Program-made: the position numbers and the translations under genes
Source of the DNA: Roseimaritima ulvae
GTDB lineage: Bacteria > Planctomycetota > Planctomycetia > Pirellulales > Pirellulaceae
DNA: 64,000 nt
Reading direction: 5' to 3'
Assembly: GCF_008065135.1 (NCBI RefSeq)
Contig: NZ_CP042914.1
Coordinates: 1,674,001 to 1,738,000 of the forward strand
Shown here: positions 1-64,000 of the stretch, piece by piece
Position numbering within the stretch: position 1 is the stretch's first letter
Layout of the letters: each line of letters begins with the position of its first letter
Notes under the pieces: generated by a model
Seen by the model: only the letters and a program-made list of their open reading frames with translations
Database searches by the model: none
What the model was told of the DNA's origin: nothing

Positions 1-885
1 GCGCGCGTCAACGGTCAGGATACCGTCGGCGGTCGAGTTCAAAATGGCTTGGGTCCGACGTTCTTCTTCCGCCAACCGCAGCAGCGTGGCTTGCATGTTT
101 TCAATCATCTGGTTGAAGGCCGTCGCCAGGGCCCGCAGTTCGTCTTGCGAACGCAGTTCGATGCGTTCGTCCAGCTGGTCAAATAATCCACGCGTGGCAT
201 TTTCAGCGATGCGGGTGGCGATCCGACGCATTTTTTCGATGGGACCGATGATCGTGGTAGCGGTTAGGTAACCGAGCGCCCCGACAAACAAGGTTAGACA
301 GATGATCAAGTAGAAGTACCACCGGCTGGAGGCTTCAAATCGCTGCTCGGCCTCGGCATAGACGCTGTCCGCATTTTGTTGTTTCTGCTGCATCCAATCA
401 TTCAAACGGTCTTTGACGATTTGAAACTGTTCCTTTTCGGCTTGGATGGAATTGATAAAGGCTTCTTCACGGTAGTCGTTTAGGACTTTGTTGACGGTGA
501 CGTCTTTGATCGCAACGTAGCGTTCCCAACTGGCCTGCAGCGCCGCTACCGCTTCTCGTTCTTGCTTGGTTCTGCCGTTGGGATCCCAATTCGTCAGCAC
601 CGCGTTCAAATCTTGCGTGACGCGTCGTTGCTGATCGTTCAGGGTCCGACGCATCTTTTCGTCGGGCGACATCACCATGCGCATCGACAATTCGCGCAGT
701 TGATTCAACGGTTCGGTGATCTGTTGGGCGACGTTGCGAAATTCCACCGCCGTCTCACGGACTTCACGAACCGATTGAAAGGTCTGGCGGTTGGTCCGCA
801 CGCCAAACATCCCCAACGCACAAAAAGCCGCGATCGAGACGACCACCAAGACGACTAGTTTTAGTAAAACGCCGCGATTTAACAT
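1..885 (-). CDS. Membrane sensor kinase, N-terminal part (4-helix sensor, HAMP, PAS), truncated by window edge
   Basis: No stop codon occurs in this frame before the window edge, so only about 295 N-terminal residues are visible. They show a transmembrane helix at about residues 7-28, a long helical periplasmic region (about 30-185), a second transmembrane helix (about 190-210), a HAMP-like region beginning IIGPIEKMRRIATRI, and the start of a PAS domain (AILNSTADGILTVDAR, from about 278). This is the usual layout of a transmembrane histidine kinase. The kinase domain itself is outside the window, so a diguanylate cyclase or other output is possible. The ATG shares its A with the TGA of the upstream binding-protein gene (TGATG), so the two are very likely translationally coupled and the binding protein may present ligand to this sensor. 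Confidence 0.8.
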   Translation of the reverse strand, partial: MLNRGVLLKLVVLVVVSIAAFCALGMFGVRTNRQTFQSVREVRETAVEFRNVAQQITEPLNQLRELSMRMVMSPDEKMRRTLNDQQRRVTQDLNAVLTNWDPNGRTKQEREAVAALQASWERYVAIKDVTVNKVLNDYREEAFINSIQAEKEQFQIVKDRLNDWMQQKQQNADSVYAEAEQRFEASSRWYFYLIICLTLFVGALGYLTATTIIGPIEKMRRIATRIAENATRGLFDQLDERIELRSQDELRALATAFNQMIENMQATLLRLAEEERRTQAILNSTADGILTVDAR

Positions 886-2618
886 CAGTTTGGCTCTAAG
901 CTGCGTGGGAACCGTGTCATCCGGACAGGGCCTCGGGAGACATTTGCGTAGGGACCTTTGCGGATCGACCAATGTTGGTTGGTAATCTGAATGCTCCACA
1001 ACGGTGCGCAGGCCATGCGGTAGGGTTCGTAGACGACTTCTTTGTTCATCGCAATCACCTTGTTGGGTGTGGGCACAAACAGCATGTAGGCCTCGTCGAA
1101 GGCGCGTTGCATGATCTTGCCGCAAACCTGGGCGAATTCCGGAGTGTCCACGCTGGCCCGAAACATTTCATCGATGTAGCCGTCCATCACCGCATCGGGA
1201 TACACGGTGCTCCAGGCATTGCTGGTGCGATACACCAGAAACGCGGTGAAGGGATGATTAAAGAACCAGTCGTCGTTGCCCCAGACTAACAGGTCCCAAG
1301 AGACTTCATTGGCGTCCGCATTGGTTTGCAACAGCGGCTCAAAGATCTCTTTCTCACTGTCGACGACCACGATGTCCAAAGTGACGCCCACCTTTCCCAG
1401 CTGACTTTCGATGCCTCGCCAGAGTGCCAAGAAACGATCCTGGGTTAAGACCTTTAGACGCAACCCTTGAAGGGTGGAGCGCAGAGCGGCCTGCTTGGCG
1501 GGTTGATAAGGATCTTGGATTTCCGAGAAAGGACGCATCGATCGGATGGCTTGGTCAACGCCCGGAAACAGGGGCGAAGCCAGGGTCGGTGAGAGTACCC
1601 CTTCGTTATCAAAAACAAAGTGCAGCAGGTTGCGTTGGTGGAGCGCCTCGTTCAAAGCCCGACGGACCGATTGGTCTCGCAGACGCGGGTTGCCGTTGAT
1701 CAGATTCATGTGGATCGCCAGACTATCGTTGGAAGGCGCCGTGATCACTTTGGCAAATGGAGACAGAATTGTTTCGACTTTATATTCCGGACTGATCATC
1801 GCGATGTCGACTTCACCTTCTTGGTACAGCACGCTGTCCTTGGCTTGGTCGGAATCCAAGCGGGTATAGATGGTGATCGTTTCAACTTTGGGATACTCGG
1901 GGTTCCAGTAGTACGGGTTAGCCTCTAGCACCGCGGTGGCCGTGGCGCGATCCCCTTCGATATAGCCTTGCTTCAAAATGTAAGGTCCCAATCCATAAGG
2001 GCCGGGGCGGGAAAGATTGGGGCAGGTTTTCTTGCCATTCCAGCCGCCGTTGAGCCGCAGGTATTCGTCGGTGTAGAACTGCATCCAAATCAGATCGTTC
2101 ATGAAGCAGCCATACTCTTCGGTCAAGTGGAAGCGAACCGTGTCGTCATCCACTTTTTCGGCGCGATCGAAGACCTGGTCGATCTTGCTGTACCGTGTCG
2201 GCTGCTGCTTGAAGGCTTCCATGTTGCGGATCACCGCATCCGCATCAAAGGGGCTGCCGTCTTGGAATCGCACGCCGCTGCGAAGATCGAACTCGTAGGT
2301 CGTGGAGTCGATTTTGCGATGCGCGGTCGCCATCTCATAATCCCAGCCGCGGGGATTATTCGAAGGCTTGATTAGGGCCCCATTGATGGCGTGTGATGTG
2401 TACAGGTACGGCAAACTGGGCAGGTACACTTTGACGTGCGAGCCGGGCACGCGCTGAGGCAATGCCCGGCGTGAGGCGTCGTCGTCGCGGAGCCGCAGCG
2501 GTTCAACTTGGGCCCTCGCCGGTCGGCTGGCGGCAACCACAACGAGCGAAATGCAGGCCAGCCAGGATAGGACGGCGATGCCCGGCAACGGGAACAAGGA
2601 GACGCGTTTGATCGACAT
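885..2618 (-). CDS. Peptide/nickel-type ABC substrate-binding protein (SBP_bac_5 family)
   Basis: A 577-residue exported solute-binding protein of the family that binds oligopeptides, nickel or similar ligands. The reading frame continues 23 codons upstream, but I chose the ATG at 2618 because it is preceded by AGAGGAG and followed at once by a signal peptide (MSIKRVSLFPLPGIAVLSW, cleavage near ARA-Q). Family-typical stretches are the early YEFDLRSGVRFQDGSPFDADAV and the later RRALNEALHQRNLL. No ABC permease or ATPase gene is visible nearby. The downstream gene is instead a membrane sensor whose start overlaps this stop by one base. A role as the ligand-binding component of a sensory system is therefore inferred, although a transporter elsewhere in the genome cannot be excluded. 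Confidence 0.88.
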   Translation of the reverse strand: MSIKRVSLFPLPGIAVLSWLACISLVVVAASRPARAQVEPLRLRDDDASRRALPQRVPGSHVKVYLPSLPYLYTSHAINGALIKPSNNPRGWDYEMATAHRKIDSTTYEFDLRSGVRFQDGSPFDADAVIRNMEAFKQQPTRYSKIDQVFDRAEKVDDDTVRFHLTEEYGCFMNDLIWMQFYTDEYLRLNGGWNGKKTCPNLSRPGPYGLGPYILKQGYIEGDRATATAVLEANPYYWNPEYPKVETITIYTRLDSDQAKDSVLYQEGEVDIAMISPEYKVETILSPFAKVITAPSNDSLAIHMNLINGNPRLRDQSVRRALNEALHQRNLLHFVFDNEGVLSPTLASPLFPGVDQAIRSMRPFSEIQDPYQPAKQAALRSTLQGLRLKVLTQDRFLALWRGIESQLGKVGVTLDIVVVDSEKEIFEPLLQTNADANEVSWDLLVWGNDDWFFNHPFTAFLVYRTSNAWSTVYPDAVMDGYIDEMFRASVDTPEFAQVCGKIMQRAFDEAYMLFVPTPNKVIAMNKEVVYEPYRMACAPLWSIQITNQHWSIRKGPYANVSRGPVRMTRFPRSLEPN

Positions 2619-2811
2619 TTCGCACCGACTCCTCTGAAAAGACCCCAAGGGGCGAGGGATTCGCTGGCGAGGCAAACCGCTCGCCACCGTCCGATTCTAC
2701 TCGACGAGCCCTGCGGATGCGAAAACCGGGGCAGGTGTACCGTAGCTACCGTTGCCAGACGGTGGGAATGCGGCGGATCGAAGGAAGATTGTAAATTGCA
2801 AAATGGCTCAG

Positions 2812-2915
2812 TCGTTTAACCCGTAGCCGAAGGCGTCGGCGAATACGTTGACGGCTGCCCAGGGCCATTGCTCGCACCCTAGTTTCCGACGCAACCATTT
2901 AATCGACAGCCTGCT
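2812..2915 (+). repeat. Dispersed repeat family B, copy 1
   Basis: This copy starts with TCGTTTAACCCGTAGCCGA, continues with GGCGTCGGCGAATACGTT and CCATTGCTCGCACC, and ends in ATCGACAGCCTGCT. The same series of blocks recurs near 35315 and, more diverged, near 54846. Its opening CGTTTAACCCGTAGCCG is also the core of the tandem array at 15155-17016. No coding potential is apparent. Confidence 0.75.
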
Positions 2916-2962
2916 TGCTCCCTGTCGGGCCAAGCTCGACGGAAGCGGAATGATGTTTGTGC

Positions 2963-3019
2963 CCACGCTCTGGCGAGCGTAGCTACGAAAATATCCACGC
3001 TCTGGCGAGCGTAGCTACG
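2963..3019 (+). repeat. Dispersed hairpin repeat family A, two copies
   Basis: Two copies of CCACGCTCTGGCGAGCGTAG followed by CTACG, at 2963-2987 and 2995-3019. Each contains an inverted repeat ACGCTC-TGGC-GAGCGT able to form a short hairpin. Further copies lie at 21048-21237 and, in the opposite orientation, at 41626-41755. They sit just downstream of the stop of the DUF1552 gene. Confidence 0.8.
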
Positions 3020-3026
3020 GGCGCGG

Positions 3027-4367
3027 TTAGATGGCCAGCGGTTCGCTGGCGTCGCCAAACTGGGTTTCCGGCAGCCCCATCTTTTGCAGGATGTTCAAGT
3101 ACAGACCGCACAACTTGCGTTCCTCATCGGGTTTGTCCGCGTAGTCGATCACACGGCCCGTTTCCATCGTGTTGTCCAGTCCACCAGCGAGCAGCAGCGG
3201 AACTTTGGTGGAGTCGTGTTTGCTGCCCGACCACATGTTGTTGATGAACATCAAGCAGGAGTTATCCAGCACCGTGCGATCGCCTTCTTGCATCGCATCC
3301 AGACGCGAGGCGAGGTACGCAAACTGGCTGACGTAGTAACGTGTGACGCGTTCATAATCGTCACTGGTGTCACTGTGGGAAGCCGAATGGTGGGCGCTGC
3401 GGACGTTCAGGAAGGGGTAGAACAGCCCGGAGATATCGCGGCACATCAGCAACGTGGCGACGCGGGTCTTGTCGGTCTGGAAAGCCAAGGCGATGATGTC
3501 GCACATCAGTTTCATGTGTTCGCGGATGTCTTCGGGCAAACCGCTTTCGGGCCGATCCATCGTCAGCAATGGCTTGCCGGTCTCGGCCGCACGATCGGTG
3601 GCTTTGTCCTGTTGTTGACGCATCCGTTCGATTCGCTTTTCGACTTCGCGAATACTGCTCAGGTACTCATCCAGTTTTGCTTTGTCGCCCGCACTGACTT
3701 GTCGGCTAAGACTTTCGGCATGCTCCTTAACGCGGTCCAGCACGCTTTGGTTGCGGCGATTGCCACGGTTGTCGAACAGGCTGTCAAAGGCCAGCGAGGG
3801 ATAGACTTCCATCGGTACCGGTGAGGTGGCGTTCTGCCAGGAGATGTGCGAACTGTAAGCCATCGAAAAATTGGTTTCGTGGTAACCGGTGATCGGTTGT
3901 TCGCAGCCCAACACGAGACTGGCCTGAGCGGTTTGTTGGCCGATGTGATTGGCCAGCACCTGGTCGATGCTGATGCCGCCGCGGAGCTCGGAGCCCTTCT
4001 GCAACGCGGCTCCGGAGAGGATGTTGCCGGTCTGACCGGGGTGAATGCCCACGCCCACGGCGCTTTTGTTGAACAGCCCCGTGACCATGTTCATTTTGTG
4101 TTTTAGCGGTTCCATCGGCTGCAGGCTTTTGCCCAGCTCCATGTCGTCGCCCGCGCCCTTAGCCCACCAGTGTTTGGCGTTCACCCCACAAGCCATGAAC
4201 TGCACGGCAAAGCGTTTGGGCGTTTTCGGGGCGTCTCCGCCGGTCGGCATTTCGGTACCCCAGACGGGCAGCGATTCCAGCCAGGGCAGCGCCATCGCGG
4301 TGCCCGCACCCTGCAACAAGATGCGTCGCGAAACCTTCCGGGGGGCAGCGTTCGATTGATCATTCAT
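3027..4367 (-). CDS. DUF1552 family secreted protein, partner of DUF1592 cytochrome-like protein
   Basis: A 446-residue protein with a twin-arginine-like start (RKVSRRILLQGAGTAMALPW), as is usual for DUF1552 proteins of planctomycetes. Recognisable family stretches are FAVQFMACGVNAKHWWAKG, the helical EYLSSIREVEKRIERMR, and DTSDDYERVTRYYVSQFAYL. The biochemical function of the family is not established. It is almost always encoded next to a DUF1592-type cytochrome-like protein and is thought to be exported. The start overlaps the stop of the upstream DUF1592 gene by 8 bases, so the two form one transcript. A second pair of the same kind, in the same cytochrome-first order, occurs at 31206-35275. 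Confidence 0.92.
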   Translation of the reverse strand: MNDQSNAAPRKVSRRILLQGAGTAMALPWLESLPVWGTEMPTGGDAPKTPKRFAVQFMACGVNAKHWWAKGAGDDMELGKSLQPMEPLKHKMNMVTGLFNKSAVGVGIHPGQTGNILSGAALQKGSELRGGISIDQVLANHIGQQTAQASLVLGCEQPITGYHETNFSMAYSSHISWQNATSPVPMEVYPSLAFDSLFDNRGNRRNQSVLDRVKEHAESLSRQVSAGDKAKLDEYLSSIREVEKRIERMRQQQDKATDRAAETGKPLLTMDRPESGLPEDIREHMKLMCDIIALAFQTDKTRVATLLMCRDISGLFYPFLNVRSAHHSASHSDTSDDYERVTRYYVSQFAYLASRLDAMQEGDRTVLDNSCLMFINNMWSGSKHDSTKVPLLLAGGLDNTMETGRVIDYADKPDEERKLCGLYLNILQKMGLPETQFGDASEPLAI

Positions 4368-7320
4368 CGGTGGTACTCCTGGCAGCGGCGGAAACGTTGG
4401 CCGACATGGGGCGACCCCGTTTGTTCAAGAATTGAGGGCTGGAAACAATCGTGCGAATCAGTTGGTTGAAGCGATACTCGTTGTGTTGCAGATCCGCCTG
4501 CATCGTATCCAACAGTGTCTGGTCGGATAACAGCAGGGTTCTACCGAGGGCGTACGATAACAATTTGCGAGAAGTGTTGTCGATGAAATCTTGCTGGCGT
4601 TGCTGACGGATGTACTCCCGCAGGTCCGCCACGCCCTCGCGCTGACTGCCATCAGGGAATTCAGCCGCGGCATCGATTGGACGGCCGCCCAGGTCCAGCG
4701 TGCGGCGTTCACCGATGGGGCCAAAGCCCTCGAAGATCAGCCCCACCGAATCGATCCGGTTGTGGCACCCGGCACAGCTGGCGTGGTCGCGATGTTTGGC
4801 CAGCGTCTGCCGCAACGTCAACTCGCCCAGCTGGGATTCATCGGCCGGCAGTTCGGGCACGTCAGGCGGCGGCGGGGGAATGTGTTCACCCAGCAGACGA
4901 CGCACGACCCAATAGCCGCGTTTGACCGGACTGGTACGGAGGCCGGGAGCGTTCTTGGTCAGGAACACGGACATCGGCAATACGCCGCCTCGCCCATAAC
5001 GCGAGGCTTCGTCGACTCGCTGCCAACCGGCGCCTTCGATCTGCACATCGTCCATGTCGTAGTGTTTCGCCAGTACGGCATTGACGAACGTGTGATCGGC
5101 GTAGAGGAAATCCAGCGCCGAGCGATCGTTCTGCAGGATGTCCACAAAGAACCGAATCGGTTCCTCGAACATGGCACTTCGCAATTCGTCATCAAAGCTG
5201 GGGAAACGCTCGCGGTCGACGCTGTTGTGTTCTTCAAACCGGCGGAAGTCCAACCAGTTGCCGCCGAACTCGGTGGCCAACGCCCGCACGCGATCATCGG
5301 CCAGCATCCGATCGACCTGCTCGAGCAATACGTCTTGCTCCAACAACCGGCCACTGGCCGCCACGTCCAGCAATTCCTCATCCGGCACGCTGGACCACAA
5401 GAAGTAGCTCAACCGGCTGGCGAGTTCCATAGCCGTCAGGGCTCGTGACTGATCGCTGTCGCTTAATAGATCCAAGCGATAGGCAAAATGAGGCGACATC
5501 AGGATCGCCACCACCGTGTCCTGGATGGCTTCTTCATGAGTCAAGCCATCGGTTGTTTTGAGCGTTTGATAGAATGCTTTGAGGCCTGAAACTTCTTCAG
5601 CTTGCAAAGGGCGTCGGTACGCCCGCTGGCAGAATTCGACGACCGCCTCCAGGTGCACGGTTTGGGCTTCGCGACGGGCGCGTACCACCCAGCGAATCTG
5701 GTCGTTGATGTTGCGAAAGTAATCGCGGAGAGCTTGCAAGGCCACGCCTTCGCCACCGCTGCGAATCGCTTTGGCCACGTACACCTCGGACAGCTCCGTG
5801 ATCAATTTTTCGCTCAGTGCCTGCTGGTCTTCCGGTCGCGCGAAATCAAATTCCGGGTCTCGCATGTATCGCGAATCAGTACGTTCAAACCACAGGAACC
5901 CCTGATACTGACGCATCGGAGCGGCGGTGAAGAAATCCAGTTGCTTCCACAAGGCGTCCAGTTCCGCTTGCCCCGCATCGTCCAGCAGCAGCTGTTGCAG
6001 CGGCTGATCGTCGCGGAAGTAGCCCATCATGCTGTGAAAGCCCGCGCTCAACAGACGTCCTTTTTCCTGCTGTGACTTGGGTTTGCCCAAGTAGTCGCGA
6101 CCGCGTTCGGAAATATAAAAAGCGTCCGGGAAAATCTCGCAGAACCGCTGGCAGTCCGCTTCGAATGACTCGCGTTGAGCATCGCTGGGCAATTCGAATC
6201 CGAGTTGCTCAGGTTGGGCTTTTTTGTCCGCATCTAAAAAATCGAAGTGGGCGGTGCGACGGTTGGCGGCGTATTGTTCGTTCTTCCACAACACGAAGGG
6301 CTGCGCACCGGCGTGGATGCCCTGGATCTTTAGATTGTCGAATTTGGGTTCAAAGTGTTTCCGAGTGCGTAGCACGTAATCCCGCATGTCTTGGCAGGCT
6401 GACAAGGCTCCCTCGCGATCGGTTGGCTCGGGTAAAGCCTGCCACCGCGATTGCAGTTCTTTTAATGGCCCGGTGCGGATTTGCGAATCGTGTAATGCGT
6501 CCCAAACGGTTTTCAGATACTTGGCACTGATGCCGGTGTCCGCTGCAACCGCTTGTAATGAGGCGTGTGGCGGCTGCAGGGCATCGCGATGTTGATACTT
6601 CCAGGCCGCATAGAAATAGTCGGCGAAGTCGGTGGGTTGTCGCTTGTAGAAGTCGACGATCCGGTTGACGCAGTACTTGTCGCGGTCGGTATCGGTAACG
6701 ACGGGGTGGGGCGCGAAGGCGATGCCCTCCGGCGACAACACCATATGTTCGACGACCGTGCGAGCCGCTTCGAGATATTTGTTCATCAAAGCCGGCGACA
6801 TCGATAGCGATTCGCCGGAGTTGTCAAATCCGGCTTCGTTGGCCGGGTCGACCGGAAAAGTTTTGGTGGGGCGGATATCGACGCCCGTCAGGTCGCGAAT
6901 GCTGTAGTCGTATTCGGCGTTGCTCAACCGCCGGGCCAACACCGCCCCGGGATCTCCGGCGTTACGGTTGGCTTCGAACGTGCGGACCGCTTCGATCCAG
7001 GCGATGATCTGTTGGCGGTCCTGTTGGCCGAGCTGGGTGGGCGCATCCTCCGGCGGCATGTCTTCCAGTTCCAACCGGTCCAGCACCTCTTCCCAGGTTT
7101 GATGCGCGGCGATCACGTCGCCGGCGGCCGCGTAACGTTGCAGGTTCAGCATGGCTTCCTGCGTGTTGTCGTCGTGGCAGGAAAAGCAGTGGGCCTTCAC
7201 CAAGGGCTGGATAACATCCCGGAATTCGCGTTCCAAGGACTCCAAGTCGGCTGCTTGCGAACTGCGGAGGGAGGCCATCGGCAGAGCGACAAGCAACGTG
7301 GAAATAACAAGTCGAAACAT
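4360..7320 (-). CDS. Planctomycete cytochrome-like protein (PSCyt, DUF1587/1595/1592/1588/1585)
   Basis: A 986-residue protein with an N-terminal signal peptide and an early haem-binding motif CFSCH. It then follows the family domain order: DUF1587 (NRLSNAEYDYSIRDLTGVD style, here RRLSNAEYDYSIRDLTG), DUF1595 (AYRRPLQAEEVSGLKAFY), DUF1592 (ASRLSYFLWSSVPDEELL), DUF1588 (SPVKRGYWVVRRLLG and CAGCH) and DUF1585 (RKLLSYALGRTLLLSD). These large exported proteins are planctomycete hallmarks with no established role; electron transfer or polymer processing has been suggested. It is the first gene of a pair with the DUF1552 gene. No Shine-Dalgarno sequence precedes the ATG, where a run of eleven C residues in the mRNA occupies that place. 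Confidence 0.92.
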   Translation of the reverse strand: MFRLVISTLLVALPMASLRSSQAADLESLEREFRDVIQPLVKAHCFSCHDDNTQEAMLNLQRYAAAGDVIAAHQTWEEVLDRLELEDMPPEDAPTQLGQQDRQQIIAWIEAVRTFEANRNAGDPGAVLARRLSNAEYDYSIRDLTGVDIRPTKTFPVDPANEAGFDNSGESLSMSPALMNKYLEAARTVVEHMVLSPEGIAFAPHPVVTDTDRDKYCVNRIVDFYKRQPTDFADYFYAAWKYQHRDALQPPHASLQAVAADTGISAKYLKTVWDALHDSQIRTGPLKELQSRWQALPEPTDREGALSACQDMRDYVLRTRKHFEPKFDNLKIQGIHAGAQPFVLWKNEQYAANRRTAHFDFLDADKKAQPEQLGFELPSDAQRESFEADCQRFCEIFPDAFYISERGRDYLGKPKSQQEKGRLLSAGFHSMMGYFRDDQPLQQLLLDDAGQAELDALWKQLDFFTAAPMRQYQGFLWFERTDSRYMRDPEFDFARPEDQQALSEKLITELSEVYVAKAIRSGGEGVALQALRDYFRNINDQIRWVVRARREAQTVHLEAVVEFCQRAYRRPLQAEEVSGLKAFYQTLKTTDGLTHEEAIQDTVVAILMSPHFAYRLDLLSDSDQSRALTAMELASRLSYFLWSSVPDEELLDVAASGRLLEQDVLLEQVDRMLADDRVRALATEFGGNWLDFRRFEEHNSVDRERFPSFDDELRSAMFEEPIRFFVDILQNDRSALDFLYADHTFVNAVLAKHYDMDDVQIEGAGWQRVDEASRYGRGGVLPMSVFLTKNAPGLRTSPVKRGYWVVRRLLGEHIPPPPPDVPELPADESQLGELTLRQTLAKHRDHASCAGCHNRIDSVGLIFEGFGPIGERRTLDLGGRPIDAAAEFPDGSQREGVADLREYIRQQRQQDFIDNTSRKLLSYALGRTLLLSDQTLLDTMQADLQHNEYRFNQLIRTIVSSPQFLNKRGRPMSANVSAAARSTTDE

Positions 7321-7326
7321 GTGGCC

Positions 7327-7337
7327 GGGGGGGGGGG
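7327..7337 (-). promoter_or_regulatory. Run of 11 C (mRNA sense) just upstream of the DUF1592 start codon
   Basis: An uninterrupted run of eleven G on the plus strand, which is C in the mRNA, lies 7-17 bases before the ATG at 7320, where a ribosome binding site would be expected. Such a tract is prone to slippage and could change expression of the gene. No function is shown by the sequence alone. Confidence 0.5.
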
Positions 7338-7556
7338 ACGCTGGGGGGCGGCGGCGGGACGGCGATTCGGGAGTAAACCGATATCACCGCGGGGATGGTT
7401 TATGATAACCGAATTCGGGCCAACGTTGGGTGATTTTTAACGCAGCCAGGTTCTCCCCCCCATAACGTTACTCAACGTTCCGCGAATGACGCACAACTGG
7501 CGTCTGGCCACAACCGCCGCACGCTAACGTCCCGCGGCGGATGGGAAACCGGATGG

Positions 7557-8825
7557 CTAACGAATGGACCCTATATCGGCCATCAGTTGAGCGAGTTCGC
7601 GGAATCTAGGTTGCGACTGAAAGACCAGAAACGACTTCCCACCGACGTGCTGGATATTGCCCGGGCCGCCCAACGGTGCCCAAGCATCGGGAGTCACCAC
7701 CGTCATGATCATATTGGTGATCAAACCCGCGGTTTGGGGGGAAGCAAAGGGGATCGTGACCCGCTGTTGCTGCTGTTGTTGCTCGGCGTGTTTACTGGAA
7801 ACCAGTTCCAACCCCGATGGTTTTTCCAGCCAATCGACGCCGGCATGGTTGGCCAGGATCGCCAGGGCATCGCCGGCGGTCACGTTAGTCAGAGATAGCG
7901 GGGAGGGATATCCTTCTTTAACGGAAACCGTCGCGGTGACGGGACGCTTCAGTTGGTCGCTGAGCTGTTTCGCCAGGGCATCCCAGTCGTTGCGGAGAAC
8001 TTCGAGGCTGACGACCAGATTGTCCAGCGGATGGACATAACGGTGCGGCAGCGGTCGGACTTTGAGCTTCTGGATCAGTTGCCGGTGTACGGCGGGGCTC
8101 TGGCGGATCAGGAAGACGCCTGGCATGCCGGTGACGCTGCCAGGTCCGCCCAACGCTTCCCAGCTATCCGGTTCAATCGCTTGTAGACGCTGCATGACGG
8201 CCGACAAGTCGTTTCTGGGGGTGGGAATGCGATAGACCAATGTCTCTATCGCCTCGTCTTCGGCCACCTCTTTGGTGGTGATGACCAGGACGCTGCGGAG
8301 CCGATACCAGGTTAGATCTAGCGACTCTAAACTGGCATCCAATTGTTCGGCCAGCGAGGTGGCATTCTGGTCCGTGTTCATGGCGAGATCCGTTGAGAGC
8401 CCGATTTCGTCCAGGCCGCGTTGGTCTACAAAAAAGGGCACGCCGATACGGCTCAGAAAATCGGCCAGCGGTTCTCTGGCCTTGCCCGCCACCGGAGGGC
8501 CTTGGATTGCCGCCGTCAATTTTTGTTCGGCAGCCATCGCCGATGGTTTGGCGTCTGGGGCCGGCAGGCTTTCCAGATAAGCCAGATCAGCCCTGCTGAG
8601 CCGGCTTTTGGAAACCTCGATCACCCTGCCGTCGCTGGTCTTCAAGTTGACCGATTTCGCATCATGAGAAGTTAACGCAGCATCGATGGAAAACTGTCCC
8701 GTGGTGTCTTTCCAAGTCCGCGCTTGTTGGGAGTAGGCCGGCAACTGACATAGCAGGGCTAATCCAATTACTAACCATCGCATCGGATGCACTGATTGTG
8801 GTTGCGATTTCTGTGAGGTAGGCAT
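7557..8825 (-). CDS. Secreted SHD1-domain protein with secretin/STN-like repeats
   Basis: A 422-residue protein. The ATG at 8825 is preceded by CAGGAG and followed by a signal peptide ending near AYSQQ. Residues about 35-90 resemble the SHD1 module common in planctomycete exported proteins (TWKDTTGQFSIDAAL, LKTSDGRVIEVSKSRLS). Further on, segments such as FFVDQRGLDEIGLSTDL, SLAEQLDASLESLDLTWY and the later LTNVTAGDALAILANHAGVDW look like repeats of a short secretin/TonB N-terminal (STN)-like fold. A run of six Q lies near residue 350. The function is unknown; an envelope assembly or binding role is plausible. It is transcribed in the same direction as the DUF1592 pair, 236 bases away. Confidence 0.7.
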   Translation of the reverse strand: MPTSQKSQPQSVHPMRWLVIGLALLCQLPAYSQQARTWKDTTGQFSIDAALTSHDAKSVNLKTSDGRVIEVSKSRLSRADLAYLESLPAPDAKPSAMAAEQKLTAAIQGPPVAGKAREPLADFLSRIGVPFFVDQRGLDEIGLSTDLAMNTDQNATSLAEQLDASLESLDLTWYRLRSVLVITTKEVAEDEAIETLVYRIPTPRNDLSAVMQRLQAIEPDSWEALGGPGSVTGMPGVFLIRQSPAVHRQLIQKLKVRPLPHRYVHPLDNLVVSLEVLRNDWDALAKQLSDQLKRPVTATVSVKEGYPSPLSLTNVTAGDALAILANHAGVDWLEKPSGLELVSSKHAEQQQQQQRVTIPFASPQTAGLITNMIMTVVTPDAWAPLGGPGNIQHVGGKSFLVFQSQPRFRELAQLMADIGSIR

Positions 8826-9057
8826 GCCGGGGCTCCTGGAGCTGAAGGGTTTTGGGCGGGCGTGAGGCAGGGAACGACATTTGGTGGAGTAGGCTGATTA
8901 TAGCCGCTGCGTGGGTGGGGATGACTCCCCGCTTTGGTGGTGGTGGCGGCGTGACTTGATCGGATGACGCGTGCGTGGTCAAAATAACAGCACCCCATGC
9001 GTCTGCGGTGGTCACGTTTCGTTCCGGGCGTTTTATCCTTCCAACGAGAACTTCTAG

Positions 9058-9906
9058 ATGTGCGACCAAGATCATTTTGAAGAGGACCTGAAAAAGTACT
9101 CGCGTCGAGACTTTGGAGCTCTGGCGGCTGCCGGGGTGGGAGCTGCCGCGATGCTGCCTCAGACGGCCGCCGCCGCGGAAACCAGCGGCAGTGATGTGAT
9201 GATCAAGACGCCCGATGGCGAGTGTGATGCGTACTTCGTCGCCCCGGCGACTGGTAAGCACGCGGCCGTGCTGATCTGGCCGGATATCTTTGGGCTGCGA
9301 CCGGCGTTTCGCCAAATGGCCGACCGCTTGGCGGGATCCGGATACAGCGTGTTGGTCGTCAATCCGTTTTATCGAAAGCAAAAGGCACCCACGGCCGCCG
9401 ATGGCGCCAACACGCCGATTGCAGACGTCAGGCCGTTGGCTCGCAGCCTGACGCCAACCACGCACACCACCGATGCCAAGGCCTTTGTCGCTTGGTTGGA
9501 TGCCCAGCCGCAGGTCGACAAAGACAAACCGATGGGCACCACCGGGTACTGCATGGGCGGACCGATCGTGATGCGAACGGCTGCCGCCGTACCCGAACGA
9601 GTGGGCGCGGCCGCGACCTTCCATGGCGGTGGATTGGTTACCGACAACGAAGACAGCCCGCACCGCTTGATCCCGCAAATGAAAGCGGAGTTCTTGATTG
9701 CGATCGCCGAAAATGACGACCAACGCGATCCGGATGCCAAGAAGGTGCTGAAAGAAGCTTTCGCCGATGCCAAGTTGCCCGCGGAAATCGAAGTCTATCC
9801 GGCAGGCCACGGTTGGTGCCCGCCCGACACTCGGGTGCATAATTCCGAGCAAGCCGAAAAGGCGTGGACACGGATGCTGGTGTTGTTTGAGAAGACGCTT
9901 CGCTAG
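9058..9906 (+). CDS. Secreted dienelactone hydrolase family protein
   Basis: A 282-residue alpha/beta hydrolase. The N-terminus carries a twin-arginine-like signal ([20 protein letters not shown]) with an alanine-rich cleavage region near residue 40. The nucleophile elbow is GYCMGG with Cys165. The family motif WPDIFGLRP is at about 75-82, and a C-terminal GHGWCPP supplies the likely catalytic His. The Cys nucleophile is the hallmark of the dienelactone hydrolase family, which opens lactone rings. The actual substrate is unknown. It stands alone on plus, divergent from the SHD1 gene, and is followed by a riboswitch and sugE. Confidence 0.9.
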
Positions 9907-9923
9907 GGTCTTTTCTAAGACGC

Positions 9924-9964
9924 CCGGACGAGACGCGCCGTACCCGGTTAAGACAAGACGACGC
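9924..9964 (+). promoter_or_regulatory. Guanidine-III riboswitch (ykkC-III / mini-ykkC class III aptamer)
   Basis: The 41-nt segment reproduces in order the conserved blocks of the guanidine-III aptamer as I recall them: CCGGACGAG, GCGCCGTACCCGG and GACAAGACG, then a closing CGC. The length equals that of the compact crystallised aptamer. The 5' CCGG can pair with the downstream CCGG block, and GCGCCGT with the 3' ACGACGC region, giving the expected double-stem pseudoknot. It ends 33 nt before the ATG of a sugE/gdx gene, the known target of this class, with the Shine-Dalgarno sequence GTAGGAG in between. Control by free guanidinium, probably at translation initiation, is inferred from the class. 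Confidence 0.9.
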
Positions 9965-9997
9965 ACTTACGAATTTATTACCCGTAGGAGCATCGTC

Positions 9998-10324
9998 ATG
10001 CAGGCTTGGTTGATTTTGTTGGTCGCGGGATTGCTGGAAACCGGTTGGGCCGTGGGGTTGAAGTACACCGACGGCTTCACGCGGCTTTGGCCCAGTCTGG
10101 GCACTGCGGTGGCGCTGGTGGCTAGTATGTTGCTGCTGGCCGTCGCGGTACGCGAGTTGCCGATTGGCACCGCGTATCCGGTGTGGGTTGGCGTAGGAGC
10201 GGTGGGGGCAGCGATCTTTGGGATGCTCTATCTGGGCGAATCGGCTTCGCCGGCCCGCGTGTTTTTTCTCGGCTTGCTGCTGGTGTCCATCATCGGTCTG
10301 AAAATCACCTCCGCGGTCGAGTGA
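9998..10324 (+). CDS. sugE: SMR-family guanidinium exporter (SugE/Gdx)
   Basis: A 108-residue, four-helix inner-membrane protein of the small multidrug resistance family, with the conserved membrane-embedded Glu14 ([16 protein letters not shown]). The GLETGW-like start and the [17 protein letters not shown] loop mark the SugE/Gdx branch, which exports guanidinium in exchange for protons, rather than the EmrE drug-export branch. The frame is open further upstream, but the ATG at 9998 has GTAGGAG 7 bases before it and is the start of the first membrane helix. The guanidine-III aptamer directly upstream independently supports the function. Confidence 0.95.
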
Positions 10325-10479
10325 CCCCCCCGAGCGAAGTGGTTGTGTGCACCCGGTACAATCGGTGTATAGTGGGAACGTTAGCACCCGCCTTTTATTG
10401 CTCCCCCCACGGGCCGATCCGCTCGATTCCGCTGTCCCTGATTGGGGCTGATACAGCCGGAAACACCACGAGGAGAAGG

Positions 10480-13400
10480 ATGCGTTATTCGTTATCTCAC
10501 CGGTCACTAGGATTGATCCTCGGTCTGCTTTGCGGCCTTACTGTGCGGACTGTGGCGGCCGGTGACTCGCTGTCTTTTAACCGCGCCATCCGTCCCATCC
10601 TGTCGGCCGCTTGTTACCAATGTCATGGACCGGACGAGGGCCATCGCGCGGCGGACCTGCGGCTGGATACCGAGGACGGAATCCACGACGCCTTCAGCGA
10701 GCCGGAGTTGGCCGACAATGAGGCTTGGCAGCGGTTGATCGCCACCGATGCCGATTATCGAATGCCGCCCCCGGAAGCAAACATCACGCTGGAACCGGAA
10801 CAGCTCAAGACGCTGCAAACATGGATTGAACAGGGCGCCAAATATGAAGGACACTGGGCCTTTATTGCGCCGACCAAACCCGCGGTGCCCCAGCCGGAGC
10901 GTCAGGACTGGATAAAAAATCCGATCGATGCCTTCATCCTGTCGCGATTGGAAGCCGAAGGGCTGACCGGCAATGACGAAGCGACTCGCGAACGCCTGCT
11001 ACGACGGGTCACATTGGACCTGACCGGTTTGCCTCCGACGCTGGAAGAACTGGATGCCTTTCTGGCCGATACCGGTCCCCACGCTTACGAAACCGTCGTG
11101 GATCGATTGTTGGGCAGTCAGCACTTCGGTGAGCGAATGGCGGTCGCTTGGTTGGATGCCGCTCGTTATGGCGACACCAGCGTGTTCCATGGCGATGGCC
11201 ACCGCGACATGTGGGGCTGGCGAGATTGGGTGATCCAGGCCTACAACCAAAACCGACCCTTTGATCAGTTTTCGATTGAACAGCTGGCCGGCGATCTGCT
11301 TCCCAACGCCACGGTGGAGCAACAAATCGCCACGGCCTTTAATCGCAATAACGCCACCACGGATGAAGGCGGCGCGATTGCCGAAGAATTCCGCGTCGAA
11401 TATGCCGTCGATCGTGTGAAGACGACGTCGATGGTTTGGATGGGACTGACCATGGAATGCGCGCAGTGCCACAGCCACAAGTTCGATCCGATCTCGCACA
11501 AAGAATACTACCAGTTCTACGCGTACTTTAACCAAGCCTCCGACCCGGGCATGCAGACCCGCAAGGGCAACCAGGCTCCGATCGTTGATGTGCCGGACGT
11601 CCGCCGGCAGGACGAACAACAACAGCTCCGCGAGCAACTGGCCGCGCTGGAACAACAACGGGCCGAGCGTCGCCAGCAGGCCGACGCGGACTACCAGGCT
11701 TGGCTTGTCAAGACTCGCGAGCAACTGGGCGACGAACCCGCGCTGCCCGCCGGCATGGTTGCCCACTTTGCGTTCGATGAAGGCCAAGGCGAAGCCGTGC
11801 TGTGTTCGGTCGATGCCACGCATACCGGCAAAATCAAAGGTAAGTCGACTTGGGCGGACGGCAAAAGCAGCCAAGCCTTTGTCATGGATCGCACCAACTT
11901 TATCGACCTGGGCGGGCTCGGCGATTTCGATAGCTCCGATGGGTTTTCCTATGGCGCCTGGATCAAGCCCGATGCCAAGCTGACCGGGGTGCCGCTGGCT
12001 CGCATGGACGACAAACAGAGCTATCGAGGTTACGACCTCTACATCAACAAAGGCGTGGTGGCGGTGCACTTGATCGACAAGTGGCCCACCAACGCGATCA
12101 AGGTCAACACCAAGGCCAAGCTAAAGCCCGATGTTTGGCAGCACGTGTTTGTCACCTACGACGGCTCACGCAAAGCCGCTGGAGTCCAGATCTATTTCGA
12201 TGGTCAGCCGCAGGACTGGACGATCGAACAGGATCGGTTGAGCGGATCGATTCGCGCCAAGACGCCGCTGTATGTCGGCCGTCGCAGCACGTCTTCACAG
12301 TTTGGCGGCGCCGTGGATGATGTGCGCATCTATCCTCGTACGCTCACGTCGGTCGAAGTAGCCGCGTTGGCGGGCACCGATCTGGTGGGCGAACTGATTG
12401 CCGCGGCCGACACCGGCGATGACGCCAAGCAAGCGGCACTGAAAGATCATTATCTCGCCAACTTTGACGCACCCTATCAAGACCTGAGCAAACAGATCGC
12501 CAAGGTGAACGCTGAATTGGCGGCATCCGAGCAGACGCTGACCACCGTGATGGTTATGAAGGACGTGCCAAAGCCGCGGATGACCTACATCCTTGACCGT
12601 GGCCAATACGATCAACCGCTGAAGGACCAACCGGTCGAACCAGCGGTGCCCGCCGCCCTGCCACAGTTGCCCGATGAAGCTCCCAAAAATCGTTTGGCGT
12701 TGGCCCGTTGGTTGTTCCAACCCGACCATCCCTTGACCGCTCGCGTGACCGTTAATCGTTATTGGTACATGCTGTTTGGCACCGGCATCGTCAAGACGGT
12801 GGAAGATTTTGGCGCCCAGGGAGAATGGCCCAGCCACCCGGAATTGCTGGATTGGTTGGCGGTCGACTTTGTCGAAAACGGCTGGGACATCAAACGCGCG
12901 ATCAAGCAAATGGTGATGTCACAAACCTACCGGCAATCGTCGCGAGTCGATGCCCAGCGGTTGGCGGTGGACCCCGAAAACCGCTTGTATTCCCGCGCTC
13001 CACGGTTCCGTTTGCAGGGCGAATTTGTACGCGATAATGCCTTGGCGGTCAGTGGACTGCTGGTGCCCACGGTCGGCGGTCCCAGCGTCAAACCCTACCA
13101 ACCTCCAGGGCTGTGGAACGAAGTCAGCATTAATACCAGTCTGCGCTTCAAACAGGATTCCGGAGAAAAACTGTTCCGTCGCAGCATGTACACGTATTGG
13201 AAACGTTCGGCCCCGCCGCCCAGCATGGCTTTGTTCGACGCTCCCACCCGCGATAAATGTCAACTTCGCCGCGCGATTACCAACACGCCGATGCAAGCTT
13301 TGGTAACGCTGAATGACGTGCAGTTCGTTGAAGCGGCACGCATGTTAGCGCAGCGTACGATTCAAGAGGGCGGCGATAGCGTGCCCGAGCAAATCACGTA

Positions 13401-13632
13401 TGCCTATCGCTTGGCGACCAGTGTGCGACCGAGCGCCGGCACGCTGCAGGTCTTGGAGCAGATCTACAACGAAGAACTAAAAGTTTTTCAGGCGGAACCG
13501 CAGCGAGCGGAGCAGTTGCTTGCCAACGGCGAAAGCAAACGCGACGAAACCATCGATGTCGAACAACATGCCGCGATGACCATCATCGCCAGCATGATTT
13601 TGAATTTGGACGAAACCCTGACCAAGGGGTAA
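10480..13632 (+). CDS. Planctomycete cytochrome-like protein PSCyt1-DUF1549-LamG-DUF1553
   Basis: About 1,050 residues. I set the start at the ATG at 10480, which has AGGAGA nearby and opens a signal peptide (MRYSLSHRSLGLILGLLCG, cleavage near AAG). The mature N-terminus carries the PSCyt1 haem motif CYQCHG. DUF1549 follows (PIDAFILSRLEAEGL, RRVTLDLTGLPPTLEELDAF), then an internal haem-like CAQCHSHKFDP. Next come a coiled stretch rich in Q and R, a LamG/concanavalin-like domain (DGFSYGAWIKPDAKL) and DUF1553 (HPLTARVTVNRYWYMLFGTG). The biochemical role is not established. The next gene, a DUF1501 protein starting 27 bases later, is the standard partner. Confidence 0.93.
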   Translation: MRYSLSHRSLGLILGLLCGLTVRTVAAGDSLSFNRAIRPILSAACYQCHGPDEGHRAADLRLDTEDGIHDAFSEPELADNEAWQRLIATDADYRMPPPEANITLEPEQLKTLQTWIEQGAKYEGHWAFIAPTKPAVPQPERQDWIKNPIDAFILSRLEAEGLTGNDEATRERLLRRVTLDLTGLPPTLEELDAFLADTGPHAYETVVDRLLGSQHFGERMAVAWLDAARYGDTSVFHGDGHRDMWGWRDWVIQAYNQNRPFDQFSIEQLAGDLLPNATVEQQIATAFNRNNATTDEGGAIAEEFRVEYAVDRVKTTSMVWMGLTMECAQCHSHKFDPISHKEYYQFYAYFNQASDPGMQTRKGNQAPIVDVPDVRRQDEQQQLREQLAALEQQRAERRQQADADYQAWLVKTREQLGDEPALPAGMVAHFAFDEGQGEAVLCSVDATHTGKIKGKSTWADGKSSQAFVMDRTNFIDLGGLGDFDSSDGFSYGAWIKPDAKLTGVPLARMDDKQSYRGYDLYINKGVVAVHLIDKWPTNAIKVNTKAKLKPDVWQHVFVTYDGSRKAAGVQIYFDGQPQDWTIEQDRLSGSIRAKTPLYVGRRSTSSQFGGAVDDVRIYPRTLTSVEVAALAGTDLVGELIAAADTGDDAKQAALKDHYLANFDAPYQDLSKQIAKVNAELAASEQTLTTVMVMKDVPKPRMTYILDRGQYDQPLKDQPVEPAVPAALPQLPDEAPKNRLALARWLFQPDHPLTARVTVNRYWYMLFGTGIVKTVEDFGAQGEWPSHPELLDWLAVDFVENGWDIKRAIKQMVMSQTYRQSSRVDAQRLAVDPENRLYSRAPRFRLQGEFVRDNALAVSGLLVPTVGGPSVKPYQPPGLWNEVSINTSLRFKQDSGEKLFRRSMYTYWKRSAPPPSMALFDAPTRDKCQLRRAITNTPMQALVTLNDVQFVEAARMLAQRTIQEGGDSVPEQITYAYRLATSVRPSAGTLQVLEQIYNEELKVFQAEPQRAEQLLANGESKRDETIDVEQHAAMTIIASMILNLDETLTKG

Positions 13633-13659
13633 GCCGACCAGCAACCGCAGGTGATTGTG

Positions 13660-15144
13660 ATGCATCCGATCGAACAATTCCAACAGCAACAGACGCGGCG
13701 CCAGTGGCTGGCCAACAGTGCTCGACCGATGGGTGCTGCGGCACTGGCATGGTTGACCGGCGGCGCCGCGGTTCGTACGGCAATGGGCGATTCGACTGTG
13801 GCTGCCGCAACCGCGACGCCTTCGCCGACCGGGTTGCCCGGCTTGCCGCACTTTGCGCCTCAGGCCAAACGCGTGATCTATATGTTCATGGCCGGCGGAC
13901 CGTCCCACATCGATACCTTCGACTACAAGCCGGAATTGCGCAAGATTCACGGCCAGGAACTTCCCGCCTCGATCCGGATGGGCCAACGCATCACCGGTAT
14001 GACCTCGGGGCAAAAGGCGTTTCCCTGCGTGGCGCCGATGTTCAAGTTTGAAAAACATGGTCAACACGGCACCTACGTCAGCGAGCTGCTGCCGCATATC
14101 GCCAAAGTCGTCGACGACATCGCGATCGTCAAATCGGTTAATACGGAAGCTATCAACCACGACCCGGCGATTACGTACATCAATACCGGAGCACAGCAAC
14201 CCGGCAAAGCCAGCTTGGGAGCCTGGATCAGTTATGGGCTGGGCAGCGTCAATAGCGAGCTGCCGGCATACGTGGTGATGATTTCACGCGGTCCCGGCGG
14301 CAAGCAAGCGTTATACGAACGTTTGTGGGGAGCCGGGTTTTTGCCTTCCAAACATCAAGGCGTCAAGTTTCGTGGTGGCAGCGACCCGGTGCTCTACTTG
14401 CAGAATCCCGCCGGCGTCGACCGGGCTATGCGGCGGCGGATGCTGGACGGTTTGGCCAAAGTTAATCAAGAACATTTCGACAGCTTTGGCGATCCCGAGA
14501 CGCAAGCTCGGATCTCGCAGTATGAGATGGCGTTCCGGATGCAAGCTTCCGTGCCGGAGTTGACCGATTTGTCCGACGAGTCGGATGCGGTGATGGACAT
14601 GTACGGTCCGGATGCCCGCAAGCCTGGCACCTTCGCTCGCAATTGCGTTATCGCTCGACGCTTGGCCGAACGCGGCGTGCCGTTTACGCAACTATTTCAT
14701 CGTGGGTGGGATCAGCACGGCAACCTGCCGCGCGACCTTCGCGGACAGTGCCAAGGCATCGATCAACCGGCCGCGGCGTTGATCAAAGATTTGAAGCAAC
14801 GCGGCATGCTGGACGACACCCTGGTCATTTGGGGCGGGGAATTCGGACGCACGATTTACTCCCAGGGTAAGCTGACCGCCGACAACCATGGCCGCGATCA
14901 TCATGGTCGCTGCTTTACGATGTGGATGGCAGGCGGCGGGATACAGGGCGGTATGGAATACGGCAAGACCGACGAGTACTGCTACAACATCCTCGAGAAC
15001 CCGGTGCACATCCGCGACATCAACGCCACGATCCTGCACCAAATGGGCATCGACCACAATCGCTTGACCTTCAAGTACCAAGGTCTAGAGCAACGCGTCA
15101 CCGGAGTCGAACCGGCACACGTGGTGACCGATATCTTGGCGTAG
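13660..15144 (+). CDS. DUF1501 family secreted protein (sulfatase-like fold)
   Basis: A 494-residue protein typical of planctomycete DUF1501. It has a twin-arginine-like N-terminus ([20 protein letters not shown]), the metal-site-like [19 protein letters not shown], and the C-terminal GGEFGRT and [19 protein letters not shown] blocks, which recall the alkaline phosphatase/sulfatase superfamily. A GTG three codons upstream is also possible; the ATG at 13660 is preferred because AGGTGA precedes it. Encoded 27 bases after the PSCyt1 gene, it is probably exported together with that protein. The substrate is unknown. Confidence 0.92.
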
Positions 15145-15154
15145 TGTCGAGTTC

Positions 15155-17016
15155 GCCTGCGGCTACGTCGTTTAACCCGTAGCCGCAGGAGCCTCCCAAA
15201 GTTCGAACCGAACCCTCACGTCTGACAGGCTCCGCAGGCGCAGGGGTTGTCCGCCGGGGGCTGTAATCGAAGCGAACCGGTGGTGTGCATCGGTAGGCAG
15301 GCAGACATCCGAGGCTGCCCCGCGCCGGCGCCTGCGGCCCTATCGTTTAACCCGTAGCCGGAGGAGCCTCGCAAAGTTCGAACCGAACCCTCACGTCTAA
15401 CAGGCTCCGCAGGCGCAGGCGTTGTCCGCCGGGACGTGGCAATCGAAGCGAACCGGTGGTGTGCATCGGTTGGCAAGCAAACATCCGAGGCTGCCCGGCG
15501 CCGGCGCCTGCGGCTACGGGTTAAACGATGCGCCGGAGGAGCCTCGCAAGGTTCGAACCGCACCCTCACGTCTGACAGGCTCCGCAGGCGCAGGCGTTGT
15601 CCGCCGGGACGTGGCAATCGAAGCGAACCGGTGGTGTGCATCGGTTGGCAGGCAGACATCTGCGGTAGCCCCGCGCCGGCGCCTGCGGCCCTATCGTTTA
15701 ACCCGTAGCCGGAGGAGCCTCGCAAAGTTCGAACCGCACCCTCACGTCTAACAGGCTCCGCAGGCGCAGGCGTTGTCCGCCGGGGGCTGTAATCGAAGCG
15801 AACCGGTGGTGTGCATCGATTGGCATGCAAACATCTGCGGTAGCACGCGCCGGCGCCTGCGGCTACGGGTTAAACGATGCGCCGGAGGAGCCTCCCAAAG
15901 TTCGAACCGAACCCTCACGTCTAACAGGCTCCGCAGGCGCAGGCGTTGTCCGCCGGGACGTGGCAATCGAAGCGAACCGGTGGTGTGCATCGGTTGGCAA
16001 GCAAACATCCGAGGCTGCCCGGCGCCGGCGCCTGCGGCTACGGGTTAAACGATGCGCCGGAGGAGCCTCGCAAAGTTCGAACCGCACCCTCACGTCTGAC
16101 AGGCTCCGCAGGCGCAGGCGTTGTCCGCCGGGACGTGGCAATCGAAGCGAACCGGTGGCGTGCGTCGGTTGGCAGGCAGACATCTGCGGTAGCACGCGCC
16201 GGCGCCTGCGGCTACGGGTTAAACGATGCGCCGGAGGAGCCTCGCAAAGTTCGAACCGCACCCTCACGTCTGACAGGCTCCGCAGGCGCAGGCGTTGTCC
16301 GCCGGGGGCTGTAATCGAAGCGAACCGGTGGTGTGCATCGGTTGGCATGCAAACATCTGCGGTAGCCCCGCGCCGGCGCCTGCGGCTACGGGTTAAACGA
16401 TGCGCCGGAGGAGGCCTCCCAAAGTTCGAACCGAACCCTCACGTCTAACAGGCTCCGCAGGCGCAGGCGTTGTCCGCCGGGACGTGGCAATCGAAGCGAA
16501 CCGGTGGTGTGCATCGGTTGGCAAGCAAACATCCGAGGCTGCCCGGCGCCGGCGCCTGCGGCTACGGGTTAAACGATGCGCCGGAGGAGCCTCGCAAAGT
16601 TCGAACCGCACCCTCACGTCTGACAGGCTCCGCAGGCGCAGGCGTTGTCCGCCGGGGGCTGTAATCGAAGCGAACCGGTGGTGTGCATCGGTTGGCAGGC
16701 AGACATCTGCGATAGCGCGCGCCGGCGCCTGCGGCTACGGGTTAAACGATGCGCCGCAGGAGCCTCGCAAAGTTCGAATCGCACCCTCACGTCTAACAGG
16801 CTCCGCAGGCGCAGGCGTTGTCCGCCGGGGGCTGTAATCGAAGCGAACAGCTGGCGTGCGTCGGTTGGCAGGCAGACATCTGCGGTAGCCCCGCGCCGGC
16901 GCCTGCGGCTACGGGGTAAACGATGCGCCGGAGGAGCCTCGCAAAGTCCGAACCGCACCCTCACGTCTAACAGGCTCCGCAGGCGCAGGCGTTGTCCGCC
17001 GGGACGTGGCAATCGA
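15155..17016. repeat. Eleven-copy satellite array, monomer about 175 bp, with trimeric higher-order structure
   Basis: Eleven monomers can be aligned on the landmark GTTCGAACC (variants in the last two copies) at 15201, 15376, 15551, 15727, 15900, 16075, 16249, 16424, 16599, 16772 and 16946, a spacing of 173-176 bases. Each monomer holds, in order, CCTCACGTCT, AGGCTCCGCAGGCGCAGG, TTGTCCGCCGG, AATCGAAGCGAACC, a GCGCCGGCGCCTGCGG hairpin block, and a junction core related to CGTTTAACCCGTAGCCG. Units 2, 5 and 8 share diagnostic variants, as do 3, 6 and 9, and largely 4, 7 and 10, giving a trimer period of 522-524 bases. The array fills the space between two convergent genes and ends 5 bases before the stop of the minus-strand gene. 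Open frames across it are not kept in phase, so it is judged non-coding. Confidence 0.93.
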
Positions 17017-17021
17017 CGCGA

Positions 17022-20000
17022 CTATCTCCCGACGCGTTGCGTCCAACGCTCGACGGTGGGCCGCAGTGGCTTTGCATCGCCGTTTTGTGGTTCTGCGTCG
17101 GCGAAATGCTGACGCTGCAAGGCGTTGATGTCGGCTCGCAATTCCGCTCGTTCGCTACTGGGCCAATCGCGGGCCTGCGTTTGTTCGATCCGCCGCAGCA
17201 ACAGCGCCGCTCCGGTCGGCGTCAACGACTCGGGGATCTGGATCGCGGCGGCCGACACCGGACTGGGCGCGGCGCTCGCTCGGAGCCGTCCCCAAACGAA
17301 AAACGCTCCCAGCAACAAAGCCGCTAAGCCGCCCGACAGCCAAGCCAGCGGAGGGACACCCTGCGAGTCGAAACGCAGCGTTTGGCTTTCTACCGGCACC
17401 AGATCATAGTCTTCATAGGTGAAGCGTTTGATCGAGATCGGCGAGTCCGCGGGAGTATCTTTTGACGCAGCGTCGTCGGCATTCACCGCGTCAGCAGCCT
17501 GTTCTGGGGCGTCGCTCGGCGCGGCCTCGCCCTCGGCCGGAGCCTTTCGTGGTACGGTCAACGAGGCCAGGGTTTGCGTACTGGCGTCGCTGACCGCTGG
17601 GAATACAAACCGATCTGGTTTGGCGGCGGTGACAGAGGATTCCGGAGTGTATGTCAGACTCCATTTCCGCATGGTGCCCAGGCGGAACAGGCCGTCGCTG
17701 TCGGGGTCCAGATTCGGCAATGTTTTGGAGTAAGCCATGTAGGGATTGCGGTTGGTCGAGGTATCTTCTTCTTCTTCGGGTTGAGCCCGGTGGGTTTGGC
17801 TGACATCAAACGGATCGGCGACCAATTGAGCCTCGTCTAGGACATAGCCCGGCAAGGCGTCCGCCAAGTTGTCGAACAGGTGGTTGATCTGCGGCAGCAC
17901 GCCGGTGGCGCGGGCGACGATTTCCAGCCGCACCGTTTGTTCGTCTTTCTGATCCAGCATCGGACGGGCGTCGAGCGTTTGTTCGATCACCAAATCATCC
18001 AGCGGCCGTGGCGCGGGATCGGCGGCGGCGTCGATCAACACCGTGTTGGACAACACCGGCAATACGATCGGTCCCGAGGCATCGTTGAAATGCATGTCCA
18101 TTTGCACGGCCGGCAGTCGGTCGACGCTGGGGTCGTTGGCTTGCAGAACCAAGTAGGCCATCGGTTTTTCTTGCCATCCGGTCTGGCCTTCCAGCCGGAT
18201 CGGAACGGCGGGGTTCATCGGTTGGAAGAAACCGATGCCTAACAATTGGACGGTACCGCTGAAGGATTTTTCGATGCTTTTCTGCAGTCGTTCCTGATAA
18301 TTAATTGTCTGCCATTGCCCGCCGCTGAACTGCGAAAAACTGTCCATCAGGTAGCGGGCAAAGCCGCCGGAGGAGCGGTCGATCGAAGCGGTGTGTTGTA
18401 GCGTGAGGATTGCACCAAAGGGCTCGGTACCCACGCGGTCGCTGCCGTCGATGGTAAGGTGCAGATGGATTTCATCTTCGACCAGTTCGTTGTACAGGTC
18501 CAAGGTACGGTGGATCGGCGCCCCGGCCGGATGGTCGCCAACGACCCGAGCGGCCGCTTGCAACAGCCGCGGTTTGACTTCGGGTTTGGTTTGCGACAAT
18601 CCGGACATTACGCCGCGAGCGAATTCGCCAATATGGTAATTCGAATGCTGTGGTGTCATCTTTAGAATGTCGTCGCGGATACGATCGATTTGGTCGGCGT
18701 TTTCCATGCCCTCGGTCATCAAATCTTCCAACGTCAGAGCGCCCAGGTCGCTGGCACCCAGGGCCAGACTGAACCACACGTTGTAGATCTGCATGTCGGG
18801 GCGTACGCGACCGTCGGCCAAGGCTTCGCGGTACCGCGAGGCGGCGTCTTCGAAGGCGCTGAACACCAGTTTGCGAGCCGCGTGGTAGGCCACCGCGTCT
18901 TGTTCTCGTTCGCCGCGGAACTGCATGCGGTCGAAGCTGAGGGCGGCTCTGAGAATGGCGTGTTGCCAGGCGTCCTGTTCGTCCTGACTGTTGGCGACGG
19001 CCGATTCGGCTAGCGCCGTCGCCAAGTCGTAGCCGCTTTCGACAATCTTTCGCAGTTCGGATTCGCTGCGTTCAAACCCGGCGTCTTCCTGCGCCTTGCG
19101 ACTCCGCCAATCACCGCTCAGCCCCTGCCGCATGGTCGAAGCCAGTTGGCCGGCGACCGAGGCATCGATTTGATCGATCGGGCCGAGGATGCGTTCGATC
19201 GTGTCGCGTTCATAGGCCTGGGTAGGGCCGTAGCTGGCGCTTAATGCCGTCACCACACCCGGCAGCTTGCGGCCGTCGATGCCAATGCCGTCCAACACGT
19301 CCAGCAATTCGGCCAGACGATCGAGATTGCGTTGTTGCCAACCTCGAGTGATCGGCGTGGAGGGACGAGAGCGGCGGCTGAATGCATAGAACCAAGCGTT
19401 ATTGTTCATCACCGGTTCGCGGGTACGAGCCTGCATGCGGTCGACCCACAGGTCCAGGAATCCCGTCGCCAGTTCAGTGCTCATCGCCGGCTGACGCTCG
19501 ACGCCTTGTGCTAACAGTTCCAAGGCCAGATCGGTTTCGTCGGCGATCAGGGCCACGCCGATGAAGGCGTTGTAAGCGCGGCCGACCAGGCTGGGTTCGA
19601 TTTGTTTACGCCAGGCTTCGTCGGGCATCGAACGCAGCAGTAAGGCGGCGACCTCGGACACTCCGTTCTTATTAGCTTGTTCTTTGATCGCGTTTTCCGC
19701 TCGCGACAGCAGGCCGATGGTCAGCATCCGCAAGGGGATCGTCAGTTGGTCCAGTTGCAGGTGTTGCTGAGCCAGCAGCGTATCGACCGCTTCTTTCATG
19801 GTCAGGATGGCCTGTGCCCGGACGGCTTCGGGCAATTTCTCGTCCTCTAGTTTGAGGGCCTTCAAAGCCACCGCTTGCAGGCCTGCCGGAGCCAACGAGG
19901 GATGTTCGAACAGACTCCGCAGCCAAGCTAGGCCTGGTCCCGGTGGCACGCGGGGCAGCAGGTCGACGGCGCGGCTGAGGCATTCGGAGCGGAGGGTTGT

Positions 20001-21245
20001 GTCGGCGCTGTCGAGCAATGCAATTTCGCCGAACAGCGACCAAGCATTTTCGACCATCCGATCGGCGGCGGCTCCTTTGGCTTCGGCCGCACGGGCCATC
20101 AGATACTCGGCGTGTCCTTTCATCACGACCGCGTTTTCCGCTTCGCGAGCCTCTTCCAGCGAGGGCATGAATTCGAAGGCTTCGATCGGCAGTCCGGCGG
20201 CCAACAACAACCGCATGGTGCGTTTGCGATGCGCCTCGGTTTCGGTGCCGAACCAAGTGGTGCCTTTGCGGAAGCGTTCGATCAAGGGACGCGTACTGGT
20301 TTTCTTCGCGGCGGCTTTCAGCAACCCTGCCAAGGCGTCGATCTGCCAGTCGGTCAGTTCCGCGGGAGCCGCTTCGGATAGCCCCAGCACATCCTCGGGG
20401 ATCAATTCGGAATCGGCATGGTTGGTGCCCGAGATCAACGCGGCGTACATGCCTTCGGCTTCGTTGCCGGCTCGCAGCACCAACAAAGCTTTGACGGCGT
20501 CCCATTCGGCGGCCATGGCATGGCGATGGAACCACTGCACGATTTCTTGGTCACTGGCGTCCTCGGCCGGCAGCGATTGAGATTCCATGCCGATCTGGCT
20601 GCGGGCTCCCAAAACCGCTTCCGGACGACGCACGAATTTGACCGTTCGCATCTGCCGCACCAGTTGACGGCGGCGACCATTGGCCGTGCCGCCCCCGTTG
20701 TCGTCTTGCAGCCAGGGACTCAGGTCTAGCCCCAGGTCTTTGTAGTACACGACCATGGCGCGGCGTTCGGTTTCAGGAAGCGTTTTTAATGTGTCCAAAA
20801 TCGCTTGCGTGTCCGCGTCGGGTTTGGGAGCGGCCGCTGGTTTGTTTGCCGCGGCAGCTTGTGCTGCAGCGGAGTTGTTCTGCGAAGCAGCCGAATCGGC
20901 TTGGGGTTGCGCCGCGGCGGATGGGGTGGCTTGGTCGGCGCGGAAGATCTGTACCGCAGCTGTACTCTGAGCCGTAGCCGAGGGGGCGTGTGTGAGCGTT
21001 AGGGCGGTCAGCATCGTGGCTACGGCGAGTGCGAGAGGGCGTGAGACCCAGGCTCTGGCGAGCGTAGTTAGGAGGGACGCAGCGACGGGGATGCCTGACC
21101 ACGCTCTGGCGAGCGTAGCTACGAAGGGCGTGGCGACGATTCGAGCGGGACGCGTGGAGTTCATGGGTTGGTTCGAACGGTTTGTCATGATTGGCAACGG
21201 TTGGGTTGTGTTCCAAGCTCTAGCGAGGGTCGCTACGTTCTTCAT
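17022..21245 (-). CDS. Large secreted helical-repeat protein with C-terminal membrane anchor, last gene of Bat-type operon
   Basis: An unrecognised protein of up to 1,407 residues. A signal-like hydrophobic segment (ALAVATMLTALTLTHAPSATA) lies at about 72-92. A long, mostly helical region with Ala/Leu/Glu-rich repeats follows, then a beta-rich part after about residue 940 (LHLTIDGSDRVGTEPFGAIL). A single transmembrane helix lies near residue 1,300 (WLSGGLAALLLGAFFVWG), with a short cytoplasmic tail. Position and topology suggest a BatD-like role, but I see no clear BatD signature. The N-terminus is odd: VATLARAW, VATLARAW and LTTLARAW are translated family-A repeats, so the start is uncertain. 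ATGs at 21245, 21188 and 21164 are all possible and none has a good Shine-Dalgarno sequence. The stop abuts the satellite array. Confidence 0.8.
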   Translation of the reverse strand: MKNVATLARAWNTTQPLPIMTNRSNQPMNSTRPARIVATPFVATLARAWSGIPVAASLLTTLARAWVSRPLALAVATMLTALTLTHAPSATAQSTAAVQIFRADQATPSAAAQPQADSAASQNNSAAAQAAAANKPAAAPKPDADTQAILDTLKTLPETERRAMVVYYKDLGLDLSPWLQDDNGGGTANGRRRQLVRQMRTVKFVRRPEAVLGARSQIGMESQSLPAEDASDQEIVQWFHRHAMAAEWDAVKALLVLRAGNEAEGMYAALISGTNHADSELIPEDVLGLSEAAPAELTDWQIDALAGLLKAAAKKTSTRPLIERFRKGTTWFGTETEAHRKRTMRLLLAAGLPIEAFEFMPSLEEAREAENAVVMKGHAEYLMARAAEAKGAAADRMVENAWSLFGEIALLDSADTTLRSECLSRAVDLLPRVPPGPGLAWLRSLFEHPSLAPAGLQAVALKALKLEDEKLPEAVRAQAILTMKEAVDTLLAQQHLQLDQLTIPLRMLTIGLLSRAENAIKEQANKNGVSEVAALLLRSMPDEAWRKQIEPSLVGRAYNAFIGVALIADETDLALELLAQGVERQPAMSTELATGFLDLWVDRMQARTREPVMNNNAWFYAFSRRSRPSTPITRGWQQRNLDRLAELLDVLDGIGIDGRKLPGVVTALSASYGPTQAYERDTIERILGPIDQIDASVAGQLASTMRQGLSGDWRSRKAQEDAGFERSESELRKIVESGYDLATALAESAVANSQDEQDAWQHAILRAALSFDRMQFRGEREQDAVAYHAARKLVFSAFEDAASRYREALADGRVRPDMQIYNVWFSLALGASDLGALTLEDLMTEGMENADQIDRIRDDILKMTPQHSNYHIGEFARGVMSGLSQTKPEVKPRLLQAAARVVGDHPAGAPIHRTLDLYNELVEDEIHLHLTIDGSDRVGTEPFGAILTLQHTASIDRSSGGFARYLMDSFSQFSGGQWQTINYQERLQKSIEKSFSGTVQLLGIGFFQPMNPAVPIRLEGQTGWQEKPMAYLVLQANDPSVDRLPAVQMDMHFNDASGPIVLPVLSNTVLIDAAADPAPRPLDDLVIEQTLDARPMLDQKDEQTVRLEIVARATGVLPQINHLFDNLADALPGYVLDEAQLVADPFDVSQTHRAQPEEEEDTSTNRNPYMAYSKTLPNLDPDSDGLFRLGTMRKWSLTYTPESSVTAAKPDRFVFPAVSDASTQTLASLTVPRKAPAEGEAAPSDAPEQAADAVNADDAASKDTPADSPISIKRFTYEDYDLVPVESQTLRFDSQGVPPLAWLSGGLAALLLGAFFVWGRLRASAAPSPVSAAAIQIPESLTPTGAALLLRRIEQTQARDWPSSERAELRADINALQRQHFADAEPQNGDAKPLRPTVERWTQRVGR
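21048..21237 (+). repeat. Dispersed hairpin repeat family A, three copies inside a 5' coding end
   Basis: Copies lie at 21048-21071 (CCAGGCTCTGGCGAGCGTAG, then TTAGG), 21099-21123 (the exact consensus) and 21213-21237 (CCAAGCTCTAGCGAGGGTCG, then CTACG). Read on minus they fall in the frame of the large secreted protein gene and encode (L/V)(A/T)TLARAW. The two inner copies bracket the region before the hydrophobic signal segment. Confidence 0.8.
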
Positions 21246-21284
21246 CTGTTCGGATTCAATTTCAGTTTTGGGTCGGGCGGTGCA

Positions 21285-22505
21285 TCACCATCCGATTCCC
21301 CGAGGTCCAGGGATGCCAGCGCCGGCCGCGGGCGGTCCGTCTTGCAAGGGGCCCCGGCCGGGTTGCTTCCCACCAGGTTTGTCCCCCGGCTGGCCATCGC
21401 CCGGACGGCGGGCCAACGGAGCGTTACGGGGCAGCGGTAACCCTTCCAGTTGGTCGGATACGCTTTGTTCCAAATTCAACACCTGCTCCAGATTCCGCTG
21501 CATGCGTTGGCTGCGGTCCAGGTCCGCTTCCGCAGCTTCCATGGGATCCGCAGCCGGCGGCGATGCCGCGTCGGACAGGCCTGCGTCCGATGAAGCGGCG
21601 GCAGCGGACGGCTCAACCGCCTGCGACTCTGCATCAGCCGACTCTGCCTCAGCCGGCTCTGTGTCGGGCGGCTCCTTGTCGTGCTGTGCCGTGTCGTGCT
21701 GTGCCGTGTCGCTGAACGCAGGAGCGTCGGCGGAAGGGGCGTTTTCGGGGGCGGACAGGTAGCGGTAGTGTTGGCGGGCGGCGTTGGCTACCGGTCGCCA
21801 GACTTCCGGCGGACGACCTTCTTCCCGCAGCAGACGGGCGCCAACGTACTGCGCGGCGGCCAGCTCTTCGCGGATCGCGTCGGTGGGCAATGCGTAGGCA
21901 TCGCGGTCGTCAAACGAGTGACTGCCGGCGGCGGAGGTCGGGTGAACGGCCGAGGCGGCGCGCTGATGGGCTTCGGCGACACGCAGGTCCAGCAGCGCTT
22001 GCAATTGTTCGATACCGTTGAAGACTTCGCCCGAGCGAACCATCGCGCGAGCTTCGGCCCAACGCAGCGATTCGAGCAGTCGTCGATCGGACTGGGGCAT
22101 CACCGCATCGCGGTTTTGTCGATTGGCAACCGTACTGACCTTCAACAAGGTTTCGATGGCTTGCTCATAGCGTTCGGCCGTCGCGTGCCACAGTTCGGAA
22201 GCGTCGGCGTAGGCGGAGTTTTGTTTCTCGGTGGCGGTCAAAACCGCTTTCGCCAGCGGGTGTTGCACCTGCGTTTGCCAGTCGACGTCCGCGGCAAAGG
22301 CCGCGCGGCGGGCGTCCAGTAAATGCAGCTGAGCTTCGTAGGCGGCGGCTTGGGCTTCGGAGGCGACGGCCGCGCGGGATTCCGCTTGGCGGATCATGGT
22401 GGCCGCTCGATCGCGCGCCAGCCAGATTTGCCCGGGACCGTAATGATAAGCCAGAGCGAATACCGGCAGCACCAGCCACAGCAACCAGAGTAGTGAACTG
22501 CGCAT
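21285..22505 (-). CDS. Membrane-anchored periplasmic coiled protein in Bat operon (BatC-like position)
   Basis: A 406-residue protein with one N-terminal transmembrane helix (SSLLWLLWLVLPVFALAY), then an Ala/Arg/Glu-rich helical region (about 30-200) that could be coiled coil or TPR-like. An acidic low-complexity part with short D-T-A-Q-H repeats follows, and a Pro/Gly-rich tail. Its ATG shares one base with the TGA of the upstream VWA gene (TGATG), so translation is coupled. In other bacteria a TPR protein (BatC) occupies this place in aerotolerance operons. Sequence identity with BatC is not evident by eye, so only the position supports that idea. Confidence 0.75.
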   Translation of the reverse strand: MRSSLLWLLWLVLPVFALAYHYGPGQIWLARDRAATMIRQAESRAAVASEAQAAAYEAQLHLLDARRAAFAADVDWQTQVQHPLAKAVLTATEKQNSAYADASELWHATAERYEQAIETLLKVSTVANRQNRDAVMPQSDRRLLESLRWAEARAMVRSGEVFNGIEQLQALLDLRVAEAHQRAASAVHPTSAAGSHSFDDRDAYALPTDAIREELAAAQYVGARLLREEGRPPEVWRPVANAARQHYRYLSAPENAPSADAPAFSDTAQHDTAQHDKEPPDTEPAEAESADAESQAVEPSAAAASSDAGLSDAASPPAADPMEAAEADLDRSQRMQRNLEQVLNLEQSVSDQLEGLPLPRNAPLARRPGDGQPGDKPGGKQPGRGPLQDGPPAAGAGIPGPRGIGW

Positions 22506-23515
22506 CAGGCAAGGTCTCCGGGGAGGGAATCAAGCCGCGGGGCGCCCCACAAACTCAGTGCGGGCAACAATAACGCCAACAGACCGGCGCCAAATACGAC
22601 GGCCAGCACGGCCGCGTCGCGCAAACCCACACCCTCGGCGACCCGGGGCTGAATAATCGACAACCGGTTCAGCAGGTCGCTGGGCAGGTGCCGGGTATTG
22701 GCGTCGATATAGGTGCCACGCAATTGACCAGCCAGGGTTCGCAGCGAGTCGGCGTCTTGGCGCGATGCGTGACCTGCGATGGTGGTCGCTTGTCCGGTTT
22801 GCCCCAGTCCGATCACCAGCGTATCGCTGATGGCTTTGGGGATCGCGCGGATCGGAGTGGTGTCGGTGCTGTCGCCATCGCTGACGACCAACAGCAATGC
22901 TGAACCATCGGGCCAGCGTCGTGCGTATTCGATTGCATCGGAGATGCTGGATGAAAGTTGCGTGGGGCCGGGTTCAAAGGCGCTAAACACGGGCAAGCCG
23001 TCGAACAGATTTTGCACGACCGCCTTGTCAAAGGTTTCTTCGACGATCGGCACGGCTTTGGTATACACACCAAACACGGTGATCCGCGTGTTCTCGGCGT
23101 CCAAACGGTCCAATACGGCTTGGATCACTTCCCCGCCGCGAACCATGCGTTGTTGGTACTTGCCGGATTCGTCACGCCGCGGACCGGCGTCTTCCAAAAA
23201 CATGCTAGGGGACGCGTCCAAGCAGACGAGCACGTGCTTGGAAGCTTCCGGAGCCGGTTCGACTTCGGCCACTTGCGGCGGTTCGGTCAACAGAATGGTC
23301 AGGCCCCAAGCCAGCATGCCCATCGTGGCCACACGAACAGCTGGTACGCAGCGAGCCCAAACGGCCGGGCGACCGCTGGGACCAAAGGCCAACTTGGCAA
23401 CCCGCTGGGTGCGTCGCCATTGCCACCATTCGGCCAATGCCACAACGGCCATGCAGGCGATCGCTACCAGGTTAGCTGTTAACAGAGGGCTGCTTACCAC
23501 GGCGTATACCTCCAC
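22505..23515 (-). CDS. BatB-like von Willebrand factor A domain membrane protein
   Basis: 336 residues. Two N-terminal membrane helices (about 12-30 and 58-78) precede a VWA domain with an intact metal-ion-dependent adhesion site, DASPS at 100-104. A later SDGDS follows (LLLVVSDGDSTDTTP), and a C-terminal membrane helix lies at about 300-325. This is the layout of BatB proteins. The start overlaps the end of the upstream BatA-like gene by 22 bases. VWA pairs of this kind are thought to act with the MoxR ATPase and DUF58 protein of the same operon in envelope stress or protein maturation. Confidence 0.9.
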   Translation of the reverse strand: MEVYAVVSSPLLTANLVAIACMAVVALAEWWQWRRTQRVAKLAFGPSGRPAVWARCVPAVRVATMGMLAWGLTILLTEPPQVAEVEPAPEASKHVLVCLDASPSMFLEDAGPRRDESGKYQQRMVRGGEVIQAVLDRLDAENTRITVFGVYTKAVPIVEETFDKAVVQNLFDGLPVFSAFEPGPTQLSSSISDAIEYARRWPDGSALLLVVSDGDSTDTTPIRAIPKAISDTLVIGLGQTGQATTIAGHASRQDADSLRTLAGQLRGTYIDANTRHLPSDLLNRLSIIQPRVAEGVGLRDAAVLAVVFGAGLLALLLPALSLWGAPRLDSLPGDLA

Positions 23516-24543
23516 TTCAGCAGGCTCAACGCGTACAGCAGCAAGGCGACCGCCCCGATCGTCACGAAGGGTTCGAAGTAATCGACCGGCAGCGATGCGT
23601 TGGCGACAAAACGTGCCGGCTGCATCTGGTCGATATGATTAAAAATCAAGCGTAGGCCATCGGAATTGGTGGCTAAGAATGCGTCGCCGCCGGTGGCGCG
23701 AGCGATGCTGGAGACCGCTGGCGGGATCGTGTCGCTGCCAATGTGGATGTGGTACATGGTGATGCCGGCATCGTTCAGTTGTCCCGAGATGCGGTCGATC
23801 TGGTCTTGCCCGTTTAGATCTCCGCTGGCCCCGTCGGACACTAGAATCAACAGCCGGTCGGTGGACGGCGGCGACGACAAACCACCACCTGCAGCGGAGC
23901 CCTGCAAGGAGGCGGAGCGAAACAGTTGTTCGGCGGCTCGCTGCTGTCGCCACTGGTCGACCGACTGTGGACCGGTGTCGGTGCCATCGAGCCGTGCGGC
24001 TTCACGCTGCATATTGTCGGCGCAGTAGCTGAGCGCCGATCCGATCATGGTGCCGCCCATCCCGCTGGGTTGATTGCGGGGATTGGCAAACACCAGGGCG
24101 TTGCGGAGGACTTGCAGGTCTTTGGTCAGGGGCACCCAACGCAGCGGCCAGGACCCAAACAGAGTCAATCCGATGGCATCGCCTTCGCGTGCGTAGGTGA
24201 ACGATTCGATGGCCGCCGCCGCGCTTTCGTAGCGGTTCTGGTCGCCCATCCCCACGCCCATGCTGCCCGATACGTCCATGCAGACGGTGATGTGAGTGGC
24301 CACGCGATCCTGTTCCGGAACTCGCAGCACCTGGGGCCGGGCGATCAACACCACGGCTACCGCCAGTATCACCGCCGGCAGCAACTCCACGCCGCGCAGC
24401 AAACCCGCCAACCATGGACGCGAGGCGTGGCTCTGGTGGTCAAAGGGCATTCGCAACCCCGCGCCGCGCCGCCGCACCGACCACAGGCCCAGTGCCAATG
24501 GGAACACCAATAGCAACAACCACTGGGGATGAACAAACGTCAT
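23494..24543 (-). CDS. BatA-like von Willebrand factor A domain membrane protein
   Basis: 349 residues from the ATG at 24543, which overlaps the upstream stop as ATGA; the longer open frame upstream is rejected. It has two membrane helices at about 6-22 and 52-69, a VWA domain with the motif DVSGSM at 90-95, the second metal-site region LLILVSDGASGDLNG, and a C-terminal helix near 325-345 (FVTIGAVALLLYALSLL). The family (BatA/aerotolerance) binds a divalent metal through the DxSxS motif and is thought to mediate protein contacts in the periplasmic face of the Bat complex. A paralogous VWA gene follows immediately. Confidence 0.92.
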   Translation of the reverse strand: MTFVHPQWLLLLVFPLALGLWSVRRRGAGLRMPFDHQSHASRPWLAGLLRGVELLPAVILAVAVVLIARPQVLRVPEQDRVATHITVCMDVSGSMGVGMGDQNRYESAAAAIESFTYAREGDAIGLTLFGSWPLRWVPLTKDLQVLRNALVFANPRNQPSGMGGTMIGSALSYCADNMQREAARLDGTDTGPQSVDQWRQQRAAEQLFRSASLQGSAAGGGLSSPPSTDRLLILVSDGASGDLNGQDQIDRISGQLNDAGITMYHIHIGSDTIPPAVSSIARATGGDAFLATNSDGLRLIFNHIDQMQPARFVANASLPVDYFEPFVTIGAVALLLYALSLLKWRYTPW

Positions 24544-25490
24544 GCCGTGCCTCCTACCGTCGCCTTGGAGGTTTGCAGGGCCGATTCCGCTTCGATGCTG
24601 GCTTGTTCGGCGTGGTAGGGAGCCAGCAGAGCATCCATGGTGGTCGGGCTGAGCGACGCTTGCGGGGGACCGTCGGCGTGAATCCAGGCTTCCAATGATC
24701 GCAACAGGCCACCGGCTTCGTGATGTCGACGCAGCACCGGCAACGCTTCGGCCAACGAATCGGGCAAGCCCAGGCGACGCTGCCAAAACACGTACAACAG
24801 GATTTCTAAACGACTCTGTTCTTCCACCGTCAGCTGTCCCTGGCTGGCCCTTTGGACCAGCGGACGCAGGCGATCGGACAAAGTGGGCGGCGGGGCGGTT
24901 GCGGCGGCCGGTTGCGGTTTACGGGACCGCAGGCGGACGAAGCCCCACACGATCGGCACCGCGGCCCATAAGCAGGCGAACCCAATTAAGGCCGCACGAT
25001 AACCGCCCTGAGCTCGCAGCAGTGGATCGTCGATCTCGTACAAACTGGTGCCGTGACCCGGGGGCAGATCCGAGACCACGCGGACCGGCATCGGCGGCAA
25101 AGCTTGATCGCTGGTCAGCGGCGAGCCGTCTTTCTGCACGACCCACTGCGACAAGTCGTACTGGCCGGCGACGGTTCCGAAGAACCACAGCGTGTATCGG
25201 TGTGCCGCGTTGTCTTGAGCAGGTCCGGTGCGTTCCAGCCGAACCAGCACGGCGGCATCGGTGGATTGATCCGGTAGGGCGCGGAGCGAATCGCTGGGGT
25301 GGGTGAAGGTTAACTGAGCCGTCAGACCGCGTTTGACGGTCAGCAACACGGGGGCTTGATCCGCCGTGGCGGCCGAAACCGGCAGGGCGATGCAGGCCAG
25401 CAGCAGCGCGATGGCAGCAGCGGTTCGTAACGGCGATGCGATTGAGCGGCACGGGCCGGGGACCCATGCTACATGTTTGGCAAGCTTCAT
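24540..25490 (-). CDS. Signal-peptide and single-helix membrane protein of Bat operon (DUF4381/BatD-like)
   Basis: 316 residues: a signal peptide (hydrophobic core AAAIALLLACIALPVSAA), a periplasmic beta-rich domain (about 45-165), a membrane helix (about 170-190, FACLWAAVPIVWGFVRL) and a cytoplasmic helical tail. This architecture, placed between DUF58 and BatA genes, fits the DUF4381 or BatD-type partner of such operons, but no decisive motif is visible. The ATG at 25490 overlaps the DUF58 stop (ATGA) and the stop overlaps the BatA start (ATGA), so it lies within a tightly coupled set. Its first codons contain a copy of dispersed repeat family C, giving HVAWVPGPC in the n-region of the signal peptide. 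Confidence 0.8.
   Translation of the reverse strand: MKLAKHVAWVPGPCRSIASPLRTAAAIALLLACIALPVSAATADQAPVLLTVKRGLTAQLTFTHPSDSLRALPDQSTDAAVLVRLERTGPAQDNAAHRYTLWFFGTVAGQYDLSQWVVQKDGSPLTSDQALPPMPVRVVSDLPPGHGTSLYEIDDPLLRAQGGYRAALIGFACLWAAVPIVWGFVRLRSRKPQPAAATAPPPTLSDRLRPLVQRASQGQLTVEEQSRLEILLYVFWQRRLGLPDSLAEALPVLRRHHEAGGLLRSLEAWIHADGPPQASLSPTTMDALLAPYHAEQASIEAESALQTSKATVGGTA
25449..25472 (-). repeat. Dispersed repeat family C copy within a signal-peptide coding region
   Basis: Read on minus this is GTAGCATGGGTCCCCGGCCC followed by GTGC. It matches 22 of 24 bases of the left arm of the inverted repeat at 29530-29553. It lies at codons 7-14 of the 24540-25490 gene, entirely inside the translated frame. 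Confidence 0.7.
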
Positions 25491-26377
25491 CGCTGGCCTC
25501 GCATCCGCACTGCGCGGGTTAGCAGGAATTGTCGCAGGGGAGACAACAGCGGGCCGTTGGTGACCAGTTTCAGATAGCTGACATCGGCGCCGGCCAGGTC
25601 ACGCGCCAGAGTACAGGTTTCCCGCCATCGTTGTTGTCCGCCGGCCAGAAACGCCTGCCCGCTTTCGGCTTCGCTGCCGCGGAAATAACCCGCTCGCAGG
25701 GCCCCGGTTTCCGCTGGGTCCTGGAGGTGCAGCACGACCACATCGTGTTGGTGTCCCAAGCGGCGGAGCACGCCCAATGCTTCTGGATCATGCAAGTCGC
25801 TGAACACGAACAGCAAGCTGCGGCGGGTCAATCGCGCCGACAGCGCCGTCAGTCGTTCGCCCAGTTCGGTTTCTTCATCGACGTCGTGGGCACGCAGCGG
25901 TTCCAGGTCGCGCCACAGGTCGTCGGGCGAAAGGCTGGGATTGCCATCGGAACGCGAGTGTTGGTGACGGGTTCCCGCGCTCAACACACTGACCGGGCTC
26001 AATCGACGCAAGCCGACCAGCCCGATCGCGGCGGCGGCCCAGACGGCCAGCCCGTGTTTGCTGAGCGACGTCGACGAGACGCTCATCGAAGCCGAGGTGT
26101 CGACGATCAGGTACATCGCCACGCGTTTGAGCGTTTCGTGTTGCTTGACGTAAGCCACCGGCATCCGAGCGCTCAGCTTCCAGTCGATTTGACGGACCGG
26201 ATCGCCGGGTTCGTAGGGACGCGATTGAGCGTATTCCAAGCCTGAGCCAACAAACAGCGAATCGTCGGTTCCAAAGGCGATGTCGTCGGCGATGCGGCGG
26301 ACCACGAGCTCGAAGTTTGCCCGCGACAGGATGTCAGGGCGAGGCAGCGTTTCGGCGGGATGCGTGGCGTGGTTCAT
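25487..26377 (-). CDS. DUF58 domain protein of MoxR/Bat operon
   Basis: 296 residues with the DUF58 signature: YAQSRPYEPGDPVRQIDWK, then SARM and a VWA-like core (YLIVDTSASMSVSS). It is probably a cytoplasmic protein working with the MoxR ATPase encoded just upstream (start 38 bases after its stop). MoxR-DUF58 pairs are linked to chaperone-like assembly of VWA proteins; direct activity is not established. The stop overlaps the next start by 4 bases (ATGA). Confidence 0.93.
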   Translation of the reverse strand: MNHATHPAETLPRPDILSRANFELVVRRIADDIAFGTDDSLFVGSGLEYAQSRPYEPGDPVRQIDWKLSARMPVAYVKQHETLKRVAMYLIVDTSASMSVSSTSLSKHGLAVWAAAAIGLVGLRRLSPVSVLSAGTRHQHSRSDGNPSLSPDDLWRDLEPLRAHDVDEETELGERLTALSARLTRRSLLFVFSDLHDPEALGVLRRLGHQHDVVVLHLQDPAETGALRAGYFRGSEAESGQAFLAGGQQRWRETCTLARDLAGADVSYLKLVTNGPLLSPLRQFLLTRAVRMRGQR

Positions 26378-26414
26378 GCGTTCTTACAGATCGGCTTTGC
26401 TAAACAACTTCAAC

Positions 26415-27440
26415 CTACAGCATTTCGTTCAGCAAACGTTCCAGCATGACTTCAGGAGTCAGCCCGTCGGCCAGCGCCTCGTAGCTCAACCGCACGCGGT
26501 GCAAGATGACGTCTTCGGCCAGCGTGAACAGATCTTCGGGCACCACGTAATCACGACCGTAGATAAATGCTCGAGCGCGAGCGGCCTGCACGAGACTCAG
26601 CACCGCACGCGGACTGCATCCCAGCACCAAGTCCTGATGTCCTCGCGTGGCGTTGACCAATTTCACGCAGTCGTGGATGAAGACTTCGCTGACGTGTACG
26701 GCTTGGACCTGCGTCATGGCTTCGGTCAGGTCTTTGACGCTCAGCTTGTGTTCGTCTTCGATGGCATCAAACATCGATTGTGGCACGGCTCCATCGCCCT
26801 GCCGCTGCAGTTTCAGCTTCAACGCCCGCCGCACCACTTCCGTCTCTTCCACCGGTGTGGGGTAACGCAGGCGGTGGCACATCATGAACCGGTCCAGCTG
26901 GGCTTCGGGCAATTCAAACGTGCCCGCTTGCTCGACCGGGTTCTGGGTGGCGATCACCAGGAACGGCGCGGGCAGCGTGTGGGTCTCGTCGCCGATGGAA
27001 ACTTTGCGTTCCTGCATCGCTTCCAAAAGTGCCGATTGCACTTTGGGTGAAGCGCGGTTGATTTCGTCGGCCAGCAACAGATTGGTAAACACCGGGCCTT
27101 TGTGAATATGAAACTGGCTGGTTTTTTGATCCAGGATTTCCGAGCCCAGGATGTCCGAGGGCAGCAGGTCGATCGTGAACTGCACGCGTTTGAACTGTAG
27201 GTCGATGGCTTTGCCTACCGATTGCACCAGCAGCGTTTTGGCGATCCCCGGTACGCCTTCGAGCAGCAGGTGGCCGCCGGTCAATAGCGCGATCAGCACC
27301 CGTTCAACGACTTCGGTTTGGCCGACGACGGTTTGGCCAACCTGTTCGATAACCGATTTGGCAAACGCGGCGGACGGGGGAAAACCTTCGGCGGACAGAG
27401 CGTCCGAGGCAGATGAAGGGGTAACAGCAGTTTCGGTCAT
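26415..27440 (-). CDS. moxR: MoxR-family AAA+ ATPase
   Basis: About 341 residues from the ATG at 27440; a longer version from 27509 is also open and neither start has a clear Shine-Dalgarno sequence. It has Walker A GVPGIAKT at 62-69, Walker B LLLADEIN at 121-128 and the MoxR-typical NRASPKVQSALLEAMQE, followed by sensor 1 VIATQNP and a C-terminal lid (GCSPRAVLSLVQAARARA). Members act as chaperone-like ATPases for metal insertion or protein assembly. It heads the operon that continues with DUF58, the DUF4381-like protein, BatA, BatB and two exported proteins. Confidence 0.95.
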   Translation of the reverse strand: MTETAVTPSSASDALSAEGFPPSAAFAKSVIEQVGQTVVGQTEVVERVLIALLTGGHLLLEGVPGIAKTLLVQSVGKAIDLQFKRVQFTIDLLPSDILGSEILDQKTSQFHIHKGPVFTNLLLADEINRASPKVQSALLEAMQERKVSIGDETHTLPAPFLVIATQNPVEQAGTFELPEAQLDRFMMCHRLRYPTPVEETEVVRRALKLKLQRQGDGAVPQSMFDAIEDEHKLSVKDLTEAMTQVQAVHVSEVFIHDCVKLVNATRGHQDLVLGCSPRAVLSLVQAARARAFIYGRDYVVPEDLFTLAEDVILHRVRLSYEALADGLTPEVMLERLLNEML

Positions 27441-27567
27441 GACGCCGTCGTGGAGGGGTATGAAGGGAAGCTGCGGTGGTGACCGCGGAGCCATAAGGAA
27501 CGGGTTCATTTTAGTTGCTGCACGGCGTGCCGATGCGGATAATCCTTTCCCGCCAGCGGTTATTCCG

Positions 27568-28893
27568 CTATTCCGCGCGTTCGGCCAGCAACACGTTCAG
27601 CGCGTCGTCCAGCTGCTGCAGTTTCAAGCCCGTGGCCCGGATGCGACCGTTACGATCGATGACCACCGTGACCGGCGCGATGCGGACATGGTAGGCCTGG
27701 GCGGTGCGGCCGGCTTCGCGGGGAGGGCCCGCCGAACTGGCTGTGGGCTGGGCCGCGGCGTCTTCGTCGCTGGCGGGCAGGGGAGCGGCGTCGAGGGCCA
27801 TCGGGATGGCCAGATCGATTTCCGCCGCGAAGGCTCGTGTCGCCTGCCAGTCGCTCTGCCGGTCGCAGATTACGGTAAAGGCGACGCCCTGCGGAGCGAA
27901 TTTGACAGCCCATTCGTTGAAGGCTTGCAGTTGCTTCTGCGTGAGCTTCATCCCGGGGCGAGTAAAGTGCAGCACGCGAACGACGCCTTCTAAGTCGGCC
28001 TCCTGCAACCCTTCGGGCGGCTCCACTACGAGCTCTTCTTCACTGACGGTTTGCTCACTAACCGCCGCTTCGGGAGCAGCTTCCTCCGAGGCAACCCCCT
28101 CGCCATCGGGCTGAACGTCTTCCGCCTCGGCCGAGGCTTCGTTGTCGCCGTCGGATTCATTGTCGCCGTCGCCGTCGCCGTCGGTTGCGGATTCGGGTTC
28201 CGGATCAAAACCGTCACCGGGCAGCCACCAAGCGGTGGCTTGGATCGGCGGGGCGGGTTGACCGTGTTGTTCCTGCCAGGCTCGCATCCACTGCGCCCCG
28301 CCATAGAACCAATCGGGTTGGAACGAGGCCAGTTGGCTGCCCTGGCCGCCGGAACCGGATTCTTTGATCAGCTGTTCCACGATGGTTTTGACGTGGCTGG
28401 GTTTGACGCCGGCGGCCCGCACGATGCCGTCACGGTCGATGATAATGTAGGTGGGAAACGCATTGATGCCGTAGGCTTTGCCCGTCTCGCCGGTGTCCAG
28501 CACAACCGGGTAATTGATTTCGCGATCTTCGACCATCTGCGGGGCTTTGTCCCAGCCGGAGGTCTCCGAGTGCATGCCGATAAAGACCAGCTCGTCGGGA
28601 TAGCTTTCGACGAGTTCGATGTTTTTGGGAATCGACGCCACACAGGGACCGCACCAAGTGGCCCAGAAATCCAATACCACGACTTTGCCGCGGCACTCGT
28701 CCAACGTGGTTTCTTCACCGATCCAGGTATCGGTCGACAGTTCGATTGCCGGACCACCTTCCAGGTTCGTCCGCACGGACCCCTCGGGATCAAAATACCA
28801 CTCGTCGGAGAACTCCGACTCGGCGGCCAGTAGCGGTGTGGTCAAGACGACCATTAACGCCGCCATAATGGCGGTTCGGAAACGCGTGCACAT
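27568..28893 (-). CDS. Exported TlpA-like thioredoxin protein with a second, cysteine-less thioredoxin-like half
   Basis: 441 residues. A signal peptide ends near LLAAE. The first thioredoxin-like domain (about 45-185) has the active site WATWCGPC with Cys81 and Cys84 and a TlpA-type ending (INAFPTYIIIDRDGIVRAAGV). An acidic linker rich in D/E/G/N follows at about 240-290. The C-terminal half (about 300-440) ends in RIAPVTVVIDRNGRIRATGL, which repeats the end of the first domain, but it has no CxxC. It probably reduces or isomerises disulfides, or supports cytochrome maturation in the periplasm. The second half may be a substrate-binding domain. Confidence 0.88.
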   Translation of the reverse strand: MCTRFRTAIMAALMVVLTTPLLAAESEFSDEWYFDPEGSVRTNLEGGPAIELSTDTWIGEETTLDECRGKVVVLDFWATWCGPCVASIPKNIELVESYPDELVFIGMHSETSGWDKAPQMVEDREINYPVVLDTGETGKAYGINAFPTYIIIDRDGIVRAAGVKPSHVKTIVEQLIKESGSGGQGSQLASFQPDWFYGGAQWMRAWQEQHGQPAPPIQATAWWLPGDGFDPEPESATDGDGDGDNESDGDNEASAEAEDVQPDGEGVASEEAAPEAAVSEQTVSEEELVVEPPEGLQEADLEGVVRVLHFTRPGMKLTQKQLQAFNEWAVKFAPQGVAFTVICDRQSDWQATRAFAAEIDLAIPMALDAAPLPASDEDAAAQPTASSAGPPREAGRTAQAYHVRIAPVTVVIDRNGRIRATGLKLQQLDDALNVLLAERAE

Positions 28894-29081
28894 ATATCGA
28901 TCGCCAACTGGAAAGGGGCCAGGGAGTCGTCGAGTTGATCATAACCCATTCGGCATGTATCGCAAACATTTGTCCCCCATGCCGGCGTGAGTCGTAGCCG
29001 GTCGAGTTAGCTGCAGAGGCGGTGCGAGTCGCTTGCTTGGCCCCATTCGATGGGCCGCGGTTGACCTGCTGTGGCAACTGT

Positions 29082-29429
29082 TCAACCGAATAGGATCAAC
29101 GCCAGCGACAGGCCAGTGACGCCGATCAGCATCAGGCTGAACACACCCACCAGCCACAGCGGTACCGCTCGCGGCAAGGCGCCCTGCCACAGCCGGGTGC
29201 CTCGCCGATACCCCCAGAATCCGAAGACAAAGGCCAGCCCGCCGACGATCACCAGCAGGATCCCAATGGCGTCGATCATCCAGCCTTGATGGTTCGCGGG
29301 GATCAATTTGACGATCCCCAAACCGGTGGCCAGCGAGGTCAGGCCGGTTCGCACCCAAGCACTGAACGTCCGCTCTTCGGCCATCAGGGTTCGGTCATCG
29401 GCCGAATCGTGTTTGCTTTCACTACTCAT
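29082..29429 (-). CDS. DUF202 family membrane protein
   Basis: A 115-residue inner-membrane protein with the DUF202 start LMAEERTFSAWVRTGLTSLATG and three membrane helices (about 25-42, 52-70 and 92-112). Similar proteins (YidH-like) have no firmly known role. It is divergent from the sulfatase gene that begins at 29648. Confidence 0.9.
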   Translation of the reverse strand: MSSESKHDSADDRTLMAEERTFSAWVRTGLTSLATGLGIVKLIPANHQGWMIDAIGILLVIVGGLAFVFGFWGYRRGTRLWQGALPRAVPLWLVGVFSLMLIGVTGLSLALILFG

Positions 29430-29529
29430 ACCAACGGAAGCTAATGGCGGTGCCAGTGAAGGTAAAGGGGGCGGCGGGGGGCCTGTGAGCGATCAGGAGC
29501 GACTTATAACTTAAAGGCTTGTCTTCCTC

Positions 29530-29604
29530 GTAGCATGGACCCCCGGCCCGTGCGTCATGGGGACGCTGGTTGATGGAGCCCCACAGACCAGGGGCCCATG
29601 CTAC
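29530..29604. repeat. Dispersed repeat family C, imperfect inverted repeat in a divergent promoter region
   Basis: Left arm GTAGCATGGACCCCCGG (29530-29546) and right arm CCAGGGGCCCATGCTAC (29588-29604) are inverted repeats with two mismatches around a loop of about 41 bases. The element lies between the start of the DUF202 gene and the GTG of the sulfatase gene and would form a long hairpin. A half copy is found inside the coding region at 25449-25472. Confidence 0.7.
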
Positions 29605-29647
29605 CAACTCTCCCAACTCAAAATTCGCCGATCCTGGAGACGCTGCC

Positions 29648-31147
29648 GTGACCAACCCATTGATATTTCTCCCCGTGCTGCTCGCCGCCTGCGGGGTTAT
29701 CGTCTCGGCCGCCCCGGCGAAGGCGGCGGACCAGGGCGATCGCGAACGTCCAAATGTGTTGTTCATCGCCGTCGATGACCTGGCGTGCTCGCTGGGGTGT
29801 TACGGCGACTTGATCGCCAAGACTCCGCACATCGATGGCTTGGCCGCCAGTGGGATTTGTTTCCAGCGAGCCTACAACCAGCTGCCGCTGTGCAACCCGA
29901 CGCGGGCATCGGTGATGACGGGGCTGCGACCTGACACGATCAAAGTGTACGACTTGGATCGCCACTTCCGGGATCAAGTTCCCGACGTGGTGACCCTGCC
30001 CCAGGCATTTCAGCAAGCTGGCTACTTCGCGGCTCGGGTCGGCAAAATTTATCATTACAACGTGCCCGCGGCGATTGGCACCGACGGTTTCGACGATCCC
30101 CCGTCATGGCATCAGACGGTGAATCCAAAGGGGCGAGACAAGGCGGACGAGGCCTTGGTCTTTAATGCGGAACCGCATCGCAAGATCAGCGGAGCCCTCA
30201 GCTGGTTGGCTGCCGAGGGAACCGACGAGCAGCAGACCGATGGCATGATTGCCACGGCCGCGATTGACATCATGAAGGACAAGCGGGACCAGCCGTTCTT
30301 CCTTGCGGTGGGCTTCTTTCGACCTCATACACCCTATGTGGCTCCGCGGAAATATTTCGACATGTATCCGCTCGACGCCCTGCGGCTGCCCTACGCCCCG
30401 GCCAACGACCGCGACGACATCCCCACCGCCGCCTTCGCTCATAACTGTCCGGTACCAAACTACGGTTTGGACGAACCCACTTTGCTCAAAGCGACGCAGG
30501 CCTACTACGCCTGTGTGTCGTTTGTCGATGCGCAAGTGGGACGACTGCTGGAATCGCTGGATGAACTGGGGCTCGCAGAAAAAACAATCGTGGTATTTTG
30601 GAGTGATCACGGATACCACTTGGGGGATCACAACGGCGTCTGGCAAAAGCGGACGCTGTTTGAACAAGCCGCTCGGACTCCGCTGATCATCCGCGATCCC
30701 CACATCCATTCCGCTCCCTTGGCCGCGCGGCGTGCTTGTCGGCGGATCGTTGAGTTGGTGGATATTTATCCAACGCTGATGGATCTAGGGCAGATCGAAG
30801 CGCCGTCCGGTTTGGAGGGGCGCAGCCTGCGAGCATTGCTCGAGAATCCGGCGGCACAGTGGGAGGGATCGGCGGTCACGCAAATTCTTCGTCCCGCCGA
30901 CGATCGCCTGCCCAAACAGGTCATGGGATGCAGTGTCAGGACGGCGCGATACCGCTACACCGAGTGGGGCGAAGGGAAGCAGGGTGTGGAATTGTACGAC
31001 CACCAAACGGATCCCAACGAGTACAATAATCTTGCCCGCCAGCCGGACCCGCGAGCCACTGCGGTGATCGAACGTCTGCGCCCCATGCTGCGTTCAAAAG
31101 CCTCCGGCAAAACGCCACAGGTGCCCGTGAACCCCGCCCGCCTCTAA
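29648..31147 (+). CDS. Exported sulfatase (iduronate-2-sulfatase-like)
   Basis: 499 residues from the GTG at 29648, which has GGAG about 10 bases before it and starts a signal peptide ([19 protein letters not shown], cleavage near AKAAD). The active-site sequence is [12 protein letters not shown] with Cys82, the residue converted to formylglycine in type I sulfatases. The metal ligands AVDDLA are at about 41-46, and a further DHGYHLGDH block binds metal and sulfate. Overall resemblance is to the iduronate-2-sulfatase-like group abundant in planctomycetes. The substrate is presumably a sulfated polysaccharide. It is followed 58 bases later by a DUF1592 cytochrome-like gene on the same strand. 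Confidence 0.93.
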
Positions 31148-31205
31148 AAAACAACGCCCGCCTGAAGTCCCGCCTCCCCTCCCCCGCCTCCCCACGAATA
31201 AGCCG

Positions 31206-33848
31206 ATGCCGAAAGCATGGAGCCCGCGTTGCGTTCGATCCATTCTTGGCTTTGCCCTCTGGCTGTGCGTCGGCATAGCCTGGGCGGCTGAGTCCGCTGA
31301 ACCGATTGTCCCGCAGGCCGACCTAGCCGGTTTTAAACAATCAATCCTGCCGGTCCTGCAGCAGTCCTGCGTGCCCTGTCATGGAGCGGACGTCGAGGAA
31401 GGTAATATTCGTGTCGATACGCTGGATCCCGATCTGCTGCACGGCGCGGATGTCGATTGGTGGGTGGAAGTGCTGGCGGTGCTGAACAACGGCGAGATGC
31501 CACCACCGGATGAAGCGGAGCTGAGCGACGAAGACCGCAGTCGCGTGGTTGAGTGGCTGTCCAACGAAATCCAAGTTGCGTCGAAGGTGCGGCGGGCCAA
31601 CGGCGGCCATTCCGCGTTTCGCCGTCTGACTCGCTACGAATACAACCACGCCCTGCAGGACATCCTGGGCTTGCCGTGGGACTTCGCCAAAGACCTGCCG
31701 CCGGAAGCCCATTCACCGGACGGCTTCCAAAACAGTTCGGACATGCTGCATATGTCCGTCACCCAGTTCGAAACCTATCGCCAACTGGCTCGCAAAGCTC
31801 TGCTGCGAGCGACCGTTGTGACGCCCGCCGACGATGCCTCCACGGGGCCTCCGCCCACGAAGTACTGGGGCATCACGATGCAGGACGCAGCCCAAATCGA
31901 ATGGCGAAAGCAGGCCGCGGAGCTTGACAAGGTTCGCAAGGAGTTTGCCGAGGACGCCGACAAGCAACAGCAGGAAATCGAGCGTCTGAACGCCAGCTTT
32001 CAAAAACGGCATTCGCGACCGTATTTCTATGAACCAGCCAGCGGCCGAACGGCGCTCGCCAGCTGGGCCTATCATGGCGCCAAGTACGCCTTCGCGCCCA
32101 GCGACGTTCGTCCGCAGATGCCCGACAGCTTCGATTGCGTTGCGATCCTGCCCAGCGGAGGGAATTCAAAGCTGATCGTTGAACTGGGCGATCAGATTCC
32201 CGACGAAGGGATCATGCGGGTACGCGTGCGGGCGGCAAAGACTTCGGCAACCGACGCGTACACGCCCAGTATGCAGTTGGAGTTTGGTTGGCGAGCCAGC
32301 AACGAAGGGCGGGCGGACATGCGCGTCAGCACCCATGATATCCCCGTGACCGCCAGTCCGGACGATCCACAGGTCTATCAGTGGGATGTTCCGCTGGGCG
32401 ATATCTATCCCCGCAACTCGGTCCGCAAAGTGTCGCCGATGGGGGCCATGCCCAGCCCTTCGGAGTACATCCGTTTGGTGAATAGTTCCGTTTCCAAAGG
32501 CGATATCCAAGTGGACTATGTCGAAGTCGCCACGCCCGTCTACGACCACTGGCCGCCCCGCTCCCATACACAAATTTTTATCGCCAGCGAGCATCGTGAC
32601 GACGAATCGGATTACGCACGCGAAGTCCTGCAAGCCTTTATGACGCGGGCCTGGCGACGGTCGGTTTCGGCGGCGGACGTTGAGCAGAAGCTGAAATTAT
32701 TTCGGGCCTTGCGAGCGGAGTGTGGGAGTTTTGAAGAGGCGATGGTGGAGGTCTTGGCCACCGTGCTTTCCTCCCCGCATTTTCTGTACGTGGTCGAGAC
32801 GGCGCCCACCGAATCGCTTTCGTCGCACCAGCTGGCAACGCGTCTGGCGTTGTTTTTGTGGAGCAGCGTGCCGGACGATCGGTTATTGGAATTGGCCAAC
32901 AGCGGGCAATTGGCCGATGCCGATGTGCTTGCCCAGCAGGTCACGCGAATGTTGGCGGATCCTCGCGCGCAGCGGCTTTCCCAACACTTCGTTCACCAGT
33001 GGCTGGACATGCAGTTGCTGGATTTCCTGAGCGTCGATCGAAAGTCTTCCGGCTTGTCCCTGTCGTTGAAAGAGGCCATGCAACGCGAACCGGTGGCTCT
33101 GTTCGAAGAGATGTTACGGGACGACGAGAGCGTGTTGAACTTTATCGATTCCGATTACGCGATGGTCAACGAGCGTTTGGCTCGCCATTATGGGATTCGC
33201 GGGGTGTCCGGAAATCATTTCCGCCGGGTTGCCCTGGATGGGGACCCGCGGCGAGGCGGCTTGTTGACGCACGCCGGGTTGTTGGCGATGAATTCCGACG
33301 GCAAAGATTCGCATCCGCTGAAACGCGGCGTGTGGTTATTGGAGAGCATCCTCAACGACCCGCCGCCACCGCCGCCGCCAGCGGTACCGGAGATCGACCT
33401 TGCCGATCCGCGGATCGCCAAGATGACCCTCAAGCAGCGGATCGAAGATCACCGCAACCACGCGGCCTGCATGTCCTGTCATGCCAAGATCGACCCCTGG
33501 GGCATCGCGTTCGAAAACTATGACGCTCTGGGGCGATGGCGAGACCAAGTCAACGGCCAGCCCATCGATGCCAGCAGTCGGTTGTTCAACAACGAATTGC
33601 TCGACGGCGTCGAGGGCCTGAAGCGTTATCTGTTAGAGAATCGCCAGGACCAGTTCGTTCGTGCGATGGTTTACAAGCTGACGACCTACGCGCTCGGGCG
33701 ACCGCTGGCTTTCAGCGACCGTGCCAGCATCGATCAGATCACTCGTGACGTGCGTCAGCAGGGCGACGGGCTGGCGACCATGATCCGAGCGATCGTGACC
33801 AGCGACCTGTTTCAAACGTCGTCAAACGATTCGACAGACCAAACTTAG
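31206..33848 (+). CDS. Planctomycete cytochrome-like protein (PSCyt, DUF1587/1595/1592/1588/1585)
   Basis: 880 residues. A signal peptide (ILGFALWLCVGIAWAAE) precedes a haem motif CVPCHG. The domains then follow in family order: DUF1587 (RRLTRYEYNHALQDILGL), a central beta-rich insertion (about 270-450), DUF1595 (AWRRSVSAADVEQKLKLFR), DUF1592 (LATRLALFLWSSVPDDRLL), DUF1588 (SHPLKRGVWLLESILNDP, with CMSCH) and DUF1585 (YKLTTYALGRPLAFSD). It is a paralogue of the 4360-7320 protein and is likewise followed by a DUF1552 partner, 29 bases after its stop. Confidence 0.93.
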   Translation: MPKAWSPRCVRSILGFALWLCVGIAWAAESAEPIVPQADLAGFKQSILPVLQQSCVPCHGADVEEGNIRVDTLDPDLLHGADVDWWVEVLAVLNNGEMPPPDEAELSDEDRSRVVEWLSNEIQVASKVRRANGGHSAFRRLTRYEYNHALQDILGLPWDFAKDLPPEAHSPDGFQNSSDMLHMSVTQFETYRQLARKALLRATVVTPADDASTGPPPTKYWGITMQDAAQIEWRKQAAELDKVRKEFAEDADKQQQEIERLNASFQKRHSRPYFYEPASGRTALASWAYHGAKYAFAPSDVRPQMPDSFDCVAILPSGGNSKLIVELGDQIPDEGIMRVRVRAAKTSATDAYTPSMQLEFGWRASNEGRADMRVSTHDIPVTASPDDPQVYQWDVPLGDIYPRNSVRKVSPMGAMPSPSEYIRLVNSSVSKGDIQVDYVEVATPVYDHWPPRSHTQIFIASEHRDDESDYAREVLQAFMTRAWRRSVSAADVEQKLKLFRALRAECGSFEEAMVEVLATVLSSPHFLYVVETAPTESLSSHQLATRLALFLWSSVPDDRLLELANSGQLADADVLAQQVTRMLADPRAQRLSQHFVHQWLDMQLLDFLSVDRKSSGLSLSLKEAMQREPVALFEEMLRDDESVLNFIDSDYAMVNERLARHYGIRGVSGNHFRRVALDGDPRRGGLLTHAGLLAMNSDGKDSHPLKRGVWLLESILNDPPPPPPPAVPEIDLADPRIAKMTLKQRIEDHRNHAACMSCHAKIDPWGIAFENYDALGRWRDQVNGQPIDASSRLFNNELLDGVEGLKRYLLENRQDQFVRAMVYKLTTYALGRPLAFSDRASIDQITRDVRQQGDGLATMIRAIVTSDLFQTSSNDSTDQT

Positions 33849-33877
33849 AAGCCCATCTCAACCGAAAAGCATAGACC

Positions 33878-35275
33878 ATGAACTTAAATTTATTGGATCG
33901 TCGTCGCTTCCTTCGCGGCACCGGCGTGGCTTTGGCGTTGCCTCTGTTCGAGTCCGTTGGGCAGGCTTGGGCTGCCGACATTGCCGACACGCCGCCGCCC
34001 AAACGTTTGGCTTGTTTCTATTTTCCCGATGGCGTGCCGATGCCCTTGCGAGAGGACCCGGCATACGAAGACTGGTCCTGGTTCCCGCATGGCAATGGCG
34101 ACGAATTTCGCTTCACCAAGTGCACCGAACCGCTGCAGCCGTTGCGGAATGACCTGACCATTTTGTCCGGCTTTTCGCATCCCCGATCCCGCAAGGTGCA
34201 TGGTCATTCCAACGCCGACCAGTTCCTGACCGCTGCGGCCACCGGTTCCGGCGGTCCCTACCAGAACACGATCTCTTTGGATCAATTGTACGCAGCCCAT
34301 GTCGGCGACCAGACGCGGTTTTCATCGCTAGTGATGTCCACCGATGGAGGCACCGGCACGCCTCGCGGAACGCATACGATGTCCTTTAATCGCAACGGCA
34401 AAGCGATCCCGGCCGAACATCGCCCCAAACGCATCTTCGACATGCTGTTTGTCAAGAGCGATGGTGACGCCGCCCGCCGGTTGGCGCTTAGCGAGAGTGC
34501 CTTGGATGATCTATTGGCCGACGCGCGGTCGCTGCGGAGCACATTGTCGACGCGGGATCAGAACAGCCTGGATGAATATCTGGAATCGGTCCGCGAGGCC
34601 GAGCGAAAGGTGGAGAAGGCGAAGCGTTGGCTGCACACGCCCATGCCGGTCGTCAATGCCGAACAACTGCAATTGAACCTCACGCCGGATCAGCCACGTC
34701 GTTACGTGCAGACCATGTTCGAACTGATCTACCTGGCCTTCAAAACCGACTCGACGCGGGTGGCGACCTATCAGATCGGCCGGGAGAACGGGGTTGGCAA
34801 AAGCGACCACCTGGCCCGCGCCGTGGGGATGAATCTGGCCCACCAGCTTTCGCACGAAACCAAACGACCGGGCGGCTGGAAGAATTTCGCGATCTACTGC
34901 CAGTTCCTGAACGAAGAGTTCAGTCGGTTTGCCATGAAGCTAAAACAGACTCCCGAACCCGCACGCGCCGGCAGCATGTTGGACAACAGTCTGTTGTTGT
35001 TTGGTTCGGCGTCCAGCGCGTTTCATTTGTCCCGCAACTACCCCTTGGTGCTTGCCGGCGGGAAGAACATGGGATTCAAGCACGGGCAGTACATCAACCA
35101 CGCCGGTGCCAATCCGCAAGGCGGTGCTTGGGACGGAGGACGCGAGCCTTGGCAAAAAGAAATCTCGCACGAAGATAAGCCGCTGTCCAATCTGTTTGTC
35201 ACCATGTTGCAGCAGTTGGGTGTGGAGACCGATACCTTCGCCGACAGCGACGGCACCGTGTCGCAGCTTACGTAG
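33878..35275 (+). CDS. DUF1552 family secreted protein
   Basis: 465 residues with a clear twin-arginine signal (LDRRRFLRGTGVALALPLF). Family stretches include FYFPDGVPMPL, FSHPRSRKVHGHSNADQFLT and YLESVREAERKVEKAKRW. It is the second gene of the pair with the preceding DUF1592 protein and paralogous to 3027-4367. An exported role with that protein is inferred from constant pairing across planctomycetes; the reaction is unknown. Confidence 0.92.
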   Translation: MNLNLLDRRRFLRGTGVALALPLFESVGQAWAADIADTPPPKRLACFYFPDGVPMPLREDPAYEDWSWFPHGNGDEFRFTKCTEPLQPLRNDLTILSGFSHPRSRKVHGHSNADQFLTAAATGSGGPYQNTISLDQLYAAHVGDQTRFSSLVMSTDGGTGTPRGTHTMSFNRNGKAIPAEHRPKRIFDMLFVKSDGDAARRLALSESALDDLLADARSLRSTLSTRDQNSLDEYLESVREAERKVEKAKRWLHTPMPVVNAEQLQLNLTPDQPRRYVQTMFELIYLAFKTDSTRVATYQIGRENGVGKSDHLARAVGMNLAHQLSHETKRPGGWKNFAIYCQFLNEEFSRFAMKLKQTPEPARAGSMLDNSLLLFGSASSAFHLSRNYPLVLAGGKNMGFKHGQYINHAGANPQGGAWDGGREPWQKEISHEDKPLSNLFVTMLQQLGVETDTFADSDGTVSQLT

Positions 35276-35314
35276 CCGCGTATTTTCGCCGGGGTTGCAC
35301 GCTGTCGCGTATAA

Positions 35315-35383
35315 TCGTTTAACCCGCAGCCGCAGGCGTCGGCGAATACGTTACCGGCTGCCACGTGCCATTGCTCGCACCAG
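35315..35383 (+). repeat. Dispersed repeat family B, copy 2
   Basis: TCGTTTAACCCGCAGCCGCA, then GGCGTCGGCGAATACGTTAC and CCATTGCTCGCACC, matching copy 1 at 2812 block by block. It lies between the convergent stops of the DUF1552 gene and the golvesin-like gene, so it could serve as a structured 3' end for both. Confidence 0.75.
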
Positions 35384-35396
35384 ACACCCCCGCACC

Positions 35397-36005
35397 CTAC
35401 CGACACGGAATAAACTGCACCGCGTCGGCGATCACGTATTTGCCCTCGGTGCCTGCGCTCGAAACTTTCACCCAGCCCTGTTTGCCTTTTTCAAAGCGGT
35501 ACTTGCCCAGGGTGCGAAACAGCCGCTTATGTTCGGGTACCTGCTGTTGGTTGATTCGCACCGTGACTTCACCGTCGGCATGATGAATCGTCACCGGCGT
35601 GTTGGTCGATCGTCGGACGTTGTAGCAGTGTGACATCCGTACTTCATACATGCCTGTATGTGGAAGCTCGGGCGTATAGGTGACCGAACTTGTTCCCTTG
35701 CCCTGTTTCTGGTCATGCAGGTAACCCAGCCCCACGTAGGGAGGTGTGTGAGTGGAATACTGCCAACTGCCAACCAGTTTGGCGTCCATTTCGTCGACCA
35801 CGATCCCCGGAAGGTTTGCACCCTCTTTCACGATGAAGGGAACAAGTTCCGGGTTGTCGACTTCGCCCGGTTGGTGAGAGTTGGGCACTGCGTCCGGATG
35901 TGGCAGACGTTTGTGCTCCGGCGATTCAGCAAACGCAGACAGAGAGATCAACGTCCATGCGATTGTGAGCAGCATTGTTGATAGGTTGATCGCTTGGTGA
36001 TTCAT
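35397..36005 (-). CDS. Secreted protein with golvesin C-terminal-like / xanthan-lyase-like domain
   Basis: 202 residues from the ATG at 36005; the open frame extends 75 codons further but only this start opens directly on a signal peptide (MLLTIAWTLISLSAFAE). The mature part is a single beta-rich module (VVDEMDAKLVGSWQYSTHT, YEVRMSHCYNVRRSTNTPV, YVIADAVQFIP). It resembles the golvesin C-terminal-like carbohydrate-binding domain, usually found at the end of large enzymes. Here it stands alone. No catalytic domain is present, so a binding role is likely. It is convergent with the DUF1552 gene and divergent from modA. Confidence 0.75.
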   Translation of the reverse strand: MNHQAINLSTMLLTIAWTLISLSAFAESPEHKRLPHPDAVPNSHQPGEVDNPELVPFIVKEGANLPGIVVDEMDAKLVGSWQYSTHTPPYVGLGYLHDQKQGKGTSSVTYTPELPHTGMYEVRMSHCYNVRRSTNTPVTIHHADGEVTVRINQQQVPEHKRLFRTLGKYRFEKGKQGWVKVSSAGTEGKYVIADAVQFIPCR

Positions 36006-36297
36006 GGATGGTATGCATGCAAGTGTGAGGAGACAAAAACTGGTTGGTATTCCGAATGGGGGGCCAGCCGAAACGTCGACATACTCGCAAATTCGAGCAC
36101 GCACCGTATACTGAGAATACCCGGTTTGAAGGCGAGGAAATGCTAAGTAATCGCCTGAGTATTGCGGTCGGCAGTAACGGATGTTGGAGCCACAGTATCG
36201 GAATTTAATCGCTCTGCTGAATCTTTGCACAATCTTTATAGCCCCGCTTTGATAGGCTGCCGGCCGTCAGGGTTGTCAGCGCGAACGTAGGAATGCA
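36006..36297. other. Intergenic region upstream of modA
   Basis: A divergent promoter region of 292 bases. I looked for a molybdenum-cofactor riboswitch and a ModE-type operator before modA and recognised neither. A Shine-Dalgarno-like GTAGGAA precedes the modA ATG. Confidence 0.5.
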
Positions 36298-37794
36298 ATG
36301 AATCGAGTCCTTCTCCTGATGGTTGGGTCCGCGGCTTCGCTGGCTTTGATTTTCTCCACCTTAATGGTCGGCGAGCAAACCAGTTCCAACGATCCGCAGC
36401 GGTCGCTGATGTTGTTCTGTGCAGCCAGCAATCGCGCAGTCATGGAAGCCATTCGCGCGGACTACGAAGCGGAGTTCGGTCGCAAAGTAGAAATCCAGTA
36501 TGGGCCCTCGCAAACGTTGCTGTCGTCCATCGAAGTGACGCGAGCGGGAGACTTGTTCCTGCCCGCCGACGACAGCTACCTGGAGATGGCTAGCGAGAAG
36601 CAATTGATTGCCGAAGTTTTGCCGATCGCTCGGATGCAAGCGGTTGTAGCCGTCAAACGAAATAATCCTTTGGCGATCAACACGATAGCCGACATGTCCC
36701 GAGACGATGTGCGGCTGGTGCTGGCCAACCCAGAAACCGCCGCCGTTGGCAAGGTGGTCCGCGATGTCTTAACGAAGAGCGGCCGCTGGGATGCCCTGGC
36801 GGGCTCGGCGATAGCGCTGCGAACCACGGTCAATGAAGTGGCCAACGATGTTGCCATCGGCGCGGCGGATGCAGCAATCGTGTACGACGCCGTACTGCAT
36901 ACCTACGACGATCTGCAATACGTGGAGTTGCCGGAACTAGAACCAGCCGCCTCGCAAATCTCGCTGGGCGTGATCGCATCGACGACGCAGCCACAAGCGG
37001 CCTTGCACTTCGCCAGGTACGTTTCGGCCCGAGACCGTGGGTTGAAACGATATGCCGAGTTCGGCTTTCGCACCGAGGGCGGCGATCAGTGGAGCGACGT
37101 GCCGGAGTTGTCCATGTTCGCCGGATCGATGCTGCGTCCGGCGATTGAAGAAACCATTGCAGCGTTTGAGCAACGCGAGGGCGTTAAGGTCCACCGAGTC
37201 TACAATGGCTGCGGGGTCCTGGTGGCACAGATGAAAGCCGGTCAGCACCCCGACGCGTATTTTGCCTGTGACACCGAGTTCATGGACCAGGTCCACGATC
37301 TGTTCCCGCAACCGGTTCCGGTTTCGCAAAATGAATTGGTGTTGCTTGTGCAAAAAGGCAATCCCAAAAAAATCAAGTCGCTGCGAGACCTGACCCGCAA
37401 GGACCTACGGGTTGGGATCGGGCACGAGAAGCAATGCGCGATGGGATGGATTACCCAGAACACGTTTCGCGAAAGCGGCATCCAGAAAGAGGTCATGCCC
37501 AACGTGACGGTGCAGTCGCCCACCGGGGATATGCTGGTCAATCAGATGCTGACCGGTTCGCTGGACACGGCCGTGGTCTATTTAAGTAACGCGGCGGGCG
37601 CTGCGGATTCTCTGGACGCCATTCGCATCCAAGATCTGCCGTGTAGTGTGGCAACACAACCCTGGGCGGTGGCGGAAGAATCAAAACATGCGGAATTGGC
37701 CAGTCGGTTGTTTCAGCGAATCTGCTCGCAGTCATCGCAGCAGACGTTCGCCGCCGAAGGTTTTCAATGGCAAGCGAACGGAAGCGAACGATGA
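36298..37794 (+). CDS. modA: ModA-type molybdate/oxyanion-binding protein with two fused binding domains
   Basis: 498 residues, about twice the usual ModA length. After an N-terminal hydrophobic segment there are two successive ModA-like domains. Domain 1 (about 36-255) has LMLFCAASNRAVMEAI and YGPSQTLLSSIE. Domain 2 (about 270-490) has LSMFAGSMLRPAIEETIAAF and YNGCGVLVAQMKAG, with DAYFACDTEFMDQV. Both carry the family order of an opening strand, an anion-loop region and the later D-A-A-x-V-Y or D-T-A-V-V-Y hinge. It binds molybdate or a similar oxyanion in the periplasm for the ModB-ModC transporter encoded next. Fusion could give two binding sites per transporter or one degenerate site. The stop overlaps the modB start (ATGA). 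Confidence 0.88.
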   Translation: MNRVLLLMVGSAASLALIFSTLMVGEQTSSNDPQRSLMLFCAASNRAVMEAIRADYEAEFGRKVEIQYGPSQTLLSSIEVTRAGDLFLPADDSYLEMASEKQLIAEVLPIARMQAVVAVKRNNPLAINTIADMSRDDVRLVLANPETAAVGKVVRDVLTKSGRWDALAGSAIALRTTVNEVANDVAIGAADAAIVYDAVLHTYDDLQYVELPELEPAASQISLGVIASTTQPQAALHFARYVSARDRGLKRYAEFGFRTEGGDQWSDVPELSMFAGSMLRPAIEETIAAFEQREGVKVHRVYNGCGVLVAQMKAGQHPDAYFACDTEFMDQVHDLFPQPVPVSQNELVLLVQKGNPKKIKSLRDLTRKDLRVGIGHEKQCAMGWITQNTFRESGIQKEVMPNVTVQSPTGDMLVNQMLTGSLDTAVVYLSNAAGAADSLDAIRIQDLPCSVATQPWAVAEESKHAELASRLFQRICSQSSQQTFAAEGFQWQANGSER

Positions 37795-38672
37795 GCGAAG
37801 TCAAACCGGCCGCGATCGCCGTCAGTCCTTCCGTCGCCGGTCCTGCAGCCAGTCGGCCTGCTCGTCGCCGCCGCAGCGACGTGCCGTTCTTTCTGGTCAT
37901 GAGCGGCCTGTCTGCACTGTTCATTCTGTTGATTGTGCTGTTGTTGGTTGCCGACGTGATGTTTACATCGCTCTCGGACTTTTCCGGTGCTCTGACCAAG
38001 CCGGAGATCCGCTCAGCGTTCGTGCTGACGATGCTAACGTGTACCGCTGCGGCGTTGCTATCGATGTGGGTGGCCACGCCGCTGGGCTACCTGCTCTCGC
38101 GGTATCGGTTTCCCGGACGATGGGTGATCGACACGTTGGTGGACATCCCGATTGTCTTGCCGCCCCTGGTGCTGGGGCTCAGCTTGCTGATCCTGTTTCA
38201 TCTGCCGATCGGCGGTTGGGAACTGGAGGCTTGGCTTCGCGATGATGTTGGTTTTCCGGTAACTTATCGCTGGCCTGCGGTCGTGCTGGCTCAGTTTTCG
38301 GTGGCCTGTGCGTTTGCCGTACGAACGATGCGGGTGACATTCGACCAAATTGATCCTCGCGCGGAAGACGTGGCTCGCACGCTTGGTTGCACTCGGGGGC
38401 AGGCTTTTCTCACGATCGCTATGCCACAAGCTTGGCGAGGCATGATCGCCGCAACCACCATCGCTTGGGCGCGGGCGCTGGGTGAATTTGGGCCGATCTT
38501 GGTCTTCGCCGGTGCGACTCGGATGCGTACCGAGGTGCTTTCGACGACCGTGTTTTTGGAATTGAGCATCGGGCAACTAGACGCCGCGGTGGCGGTATCG
38601 CTGTTGATGGTCGCCATGGCCGTCATCGTGCTGTTGATTTTGCGAGTCTTGGGAACGGGGCTGAATGCATGA
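37791..38672 (+). CDS. modB: Molybdate ABC transporter permease
   Basis: 293 residues from the ATG at 37791, which overlaps the modA stop; an ATG eight codons earlier is also open. It has five to six membrane helices and an EAA loop typical of ModB (EDVARTLGCTRGQAFLTIAM and ARALGEFGPILVFAG). It forms the membrane channel. The N-terminal tail is longer than usual and rich in Ala/Arg. Its stop overlaps the start of the ATPase gene. Confidence 0.92.
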   Translation: MSEVKPAAIAVSPSVAGPAASRPARRRRSDVPFFLVMSGLSALFILLIVLLLVADVMFTSLSDFSGALTKPEIRSAFVLTMLTCTAAALLSMWVATPLGYLLSRYRFPGRWVIDTLVDIPIVLPPLVLGLSLLILFHLPIGGWELEAWLRDDVGFPVTYRWPAVVLAQFSVACAFAVRTMRVTFDQIDPRAEDVARTLGCTRGQAFLTIAMPQAWRGMIAATTIAWARALGEFGPILVFAGATRMRTEVLSTTVFLELSIGQLDAAVAVSLLMVAMAVIVLLILRVLGTGLNA

Positions 38673-39307
38673 TTGAACTTCGCGATGTGACCACCGGGGC
38701 CGGCGGTTTTCGGATTTCGCAGCTTTCGTTCGTAGTGCCGCAAGGTGAATACGCCGTGCTGATGGGACGCACCGGCCGTGGCAAGACGACAATCCTGGAG
38801 GCCATCTGCGGCCTCCGCAAAATTCATCACGGTAACGTTTTGATCGACGGAATCGACATGACGGATTGGATGCCCGGCGACCGGCAAATCGGCTACGTGC
38901 CCCAAGACCTTGCTCTGTTTCCTAACTTGACCGTCGCACAGCATCTGACCTTTGCCCTTGAGTTGCGTGGCCGTTCGAAAAATGAAATGAATGAACGCTG
39001 TGAAGAACTGGGCGACATGCTGGGGATCACGTCGCTGTTGGATCGCAAAGTTGACGGCTTGAGCGGTGGGGAATCGCAGCGAGTGGCGCTGGGCCGCGCG
39101 TTGTCGTTTCACCCCGCGGTGCTGTTGCTGGATGAACCGCTAAGCGCCTTGGACGAATCGACTCGCGTCGAGATGCAGGAGTTGCTGCGGCGGGTGAAAA
39201 CCACCACCGGCGTGACCACCTTGCACGTCACGCACAGCAGCGAAGAGGCGGCGGCATTGGCCGATCGACGGTTCTTCTTAGACGATGGCGTGCTGACGAC
39301 CGCGTGA
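38669..39307 (+). CDS. modC: Molybdate-type ABC transporter ATP-binding protein, short form without TOBE/Mop domain
   Basis: 212 residues with Walker A GRTGRGKTT (33-41), Q-loop VPQDLALFP (78-86), signature LSGGESQRVALGRAL (131-145), Walker B VLLLDEPLSALD (from 151) and the switch His in LHVTHS. It powers import through ModB. Typical ModC proteins are about 350 residues and carry a C-terminal Mop/TOBE domain used for regulation by molybdate; this one ends right after the nucleotide-binding domain. Walker A has Arg where Ser is common (GRTGRGKT). Confidence 0.9.
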   Translation: MIELRDVTTGAGGFRISQLSFVVPQGEYAVLMGRTGRGKTTILEAICGLRKIHHGNVLIDGIDMTDWMPGDRQIGYVPQDLALFPNLTVAQHLTFALELRGRSKNEMNERCEELGDMLGITSLLDRKVDGLSGGESQRVALGRALSFHPAVLLLDEPLSALDESTRVEMQELLRRVKTTTGVTTLHVTHSSEEAAALADRRFFLDDGVLTTA

Positions 39308-39313
39308 TGGTTA

Positions 39314-39378
39314 TTGGTCGCCTTTCGCTCCGCGAAAGTTCGTGAAAACGCTGCTTTCGCGGAGCGAAAGGCGACCAA
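39314..39378. terminator. Perfect 25-bp inverted repeat between convergent modC and moeB
   Basis: The arms at 39314-39338 and 39354-39378 are exact reverse complements (ending GCTCCGCGAAAG / CTTTCGCGGAGC) around a 15-base loop. The element starts 6 bases after the modC stop and lies 15 bases before the stop of the convergent moeB gene. A bidirectional transcription terminator is the simplest reading. There is no clear T-tract. It may also be a dispersed palindromic element. Confidence 0.75.
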
Positions 39379-39393
39379 CAAGCCGCTCGTTCC

Positions 39394-40551
39394 TTAATAT
39401 CGCGGAATCGTCTGGTCGATCTGTACCGACCAGGCATCGATCCCGCCCCGCAAATTTCGCACGTCTTTATATCCCAGCTCTCGCAGTTGACGCGTTGCCT
39501 TGGCGCTCCGTAGGCCTAGTTTGCAGTGCACCACAAGCGGTTTGTCGGCCGGCAATTCGCGATGTCGATCGGCAAGCTCTGCCAGTGGGATCAAGGTCCC
39601 GCCAAGATTGCAGATGGCGTACTCGTGTGGTTCTCGCACGTCGATCAGGATGAATTCCGTTTGCTCGGAAAGCAGGCGTTGCAGTTCTGCGGGTTCGATA
39701 TCCCACGGGCTTTGCTGGTCGTTGTCAGCCTGCGCTGAAGATACGCCGCAAAATTGATCGTAGTCGATCGGTGCGGTGATGGTCGGCGAGTCACCGCACA
39801 CGGGACAGTCCGGGTTGCGGCGAATTTTCATCTGCCGGAACTGCATGTCCGCGGCGTCGATCAGTAGCAATCGGCCAGACAGCGAGTCACCGATACCAAG
39901 GATCAACTTGATCGCTTCGGTGGCTTGAATGGTGCCCACGAGTCCTGGCAGGACCCCCAGCACGCCTCCTTCGGCACAGTTGGGCACGGTGCCGGGAGCG
40001 GGCGGTTGTGGATACAGGCACCGGTAACAGGGGCCGCCTGAGTGGCCAAACACGGACGCTTGACCTTCGAAGCGAAAGATCGAACCGTAGCAGTTCGGCT
40101 TGTTCAACAGTACGCAGACGTCGTTGACCAGATAGCGGGTCGCAAAGTTATCGGTGCCGTCGATGACGATGTCATAGTCGCTGGCGATCTCCATTGCATT
40201 GTCACTTGTCAACGCTGCGTCAATTGCCGTCACGGCTGTAAAGGGATTGATCCGAGTAATCGACTCGGTGGCCGATTCGACTTTCGGGCAGCCAACGCGA
40301 TCGCTGGAGTGAATGACTTGCCGTTGCAGATTGGAGTATTCGACGCGGTCCGGATCGACGATGCCCAGTCGTCCCACGCCGGCGGCCGCCAGGTACATCG
40401 CCACCGGCGACCCCAGTCCGCCGACTCCAATAATCAACACCGATGCGGCGCGTAGTTTGGCTTGTCCCTCCAAGCCAACTTCCGGCAAGCTCAGGTGTCG
40501 CGCGTATCGGTGCCGTTCCTCCGGTGACCAAGCCGTTGAGTCTTGGTTCAT
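39394..40551 (-). CDS. moeB: MoeB/ThiF-type adenylyltransferase with C-terminal rhodanese domain
   Basis: 385 residues. The E1-like domain (about 10-255) has the nucleotide loop GVGGLGSP (42-49), VDPDRVEYSNLQRQ (65-78), TDN (133-135) and two zinc-binding pairs (Cys175/Cys178 and Cys249/Cys252). A rhodanese domain follows (about 285-385) with the persulfide Cys343 in VVHCKLGLRSAKA. Such MoeB-rhodanese (MoeZ-like) proteins adenylate the C-terminal glycine of a MoaD-like carrier and pass sulfur to it for molybdopterin synthesis. The MoaD-like gene starts directly upstream, its stop touching this start. Confidence 0.92.
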   Translation of the reverse strand: MNQDSTAWSPEERHRYARHLSLPEVGLEGQAKLRAASVLIIGVGGLGSPVAMYLAAAGVGRLGIVDPDRVEYSNLQRQVIHSSDRVGCPKVESATESITRINPFTAVTAIDAALTSDNAMEIASDYDIVIDGTDNFATRYLVNDVCVLLNKPNCYGSIFRFEGQASVFGHSGGPCYRCLYPQPPAPGTVPNCAEGGVLGVLPGLVGTIQATEAIKLILGIGDSLSGRLLLIDAADMQFRQMKIRRNPDCPVCGDSPTITAPIDYDQFCGVSSAQADNDQQSPWDIEPAELQRLLSEQTEFILIDVREPHEYAICNLGGTLIPLAELADRHRELPADKPLVVHCKLGLRSAKATRQLRELGYKDVRNLRGGIDAWSVQIDQTIPRY

Positions 40552-40821
40552 TCAACCACCCGCGATTGCCGGCACCAGCAGAATCTCGTCGGATGCGGCA
40601 AGCGAAGCTCCGCCGTCGTCCAAGTCACGCACGTTGGTGTCGTTAATGAAAATGTTGACGTGGGAAACCAACTGTCCGGAAGGTTCGAGCAGTTGAGGTT
40701 TTAGAGTGGGGTAGGCGTCGACCAGCGACGACAACGCGTCCTCAAGCGTCTGGCCTTGGACGTCGACGACGCCTTGCCCTTCGGTATGCTGCCGCAGAGA
40801 TGTGGGGATGATGACCTTCAT
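40552..40821 (-). CDS. moaD: MoaD/ThiS-like ubiquitin-fold sulfur carrier
   Basis: An 89-residue beta-grasp protein ending in the diagnostic Gly-Gly (LLVPAIAGG), the residue pair that MoeB adenylates and converts to a thiocarboxylate. Internal family positions include VNIFINDTNVRDLDDG and the hydrophobic start KVIIPTSLR. It lies between two E1-like genes. A role as small subunit of molybdopterin synthase is the likely one; a different sulfur-carrier pathway cannot be excluded because no MoaE is in the window. Confidence 0.92.
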   Translation of the reverse strand: MKVIIPTSLRQHTEGQGVVDVQGQTLEDALSSLVDAYPTLKPQLLEPSGQLVSHVNIFINDTNVRDLDDGGASLAASDEILLVPAIAGG

Positions 40822-40832
40822 GGGACGGATTC

Positions 40833-41597
40833 CTAGTTCGAGGGTTGGCTGCAGACCGGGCAGTCGTCGCGGCGGGCGTACTTCAATGTGCGGAAGCTCA
40901 TCTCGCGGAGATCCATTTTAAGTAAGCGGCCGGTTAGCGGGTCGCCGAGCCCAGCAATGATTTTGATGGCTTCGACCGCGCCCATGCAGGCCACCGTTCC
41001 GGAGACAGCGCCAAACACAGGGAACTGACGCTTCCACGTCGGTGGGGCTTCAGGAAACAGGCAACGGAGGCAGGGCGAGCGGGCGGGGATGATGCTGGTG
41101 ATGTGGGCTTCGAATTCGTACATCGCGCATTCGACCATCGGTTTGCCTTGACGAACGGCATGTTCATTCATTGCGAACCGTTCGGGGAACAGCGGAGCAC
41201 AATCGACGACCAGATCGCACTGTTCGACCAGAGCGCCCGCATTTTCGAAGCTCACGTTTTCTTCGACGGCCACGATTTCCAACCGTGGATTGAGTTCCAG
41301 CAGGCGGCGGCGGATGGATTCAATCCGAGGCTTGCCGATCCAATCGTGCGTCATCAGCAATTGTCGATTCAAATCGCTCGGTTTGACGTTTCCCGCATGA
41401 GCCAGCACCATCTTGCCGACGCCGGCGGCCGCCAGTTCGTAAGCGACCACGCTGCCCACGCCGCCGACCCGTGAGATCATCACCGATGCATCTTTCAGTT
41501 TTTGCTGTCCAGCTTCGCCAAAATCCGGTACCCACATCTGCCATTCGTAGATGGACCGTTCTTCGCTGGTTAAGGTTGGGAGAGGGGGCATGTCCAT
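40833..41597 (-). CDS. Divergent ThiF/E1-like protein lacking key adenylation residues
   Basis: 254 residues from the ATG at 41597; the upstream extension is repeat-derived. It keeps an E1-like fold with a nucleotide loop (RVGGVGSV, 43-50), SDLNRQ with the conserved Arg, a central hydrophobic LVVDC, both zinc-binding Cys pairs (Cys176/Cys179 and Cys246/Cys249) and the C-terminal MDLREMSFRTLKYARRDDC. The acidic motif of active MoeB proteins (VDxD, VDPD in the neighbour) is replaced by AHAG, and the TDN motif by PLF. It may bind nucleotide or the carrier without normal adenylation, or use a different chemistry. It starts the minus-strand trio with moaD and moeB. Confidence 0.82.
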   Translation of the reverse strand: MDMPPLPTLTSEERSIYEWQMWVPDFGEAGQQKLKDASVMISRVGGVGSVVAYELAAAGVGKMVLAHAGNVKPSDLNRQLLMTHDWIGKPRIESIRRRLLELNPRLEIVAVEENVSFENAGALVEQCDLVVDCAPLFPERFAMNEHAVRQGKPMVECAMYEFEAHITSIIPARSPCLRCLFPEAPPTWKRQFPVFGAVSGTVACMGAVEAIKIIAGLGDPLTGRLLKMDLREMSFRTLKYARRDDCPVCSQPSN

Positions 41598-41961
41598 AGC
41601 GTAGTGTGGGGTGTGCCGAACGTTATCGTCGCGACGCTCGCTAGAGCGTGGAAAAAGCATCCTACCTACGCTCGCCAGAGCGTGGTAAGAGCATCGTAGC
41701 TACGCTCGCCAGAGCGTGGGAGACCATCATCGTAGCTAGGCTCGCCAGAGCGTGGGAAGTATTGCCGTCCAATTCGTCTATCAGGGCCAGTGTAATCGTT
41801 GCTGTACCCAGCCTCTGCCAGTTGGTTCACGGCGATTAAGAAAGTTGTGTGAAGGTGCGATCTGAAACTATTAAACGGTTTGCTTATTCGCCATACTATC
41901 GAGCGAAAGTTCGGTGCCCGCCGTCCTGCCTTCGATTTCCCCCCCTCCACGGTTGCGTCCT
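41598..41961. other. Intergenic region between divergent E1-like gene and LamG/PQQ operon
   Basis: About 360 bases of divergent promoter region. The left half is filled by four copies of repeat family A. The right half, from about 41760, is lower in GC content and probably carries the operon promoter, but no clear consensus is recognised. Confidence 0.55.
41626..41755 (-). repeat. Dispersed hairpin repeat family A, four tandem copies
   Basis: Copies at 41626-41651, 41662-41685, 41695-41719 and 41731-41755 share CTACGCTCGCCAGAGCGTGG (the first with GCTAGAG), separated by 9-11 bases of unrelated sequence. Orientation is opposite to the copies at 2963-3019. Each carries the hairpin ACGCTC-GCCA-GAGCGT, so the leader of the E1-like gene could form a string of stem-loops. 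Confidence 0.85.
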
Positions 41962-44733
41962 GTGAAACCTTTTGGTCTTTCAATGTTCGCCCCTTGCATC
42001 GTCATGTTGTGCGTTGCCTTTGCAAATGCTCAGCAACCCCAGCGGGTGCAACAGTGGCGATTTGAGCAAACGAATTTTTCCGGTTCGGTACTGCGCGGTT
42101 TAGGTAGCGCGAAAGCCACGACCGTTAAGCCGCCGGAATTTGATGACGAGGGCTTGCTGATTTTTTCCGGCGAACAACATTTGCTGGTGGATCAATCGTC
42201 CGTGCCCGACCTGCCTCGCGGCAGCTTTACGGTGGAGGCTTGGGTGCGTTTGGAGCAAACGGATCGTTGGGGAGGCATGTTTGGCTGCCTGCAAAAAGTG
42301 GACGCTTCCGGCGGTGCCTTAAACGGTTGGAAAGGTTGGTCGCTGGGAACCAACGCCGAACGCTTTGAGATGCGGTGCTCCGATGGAGACAAGTTGATTG
42401 CCGCAACCGCCACGGACCCGATTGCGTTTGGCGAGTGGCAGCATGTCGTAGGCGTTTGCGATACCACCAAGTCGGAACTAAGGCTCTACATCGATGGCAA
42501 GTTAAGTGCCGAGATGGGGTTTGTCGCGGATTCCATTTCTTATCCCGACGCATCATTCAACACACCGTTGGCGATCGGTTGGTGCGAAGCTGAGGGCAAA
42601 GCCTACTCGATCATGGGCCACGTTCGTGAACTTCGCCTGTACGAAGGTGTCGCGGACGAAAGCCTGATCGCAGCGCACGTTGAATGGAGTCAAGAGTTGC
42701 CGGACAGGGCGTTGGAATTTTCCGTTCGTCCCGGTGTTCGGTTTCTGACGCCAACCTCCGCGGAAATTCGCTGGGACACTACTGTTGCGGGTGAGGCCGG
42801 TGTGGCATACGGGCCAACCAAAAAGCTTGGCAAGATCGCATTCTCCAGCAGCACTGGACGCAGCCATCGCGTGACGCTGACCGATTTGATCCCCGGCAAA
42901 AACTATTGGTATCGGTTTGGATTGGTCGAAGACGGCAAACGCACCTTCAGTCCGCTCTACCAATTCGACGGCACGATGAATTACTCGCCGCCCGTAACGG
43001 ACGTCGCCGCCGACCAAGAGCTTGTCGACCGTATTCGATCCTCGCTTGATCAGTTGGGCGGTTTTGCGGTTGTCGAGCAAGGCATCGATCCAGCCTGGGC
43101 CGAAGCGGTCGCCGATGCAACTTCGATGACGGTTGTGGTGTGTGCCGACGAACAGCAGCAGATGGATCAACTGCGCCGGCGGTGGTACGAACAAGACGCC
43201 TATGGAATTCGCTTGTCGGTCCAAGATCCGAGCAGCGTACCCGCGGCGTTTTCCAACTTGGTGGTCGTCGACGGTGCCGGGGCGCTGGACGGTTTGCGGT
43301 GGCGATCGGCGACCGGCTGTGTGATCGCGCTCCACCAACGCCCTGAAGCAGCGGAGTTGCAGTGGCAGAAGTTTGGCAGCGATGCCTGGTTCGGCCGACC
43401 GGCGAACACCTCCGAGAAGGTGGCCGAGTGGGGGCATCAGTACGGCAGTGCGGGCAACGCCGTGTATTCGGGCGAGCGGCTGGATGAGATCGACAAGACG
43501 GAAGATTTGGAAATGCGTTGGATCGGACGACCCGGCGCGGACTTTGGTACCGACCGACAACCCCGCATGCCCGCGCCGCTGGCCATCGGCGGACGTTTGT
43601 TTCATCAGGGCATGAATCGCATGATCGCATTGGACGCCTTTAACGGCGCCGTGCTCTGGTCGTTGGAAATTCCGGACCTGCGTCGCGTGAATCTGCCTCG
43701 CGACTCATCCAATTGGTGTGCCGATGCGAACCAGTTATATGTCGCCGTCAAAGACCGTTTGTGGGTGATCGACGCGGCGTCGGGAACGATGAAGGATGCA
43801 TTGGTGTTGCCGGAACCCTTTGCCGAGGCTCACGAATGGGGCTACCTGGCGAACACGGACGACTTGATCATCGGCAGTGCCACCAAAGCGGGCAGTGCTT
43901 ATACGTCGTTCTTCGGCAGATACAACTGGTTCGAAGCCAGCGACGCCGCGTCCACGGCCAAGGTCAGCGGCGACGCCCTGGTGGCTTATGAAAAAACGGC
44001 AGGCTCGGTCAGGTGGACCTATCCGGCGGACGGGATCGTGCATTCCACGATCGCCATCGAAGGTTCACATATCTACTTTGTGGAAGTGGACGATCCGAGT
44101 CTAAAAGACGCCAAAACCGGCAAGCTGCTCGATAGCCAGATCTGGCCCTCCGCTTCCATTGTTTGTCTCGACAGTCGAACCGGCGAGAAACTGTGGCAAT
44201 CGGCATCCCCGGTTTCGCAAGATCAGGTGCTGATCAGCTTTGGCATCAGCGACGATTCCCAATACATCCTGCAAACGTCGGCCGGTGGGTATTATCAACT
44301 GGCCGCGTTTGACGCCGAGACCGGAAAGCCAACCTGGTCACGGGACGTGAAATGGTCGGCTGACGATCATAGCGCTCACTTCCAACATGCGATTGCGATG
44401 AACGACCGCTTGTACGTGCATCCGGAAATTCTGGATGCGAGCGATGGCAGTGTGATCCAGACGGGCACGTTGGGTACACGCCGTGGTTGTGCGACGCCGG
44501 TGGGACTGGGCAACGCGGTCCTGTTCCGTGGCGGCTCTGGGCCGATATCGTTCTGGTCGCTCAAAAGTGACACCCGAACGGAAATCACGCGGATGCGCCC
44601 CAGTTGTTGGCTCAGTACGATCGCCGCTCAAGGCATGTTGTTCTCTCCTGAAGGTGGCGGCGGTTGCTCCTGTGGCGGTTGGATGGAAACGTCGATCGGT
44701 TTTGCTCCCAAAAGTTCCAAGGTGAAGAAATGA
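41962..44733 (+). CDS. Exported LamG plus FN3-like plus PQQ-type beta-propeller protein
   Basis: About 923 residues. The start is uncertain: GTG at 41962 gives a signal peptide with a Lys near its front (KPFGLSMFAPCIVMLCVAF); ATG at 41983 and GTG at 41914 are also in frame. Domains: LamG/concanavalin-like (about 35-230; SFTVEAWVRLEQTDRWGGM and LRLYIDGKLSAEMGF); an FN3/purple-acid-phosphatase-N-like domain (about 250-335; SAEIRWDTTVAGEAGVAYG); then a region of PQQ-type propeller repeats (about 540-900; MIALDAFNGAVLWSLEIPD and CLDSRTGEKLWQSA). It is probably a cell-surface or periplasmic binding protein, or a quinoprotein-like enzyme. It overlaps the next gene by 4 bases. Confidence 0.82.
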   Translation: MKPFGLSMFAPCIVMLCVAFANAQQPQRVQQWRFEQTNFSGSVLRGLGSAKATTVKPPEFDDEGLLIFSGEQHLLVDQSSVPDLPRGSFTVEAWVRLEQTDRWGGMFGCLQKVDASGGALNGWKGWSLGTNAERFEMRCSDGDKLIAATATDPIAFGEWQHVVGVCDTTKSELRLYIDGKLSAEMGFVADSISYPDASFNTPLAIGWCEAEGKAYSIMGHVRELRLYEGVADESLIAAHVEWSQELPDRALEFSVRPGVRFLTPTSAEIRWDTTVAGEAGVAYGPTKKLGKIAFSSSTGRSHRVTLTDLIPGKNYWYRFGLVEDGKRTFSPLYQFDGTMNYSPPVTDVAADQELVDRIRSSLDQLGGFAVVEQGIDPAWAEAVADATSMTVVVCADEQQQMDQLRRRWYEQDAYGIRLSVQDPSSVPAAFSNLVVVDGAGALDGLRWRSATGCVIALHQRPEAAELQWQKFGSDAWFGRPANTSEKVAEWGHQYGSAGNAVYSGERLDEIDKTEDLEMRWIGRPGADFGTDRQPRMPAPLAIGGRLFHQGMNRMIALDAFNGAVLWSLEIPDLRRVNLPRDSSNWCADANQLYVAVKDRLWVIDAASGTMKDALVLPEPFAEAHEWGYLANTDDLIIGSATKAGSAYTSFFGRYNWFEASDAASTAKVSGDALVAYEKTAGSVRWTYPADGIVHSTIAIEGSHIYFVEVDDPSLKDAKTGKLLDSQIWPSASIVCLDSRTGEKLWQSASPVSQDQVLISFGISDDSQYILQTSAGGYYQLAAFDAETGKPTWSRDVKWSADDHSAHFQHAIAMNDRLYVHPEILDASDGSVIQTGTLGTRRGCATPVGLGNAVLFRGGSGPISFWSLKSDTRTEITRMRPSCWLSTIAAQGMLFSPEGGGGCSCGGWMETSIGFAPKSSKVKK

Positions 44734-46082
44734 TTCGCTACGTTTGTCTATCCGCCTTGTGGCTCGTCGCCTGTGTAGCGGCCGCGGAATCGTGGCCGAC
44801 TTATCGACACGACAATCGACGCAGCGGCGTGACCAGCGACAGCCTGTCGCTGCCCCTGCGGCAACAATGGGTTCGCCAATCCACCCAACCGCCGCTGCCG
44901 TCCTGGACCGGCCCCGCCAAGTGGGACGCCTATTCGGGGAACACCGGACTGCAGTCGATGCGTAATTTCGATCCCTGCTTTTACGTTACGGTGGCGGGCG
45001 GCCAAGTCTATTTTGGATCGTCCGTCGACGATGCCGTGCACTCGCTCGATGCCCAGACGGGAAAAGAGCGTTGGACGTACTTTACCGGCGCACCGGTTCG
45101 CTTTCCGCCGACGATTGAATCCCAGCGGGCGTACTTCGGTTCGGACGACGGGTTTGCCTATTGCTGCGACACGAAAACCGGCCGGTTGGTTTGGAAAAGT
45201 CAGGCGGCGCCGAAGCCGCGATATGTGCCCAGCAATCGCAAGCTGATTTCGGTCTGGCCGGTACGCACGGGCGTCCTGGTCCAAGACGGCACGGCGTGTT
45301 TCGCCGGCTCGTTGGTACCTTGGGAGCCGTCCTATTTTTGGCGAGTCGATGCGGAATCAGGACAACCCAGTGGAGATCAACAGTATCAAACGGAAATCGC
45401 CGGCGTCACCTTGCAAGGAGCGCTGTTGGCATCGTCCGAGCGGGTTTATGTTCCTCAAGGCCGTGCCGCGCCGCTGGCGATCGATTGGACCACGGGCAAA
45501 TCGCTGGGAGCCATCGGCGAAGCCGGAGGCGTGTTCTGCATCCTGACCGAAGACGAGTGGTTGCTCGCAGGGCCGCAAAACCAGAAAAGCCGCAGCGATG
45601 AAATTCGCGTTGCTGATGCCAGCAACCGCAATCGCATGGCCTCGTTCAGCGGAACGAATCGGATTCTTGTGGAAGGCGAATACGCTTGGCTACCGGCAGC
45701 CGGGAAGCTGAAATCGCTGGACCGAAAAGTGTATGTGGACGCCGAAGTGGAAATTGCCGCGGCCGACAAAGTGCTGGGCGACAAGAACGCGGACGCGTCA
45801 CAGAAAGCGGCTGCGAAAGCTCGCCGTGAGGCGGCCGTTGAAAAACGTGAATCGGCTTGGCGGTGGGAGATCGAGTGCCTCAATCCGCTGGAGTTTATTA
45901 AAACCACCGACGCCCTGATCGTCGGATTTGACGGGGAGGTGCGAATCTATGATCCTGATAGCGGCAAACTGCTGTGGAAGACTGTCGTTGACGGGGCCGC
46001 TCATGGACTGACGGTCGCGGATGGGCAGCTGTTTGTCAGCACCGGTCTTGGTCACATTTACGCCTTCGGATCATCGCGATGA
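44730..46082 (+). CDS. Exported PQQ-like beta-propeller protein
   Basis: 450 residues from the ATG at 44730, which overlaps the previous stop and has AAGGTGA just before it. The signal peptide is IRYVCLSALWLVACVAAAE. The mature protein is a propeller with repeats of the form VHSLDAQTGKERWTYFTG, CCDTKTGRLVWKSQA and IYDPDSGKLLWKTVVDG, as in outer-membrane assembly or quinoprotein-like families. A helical insertion of Ala/Lys/Glu-rich sequence (KVLGDKNADASQKAAAKARR) lies near 350-385. It probably acts with its operon neighbours. It overlaps the following lipoprotein gene by 4 bases. Confidence 0.87.
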   Translation: MIRYVCLSALWLVACVAAAESWPTYRHDNRRSGVTSDSLSLPLRQQWVRQSTQPPLPSWTGPAKWDAYSGNTGLQSMRNFDPCFYVTVAGGQVYFGSSVDDAVHSLDAQTGKERWTYFTGAPVRFPPTIESQRAYFGSDDGFAYCCDTKTGRLVWKSQAAPKPRYVPSNRKLISVWPVRTGVLVQDGTACFAGSLVPWEPSYFWRVDAESGQPSGDQQYQTEIAGVTLQGALLASSERVYVPQGRAAPLAIDWTTGKSLGAIGEAGGVFCILTEDEWLLAGPQNQKSRSDEIRVADASNRNRMASFSGTNRILVEGEYAWLPAAGKLKSLDRKVYVDAEVEIAAADKVLGDKNADASQKAAAKARREAAVEKRESAWRWEIECLNPLEFIKTTDALIVGFDGEVRIYDPDSGKLLWKTVVDGAAHGLTVADGQLFVSTGLGHIYAFGSSR

Positions 46083-47227
46083 AAAAGTCGACGTGGCTGC
46101 TATTGTCCGCCGTGATCGTTGCCTCGCTGGCCGCACCGCTGTTGGCCTGCAAGGTGCCCGTGTTCCGCTACGCGCTCGAACGTTGGGCAGCGGATGATTA
46201 CCGGATCGTAGCGGTCGTCGATGGTGAACCGTCAGCGCCAGTTGCCGCGGCCATCGCGCGGCTGCAAGAAGCCGACAAGCTGCCGCTGAATGCGGAGGTC
46301 GAAGTGCTCGACCTCAGCAAACTCAGCGAAGCCGAACTGTGGTCGGTCGAAGGCGTCGATGACACGAGCAACGTGCCGGTCTTGCAGGTCTTCTATCCGG
46401 AAAAGTCGGACGCACGGCAGCTGTGTTGGTCGGGCGAATTGAGCGTCGACAACATCAACCGCTGGATCGACTCGCCGCTTCGCGAAACCATTGCCAGCGA
46501 TTTGGCGAGCGGTGTTTCGGCGACTTGGATTTTGGCCGAGGGGCCGGATGAGCAAGAAAACACATTGATGCACACTCGGCTGCAACAAGCGCTGGCGACG
46601 GCAACCGAAAAAATCTCCGTCCCCGAGGGGGTGATTCGTCGCGACGAGGCCGCGCGGGTGATCGCCGAAGACCCTTCGGCGTCGATGGACGACATCCTCC
46701 GCAGCGACATCCCGCTGCGAATCGAATTTTCCATCCAACGACTTGGTTACAACGATCCCGCCGAGTCCGCGCTGTCAGCGATGTTGGAAGGTCGGGACGG
46801 GGAAATTACGCGGCCCTTTGTGTGTCCCGTGTTTGGCCGTGGCCGTATGGCGGAACCGTTAAACGCCGACGTGTTCAGCGAAGCGGCTGTGGTGTCGGCC
46901 TGCGAGTATCTGGTAGGCGAGTGCAGCTGCAGCGTCAAGGCGCTCAGTCCCGGCATCGACATGTTGTTGCACAACGATTGGCAGGCTCAGCTGGGCAACA
47001 AGATCGTGATGGTCAACGCACCCGCGCCCACAACCGCAACAGTGATTGAGATCCCCGCCGGCAAGCCCGACGCGCCAGCGTTGGATAAGCCAGCGTCGGA
47101 AGAAACGCTCCTTACAGCCGCCGCGTCCTCAAAGCCCTGGACCTGGCAGTGGGTGGCGCTCATTCTCGGCGCCGCAGGCATCGGCGTGTGTACCACCCTG
47201 GCTTTGCGGCAGCGCAAGTCGGGGTGA
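46079..47227 (+). CDS. Putative lipoprotein with C-terminal membrane helix, third gene of PQQ operon
   Basis: 382 residues, not recognised. A signal peptide with lipobox LLAC (Cys24) suggests lipidation. The body has two alpha/beta halves (RIVAVVDGEPSAPVAAAIAR early; TRPFVCPVFGRGRMAEPLN and a Cys-rich YLVGECSCSVKAL later). A C-terminal helix (about 355-375, WQWVALILGAAGIGVCTTLAL) ends in RQRKSG. The early part recalls a thioredoxin-like fold without CxxC. Tight coupling with two propeller genes points to a shared envelope process. Confidence 0.75.
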   Translation: MKKSTWLLLSAVIVASLAAPLLACKVPVFRYALERWAADDYRIVAVVDGEPSAPVAAAIARLQEADKLPLNAEVEVLDLSKLSEAELWSVEGVDDTSNVPVLQVFYPEKSDARQLCWSGELSVDNINRWIDSPLRETIASDLASGVSATWILAEGPDEQENTLMHTRLQQALATATEKISVPEGVIRRDEAARVIAEDPSASMDDILRSDIPLRIEFSIQRLGYNDPAESALSAMLEGRDGEITRPFVCPVFGRGRMAEPLNADVFSEAAVVSACEYLVGECSCSVKALSPGIDMLLHNDWQAQLGNKIVMVNAPAPTTATVIEIPAGKPDAPALDKPASEETLLTAAASSKPWTWQWVALILGAAGIGVCTTLALRQRKSG

Positions 47228-47473
47228 AGCCCAGTATCTTTTGTCAGGGGCGGAAAAATCTTCTAAAGAACTTTGCGCAGTTGGAGCACCAAATGAATTT
47301 AATGCGGCCCAAATACGGGCTGCATTCTCTGGTGTTGCCCGCACCCAGAAGTCGATGGCGCCTGTCGAGCGGGGGCAGCCATGAGCAGCCATCGCGTATG
47401 CGCCTACCACCAGATACTCAGCTTCCGCCTCGTTTAATGCGACCAACATGTCTCTGAAATTCGGATTTAGCAC
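47228..47473 (-). pseudogene. Truncated nucleotidyltransferase (DUF6036/AbiEii-like) remnant
   Basis: From a GTG at 47473 the frame gives NPNFRDMLVALNEAEAEYLVVGAYAMAAHG with STGAIDFWV. This is the start of a small nucleotidyltransferase family in which G-x-Y-A-M/L and D-I/A-D form the active site. After about residue 80 the frame runs into the antisense of the preceding operon gene and the expected C-terminal half is missing. Here the usual DID is AID, so the first catalytic Asp also appears lost. It reads as a decayed gene, possibly a toxin-antitoxin remnant. Confidence 0.6.
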
Positions 47474-47595
47474 TGTTCGGCTTCATAAACATCCATGCAT
47501 CGAAAGTAAGTTGCCAAACAACCCACTCATTCTACCAACGCACGCCAGCCTGACCAATCAAGAAGGCGGGGGATGGCTGCCATTGCAGGTTATGC

Positions 47596-48102
47596 TCAGG
47601 AGCCGGTATCGATTTGTTTGACCCGAAACGCTGGTTGGGCGGGCGGTGCTTCGGCGACATGCTGCGGCCAGTCGAGTAGTTTCGCCTGGTCTCTGGGATT
47701 GCCGCGTCGTTCAATCCGTCGCCGCCGCTCTTCGTCTTCGCAGGTCAGAAACCAGATCGTTGGCTCGACGCCCAATCGCTTGCGCAGCTGATCCGGCCAG
47801 CGGGCGTCGCCAAGCTCTCGCGTGAAGGGACCCACGATCACCACGCTGATGTGATTCAGATTGTCAGCGGCGGTTTGAAACAGGCACTCATAAACCGCAT
47901 CACGAAAGATCCGTTTGTACTCTGGACTATCGCGGTCGGTGGGGTCCAGCCCGGCGGCCAACAAGCCCGCTCGCACGACCGGTTCGGTGACCGTGTCACT
48001 GTCGAGTAGAACGGCGGCCGATTGAGCCGCCAACTCTTTGCCAAACGAGCTCTTACCAACGCCGGCGGCTCCGGCAACGATGTGCAGTGAATGTTGGGTC
48101 AT
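47596..48102 (-). CDS. Small P-loop kinase (zeta-toxin/AAA_33-like)
   Basis: 168 residues from the ATG at 48102 (a longer start at 48168 is open). Walker A is GAAGVGKSS at 11-19, preceded by a hydrophobic strand (SLHIVA). A DSD follows the second strand, then VVIVGPFTREL and TIWFLTCEDEERRRRIERRG, a lid-like Arg-rich motif. This pattern fits ATP-dependent small-molecule kinases of the zeta-toxin/AAA_33 group. The substrate is unknown. No antitoxin gene is adjacent, so a toxin role is doubtful. Confidence 0.8.
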   Translation of the reverse strand: MTQHSLHIVAGAAGVGKSSFGKELAAQSAAVLLDSDTVTEPVVRAGLLAAGLDPTDRDSPEYKRIFRDAVYECLFQTAADNLNHISVVIVGPFTRELGDARWPDQLRKRLGVEPTIWFLTCEDEERRRRIERRGNPRDQAKLLDWPQHVAEAPPAQPAFRVKQIDTGS

Positions 48103-48413
48103 GGTGCTTTGATGATCGGCTGACAATGGTGAAAGTGCAGTACCGCTCATCGGATATCCGGAGCTCAAAAAGGAAGGTTGCTCGATGACACCGCTCCGAA
48201 ACGAAGCGGATGCTACGGGCGTACAAGAGAGTCTACCAACAATAGCCCGTCGTCACGAAGATGGGGGGCGGAGGCTGCTAACACTGGCGGGGCTCCGCTA
48301 TTCTTGGTGAAAAAACTATTTGGCACGGCAATCGCTCCCTCGCAGGCAGCGCAATTGTTTGTTCGCAAATGGTTGACGCGTTAATTCGCCTTTCAGCCTG
48401 AACGAAACCGATT

Positions 48414-49931
48414 ATGGCAGACAATATTGCTCGACTTCGCGACCGACTAGACCAGGCCTTTGGATTCCAAGAATTTCGCCCTGGCCAACGAAAGGCTTGT
48501 TCGGCTGCGATGAACGGGCGAGACACCTTGATCCTGTTGCCTACCGGGTCGGGAAAAAGTTTGTGCTACCAACTTCCCGGCTTGGAACTGGATGGAGTCA
48601 CGGTGGTGGTCAGCCCGTTGATTTCGCTTGCCGAAGATCAAGCGAATAGCTTACGCGAACTTGGCATTGAAGCGGTCATCCTGAACAGTTCTCGCTCAGC
48701 AAAACAGATCAAACGGTTCCGCAATGACCTGCGAAGCGGGAAAGCGGAATTTGTATTTACGACGCCCGAGCGGTTGCAGAAGACGGACTTGTGCGAGCTG
48801 CTGTGCGAAGTGGGCGTGGACATGCTGGTGATTGACGAAGCCCATTGTGTCAGCCAATGGGGCCACGACTTTCGTCCAGACTATCTTTGTCTGCGGCATG
48901 TGCGTCAACGACTGGCAGATCCTCCCATTTTGGCGATGACAGCGACGGCGTCGCCTCGAACCATCGACGAGATCGTTTCAGCGCTGCGGTTGAGTTCACC
49001 GGTGACGGTTTGCCGTAGCCCTTATCGTGAGAATCTTCGACTGTCCGTTGTTCCCTGCGACGGGGAGGCGCAGAAGGTGAGCACCATCCGCGAGTTGCTG
49101 ACCGACGACCGCGAGGGCTTCGCGAACGAGCCAGCGATCGTGTATTGCAACACCATCAAAAACACGGAACGGCTGGTCGATGAACTATCGGACCTGGAGG
49201 TTCCGGTTTTGATGTACCACGGTCGGATGAATAAACGGTTGCGACAACAATCGCAGCAAGCGTTTATGGACGGACCTCCTGCAGTTATCGTCGCCACAAA
49301 CGCGTTTGGCCTGGGGATCGACAAGCCGGACATCCGCCGTGTGATTCACTACAGCTTGCCTGGATCCTTGGAAGCCTACTACCAAGAGGTCGGCCGCGCC
49401 GGACGGGATGGAAAGCACGCCCAGTGCACCATGCTGTTCGACCCGGAGGATCTGTCTGTGCTGAAGATGTTCGCTGGAGGCCATATGGATTCTTCCAAAC
49501 TGGCGACGGCCCATCATTGCCTTCTGCAGGCTAGCCAGCACTCAGAGGCTGACGACGGAACCGTTTCGATGACCGACCTGATCAAAACCAGCCCTTTCGG
49601 TCGGCAGACACTTAAAAATTGTTTGCACCAACTTGCGGCCCGAGGTTTGGTCGCCCCCGCTGGTCGAGGGCGGTGGCGGTCGATCGTGGACGACATCGAC
49701 CACGACGTAACGGATCGCATCGCCGCGGACGGTCGGTCACGCGCGGAAGATCGCCAGATTGCGCTGCAACAGATGGTTCAATTCGCCCAGAAGCGGGCGT
49801 GTCGTTGGACGGCGGTGCTAAAACATTTTGATGACGATCAAGCTGACGAACTTTCCGACTGCCGCTGCGATGTCTGCGAACCGGTGAGCGATTCGATTGA
49901 CACCCCAGTAGAAGAACCGTTACCGACTTAG
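48414..49931 (+). CDS. recQ: RecQ-family ATP-dependent DNA helicase
   Basis: 505 residues. Helicase motifs: FGFQEFRPGQ (motif 0), LLPTGSGKS (Walker A, 42-49), VIDEAHCVSQWGHDFRPDY (DEAH at 141-144), ILAMTATA, QAFMDGPPAVIVATNAFGLG, and YYQEVGRAGRDG (motif VI). A RecQ-type C-terminal zinc element is present (Cys residues in CRWTAVLKHF and CRCDVCEP). There is no HRDC domain, so it is shorter than E. coli RecQ. It unwinds DNA 3' to 5' in recombination and repair. It stands alone on plus. Confidence 0.93.
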   Translation: MADNIARLRDRLDQAFGFQEFRPGQRKACSAAMNGRDTLILLPTGSGKSLCYQLPGLELDGVTVVVSPLISLAEDQANSLRELGIEAVILNSSRSAKQIKRFRNDLRSGKAEFVFTTPERLQKTDLCELLCEVGVDMLVIDEAHCVSQWGHDFRPDYLCLRHVRQRLADPPILAMTATASPRTIDEIVSALRLSSPVTVCRSPYRENLRLSVVPCDGEAQKVSTIRELLTDDREGFANEPAIVYCNTIKNTERLVDELSDLEVPVLMYHGRMNKRLRQQSQQAFMDGPPAVIVATNAFGLGIDKPDIRRVIHYSLPGSLEAYYQEVGRAGRDGKHAQCTMLFDPEDLSVLKMFAGGHMDSSKLATAHHCLLQASQHSEADDGTVSMTDLIKTSPFGRQTLKNCLHQLAARGLVAPAGRGRWRSIVDDIDHDVTDRIAADGRSRAEDRQIALQQMVQFAQKRACRWTAVLKHFDDDQADELSDCRCDVCEPVSDSIDTPVEEPLPT

Positions 49932-49980
49932 CAACAGAGTGATATCTGTGGCGCGAGCGTGGAGTGCCTTGCACCGCCGT

Positions 49981-50841
49981 TTAGAAACCGGCGGGCGCCA
50001 ACGATGTGGCTTCTTCAATCTCCGTCGCAGTTGGTTCGCGCAGCACGCGGAGACGATCCAATGCGTCGTCAAACCGAACAAGCCCCATCGAGTCGAACGC
50101 TTGGAGCCAAGACGCCATCGGCCATTCCCGCCATTTCAGACGAAACTGCTCGGCGTTGCGAACGATTTCGCGAAAGTGATTTAACGGCGGTTTGCAGACG
50201 GCGTGATGCTGATGAAAAACGGTCGCTCCAACAAATCCGAATTGGATCCCCGCTTGGCGAGCGGAAAAAGCAAAGTCCGTGTCCTCGCCTCCGTAACCAC
50301 GAAACGATTCATCAAATCCACCGATGGCTTCAAAATCGGAACGCGTGATTCCAAAGCAAAGTGACCAGAACAACTCATAGCGATCCGAAGTTCGACGTTC
50401 GCCGCTGACTAGGTTGGGCTGCAGCGGATGCCTTGCAGCGACCGACTGCAGACTTTCCAATGTCCACGCAGGGTCTGTCGCACCGGCGGGGAGGTAGCGA
50501 GGGTTTCCCATCCACAGCTGCGGCTGGTCCGCCAACGCGGCGTCGAACACATCGATCATCGCAGTAGAGGGAATGCAGTCCACATCCAAGAAAACCATTC
50601 GGTCCGTTTGGCACAACTCGGCCGCATGGTTTCTCGCTTCCGCCAGCGGCAATCGGCTTCCATCGCCATCGATTCGTGACGTGCGAAGCTTGATGTCTCC
50701 ACGCTTTGCCAGCTGCACGTCCTGATCCATTCCGACCACGATCCACTCGACGGGCGGCTGGTTAGAACGCAAAAGTCCAGTAAGCAGATTGTCTAGATGT
50801 TGCTGTCGACCTCGTACGATGGTCAAGACGCTAAGCGACAT
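49981..50841 (-). CDS. Family 2 glycosyltransferase with GT7-type C-terminal motif
   Basis: 286 residues from the ATG at 50841, preceded by AAGAGGA; the start overlaps the end of the upstream glycosyltransferase gene. A GT-A fold is indicated by SLSVLTIVRGRQQHLDN and VFLDVDCIPS, the DxD that binds metal and sugar nucleotide. The C-terminal GGFDESFRGYGGEDTDFAF is typical of the galactosyl/GalNAc-transferase motif. It would add a hexose or N-acetylhexosamine to a surface glycan. It is the last gene of a coupled glycosyltransferase set. Confidence 0.9.
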   Translation of the reverse strand: MSLSVLTIVRGRQQHLDNLLTGLLRSNQPPVEWIVVGMDQDVQLAKRGDIKLRTSRIDGDGSRLPLAEARNHAAELCQTDRMVFLDVDCIPSTAMIDVFDAALADQPQLWMGNPRYLPAGATDPAWTLESLQSVAARHPLQPNLVSGERRTSDRYELFWSLCFGITRSDFEAIGGFDESFRGYGGEDTDFAFSARQAGIQFGFVGATVFHQHHAVCKPPLNHFREIVRNAEQFRLKWREWPMASWLQAFDSMGLVRFDDALDRLRVLREPTATEIEEATSLAPAGF

Positions 50842-51926
50842 TCCTCTTCCCCTGAAGCGTGTTGACGATGTGAACGTGACCAGCGGGCCACCTGTTCGAT
50901 ATGCGCAGCCGCTTGCTTCGCACCGTCGTCGATAAAGACCTGATCCCAGCGACGCGGGTCGAGCTGTTTCGCTTGCTTGATGAGATTCGGCCATTGGTGA
51001 GTCTGCGGCCAAGCAGGTAAACCGATGGCAAGTTGTTCTCGCTGCAGCACAACCGTTTTGCGAAGCTGTTCATCAAACGGCCGTTGTTCGGCAATCGCGA
51101 TAAAACGACTACGCAAATTGCCAAGCTCCATTACGCTGTTGTGCCCTGCCGAGGAGATGACTACATCGGCCGATGCCAGGTATCGTTGTGGAGCGGCTAT
51201 CCAACCGGCGAAACGCAAATTCGCTGGTGTCCTGTCACGCCGCTCATCGTCGGACTTGCCCAGCACGATCCACTCGTGATCCGGCATGCTGCTAGCCGCC
51301 TCGCGGAGCCGCTGATGGACGTCACATGAACCGCCACGACCGAACATCACGACAACCCGATTGGGGACCACTTTAACAGCATCGTCGCCATCGGCTTGGC
51401 GGCAAAAGCCATCCAGATAGATCGTCTTCTCTTTCACCCAATCCGGCGTGATCTCGTCTTCCATGTGTTGCGGGAAAGGGGCCAGCAGCGATCGTGCGGC
51501 CGCGTATGCTCCCAAATGGGCCGCATCGCTACGGTCGCCGTGTTGGCGCATTACGATCTGTGGGATCGAAGCCAGCCGCGTCAGCATCGAGATTTCGGCG
51601 GAAACATCAACAACCATCACGTCCGGCTTTTGTTGATCCAGCCAAGCGGTGTACTGCGCCACGCGACGAGTAATATTGTCCGTCCACAATGGAGCATAGT
51701 GGAACGAGGGCACGTCTTCCGCGTGGCGAAGACCGGACTCGGGGACGTCGTCGATGTCGCAGGCGAGTTCACGCACGGACGTCAGCGTTGGTCCTCGCCA
51801 ACGCAGGTCATCGATGCGGCTGGTCAGCACCGTTGCCGGGACAGTCAGATGCCTCAGTATCGCTTCGGTGCGATGTTTGTGCCCTAGACCGTGATAGTGA
51901 ACGTAAAATCCAATGTTTTCCTTCAT
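50823..51926 (-). CDS. GT-B glycosyltransferase (MurG/GT28-like)
   Basis: 367 residues with a GT-B N-terminus (IGFYVHYHGLGHKHRTEAIL, with the glycine-rich GLGH loop) and a C-terminal nucleotide-sugar site (VVMFGRGGSCDVHQRLREA, SADVVISSAGHNSVMEL). The arrangement matches MurG/UGT-like enzymes that transfer a sugar from UDP-sugars. The acceptor is not predictable. It overlaps the upstream GT4 gene by 4 bases and the downstream GT2 gene by 19 bases, so translation is coupled. Confidence 0.88.
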   Translation of the reverse strand: MKENIGFYVHYHGLGHKHRTEAILRHLTVPATVLTSRIDDLRWRGPTLTSVRELACDIDDVPESGLRHAEDVPSFHYAPLWTDNITRRVAQYTAWLDQQKPDVMVVDVSAEISMLTRLASIPQIVMRQHGDRSDAAHLGAYAAARSLLAPFPQHMEDEITPDWVKEKTIYLDGFCRQADGDDAVKVVPNRVVVMFGRGGSCDVHQRLREAASSMPDHEWIVLGKSDDERRDRTPANLRFAGWIAAPQRYLASADVVISSAGHNSVMELGNLRSRFIAIAEQRPFDEQLRKTVVLQREQLAIGLPAWPQTHQWPNLIKQAKQLDPRRWDQVFIDDGAKQAAAHIEQVARWSRSHRQHASGEEECRLAS

Positions 51927-52993
51927 GCCGCCACTTTAGTACGCGCCGTGTTATAGAGCTGTTCATAGCGGCGGAGCATCCGCGACATGCCAAAGTTTTC
52001 TTGTGCGTAGCGACGGCACACGTTGCTGTTGAGCTGCAAGCATCTTGTCACCGCTTCGGCGAGCTGTCGGACGTCTCCCGGCGGGGCAAGCTGGCCGACG
52101 TGCGGTGACACGATCTCGGGCAAAGCTCCTCTCGCAAAACCCGCGACGGGAGTCCCACATGCCAACGCTTCGGCAACGACTAGGCCGAAAGGTTCGTCCC
52201 AGCACGGGGTGACCAGAGCCACCGCCGAGCGGCTGAGCAGTTCGCAAAGTTCGTCGTGTGTACGATGACCTAGGTACTGATCGCCGCGTTTCAGACGTGG
52301 TTCGACTTGTTGGTCGAAGTACTTCTGGTCAGAGATGGGGCCCACGATGTCGATTGACAATCCGGCCTGATGCGCGGCGTCAACCGCGTAGTGGGTACCC
52401 TTGTCTGCCAAGATCCGCCCGAACCAAATTGCACGTTTCGTTTTGGATGTAGTACAAATTTTCCAGTGATCGGTATCGACGCTGTTATGAATGATGGCTT
52501 GATCATCGATGACGTTCGACCAAGCGTTTGCGTTGGCCGCGGAAATGTTGACAAAGCGACCACACCTCTGGGACCCCCGATCACGAAGCTCGTGGACCAT
52601 ACGAGGCAGCGGTGGAGCGTGAAGCGTCGTCACCATTTCAACCGGCACTGTGGCTGCGAACCGCAGGGGGATCGGACTGAGCGAATGATTGTGGACAATG
52701 TCGTAGTCGGAAGCGGCCAGATTCACCATCAGTTTGGCGTAAGCCTCGTCTTCGAGTGCTTCGACCAGCTCCGTGTCCACGCGACCGAGACGTCGCTGAG
52801 ACTCGGCAATGGTGCTGCGGGGCACGACCGCCTCGACCGGCAACATGGGGTCGGAATCCCCCGCCGCGAACAGCGTGACCGAATGGCCCCGAGCTTGTAA
52901 GTTCATGGCGAGTTGATGCGTAAAACACTCGAGTCCACCAGCAAATGGCTTGGCAATTGGGAACTTAAGATGCCCAATGATCCCAATCTTCAT
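51923..52993 (-). CDS. Family 4 glycosyltransferase
   Basis: 356 residues. The N-terminal domain has FAGGLECFTHQLAMNLQARGH, usual for GT4. The C-terminal donor-binding domain has KRAIWFGRILADKG and the E-x7-E motif region EPFGLVVAEALACGTPVAGF. It transfers a sugar from a nucleotide donor with retention, probably building the same glycan as its two neighbours. Its start overlaps the stop of a small upstream gene and its stop overlaps the GT-B start (ATGA in both). Confidence 0.92.
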   Translation of the reverse strand: MKIGIIGHLKFPIAKPFAGGLECFTHQLAMNLQARGHSVTLFAAGDSDPMLPVEAVVPRSTIAESQRRLGRVDTELVEALEDEAYAKLMVNLAASDYDIVHNHSLSPIPLRFAATVPVEMVTTLHAPPLPRMVHELRDRGSQRCGRFVNISAANANAWSNVIDDQAIIHNSVDTDHWKICTTSKTKRAIWFGRILADKGTHYAVDAAHQAGLSIDIVGPISDQKYFDQQVEPRLKRGDQYLGHRTHDELCELLSRSAVALVTPCWDEPFGLVVAEALACGTPVAGFARGALPEIVSPHVGQLAPPGDVRQLAEAVTRCLQLNSNVCRRYAQENFGMSRMLRRYEQLYNTARTKVAA

Positions 52994-53235
52994 CTGTTTT
53001 GCTCCATATTGGTCTTATTGCGATCGACATCGCTGGTGTAAGGTTCCGTTGATTCCGGCGTATCGATTGCTACCAGTCCTGAACGCTCCACCAACGAACT
53101 CGTCACACCGGTTTCGCGCGTCAACCGTTCTGCTTTGGTGATCGTGTTGCCGACGTTCGCCAGCAGGCGAGAGAGTCGGCTTGCCGCCCCGGGCCGGGCG
53201 GCCTCAAACCTTGTTGTCGCTGATTGGGGATGCAT
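52990..53235 (-). CDS. Small hypothetical protein at the head of the glycosyltransferase operon
   Basis: About 81 residues from the ATG at 53235 (an ATG at 53295 is also open). No family is recognised; the middle is basic and helical (AASRLSRLLANVGNTITKAE) and the end is polar. The only strong support for translation is the 4-base ATGA overlap with the GT4 gene start, matching the couplings further down the operon. Confidence 0.45.
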   Translation of the reverse strand: MHPQSATTRFEAARPGAASRLSRLLANVGNTITKAERLTRETGVTSSLVERSGLVAIDTPESTEPYTSDVDRNKTNMEQNR

Positions 53236-53381
53236 CGTAGGTATCCGAAATGGGGGGACCAGAGCTGTGCTTGATTTGCTTTGTTGTCTGCACAAGCCTT
53301 AAGCAAGCGGCGGGCCAGTTGGCGTAGAATCTGCTGGCTTTCTCCGCCGTGGGTGCTAAGTAAGGGAACAGTAACGGGTTA

Positions 53382-54800
53382 ATGAATTTGACTTCTTCAA
53401 CTGAGGATCGAGCGAGTTTCGGCTATCGAGCGATGCTGAGCGTTGCGCTTCCACTGACCGCGACGGTTGGCTGTTTCGCGGTCACGCTCTTTACCGACCG
53501 CACGCTGCTGATGTGGTATCAACCGGTTTCCTCAGCCGCCTCGCTGGCTGCCGGAAATCTGTACTGGGCGACGGTCTGCATTCCGGTAACCGCGATGGGT
53601 TTTATTACCCCTCTGGTTGCCATCGCAATGGGGCCCAAACGCCGACGGGGCGAAGCCAACCGGCGGGTCTGGAGTCTGCTGTGGCAAGCGATTTGGATCA
53701 CGCTGCTTTGCATTCCTGTGTTCGCGATGGTAGGCCTGTTCAGCGAGCAGCTGTTTGTCGCGGTCGGGCATGCGGCTGAACTAGCGGCCGAGGAGGCGAC
53801 CTATTTTCGGACGCTGCTGTTGGTCGCCCCGGCGTCGATGTTGGAAGCAGGCTTGACCGCATTTTTCGTCGGCCGTCGCATTACCACGCCAATCCTGCGA
53901 GCCAACGTGGCTTCGGCTGTATTAAATGTGGTACTTGACTACTGGCTGATCTTCGGCGGGCTCGGTCTGCCAGCCTTGGGGGTGCTGGGAGCCGCGTTGG
54001 CGACGGCGGTTGCGATGTGGTTCAAAGTCGCCGTGTTCGCGACGCTGTTGATCCGGCTGAGTTCGTTTGGTCGCCATCGCGTCACGGCCTGGAGGCCAAG
54101 CCGAAAATTGATGTCCGAGATCATGGTGCCCGGATCGGCACTTGGCATCCAACAACTAATCCGCTCTGCGTTATTCAGCTTCGTGCTGATGGCGATCGGC
54201 ACCGCGTCGGTCAATGGACTGGCTGCCACCTCCGCAGCGCTCAGCTTGTATCAGTTGTTGTCGATTCCTGCGATCGGCCTGGCAACGGCGGTCTCGGTGG
54301 TTACCGGGCAAGCTTATGCGAAGAGCGGCATAGGCTTGGCAGTAAAAGTGGTCCGCCGCAGTTTGGTTCTTGGGGGCTCGTTTGCTATTGCCCTCGCAGG
54401 ACTGCTGGTGATGTTTCCCGGACCGTTGCTCGACATCTCACTCGGTGGCGTTCTTGCGGCCCAGCGATCCGAGATCGAACCGGTGGCAACCCGGCTGCTC
54501 GGATTTGCAGCCGTTTACTGCTTGTTCGACGTAGCGGGCTTAACGTTGGCAGCCGCCGCAAAGAGCATCGGCAAAACCACTTTACTGCTGACAGCCACGG
54601 CGATTTCCGGGTTCGTATGTGTCACGATCGGCTGGATGCACGCTCCCACCAACGCAGCCGCCGTTTCCTACTGGTGGAGCGTACTGATTGTGTGGGCAGC
54701 GTTGCAATTCTTAGGCATCGCAGCAGGAGTCTGGGTGACGTTGACCAAGCCTTCGAAATCGCACCCGTATCGAAAGCAAGCGACGTCGCCAGCCGCTTAG
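53382..54800 (+). CDS. MATE-family cation-coupled exporter
   Basis: 472 residues, about twelve membrane helices in two similar halves, as in NorM-like MATE proteins. The first half has MLSVALPLTATVGCFAVTLF, SAASLAAGNLYWATVCIPV and the second MVPGSALGIQQLIRSALFSF with GLAATSAALSLYQLLSIPAIG. It would export organic cations or small molecules using a Na+ or H+ gradient. It is divergent from the glycosyltransferase operon, so export of a glycan precursor (the related MOP flippase role) is possible but the sequence looks like MATE rather than Wzx. Confidence 0.9.
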   Translation: MNLTSSTEDRASFGYRAMLSVALPLTATVGCFAVTLFTDRTLLMWYQPVSSAASLAAGNLYWATVCIPVTAMGFITPLVAIAMGPKRRRGEANRRVWSLLWQAIWITLLCIPVFAMVGLFSEQLFVAVGHAAELAAEEATYFRTLLLVAPASMLEAGLTAFFVGRRITTPILRANVASAVLNVVLDYWLIFGGLGLPALGVLGAALATAVAMWFKVAVFATLLIRLSSFGRHRVTAWRPSRKLMSEIMVPGSALGIQQLIRSALFSFVLMAIGTASVNGLAATSAALSLYQLLSIPAIGLATAVSVVTGQAYAKSGIGLAVKVVRRSLVLGGSFAIALAGLLVMFPGPLLDISLGGVLAAQRSEIEPVATRLLGFAAVYCLFDVAGLTLAAAAKSIGKTTLLLTATAISGFVCVTIGWMHAPTNAAAVSYWWSVLIVWAALQFLGIAAGVWVTLTKPSKSHPYRKQATSPAA

Positions 54801-54845
54801 GCCGTCCCCGTCGCTCCTCTCCGTCTTTCACCAGCAGAGCGAGGC

Positions 54846-54930
54846 AGACGTCGGCGAATAGGCTGCCGCCGCTACGCGGCTGTTCATCGCATCTTGCACT
54901 CGACCATAACCATTCGATCGACAGCCCGCT
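54846..54930 (+). repeat. Dispersed repeat family B, diverged copy 3
   Basis: Shares GACGTCGGCGAATA near its start and ACCATTCGATCGACAGCC near its end with copies 1 and 2, with more differences in between. It lies between the convergent MATE and kinase genes, the same kind of position as copy 2 and the tandem array. Confidence 0.5.
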
Positions 54931-54953
54931 GGTTCAGCGGAAATCGGTAGTGG

Positions 54954-55961
54954 TCAGCTATGGCCCAGATGCTTGAGGACCGACTGCGTAATGCGGTCGC
55001 TATAGGCGTTCAGCTTCCAATGGTCCGGAGACCAGCCCGCGAGAAAACGACAGAAATCAGCCCAGGCAAATGGATACAACGCACGCCACTCGCGTTCCAG
55101 TTCCGCGACGTCGATTTCGATGGGGCGGACGGCGATGGCATCCCGTAACGCTTCGAAATAGATATTCAACAACGCCTCCTCCTGGGATGCAGCTTCGTCT
55201 GCGGTCAAGCAACTGCTAATCAAATAGGCTACGTCCTTCATCCCGCAGCCGCGACCGACATATTGAAAGTCCACCGCAGCAACGCGGTCGCGGTCTCTGT
55301 CTGAAAAGCAGAAGTTCGCAACTTTGGCATCACCGTGAACCAGGGTCTGGAATGTTGCAGCGTTCAAGCGGCGATCAATCTCCGCTGCCGACCGCTTCAG
55401 GGGACCGCTCGGCAAGGCGGCGAGTTCGTCGGGCCGTGTGTCCAAGTGCCAGTAGGTGCCCATGGGCCACAAGCCACTCGCCGAGCTTCCCAGGAACGTG
55501 GCGTGGAAGTTTGCCAGCCATGTCAGGCAGGCGCGGAGGCCCCGCTGGTCGAGATCGTTTTTGCGGCGATCAAAGCCTTGAGCGTCGAGATCCGTGAGCA
55601 CAATCACCCAGCCGGATTCGTTCGCTTTCTCATGAGCTGCAATCAAGCCGGGGACTTGGCAGGATGGGTCGCATTGCCCGGAATACCTCTCGTAGAACGT
55701 CTGCTCGACTTCGTAGGAACGGACTTTCCGCAAGTGAGAAGCGTCACCTCCCCAGCCTCGACGGTTCGAACGCGCTTGAGAGACATCGATGTGTTTGATG
55801 ACCACGGCAGTTGGTTCGTCGGAGCCACCGTCCCGGGGCCCCTGCAAGACAGCACGCTGAATCACACCGTAGCCACTCCACAGGCTCTGGATCGGTTTAC
55901 CAAGTTGAACGGATTGGGCGCCGGTCATTCGACGGACGATGTCGGAGAGCGTGTCCACCAC
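54954..55961 (-). CDS. Aminoglycoside-phosphotransferase-fold kinase (ecdysteroid-kinase-like)
   Basis: 335 residues. Kinase-like features: a C-lobe catalytic loop [13 protein letters not shown] (the HGD-x3-N pattern), the metal-binding [17 protein letters not shown], and an N-lobe [10 protein letters not shown] with the likely ATP-binding Lys. This matches the EcKL/APH branch. The substrate, an alcohol on a small molecule, is unknown. It stands alone on minus, convergent with the MATE gene. Confidence 0.87.
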
Positions 55962-56454
55962 GGTTCAAAATTCTTCAGGATGCAAGGTACGTTACGGTTC
56001 TTCAAAAATTTTAACTTGGCCGCAATCTTCATTGGGAGGAAGCGACACGCAGCCGAACTTTGAGTAGCACGACGCAGCCGCAGAGTCTTTCCCATCGGCG
56101 AAAATAACCGCACTGAACGCGTCGATCGGGGGGCAAGCCAATTGACTTTGGTGTTAACAAGAACCGGGGCCACTGTATCGTACTTTCGAGCTAGGATCGA
56201 CCGATGTGGCGTACAGGTGTTCTCGAATGCGACTAGGGCTACGTCAACATTTGATCCTAGGGTCCACCCTAAATCTAATCTGGACTAAAGCACTAGTAGG
56301 CTCTCATCAAAGCCGTGTCGAACGGGACGTATCGTCAGGATACGGCTAGGATCGCCTGCGGGACGGCGGTAAGTTGGTTGGTGACGGCGGCCCTCGCCAC
56401 GTCGGTCGTATCCCCCGTTTGTCCTGTGTCTCCCCGTTCGTTTGTGAACTAGTA
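55962..56454. other. Intergenic region of about 490 bases
   Basis: Divergent promoter region between the kinase gene and the VF530 gene. Short frames here are not convincing. One feature stands out, a 14-base inverted repeat TAGGGTCCACCCTA at 56258-56271 that could be an operator. No RNA gene is recognised. Confidence 0.4.
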
Positions 56455-56763
56455 ATGAATCAGTCTCAGCCCAACAATCCGCTGCACGGCATCACGCTCA
56501 AGGCGATGCTCGAATACTTGGTCGCGGAGTACGGCTGGGAACGACTGGGCAACCGGATCAAGATCCAGTGCTTCAACCACGAGCCGAGCATCAATAGCAG
56601 CCTGAAATTCCTTCGCAAGACAGCCTGGGCTCGAACCAAAGTGGAGCGGCTGTACGTGTATTCGATCAGCTACGACAAGCGGAAGGGGAAAACCAAGACG
56701 GACGCGGGTAATGACTCGGGCGAGGCGGGCAGTGTATGGGATCAAGCTCGTCGCGATCAATGA
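56455..56763 (+). CDS. VF530 family DNA-binding-like protein (DUF2132)
   Basis: 102 residues from the ATG at 56455. The family core is plain: PLHGITLKAMLEYLVAEYGW, then RIKIQCFNHEPSINSSLKFL and RKTAWARTKVERLY. VF530 proteins are small helical proteins suggested to bind DNA; the role is unknown. The C-terminal 35 residues, rich in Lys, Asp and Gly, are an extra tail beyond the usual family length. Confidence 0.92.
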   Translation: MNQSQPNNPLHGITLKAMLEYLVAEYGWERLGNRIKIQCFNHEPSINSSLKFLRKTAWARTKVERLYVYSISYDKRKGKTKTDAGNDSGEAGSVWDQARRDQ

Positions 56764-56999
56764 TCCCCAAGACTTTGCGGTTTTCTCACCGGCTTGCCGC
56801 TTTTCCGCGAACCCAACCCGAAAGACTGGAGACTATTACCCATAGACGACGAAGCTGCCGTTTTCCATATCGCCCGTGAGAGTAACCATGCGTGTGCAAT
56901 TTCCATTGTTCGTGATCACGAACTTCGCCGCCGCGTAGTCGGCGTACGCCGACGAATTTTACGCACGCCCAGAACTCTCTTTCACAAGCGATATGAACC

Positions 57000-57374
57000 A
57001 TGGAATCCAAAACGAAAATCCATACCAAAAACTTCGCGACCAACGTGGCAGCGCGAGTCGCCGGAGAAGACATCCAGCCAGGAGACTACGTCACGGTCTT
57101 GAACGAGATCGTGGAATTGCCTTCGTACCTTTGGGGGTGCTCTGGCGGCACCCTTCCAGCGGACGAACTGGTTCGCCTCCGTTACATGCCCAGCGACGCC
57201 GGTCAACCCTATAAAGTCGTCGCCGTATGCCTGCCATTCGTTTACACCGAGCGACCGAAAGGCGGCACAAATACCTTCGACACCCGCCAAAACCAACTTG
57301 TCCGGCTTGATCGGGAAACGGGCCGCACGGTGTGGAAAAGGTTGCGGAAGCCGTTGAAGAAAAAACGGAAATAG
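57000..57374 (+). CDS. Small hypothetical protein with basic C-terminus
   Basis: 124 residues, no family recognised. The middle is beta-rich (IQPGDYVTVLNEIVELPSYL, LVRLRYMPSDAGQPYKVVAV) and the tail is strongly basic (RKPLKKKRK), as in nucleic-acid-binding or ribosome-linked proteins. Coding is supported by sensible composition and by ending in a tidy stop. No Shine-Dalgarno sequence is obvious. It is 236 bases after the VF530 gene. Confidence 0.6.
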   Translation: MESKTKIHTKNFATNVAARVAGEDIQPGDYVTVLNEIVELPSYLWGCSGGTLPADELVRLRYMPSDAGQPYKVVAVCLPFVYTERPKGGTNTFDTRQNQLVRLDRETGRTVWKRLRKPLKKKRK

Positions 57375-57610
57375 CCATCGCGCAGGCTTGGCTACCAATC
57401 ATTCCTCTGTCCTCCATTCCTTTGTCGGTTCCAGCTCCCAGGGCTGTCGATTGACAAAGGAATGGGCGGCAGCATTCTCGTTATAGTCCGTACGACAGGT
57501 TCGGGGGCCGTCAGTATCTTCCCTACCCCGAAGATGGACGCTTGATTTTTTGCCGTACGCTTGCATCGTTTTAAGAAGATTTATCAAATTTGCAGATCGG
57601 GGGATCAAGC

Positions 57611-57814
57611 GTGCGGCACATCCATTCTATCGTTCTCGCCTTGGTGCTAACTGCGCTGCCTGGCTGTGGTGTTTTCCGCAGCATCGAACAGTGGAAATGT
57701 GACAATATGGGATTGTGTCACTTTGGAATCAGCCCCTCGCAGGGTTGTCCACCCTGCGAATCGCAGATCATCCAAGAACCGCCTTGCGAAACGTGCCCGG
57801 CACCGACGTATTGA
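57611..57814 (+). CDS. Small Cys-rich lipoprotein
   Basis: 67 residues from a GTG at 57611 with GGGGATC just upstream. A short signal peptide (IHSIVLALVLTALPGC) ends in the lipobox LPGC. The mature part has five to six further Cys in CxxC-like spacing (CPPCES, CETCPAP), suggesting disulfides or a metal site. No function can be assigned. Confidence 0.6.
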   Translation: MRHIHSIVLALVLTALPGCGVFRSIEQWKCDNMGLCHFGISPSQGCPPCESQIIQEPPCETCPAPTY

Positions 57815-58205
57815 GGAACGGGGCTGCCAGTCTGTGCACTCGCACTGTCAGGGCTGGATCAGTGGCGAGCATGCCAACCCATACGGGACAAACAAGCCTG
57901 GCCTACAGCCATCCAAATCAGCAAGGCAATCGTACCGAATTCGGCTGCGAAGATAGCCGACTGTGCGGGGGAACGTAGCTGACGTGTTTCGACGATCGCG
58001 GCTGCAAGGATTGGCTCTACAGGCTTTCGAATTCCAGTAGCCAATTGTTGAGTGGCCGCCCCCAACAGGATTCCGACCGAGAAACGCTGGCCGAAATGCA
58101 GTTTATGCGGCTATTGGTGTAACATGGGCCTTTGCTGCGTTGTGTTGCTCGATCGATGCAGACGGGCTCGATGGCGGGCGAAGAGTAAAAACAGGAACCA
58201 AAACC
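57815..58205. other. Intergenic region of about 390 bases
   Basis: This stretch lies between the small lipoprotein gene and the sulfatase gene. A short minus-strand frame at 57859-58065 contains a hydrophobic stretch but has no other support. No repeat or RNA gene is recognised. A promoter for the sulfatase locus is expected here. Confidence 0.4.
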
Positions 58206-59744
58206 ATGATTCAACGAACGCTCTTTCTTTTTCTGACGCTGTGCACTGTCGGCTCGGCTTTCGCGGACGATCGCCCCAATATTTTGTGGATCACGATCGA
58301 AGATTGGAGTCCCGATCTGTCGTGCTACGGCACCAAGGGCATTCATACCCCGCACGTGGACCAACTGGCCTCCGAAGGTATTCGGTATGAACGTGCCTTC
58401 ACGACCTCGCCGGTTTGCTCGACATCCCGGTCCGCGATGATGACGGGCTTTCACCAGAATTACATCGGGGCACACCAACATCGGACGGATAACAAAAAGC
58501 CGCTTCCGTACGGCATCCGGCCGATTCCACATCTGTTTGCCGACGCGGGCTATTACACCGTGCTGATGAGTTGGAAGACGGACTGCAACTTTCTACCCGA
58601 CCAGAGGCAAGATCTTTTCATGGACCTGAAGGACTGGAAGAACCGCGAGCCCGGCCAGCCCTTCTTTGCTCGCATTACCTTTGGTGGCACGCATCGCAAG
58701 TGGGCCCGCGACCCGCAACGGCCCATCGACATCAAGGACGTCGAACTCCCACCTTACTACCCAGACACACCGTTCATGCGTCGCGATTGGGCCAACGGCC
58801 TGGAGCAGATGCAATTGGTGGACCGCGAAGTCGGTGCGATTCTTAAACGCCTCGATGACGAGGGTCTGGCTGACAACACCATCGTGTTCTTCATCGGCGA
58901 TCACGGACGCTGCCATATTCGCGGCAAGCAGTTCCTCTACGATGAAGGAACTCGGATTCCCATGATCATGCGTTGGCCCGGCAAGGTGGCCGCTGGTCAA
59001 GTCAATGATGACCTTGTGATGTCGATCGACATTTGCGCCACCATCCTGGAAGCTGCCGGCATCGCTGCACCTGTTCCGCTGCACGGCAAAAGTTTGTTCA
59101 GCCAAGATGTGAAGCAGCGGAAGTACACGTTTGCGGCCCGTGACAAGATGGATGACACGCATGACGCGATGCGTTCGATTCGATCACGAGACTACAAGCT
59201 AATTCTGAACCTGATGCCCGAGCGAGCTTACTGCCAGTTCAGCTTTTACAAAGAGGGGGCTTATCCGCCACTTGCCGAATTGAACGTCCTCAACCTGCAA
59301 GGGAAATTGACCCCTGAGCAGGCGGCCTTCATGGCATCCAGCAAACCGCCGATCGAACTGTTCGACCTCCGCAGTGATCCACACGAGGTCCACAACGTTG
59401 CTGACGATCCGAAGTACGCCAGCGTGAAAGCCGAGCTGCTGGAGGAACTGAACAGGTGGCGTGAGGAAGTTATCCACGATGCAGGCGTCTCGGACGCGTT
59501 TCGCGGCGAAGGCGTGTTTCCGGAAACGTGTCCGACGGCCACCGTTGGCGAGTGGGTTCAGCAGAACGCCGACAAGTACGATTTTAAAACGGCTGGTGTG
59601 CCTGGCTGGTATCCCACACGCACGCTCAAGGAGTGGCAGAAGGTACGAGACATGTGGGAGCCGTGGGTTTTTCGAGAACCCGACAGCAACATGAAACGCC
59701 CGGTCATTCCCTTCACCAAGAAACCCCAAAATCGAAAACCCTGA
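58206..59744 (+). CDS. Exported sulfatase (heparan-N-sulfatase-like)
   Basis: 512 residues from the ATG at 58206, which opens a signal peptide (IQRTLFLFLTLCTVGSAFA). Active site VCSTSRSAMMTG, with Cys71 as the likely formylglycine precursor; Thr replaces the usual Pro/Ala at the third place, as in one planctomycete subgroup. The metal ligands ITIEDWSPDLSCYG are at about 29-42 and FFIGDHGRCHIRGK supplies the second metal block. It probably removes sulfate from a polysaccharide together with the fucosidase and second sulfatase downstream. Confidence 0.92.
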   Translation: MIQRTLFLFLTLCTVGSAFADDRPNILWITIEDWSPDLSCYGTKGIHTPHVDQLASEGIRYERAFTTSPVCSTSRSAMMTGFHQNYIGAHQHRTDNKKPLPYGIRPIPHLFADAGYYTVLMSWKTDCNFLPDQRQDLFMDLKDWKNREPGQPFFARITFGGTHRKWARDPQRPIDIKDVELPPYYPDTPFMRRDWANGLEQMQLVDREVGAILKRLDDEGLADNTIVFFIGDHGRCHIRGKQFLYDEGTRIPMIMRWPGKVAAGQVNDDLVMSIDICATILEAAGIAAPVPLHGKSLFSQDVKQRKYTFAARDKMDDTHDAMRSIRSRDYKLILNLMPERAYCQFSFYKEGAYPPLAELNVLNLQGKLTPEQAAFMASSKPPIELFDLRSDPHEVHNVADDPKYASVKAELLEELNRWREEVIHDAGVSDAFRGEGVFPETCPTATVGEWVQQNADKYDFKTAGVPGWYPTRTLKEWQKVRDMWEPWVFREPDSNMKRPVIPFTKKPQNRKP

Positions 59745-60107
59745 ATTGGCGATCGTTGTGACAAGGAGCCGCGCGGAGGCCCTCCGGCACATTCCCAGCG
59801 ATCCGAACTTCAATGCAAATGTTCGTCAGTTGCTCCACGTCGCTTTCAAAGTTGCGGCGAAATCGGGTGAGCGTTATCTCGACCTGTTGAAAGCGAATGA
59901 GCAGATCGTCGGCGAGCAGGTGACACGCAATCCGCTTGATCGTCACATGAAGCCACTATTTGTCGGCTAGAATTATCTCATGAAGGTCGCAACTATCCTG
60001 ATCTTGCGACCACGAAGGACTGCTTGCCGATGTCCTGCAAGTTCTCGTGCCCGTTCAAAATATCAGCTACCACGCGTATCCTGGAAAATTTTGCCAGAGT
60101 GAACCAA
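59745..60107. other. Gap of about 360 bases without a confident gene
   Basis: Two overlapping short frames are open: 59746-59970 on plus (TTG start, 74 residues) and 59713-59946 on minus. Neither has a good start or a recognised family. It may contain the leader of the fucosidase gene. Confidence 0.35.
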
Positions 60108-61715
60108 ATGCAACGAACCAACCGACTATCGAAGCTGCCCCTCGTGTTGGCGACCACGATGATTTCCAGTCTGGGTGGCGCTGCGGCATTGACTGCTGAT
60201 GATCCGCTGGCACCGCATCCGCATGTCGCACCGGCAATCGCAGAGATTGATGAAGTTGTCGGCCGTGGTCCATTTGATCCCACCTGGGACTCACTCGAAA
60301 ACTATCAAATTCCGCAATGGTACAAGGACGCGAAATTCGGAATCTTTATCCATTGGGGCGTCTACAGCGTGCCAGCATTCGGCAGCGAGTGGTATCCACG
60401 CCAGATGTACATCAACACCGAGCGGCGCGGCGACAACTTCTTTAAACATCACGTCGAAACGTATGGCCCTCAAGCGGAGTTTGGCTACAAAGAGTTCATT
60501 CCCAAGTTCAAAGCGGAGAAGTTTGATCCCGATCAGTGGGCGGATCTTTTCGAGCGGGCGGGAGCCCGATATGTCGTGCCTGTCGCCGAACACCATGACG
60601 GGTTCCCGATGTACGACTGCAGTTTCACCGAGTGGGATGCGACGGAAATGGGCCCCAAGCGAGACATCATCGAAGAGTTACAAAACGCTGTGCGGAAACA
60701 CGGGATGAAGTTCGGCGTGAGCAGTCATCGCGCCTTCAACTGGAAGTTCTTCGTCCGGCAACCTGAATTTGACAATGTCGATCCCAGGTACGCGCGATTG
60801 TATGGCCGCCCGATGCCATTTCTGTTTGCCGACGATGCCGCTGATTACCAAAAGCGTTTTGAACCGCAGGACGAACAGTTCAAAGAAGACTGGCTGGCTC
60901 GCACTTGCGAACTGGTGGACAAATACGATCCAGACCTGGTCTGGTTTGATTTTGCAATTACCAACAGCCGAGAAACGACCTTCGCAGAGAACCACTTTTC
61001 GCCGTATCTACAGCGATTTGCCGCCTACTACTATAACGCCACCACAAAACGCGAAGGACCGCTCGGGATCATTAACTACAAGTGGCAAGCTTTTCCAGAA
61101 GGTGCCGCTGTTCTTGATCTGGAGCGTTCGAAGATGGATGCGATCCGCACGCCGTTCTGGCAGACGGACACGGCCATCAGCAGCAGTTCCTGGGGATACA
61201 CCGAAAACCAGAAATACAAAACCGCGGGGCGTTTGGTTGATGACCTGGTCGACATCGTTTCCAAGAACGGCTGTTTGTTGTTGAATGTGGGGCCGCGCGC
61301 TGACGGGACGATTCCCAAACAGGACCGTGAAATCCTGCTCAGCATCGGCAAGTGGTTGCGCGTCAACGGCGAAGCGATCTACGGAACCACCCATTGGAAA
61401 ACCTACGGCGAAGGCCCCACCAAAACGACGACCGGACATTTGGCCGAGCACAAAGACCGGCCTTTCACGGCCGAGGATATTCGCTTCACGCAGGGCGACA
61501 CGCTCTATGCGATTCTGCTCGATTGGCCGGAATCGGGTCGGGCGTCAATCAAATCGCTTGCAGAACATTCTGACCGCGAATCACTGGATGTTCACAGCGT
61601 GAGTCTGCTCGGATCTCAGGACAAGATCCGTTGGCAACAGGACGCGGAAGGCTTGCACGTTGAGCTTCCCAAATCGAAGCCCTGTGAGTTTGCCTACGTT
61701 CTGGAAATCAACTAA
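60108..61715 (+). CDS. Exported alpha-L-fucosidase, glycoside hydrolase family 29
   Basis: 535 residues from the ATG at 60108, which begins a signal peptide (LPLVLATTMISSLGGAAAL, cleavage near ALTAD). GH29 features: WYKDAKFGIFIHWGVYSVPA at 71-90, EWYPRQMY, the AEHHDGF block (160-166), and DPDLVWFD with Asp281 as the expected nucleophile. The later CLLLNVGPRADGTIP is a family stretch near the end of the catalytic domain, followed by a small beta domain. It releases terminal alpha-L-fucose with retention of configuration. Its place between two sulfatases suggests sulfated fucan or fucose-containing algal glycan as substrate. Confidence 0.95.
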   Translation: MQRTNRLSKLPLVLATTMISSLGGAAALTADDPLAPHPHVAPAIAEIDEVVGRGPFDPTWDSLENYQIPQWYKDAKFGIFIHWGVYSVPAFGSEWYPRQMYINTERRGDNFFKHHVETYGPQAEFGYKEFIPKFKAEKFDPDQWADLFERAGARYVVPVAEHHDGFPMYDCSFTEWDATEMGPKRDIIEELQNAVRKHGMKFGVSSHRAFNWKFFVRQPEFDNVDPRYARLYGRPMPFLFADDAADYQKRFEPQDEQFKEDWLARTCELVDKYDPDLVWFDFAITNSRETTFAENHFSPYLQRFAAYYYNATTKREGPLGIINYKWQAFPEGAAVLDLERSKMDAIRTPFWQTDTAISSSSWGYTENQKYKTAGRLVDDLVDIVSKNGCLLLNVGPRADGTIPKQDREILLSIGKWLRVNGEAIYGTTHWKTYGEGPTKTTTGHLAEHKDRPFTAEDIRFTQGDTLYAILLDWPESGRASIKSLAEHSDRESLDVHSVSLLGSQDKIRWQQDAEGLHVELPKSKPCEFAYVLEIN

Positions 61716-61850
61716 AACACGGCGGCCCAGGCAGTGTTTTCTGGGGAGAGCACGAGGGAATGGCTTGATTATGTTAGAGTGGGCGTTCACCATTGGTTGT
61801 CGATCGCTCGGCTGTTTCGTGTCATTGCTCTTCTATCCCCAGGAACCAGG

Positions 61851-63653
<1,803 letters not shown>

Positions 63654-63697
63654 TGTCGCACCGAGAGCAACTTTTACATCCACTTCAAAGAATCATT

Positions 63698-64000
63698 ATG
63701 GACCGTCGTCAATTCACAACGCTGGCATCGGGCATGGCCGCCAGCGGCTTGCTCGCTAAGTACTCTTCGGCCCAGTCACCGTCGGAAGCGAGTCCGCTGA
63801 ACGTGGCCGTGATCGGTAGCACCGGACGCGGGGATTATGGGCATGGACTGGATGTTGTGTGGCAACGTCTGAAAGGCACGCCGATCGTGGCGGTGGCGGA
63901 TGATCACGCTGGCGGTCGAGCCAAGGCGTTGGCCAGATTAAAATTGCCAGAGACCGCTGGTTACGAAGACTATCGCCAGATGCTCAAGCAGGTGCGTCCC
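63698..64000 (+). CDS. Gfo/Idh/MocA-family oxidoreductase, N-terminal part, truncated by window edge
   Basis: 101 residues are visible before the window ends. A twin-arginine-like exported start (MDRRQFTTLASGMAASGLLA) is followed by an NAD(P)-binding Rossmann loop VAVIGSTGRGDYGHG and a second strand VAVADD. Exported Gfo/Idh/MocA proteins are numerous in planctomycetes. Here the gene lies 44 bases after the sulfatase and is likely part of the same sugar-degradation transcript. The substrate is unknown. Confidence 0.88.
   Translation, partial: MDRRQFTTLASGMAASGLLAKYSSAQSPSEASPLNVAVIGSTGRGDYGHGLDVVWQRLKGTPIVAVADDHAGGRAKALARLKLPETAGYEDYRQMLKQVRP

Follow-up and report, generated by a model that had tools for sequence, protein, structure and literature searches.

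Tandem arrays of an inverted REP doublet, two with a trimeric super-repeat, in the genome of Roseimaritima ulvae

A tandem array was analysed in a stretch of 64,000 nucleotides of the Roseimaritima ulvae genome, which is called the window here. Its repeat unit, 184 bases long, is made up of two REP palindromes in inverted orientation and belongs to the REPIN/BIME type. The array is in our judgement quite probably a miniature element of this type which was dispersed by a RAYT, amplified in tandem by head to tail copying and homogenised within each array.

The extent of the array was determined by TRF, which places it at 15182-17021 with a period of 175, 10.5 copies and 90% matches, and by 11 anchors across the array, whose spacing is 173-176 bases. 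The eleven tandem monomers of 173-176 bases given by a preliminary description of this DNA agree with both, the eleventh being truncated with about 95 bases kept (approximately 10.5 copies in all), and all units run head to tail. As was also described, the array takes up the whole space between a pair of convergent genes, of which one (DUF1501) ends at 15144 on the + strand and the other at 17022 on the - strand. The gene on the right has 1407 codons when counted from the first ATG, its start was placed at 21014 by a codon-based home-made caller, and no Pfam family was found for it at E 0.001. The array and its parts are as follows.

13651..15144, + strand: DUF1501 gene, convergent neighbour on the left
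15169..15182, + strand: outward tag CGTTTAACCCGTAG at the left edge, belonging to the first REP doublet (read from the sequence)
15182..15356, + strand: monomer 1; the tag at its junction with unit 2 is inverted ('<')
15344..15357, + strand: junction tag between units 1 and 2, direction '<'
15344..15527, + strand: complete REP doublet of 184 bases, unit 2 with both outward tags
15357..15531, + strand: monomer 2, trimer class A (2/5/8)
15532..15707, + strand: monomer 3, class B (3/6, weakly 9)
15695..15708, + strand: junction tag between units 3 and 4, direction '<', inverted relative to later junctions
15708..15880, + strand: monomer 4, class C (4/7)
15881..16055, + strand: monomer 5, class A
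16056..16229, + strand: monomer 6, class B
16230..16404, + strand: monomer 7, class C
16405..16579, + strand: monomer 8, class A
16580..16752, + strand: monomer 9, mosaic between classes B and C
16753..16926, + strand: monomer 10
16927..17021, + strand: truncated monomer 11, up to the stop codon of the convergent gene
17022..21245, - strand: convergent neighbour on the right

An extra REP half adjoins the left edge of the array, and it had been missed in the preliminary description. A 16-base segment, CTACGGGTTAAACGAT, which stands at the unit junctions and is inverted after units 1 and 3, had been overlooked as well.

The monomers of the window array form a trimeric super-repeat. When the unit bodies (152 bases, end tag excluded) were compared, identity was 95.0% at lag 3 and 93.3% at lag 6, and 89.9-90.0% at lags 1, 2, 4 and 5; against random orders of the ten full units p was 0.0008 for lag 3 and 0.0015 for any lag from 1 to 5. 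With all columns including the end tag the signal is weaker (94.0% at lag 3; 89.5%, 90.7% and 89.7% at lags 1, 2 and 4; p = 0.0017 at lag 3 and 0.011 when any of lags 1-5 may count), because the short junction segment is inverted after units 1 and 3. The likeness that had been claimed for units 2, 5 and 8 and for units 4 and 7 was recovered in the monomer tree with support of 0.967 and 0.933, respectively. The third claimed set was recovered in part: units 3 and 6 group with support of 0.955, and unit 9 joins them weakly (0.583). By identity unit 9 is closer to units 4 and 7 (96.1% to each) than to units 3 and 6 (92.9% and 93.5%), and the third class is therefore a mosaic. Units 1, 10 and 11 are partly outside the trimer scheme. 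The super-repeat and the amplification of blocks of several units are thus supported by lag identity, permutation and tree, and the unequal exchange to which the preliminary description had ascribed the amplification may be the process behind it.

Super-repeats with p_any below 0.01 were found in 3 of the 14 arrays that have at least six usable units, namely the window array (lag 3), L042 (lag 3, p_any 0.005) and L063 (lag 5), and in these three the units n apart are more alike than neighbours. The other 11 longer arrays gave no super-repeat at p_any 0.05. In L042 the internal tag directions also repeat along the trimer (>, <, >, >, <, >).

The doublet has the form CGTTTAACCCGTAGCCGCAGGAGCC ... 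GGCGCCTGCGGCTACGGGTTAAACG, with the tag pointing outward at both ends and approximately 150 bases between the two inverted REPs. For the analysis of its fold 35 complete doublets of 181-186 bases were used, one per array from 35 of the 41 arrays described below, which were chosen because both tags are present. Their consensus fold has 34 pairs at -50.5 kcal/mol, and folding together with the conservation of paired columns gives it the shape of an outer stem with two side arms. Paired columns are conserved at 98.7% and unpaired columns at 75.7% (98.3 and 75.4% when the tags are excluded), a comparison which is not independent because the fold was derived from the same alignment. One solo copy with short flanks, folded as DNA, gave z = -4.08, and none of 200 shuffles was as stable. 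Since there is little variation in the arms, covariation is nearly absent within the genome (1 of 34 pairs changed on both sides). In other genera, inverted copies of different sequence stand around the relatives of the transposase, with exact complementarity over 26-39 bases at 9 of 30 loci, one of these nine (L153) being without the REP motif.

The structure emerges only when the unit is cut in doublet phase with the tags outside, and single units in monomer phase fold with z = -1.1 and -1.0 on the two strands. A structured-RNA reading was also tried by RNAalifold and rejected, as 154 different units in monomer phase gave -3.2 and -2.3 kcal/mol per strand and doubled units only -6.5 and -7.6 kcal/mol. 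A coding role of the array, for structured RNAs in tandem or for a repeat protein, is very improbable. GC-rich palindromes and ORFs of up to 207 aa through the array could be read in this way, but the monomer-phase z values are low, the sole Rfam match in the window is a guanidine-III riboswitch which lies elsewhere, and no sigma-70 promoter-like site was found in 15000-17200. A protein-coding repeat was rejected, as the frame changes from unit to unit because 8 of the 10 unit lengths in the window array are not multiples of three.

The same doublet is widely distributed over the chromosome, which the preliminary description did not mention. The genome is a single contig of 8,212,515 bases in which the monomer search gave 226 matches; the places fetched were those among the matches listed, covering 33 stretches and the window. 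They contain at least 189 monomers at no fewer than 41 places with 1-13 units each, which amounts to about 32 kb as a lower bound, and 9 of the 41 places consist of one unit or a fragment. The exact 18-mer REP end, which contains CTAC/GTAG, occurs 261 times genome-wide (the reversed control 0 times), and with at most one mismatch it occurs 406 times; 163 of the 261 exact ends are within the 41 arrays and their 80-base margins, and 98 are elsewhere. Identity is 91.6% within arrays (487 pairs) and 69.8% between arrays (15,266 pairs). The homogeneity is thus local, and it suggests that each array was homogenised separately.

The junctions between units follow a strict rule. Among 148 junctions, 73 have a single '>' tag, 63 a single '<' tag and 12 the pair '><', and none is untagged; one shared tag in either direction is present at 136, and thus neighbouring doublets mostly share one tag whose direction is free. 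The left edges of the arrays are '<' or '<<' in 39 of 41 cases, and the right edges are '>' or '>>' in 27 of 41, the outward tag being missing in 14. All 148 adjacent unit pairs are on the same strand, head to tail, though near-perfect inverted ends predict both strands from independent insertions, and the arrays therefore most likely grew by head-to-tail copying.

A candidate for an enzyme which would move the doublets is encoded within one of the arrays. At L054 an ORF of 212 residues is located inside a monomer, preceded by profile positions 1-77 and followed by 122-169, and it matches Pfam Y1_Tnp with 29 bits against a cut-off of 23. Its score with the NCBIfam model of REP-associated tyrosine transposases (NF047646) is 51.3 bits, under the cut-off of 80, and solved structures match the RAYT-like protein weakly (best E 0.007, a putative transposase). 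Monomers and exact REPs are present on both sides of the gene (L054/L102), which is the arrangement of a REPtron. The genome has 13 Y1_Tnp matches, and these REPs stand beside this one alone when 1.5 kb on each side is considered. Other IS200-like transposases were considered as the driver and rejected, since 12 of the 13 Y1_Tnp loci have neither REP nor monomer in about 3.3 kb.

The position of the RAYT gene within one monomer might also suggest that the unit is a MITE which arose by internal deletion of an IS200/IS605-like element, the RAYT-containing monomer in L054 being the complete form. IS200/IS605 elements have non-identical ends, LE and RE. The ends of the element described here are inverted REPs, unlike those of IS200/IS605, and the genome has a single transposase match at E 1e-10, so the full element does not behave like a multiplying IS; we consider this origin unlikely.

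Relatives of the gene at E 1e-10 were found in 33 of the 241 genomes searched in the family, the own one counted, with one match in 28 of the 33 and two or three, some of them fragments, in the other 5. The HxH and YVxxNP motifs are present in at least 90% of 30 aligned rows. The motif CGTTTAAC-NNNN-AGCC-NNN-GGCG was found with at most three mismatches at 27 of 30 transposase loci, own locus included (reversed control 5 of 30), and in two or more copies at 25 of 30; 3 of the 30 scanned loci have no REP of this shape. The tetranucleotide follows the transposase tree with 10 changes (minimum 7, shuffled mean 17.5, 0 of 200 shuffles as low), a test in which the tag classes were lumped by hand and near-copies help the clustering. 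From the flanking REPs and this co-variation it is most likely that a RAYT-like HUH transposase recognises the REP ends and dispersed the doublets. No relative was found at E 1e-10 in the three genus-mates, and the link of the transposase to this chromosome may therefore be recent or accidental.

Two further candidates were rejected in the course of this comparison. The tetranucleotide GTAG is present 5' of the palindrome in the REPs of own genome, and as a universal tag of the transposase lineage it was discarded, because CAAG, TCAG, GCAG and further tetranucleotides take its place in other genera. TRF at nine transposase loci of other genera gave tandem repeats around the gene in eight, most of them with the REP and with periods mostly of 33-263 bases, and none around the gene at L147. 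One genome, G065, has an array of its own (178 bases x 3.8) around the same REP; its body has no match beyond the REP, and a satellite body common across genera was likewise discarded.

The history of the window array can be followed to some extent in related genomes. The monomer and the exact REP gave no match in the three genus-mates, and a DNA search across the family, which scored 3 candidate stretches per genome and can therefore miss matches, gave no more than pieces of 23-87 bases in 10 further genomes out of 241. Relatives of the gene on the right of the array were found in 3 of 19 other genomes searched. In one of another genus (G145), about 1.1 degenerate monomers stand in pieces directly after the stop codon of the orthologous gene, with profile positions 1-101, which an unrelated palindromic insert interrupts, and 81-168. 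The fetched stretches of G143, which is of the same genus as G145, and of the more distant G147 gave no monomer. The search of related planctomycetes for arrays of the same monomer, which the preliminary description had proposed, gave these pieces and the degenerate copy in G145. On the side of the gene the monomer is truncated at profile position 101 in G145 and at 97 in the window, by eye at the same base. The founding copy is thus either older than the amplified array or was transferred together with the gene, and units would then have been added in own genome or lost in the lineage of G145. The copy in G145 has a tag of the CCGT type, as in own genome, and the REPs of G145's transposase are of the CGGT type.

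The nearly identical truncated end beside the orthologous gene of another genus also bears on the quality of the assembly. Assemblies often collapse or expand repeats as long as these, but the genome is a single contig, the units differ among themselves and 40 further places have the same build, and together with the truncated end this makes an assembly artefact hardly credible. A more serious alternative is that an old repeat grew and was homogenised solely through replication slippage or unequal exchange dependent on RecA, the RAYT gene being just a further insertion into an array. The single direction of neighbouring units, the super-repeats with array-specific homogeneity and the roughly 1.1 degenerate units, in pieces, at the orthologous place in G145 are all consistent with it. 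It is a possible account and a less probable one, as it leaves unexplained the 41 dispersed places, the solo copies of 184 bases with constant ends, and the matching REPs that accompany this transposase lineage in other genera, for which dispersal of the doublet by a RAYT would account.

The placement of the arrays was also surveyed. All 41 examined places are between called genes. Among 40 array gaps, 20 are convergent, 16 unidirectional and 4 divergent, and of the background pairs in the same stretches and the window 20 of 175 are convergent (Fisher p = 3e-7; for divergent gaps p = 0.34), where single gaps may be misclassed because the home-made gene caller missed the RAYT gene in L054. In other genomes REPs are reported, in the available part of that account, mostly between convergent and unidirectional genes (PMC3733652). 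A terminator scan of 15000-17200 gave 5 sites, the shuffled mean being 2.0 (sd 1.5); three of the sites, on the - strand, belong to units 2, 5 and 8 and have weak stems of 5 pairs.

The enrichment in convergent gaps, the strong conservation of the paired arms and the recurring terminator-like sites could mean that the arrays are kept for the host, as hairpin-rich blocks which end converging transcription or insulate against it, make the 3' ends of mRNAs more stable, or bind gyrase or nucleoid proteins, as was proposed for the enterobacterial BIMEs. Avoidance of promoters alone would however lead to the same placement, the number of units ranges from 1 to 13, the terminator-like sites within the array have 5-pair stems on one strand only, and neither the monomer nor the exact REP was found in the three genus-mates. 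Maintenance for such a role is in our view improbable.

For the dispersed and tandemly copied REP doublet the following course may be proposed from the sequence comparisons. In single-stranded form the doublet would fold into the outer stem and two side arms, and the RAYT-like HUH transposase would recognise the REP ends on single-stranded DNA. The doublets would have been dispersed to intergenic places, with convergent gaps over-represented, as the flanking regions and the co-variation of REP tag and transposase suggest. At many places head-to-tail copying of the doublet may have followed, in which each new unit brought one tag, through nicking by the RAYT with rolling-circle-like copying or through slippage at the hairpin. 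Once two or more units are in line, unequal exchange or slippage of blocks could homogenise each array and leave behind super-repeats of the kind which are observed, and the short tag between the hairpin arms probably inverts now and then.

A more far-reaching form of this proposal is that the RAYT, as a HUH nickase, itself builds the arrays by rolling-circle-like copying from the tag, and that they are true multi-locus bacterial satellites, seeded by a domesticated transposase, homogenised by recombination and marked by super-repeats. Copying of this kind would set every unit in the same direction and leave a single shared tag at each junction, and we regard the proposal as doubtful and put it forward tentatively. 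One doublet at 41 or more places, as solo copies and in arrays of up to 13 units, with a strict junction rule, two tag directions and super-repeats in some arrays, provides a natural record of array growth on this chromosome. In the available text of two earlier studies, how REPs spread is described as poorly understood (PMC8266576), and for the ordered clusters a second mechanism is suggested without identification (PMC3116915).

In alpha-satellite DNA, blocks of several diverged monomers are amplified and the arrays show array-specific homogeneity. The window array is like alpha-satellite in its block amplification and array-specific homogeneity, the similar monomer length being a coincidence. 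It differs from alpha-satellite in that the arrays are short, the unit is a mobile doublet present at dozens of places, and they have no centromere role. The preliminary description had called the array a bacterial satellite; its tandem build and higher-order pattern hold, and the label overlooks the nature of the unit, a dispersed REP doublet. As tandem clusters of REPs, BIMEs and REPINs are described from Pseudomonas and enterobacteria in the parts of the literature that were available (PMC3116915, PMC8266576), the array is no isolated bacterial counterpart of alpha-satellite. The satellite-type patterns themselves, local homogeneity and higher-order units, do occur in a bacterium. A literature search with few terms, covering titles and the openings of abstracts among the best-ranked entries, turned up neither this repeat nor a REP satellite of such size from a planctomycete, and no higher-order repeat in a REP array.

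The nearest known systems are the following, as far as the available portions of the cited papers describe them. The REPINs of Pseudomonas fluorescens SBW25 are doublets of inverted REPs which occur as solo copies and in ordered tandem clusters, some beside RAYT genes (PMC3116915). In the tandem arrays of the GI-GIII groups of SBW25 the distances between neighbours peak at 184 bases and the largest array has 12 REPs, while the largest ordered REPIN cluster comprises four REPINs and one REP, usually with short unrepeated DNA between (PMC3116915). Compared with these, own arrays reach 13 units, neighbours mostly share a tag and the RAYT gene is inside a unit; own genome has super-repeats, and a multi-unit super-repeat is not mentioned for SBW25 in the available text (PMC3116915). 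The enterobacterial BIMEs consist of a REP and an inverted REP with a linker between, are intergenic and are often found in consecutive tandem copies (PMC8266576). The unit described here differs from that picture of the BIMEs in its linker of about 150 bases, in having only one REP type in the arrays examined and in the free direction of the junction tag.

The REPs of the GTAG superfamily are intergenic and RAYT-associated, their large clusters are reiterated in tandem together with flanking DNA, and their carriers include Planctomycetes such as R. baltica, according to the part of the study at hand (PMC3733652). Own REPs are like them in having GTAG beside a palindromic segment, in being intergenic and in their association with a RAYT. 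They differ from the superfamily in that own lineage has a conserved CGTTTAAC before the tag, and in that the tetranucleotide before the hairpin differs by genus (CCGT, AGTC, GGCA, GCCA, CGGT, CCGC and CGCG). The transposase resembles the TnpA_REP/RAYT family of HUH Y1 enzymes, as outlined in the accessible sections of its description (PMC6006769), in its Y1_Tnp domain, its HxH and YVxxNP motifs, mostly one match per genome and the REPs around it, and it differs in falling under the NCBIfam REP_Tyr_transpos cut-off and in its weak structure matches. Tandem clusters of REPINs and BIMEs are thus known, and what is unusual in this genome are the longer arrays, their uniform build, the greater number of places, the shared tags, the transposase inside a unit and, in some arrays, the higher-order repeats.

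Besides the main array of tandem REP doublets, a second REP-like family, GCTACGCTCGCCAGAGCGTGG, is present in the window, where eight copies were found at three or fewer mismatches against none in the shuffles, and it includes a tandem of four copies with a period of 34 bases. The motif matches are located as follows.

2963-3015: motif matches to GCTACGCTCGCCAGAGCGTGG
21048-21119: motif matches to GCTACGCTCGCCAGAGCGTGG
41631-41755: motif matches to GCTACGCTCGCCAGAGCGTGG

The long ORF at 17022-21245 (minus strand), the right convergent neighbour of the main array, contains two copies (21048-21119, minus strand) in its N-terminal part, and ATLARAW or TLARAW occurs three times in the translation of this stretch. 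Either these copies are REPs within a coding region or the start codon of the ORF has been set too far upstream; the codon-based caller puts the start at 21014. In G145, a genome of another genus (loci L065/L158), a degenerate monomer of the main-array type was found just past the orthologue of this gene; it is interrupted by some 130 bases of inserted palindromic DNA, which looks like another miniature element.

Elsewhere in the window, a gene of the small multidrug resistance family was observed immediately 3′ of a riboswitch, and we take the two (9903-10324) to be the expected guanidine exporter pair.

9903-9967, plus strand: guanidine-III riboswitch (66 bits)
9998-10324, plus strand: small multidrug resistance gene (91.9 bits in Pfam)

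Tandem REP arrays were also found in other genomes. G065 has an independent array (L115/L118; 178 bases, 3.8 copies), which carries the main-family REP tag on an unrelated body. Five loci of RAYT, the REP-associated transposase, in other genera (L149, L150, L132, L133 and L128) have their own tandem REP arrays, with periods mostly of 34 to 263 bases, and provide a comparison set at hand for the evolution of unit length.
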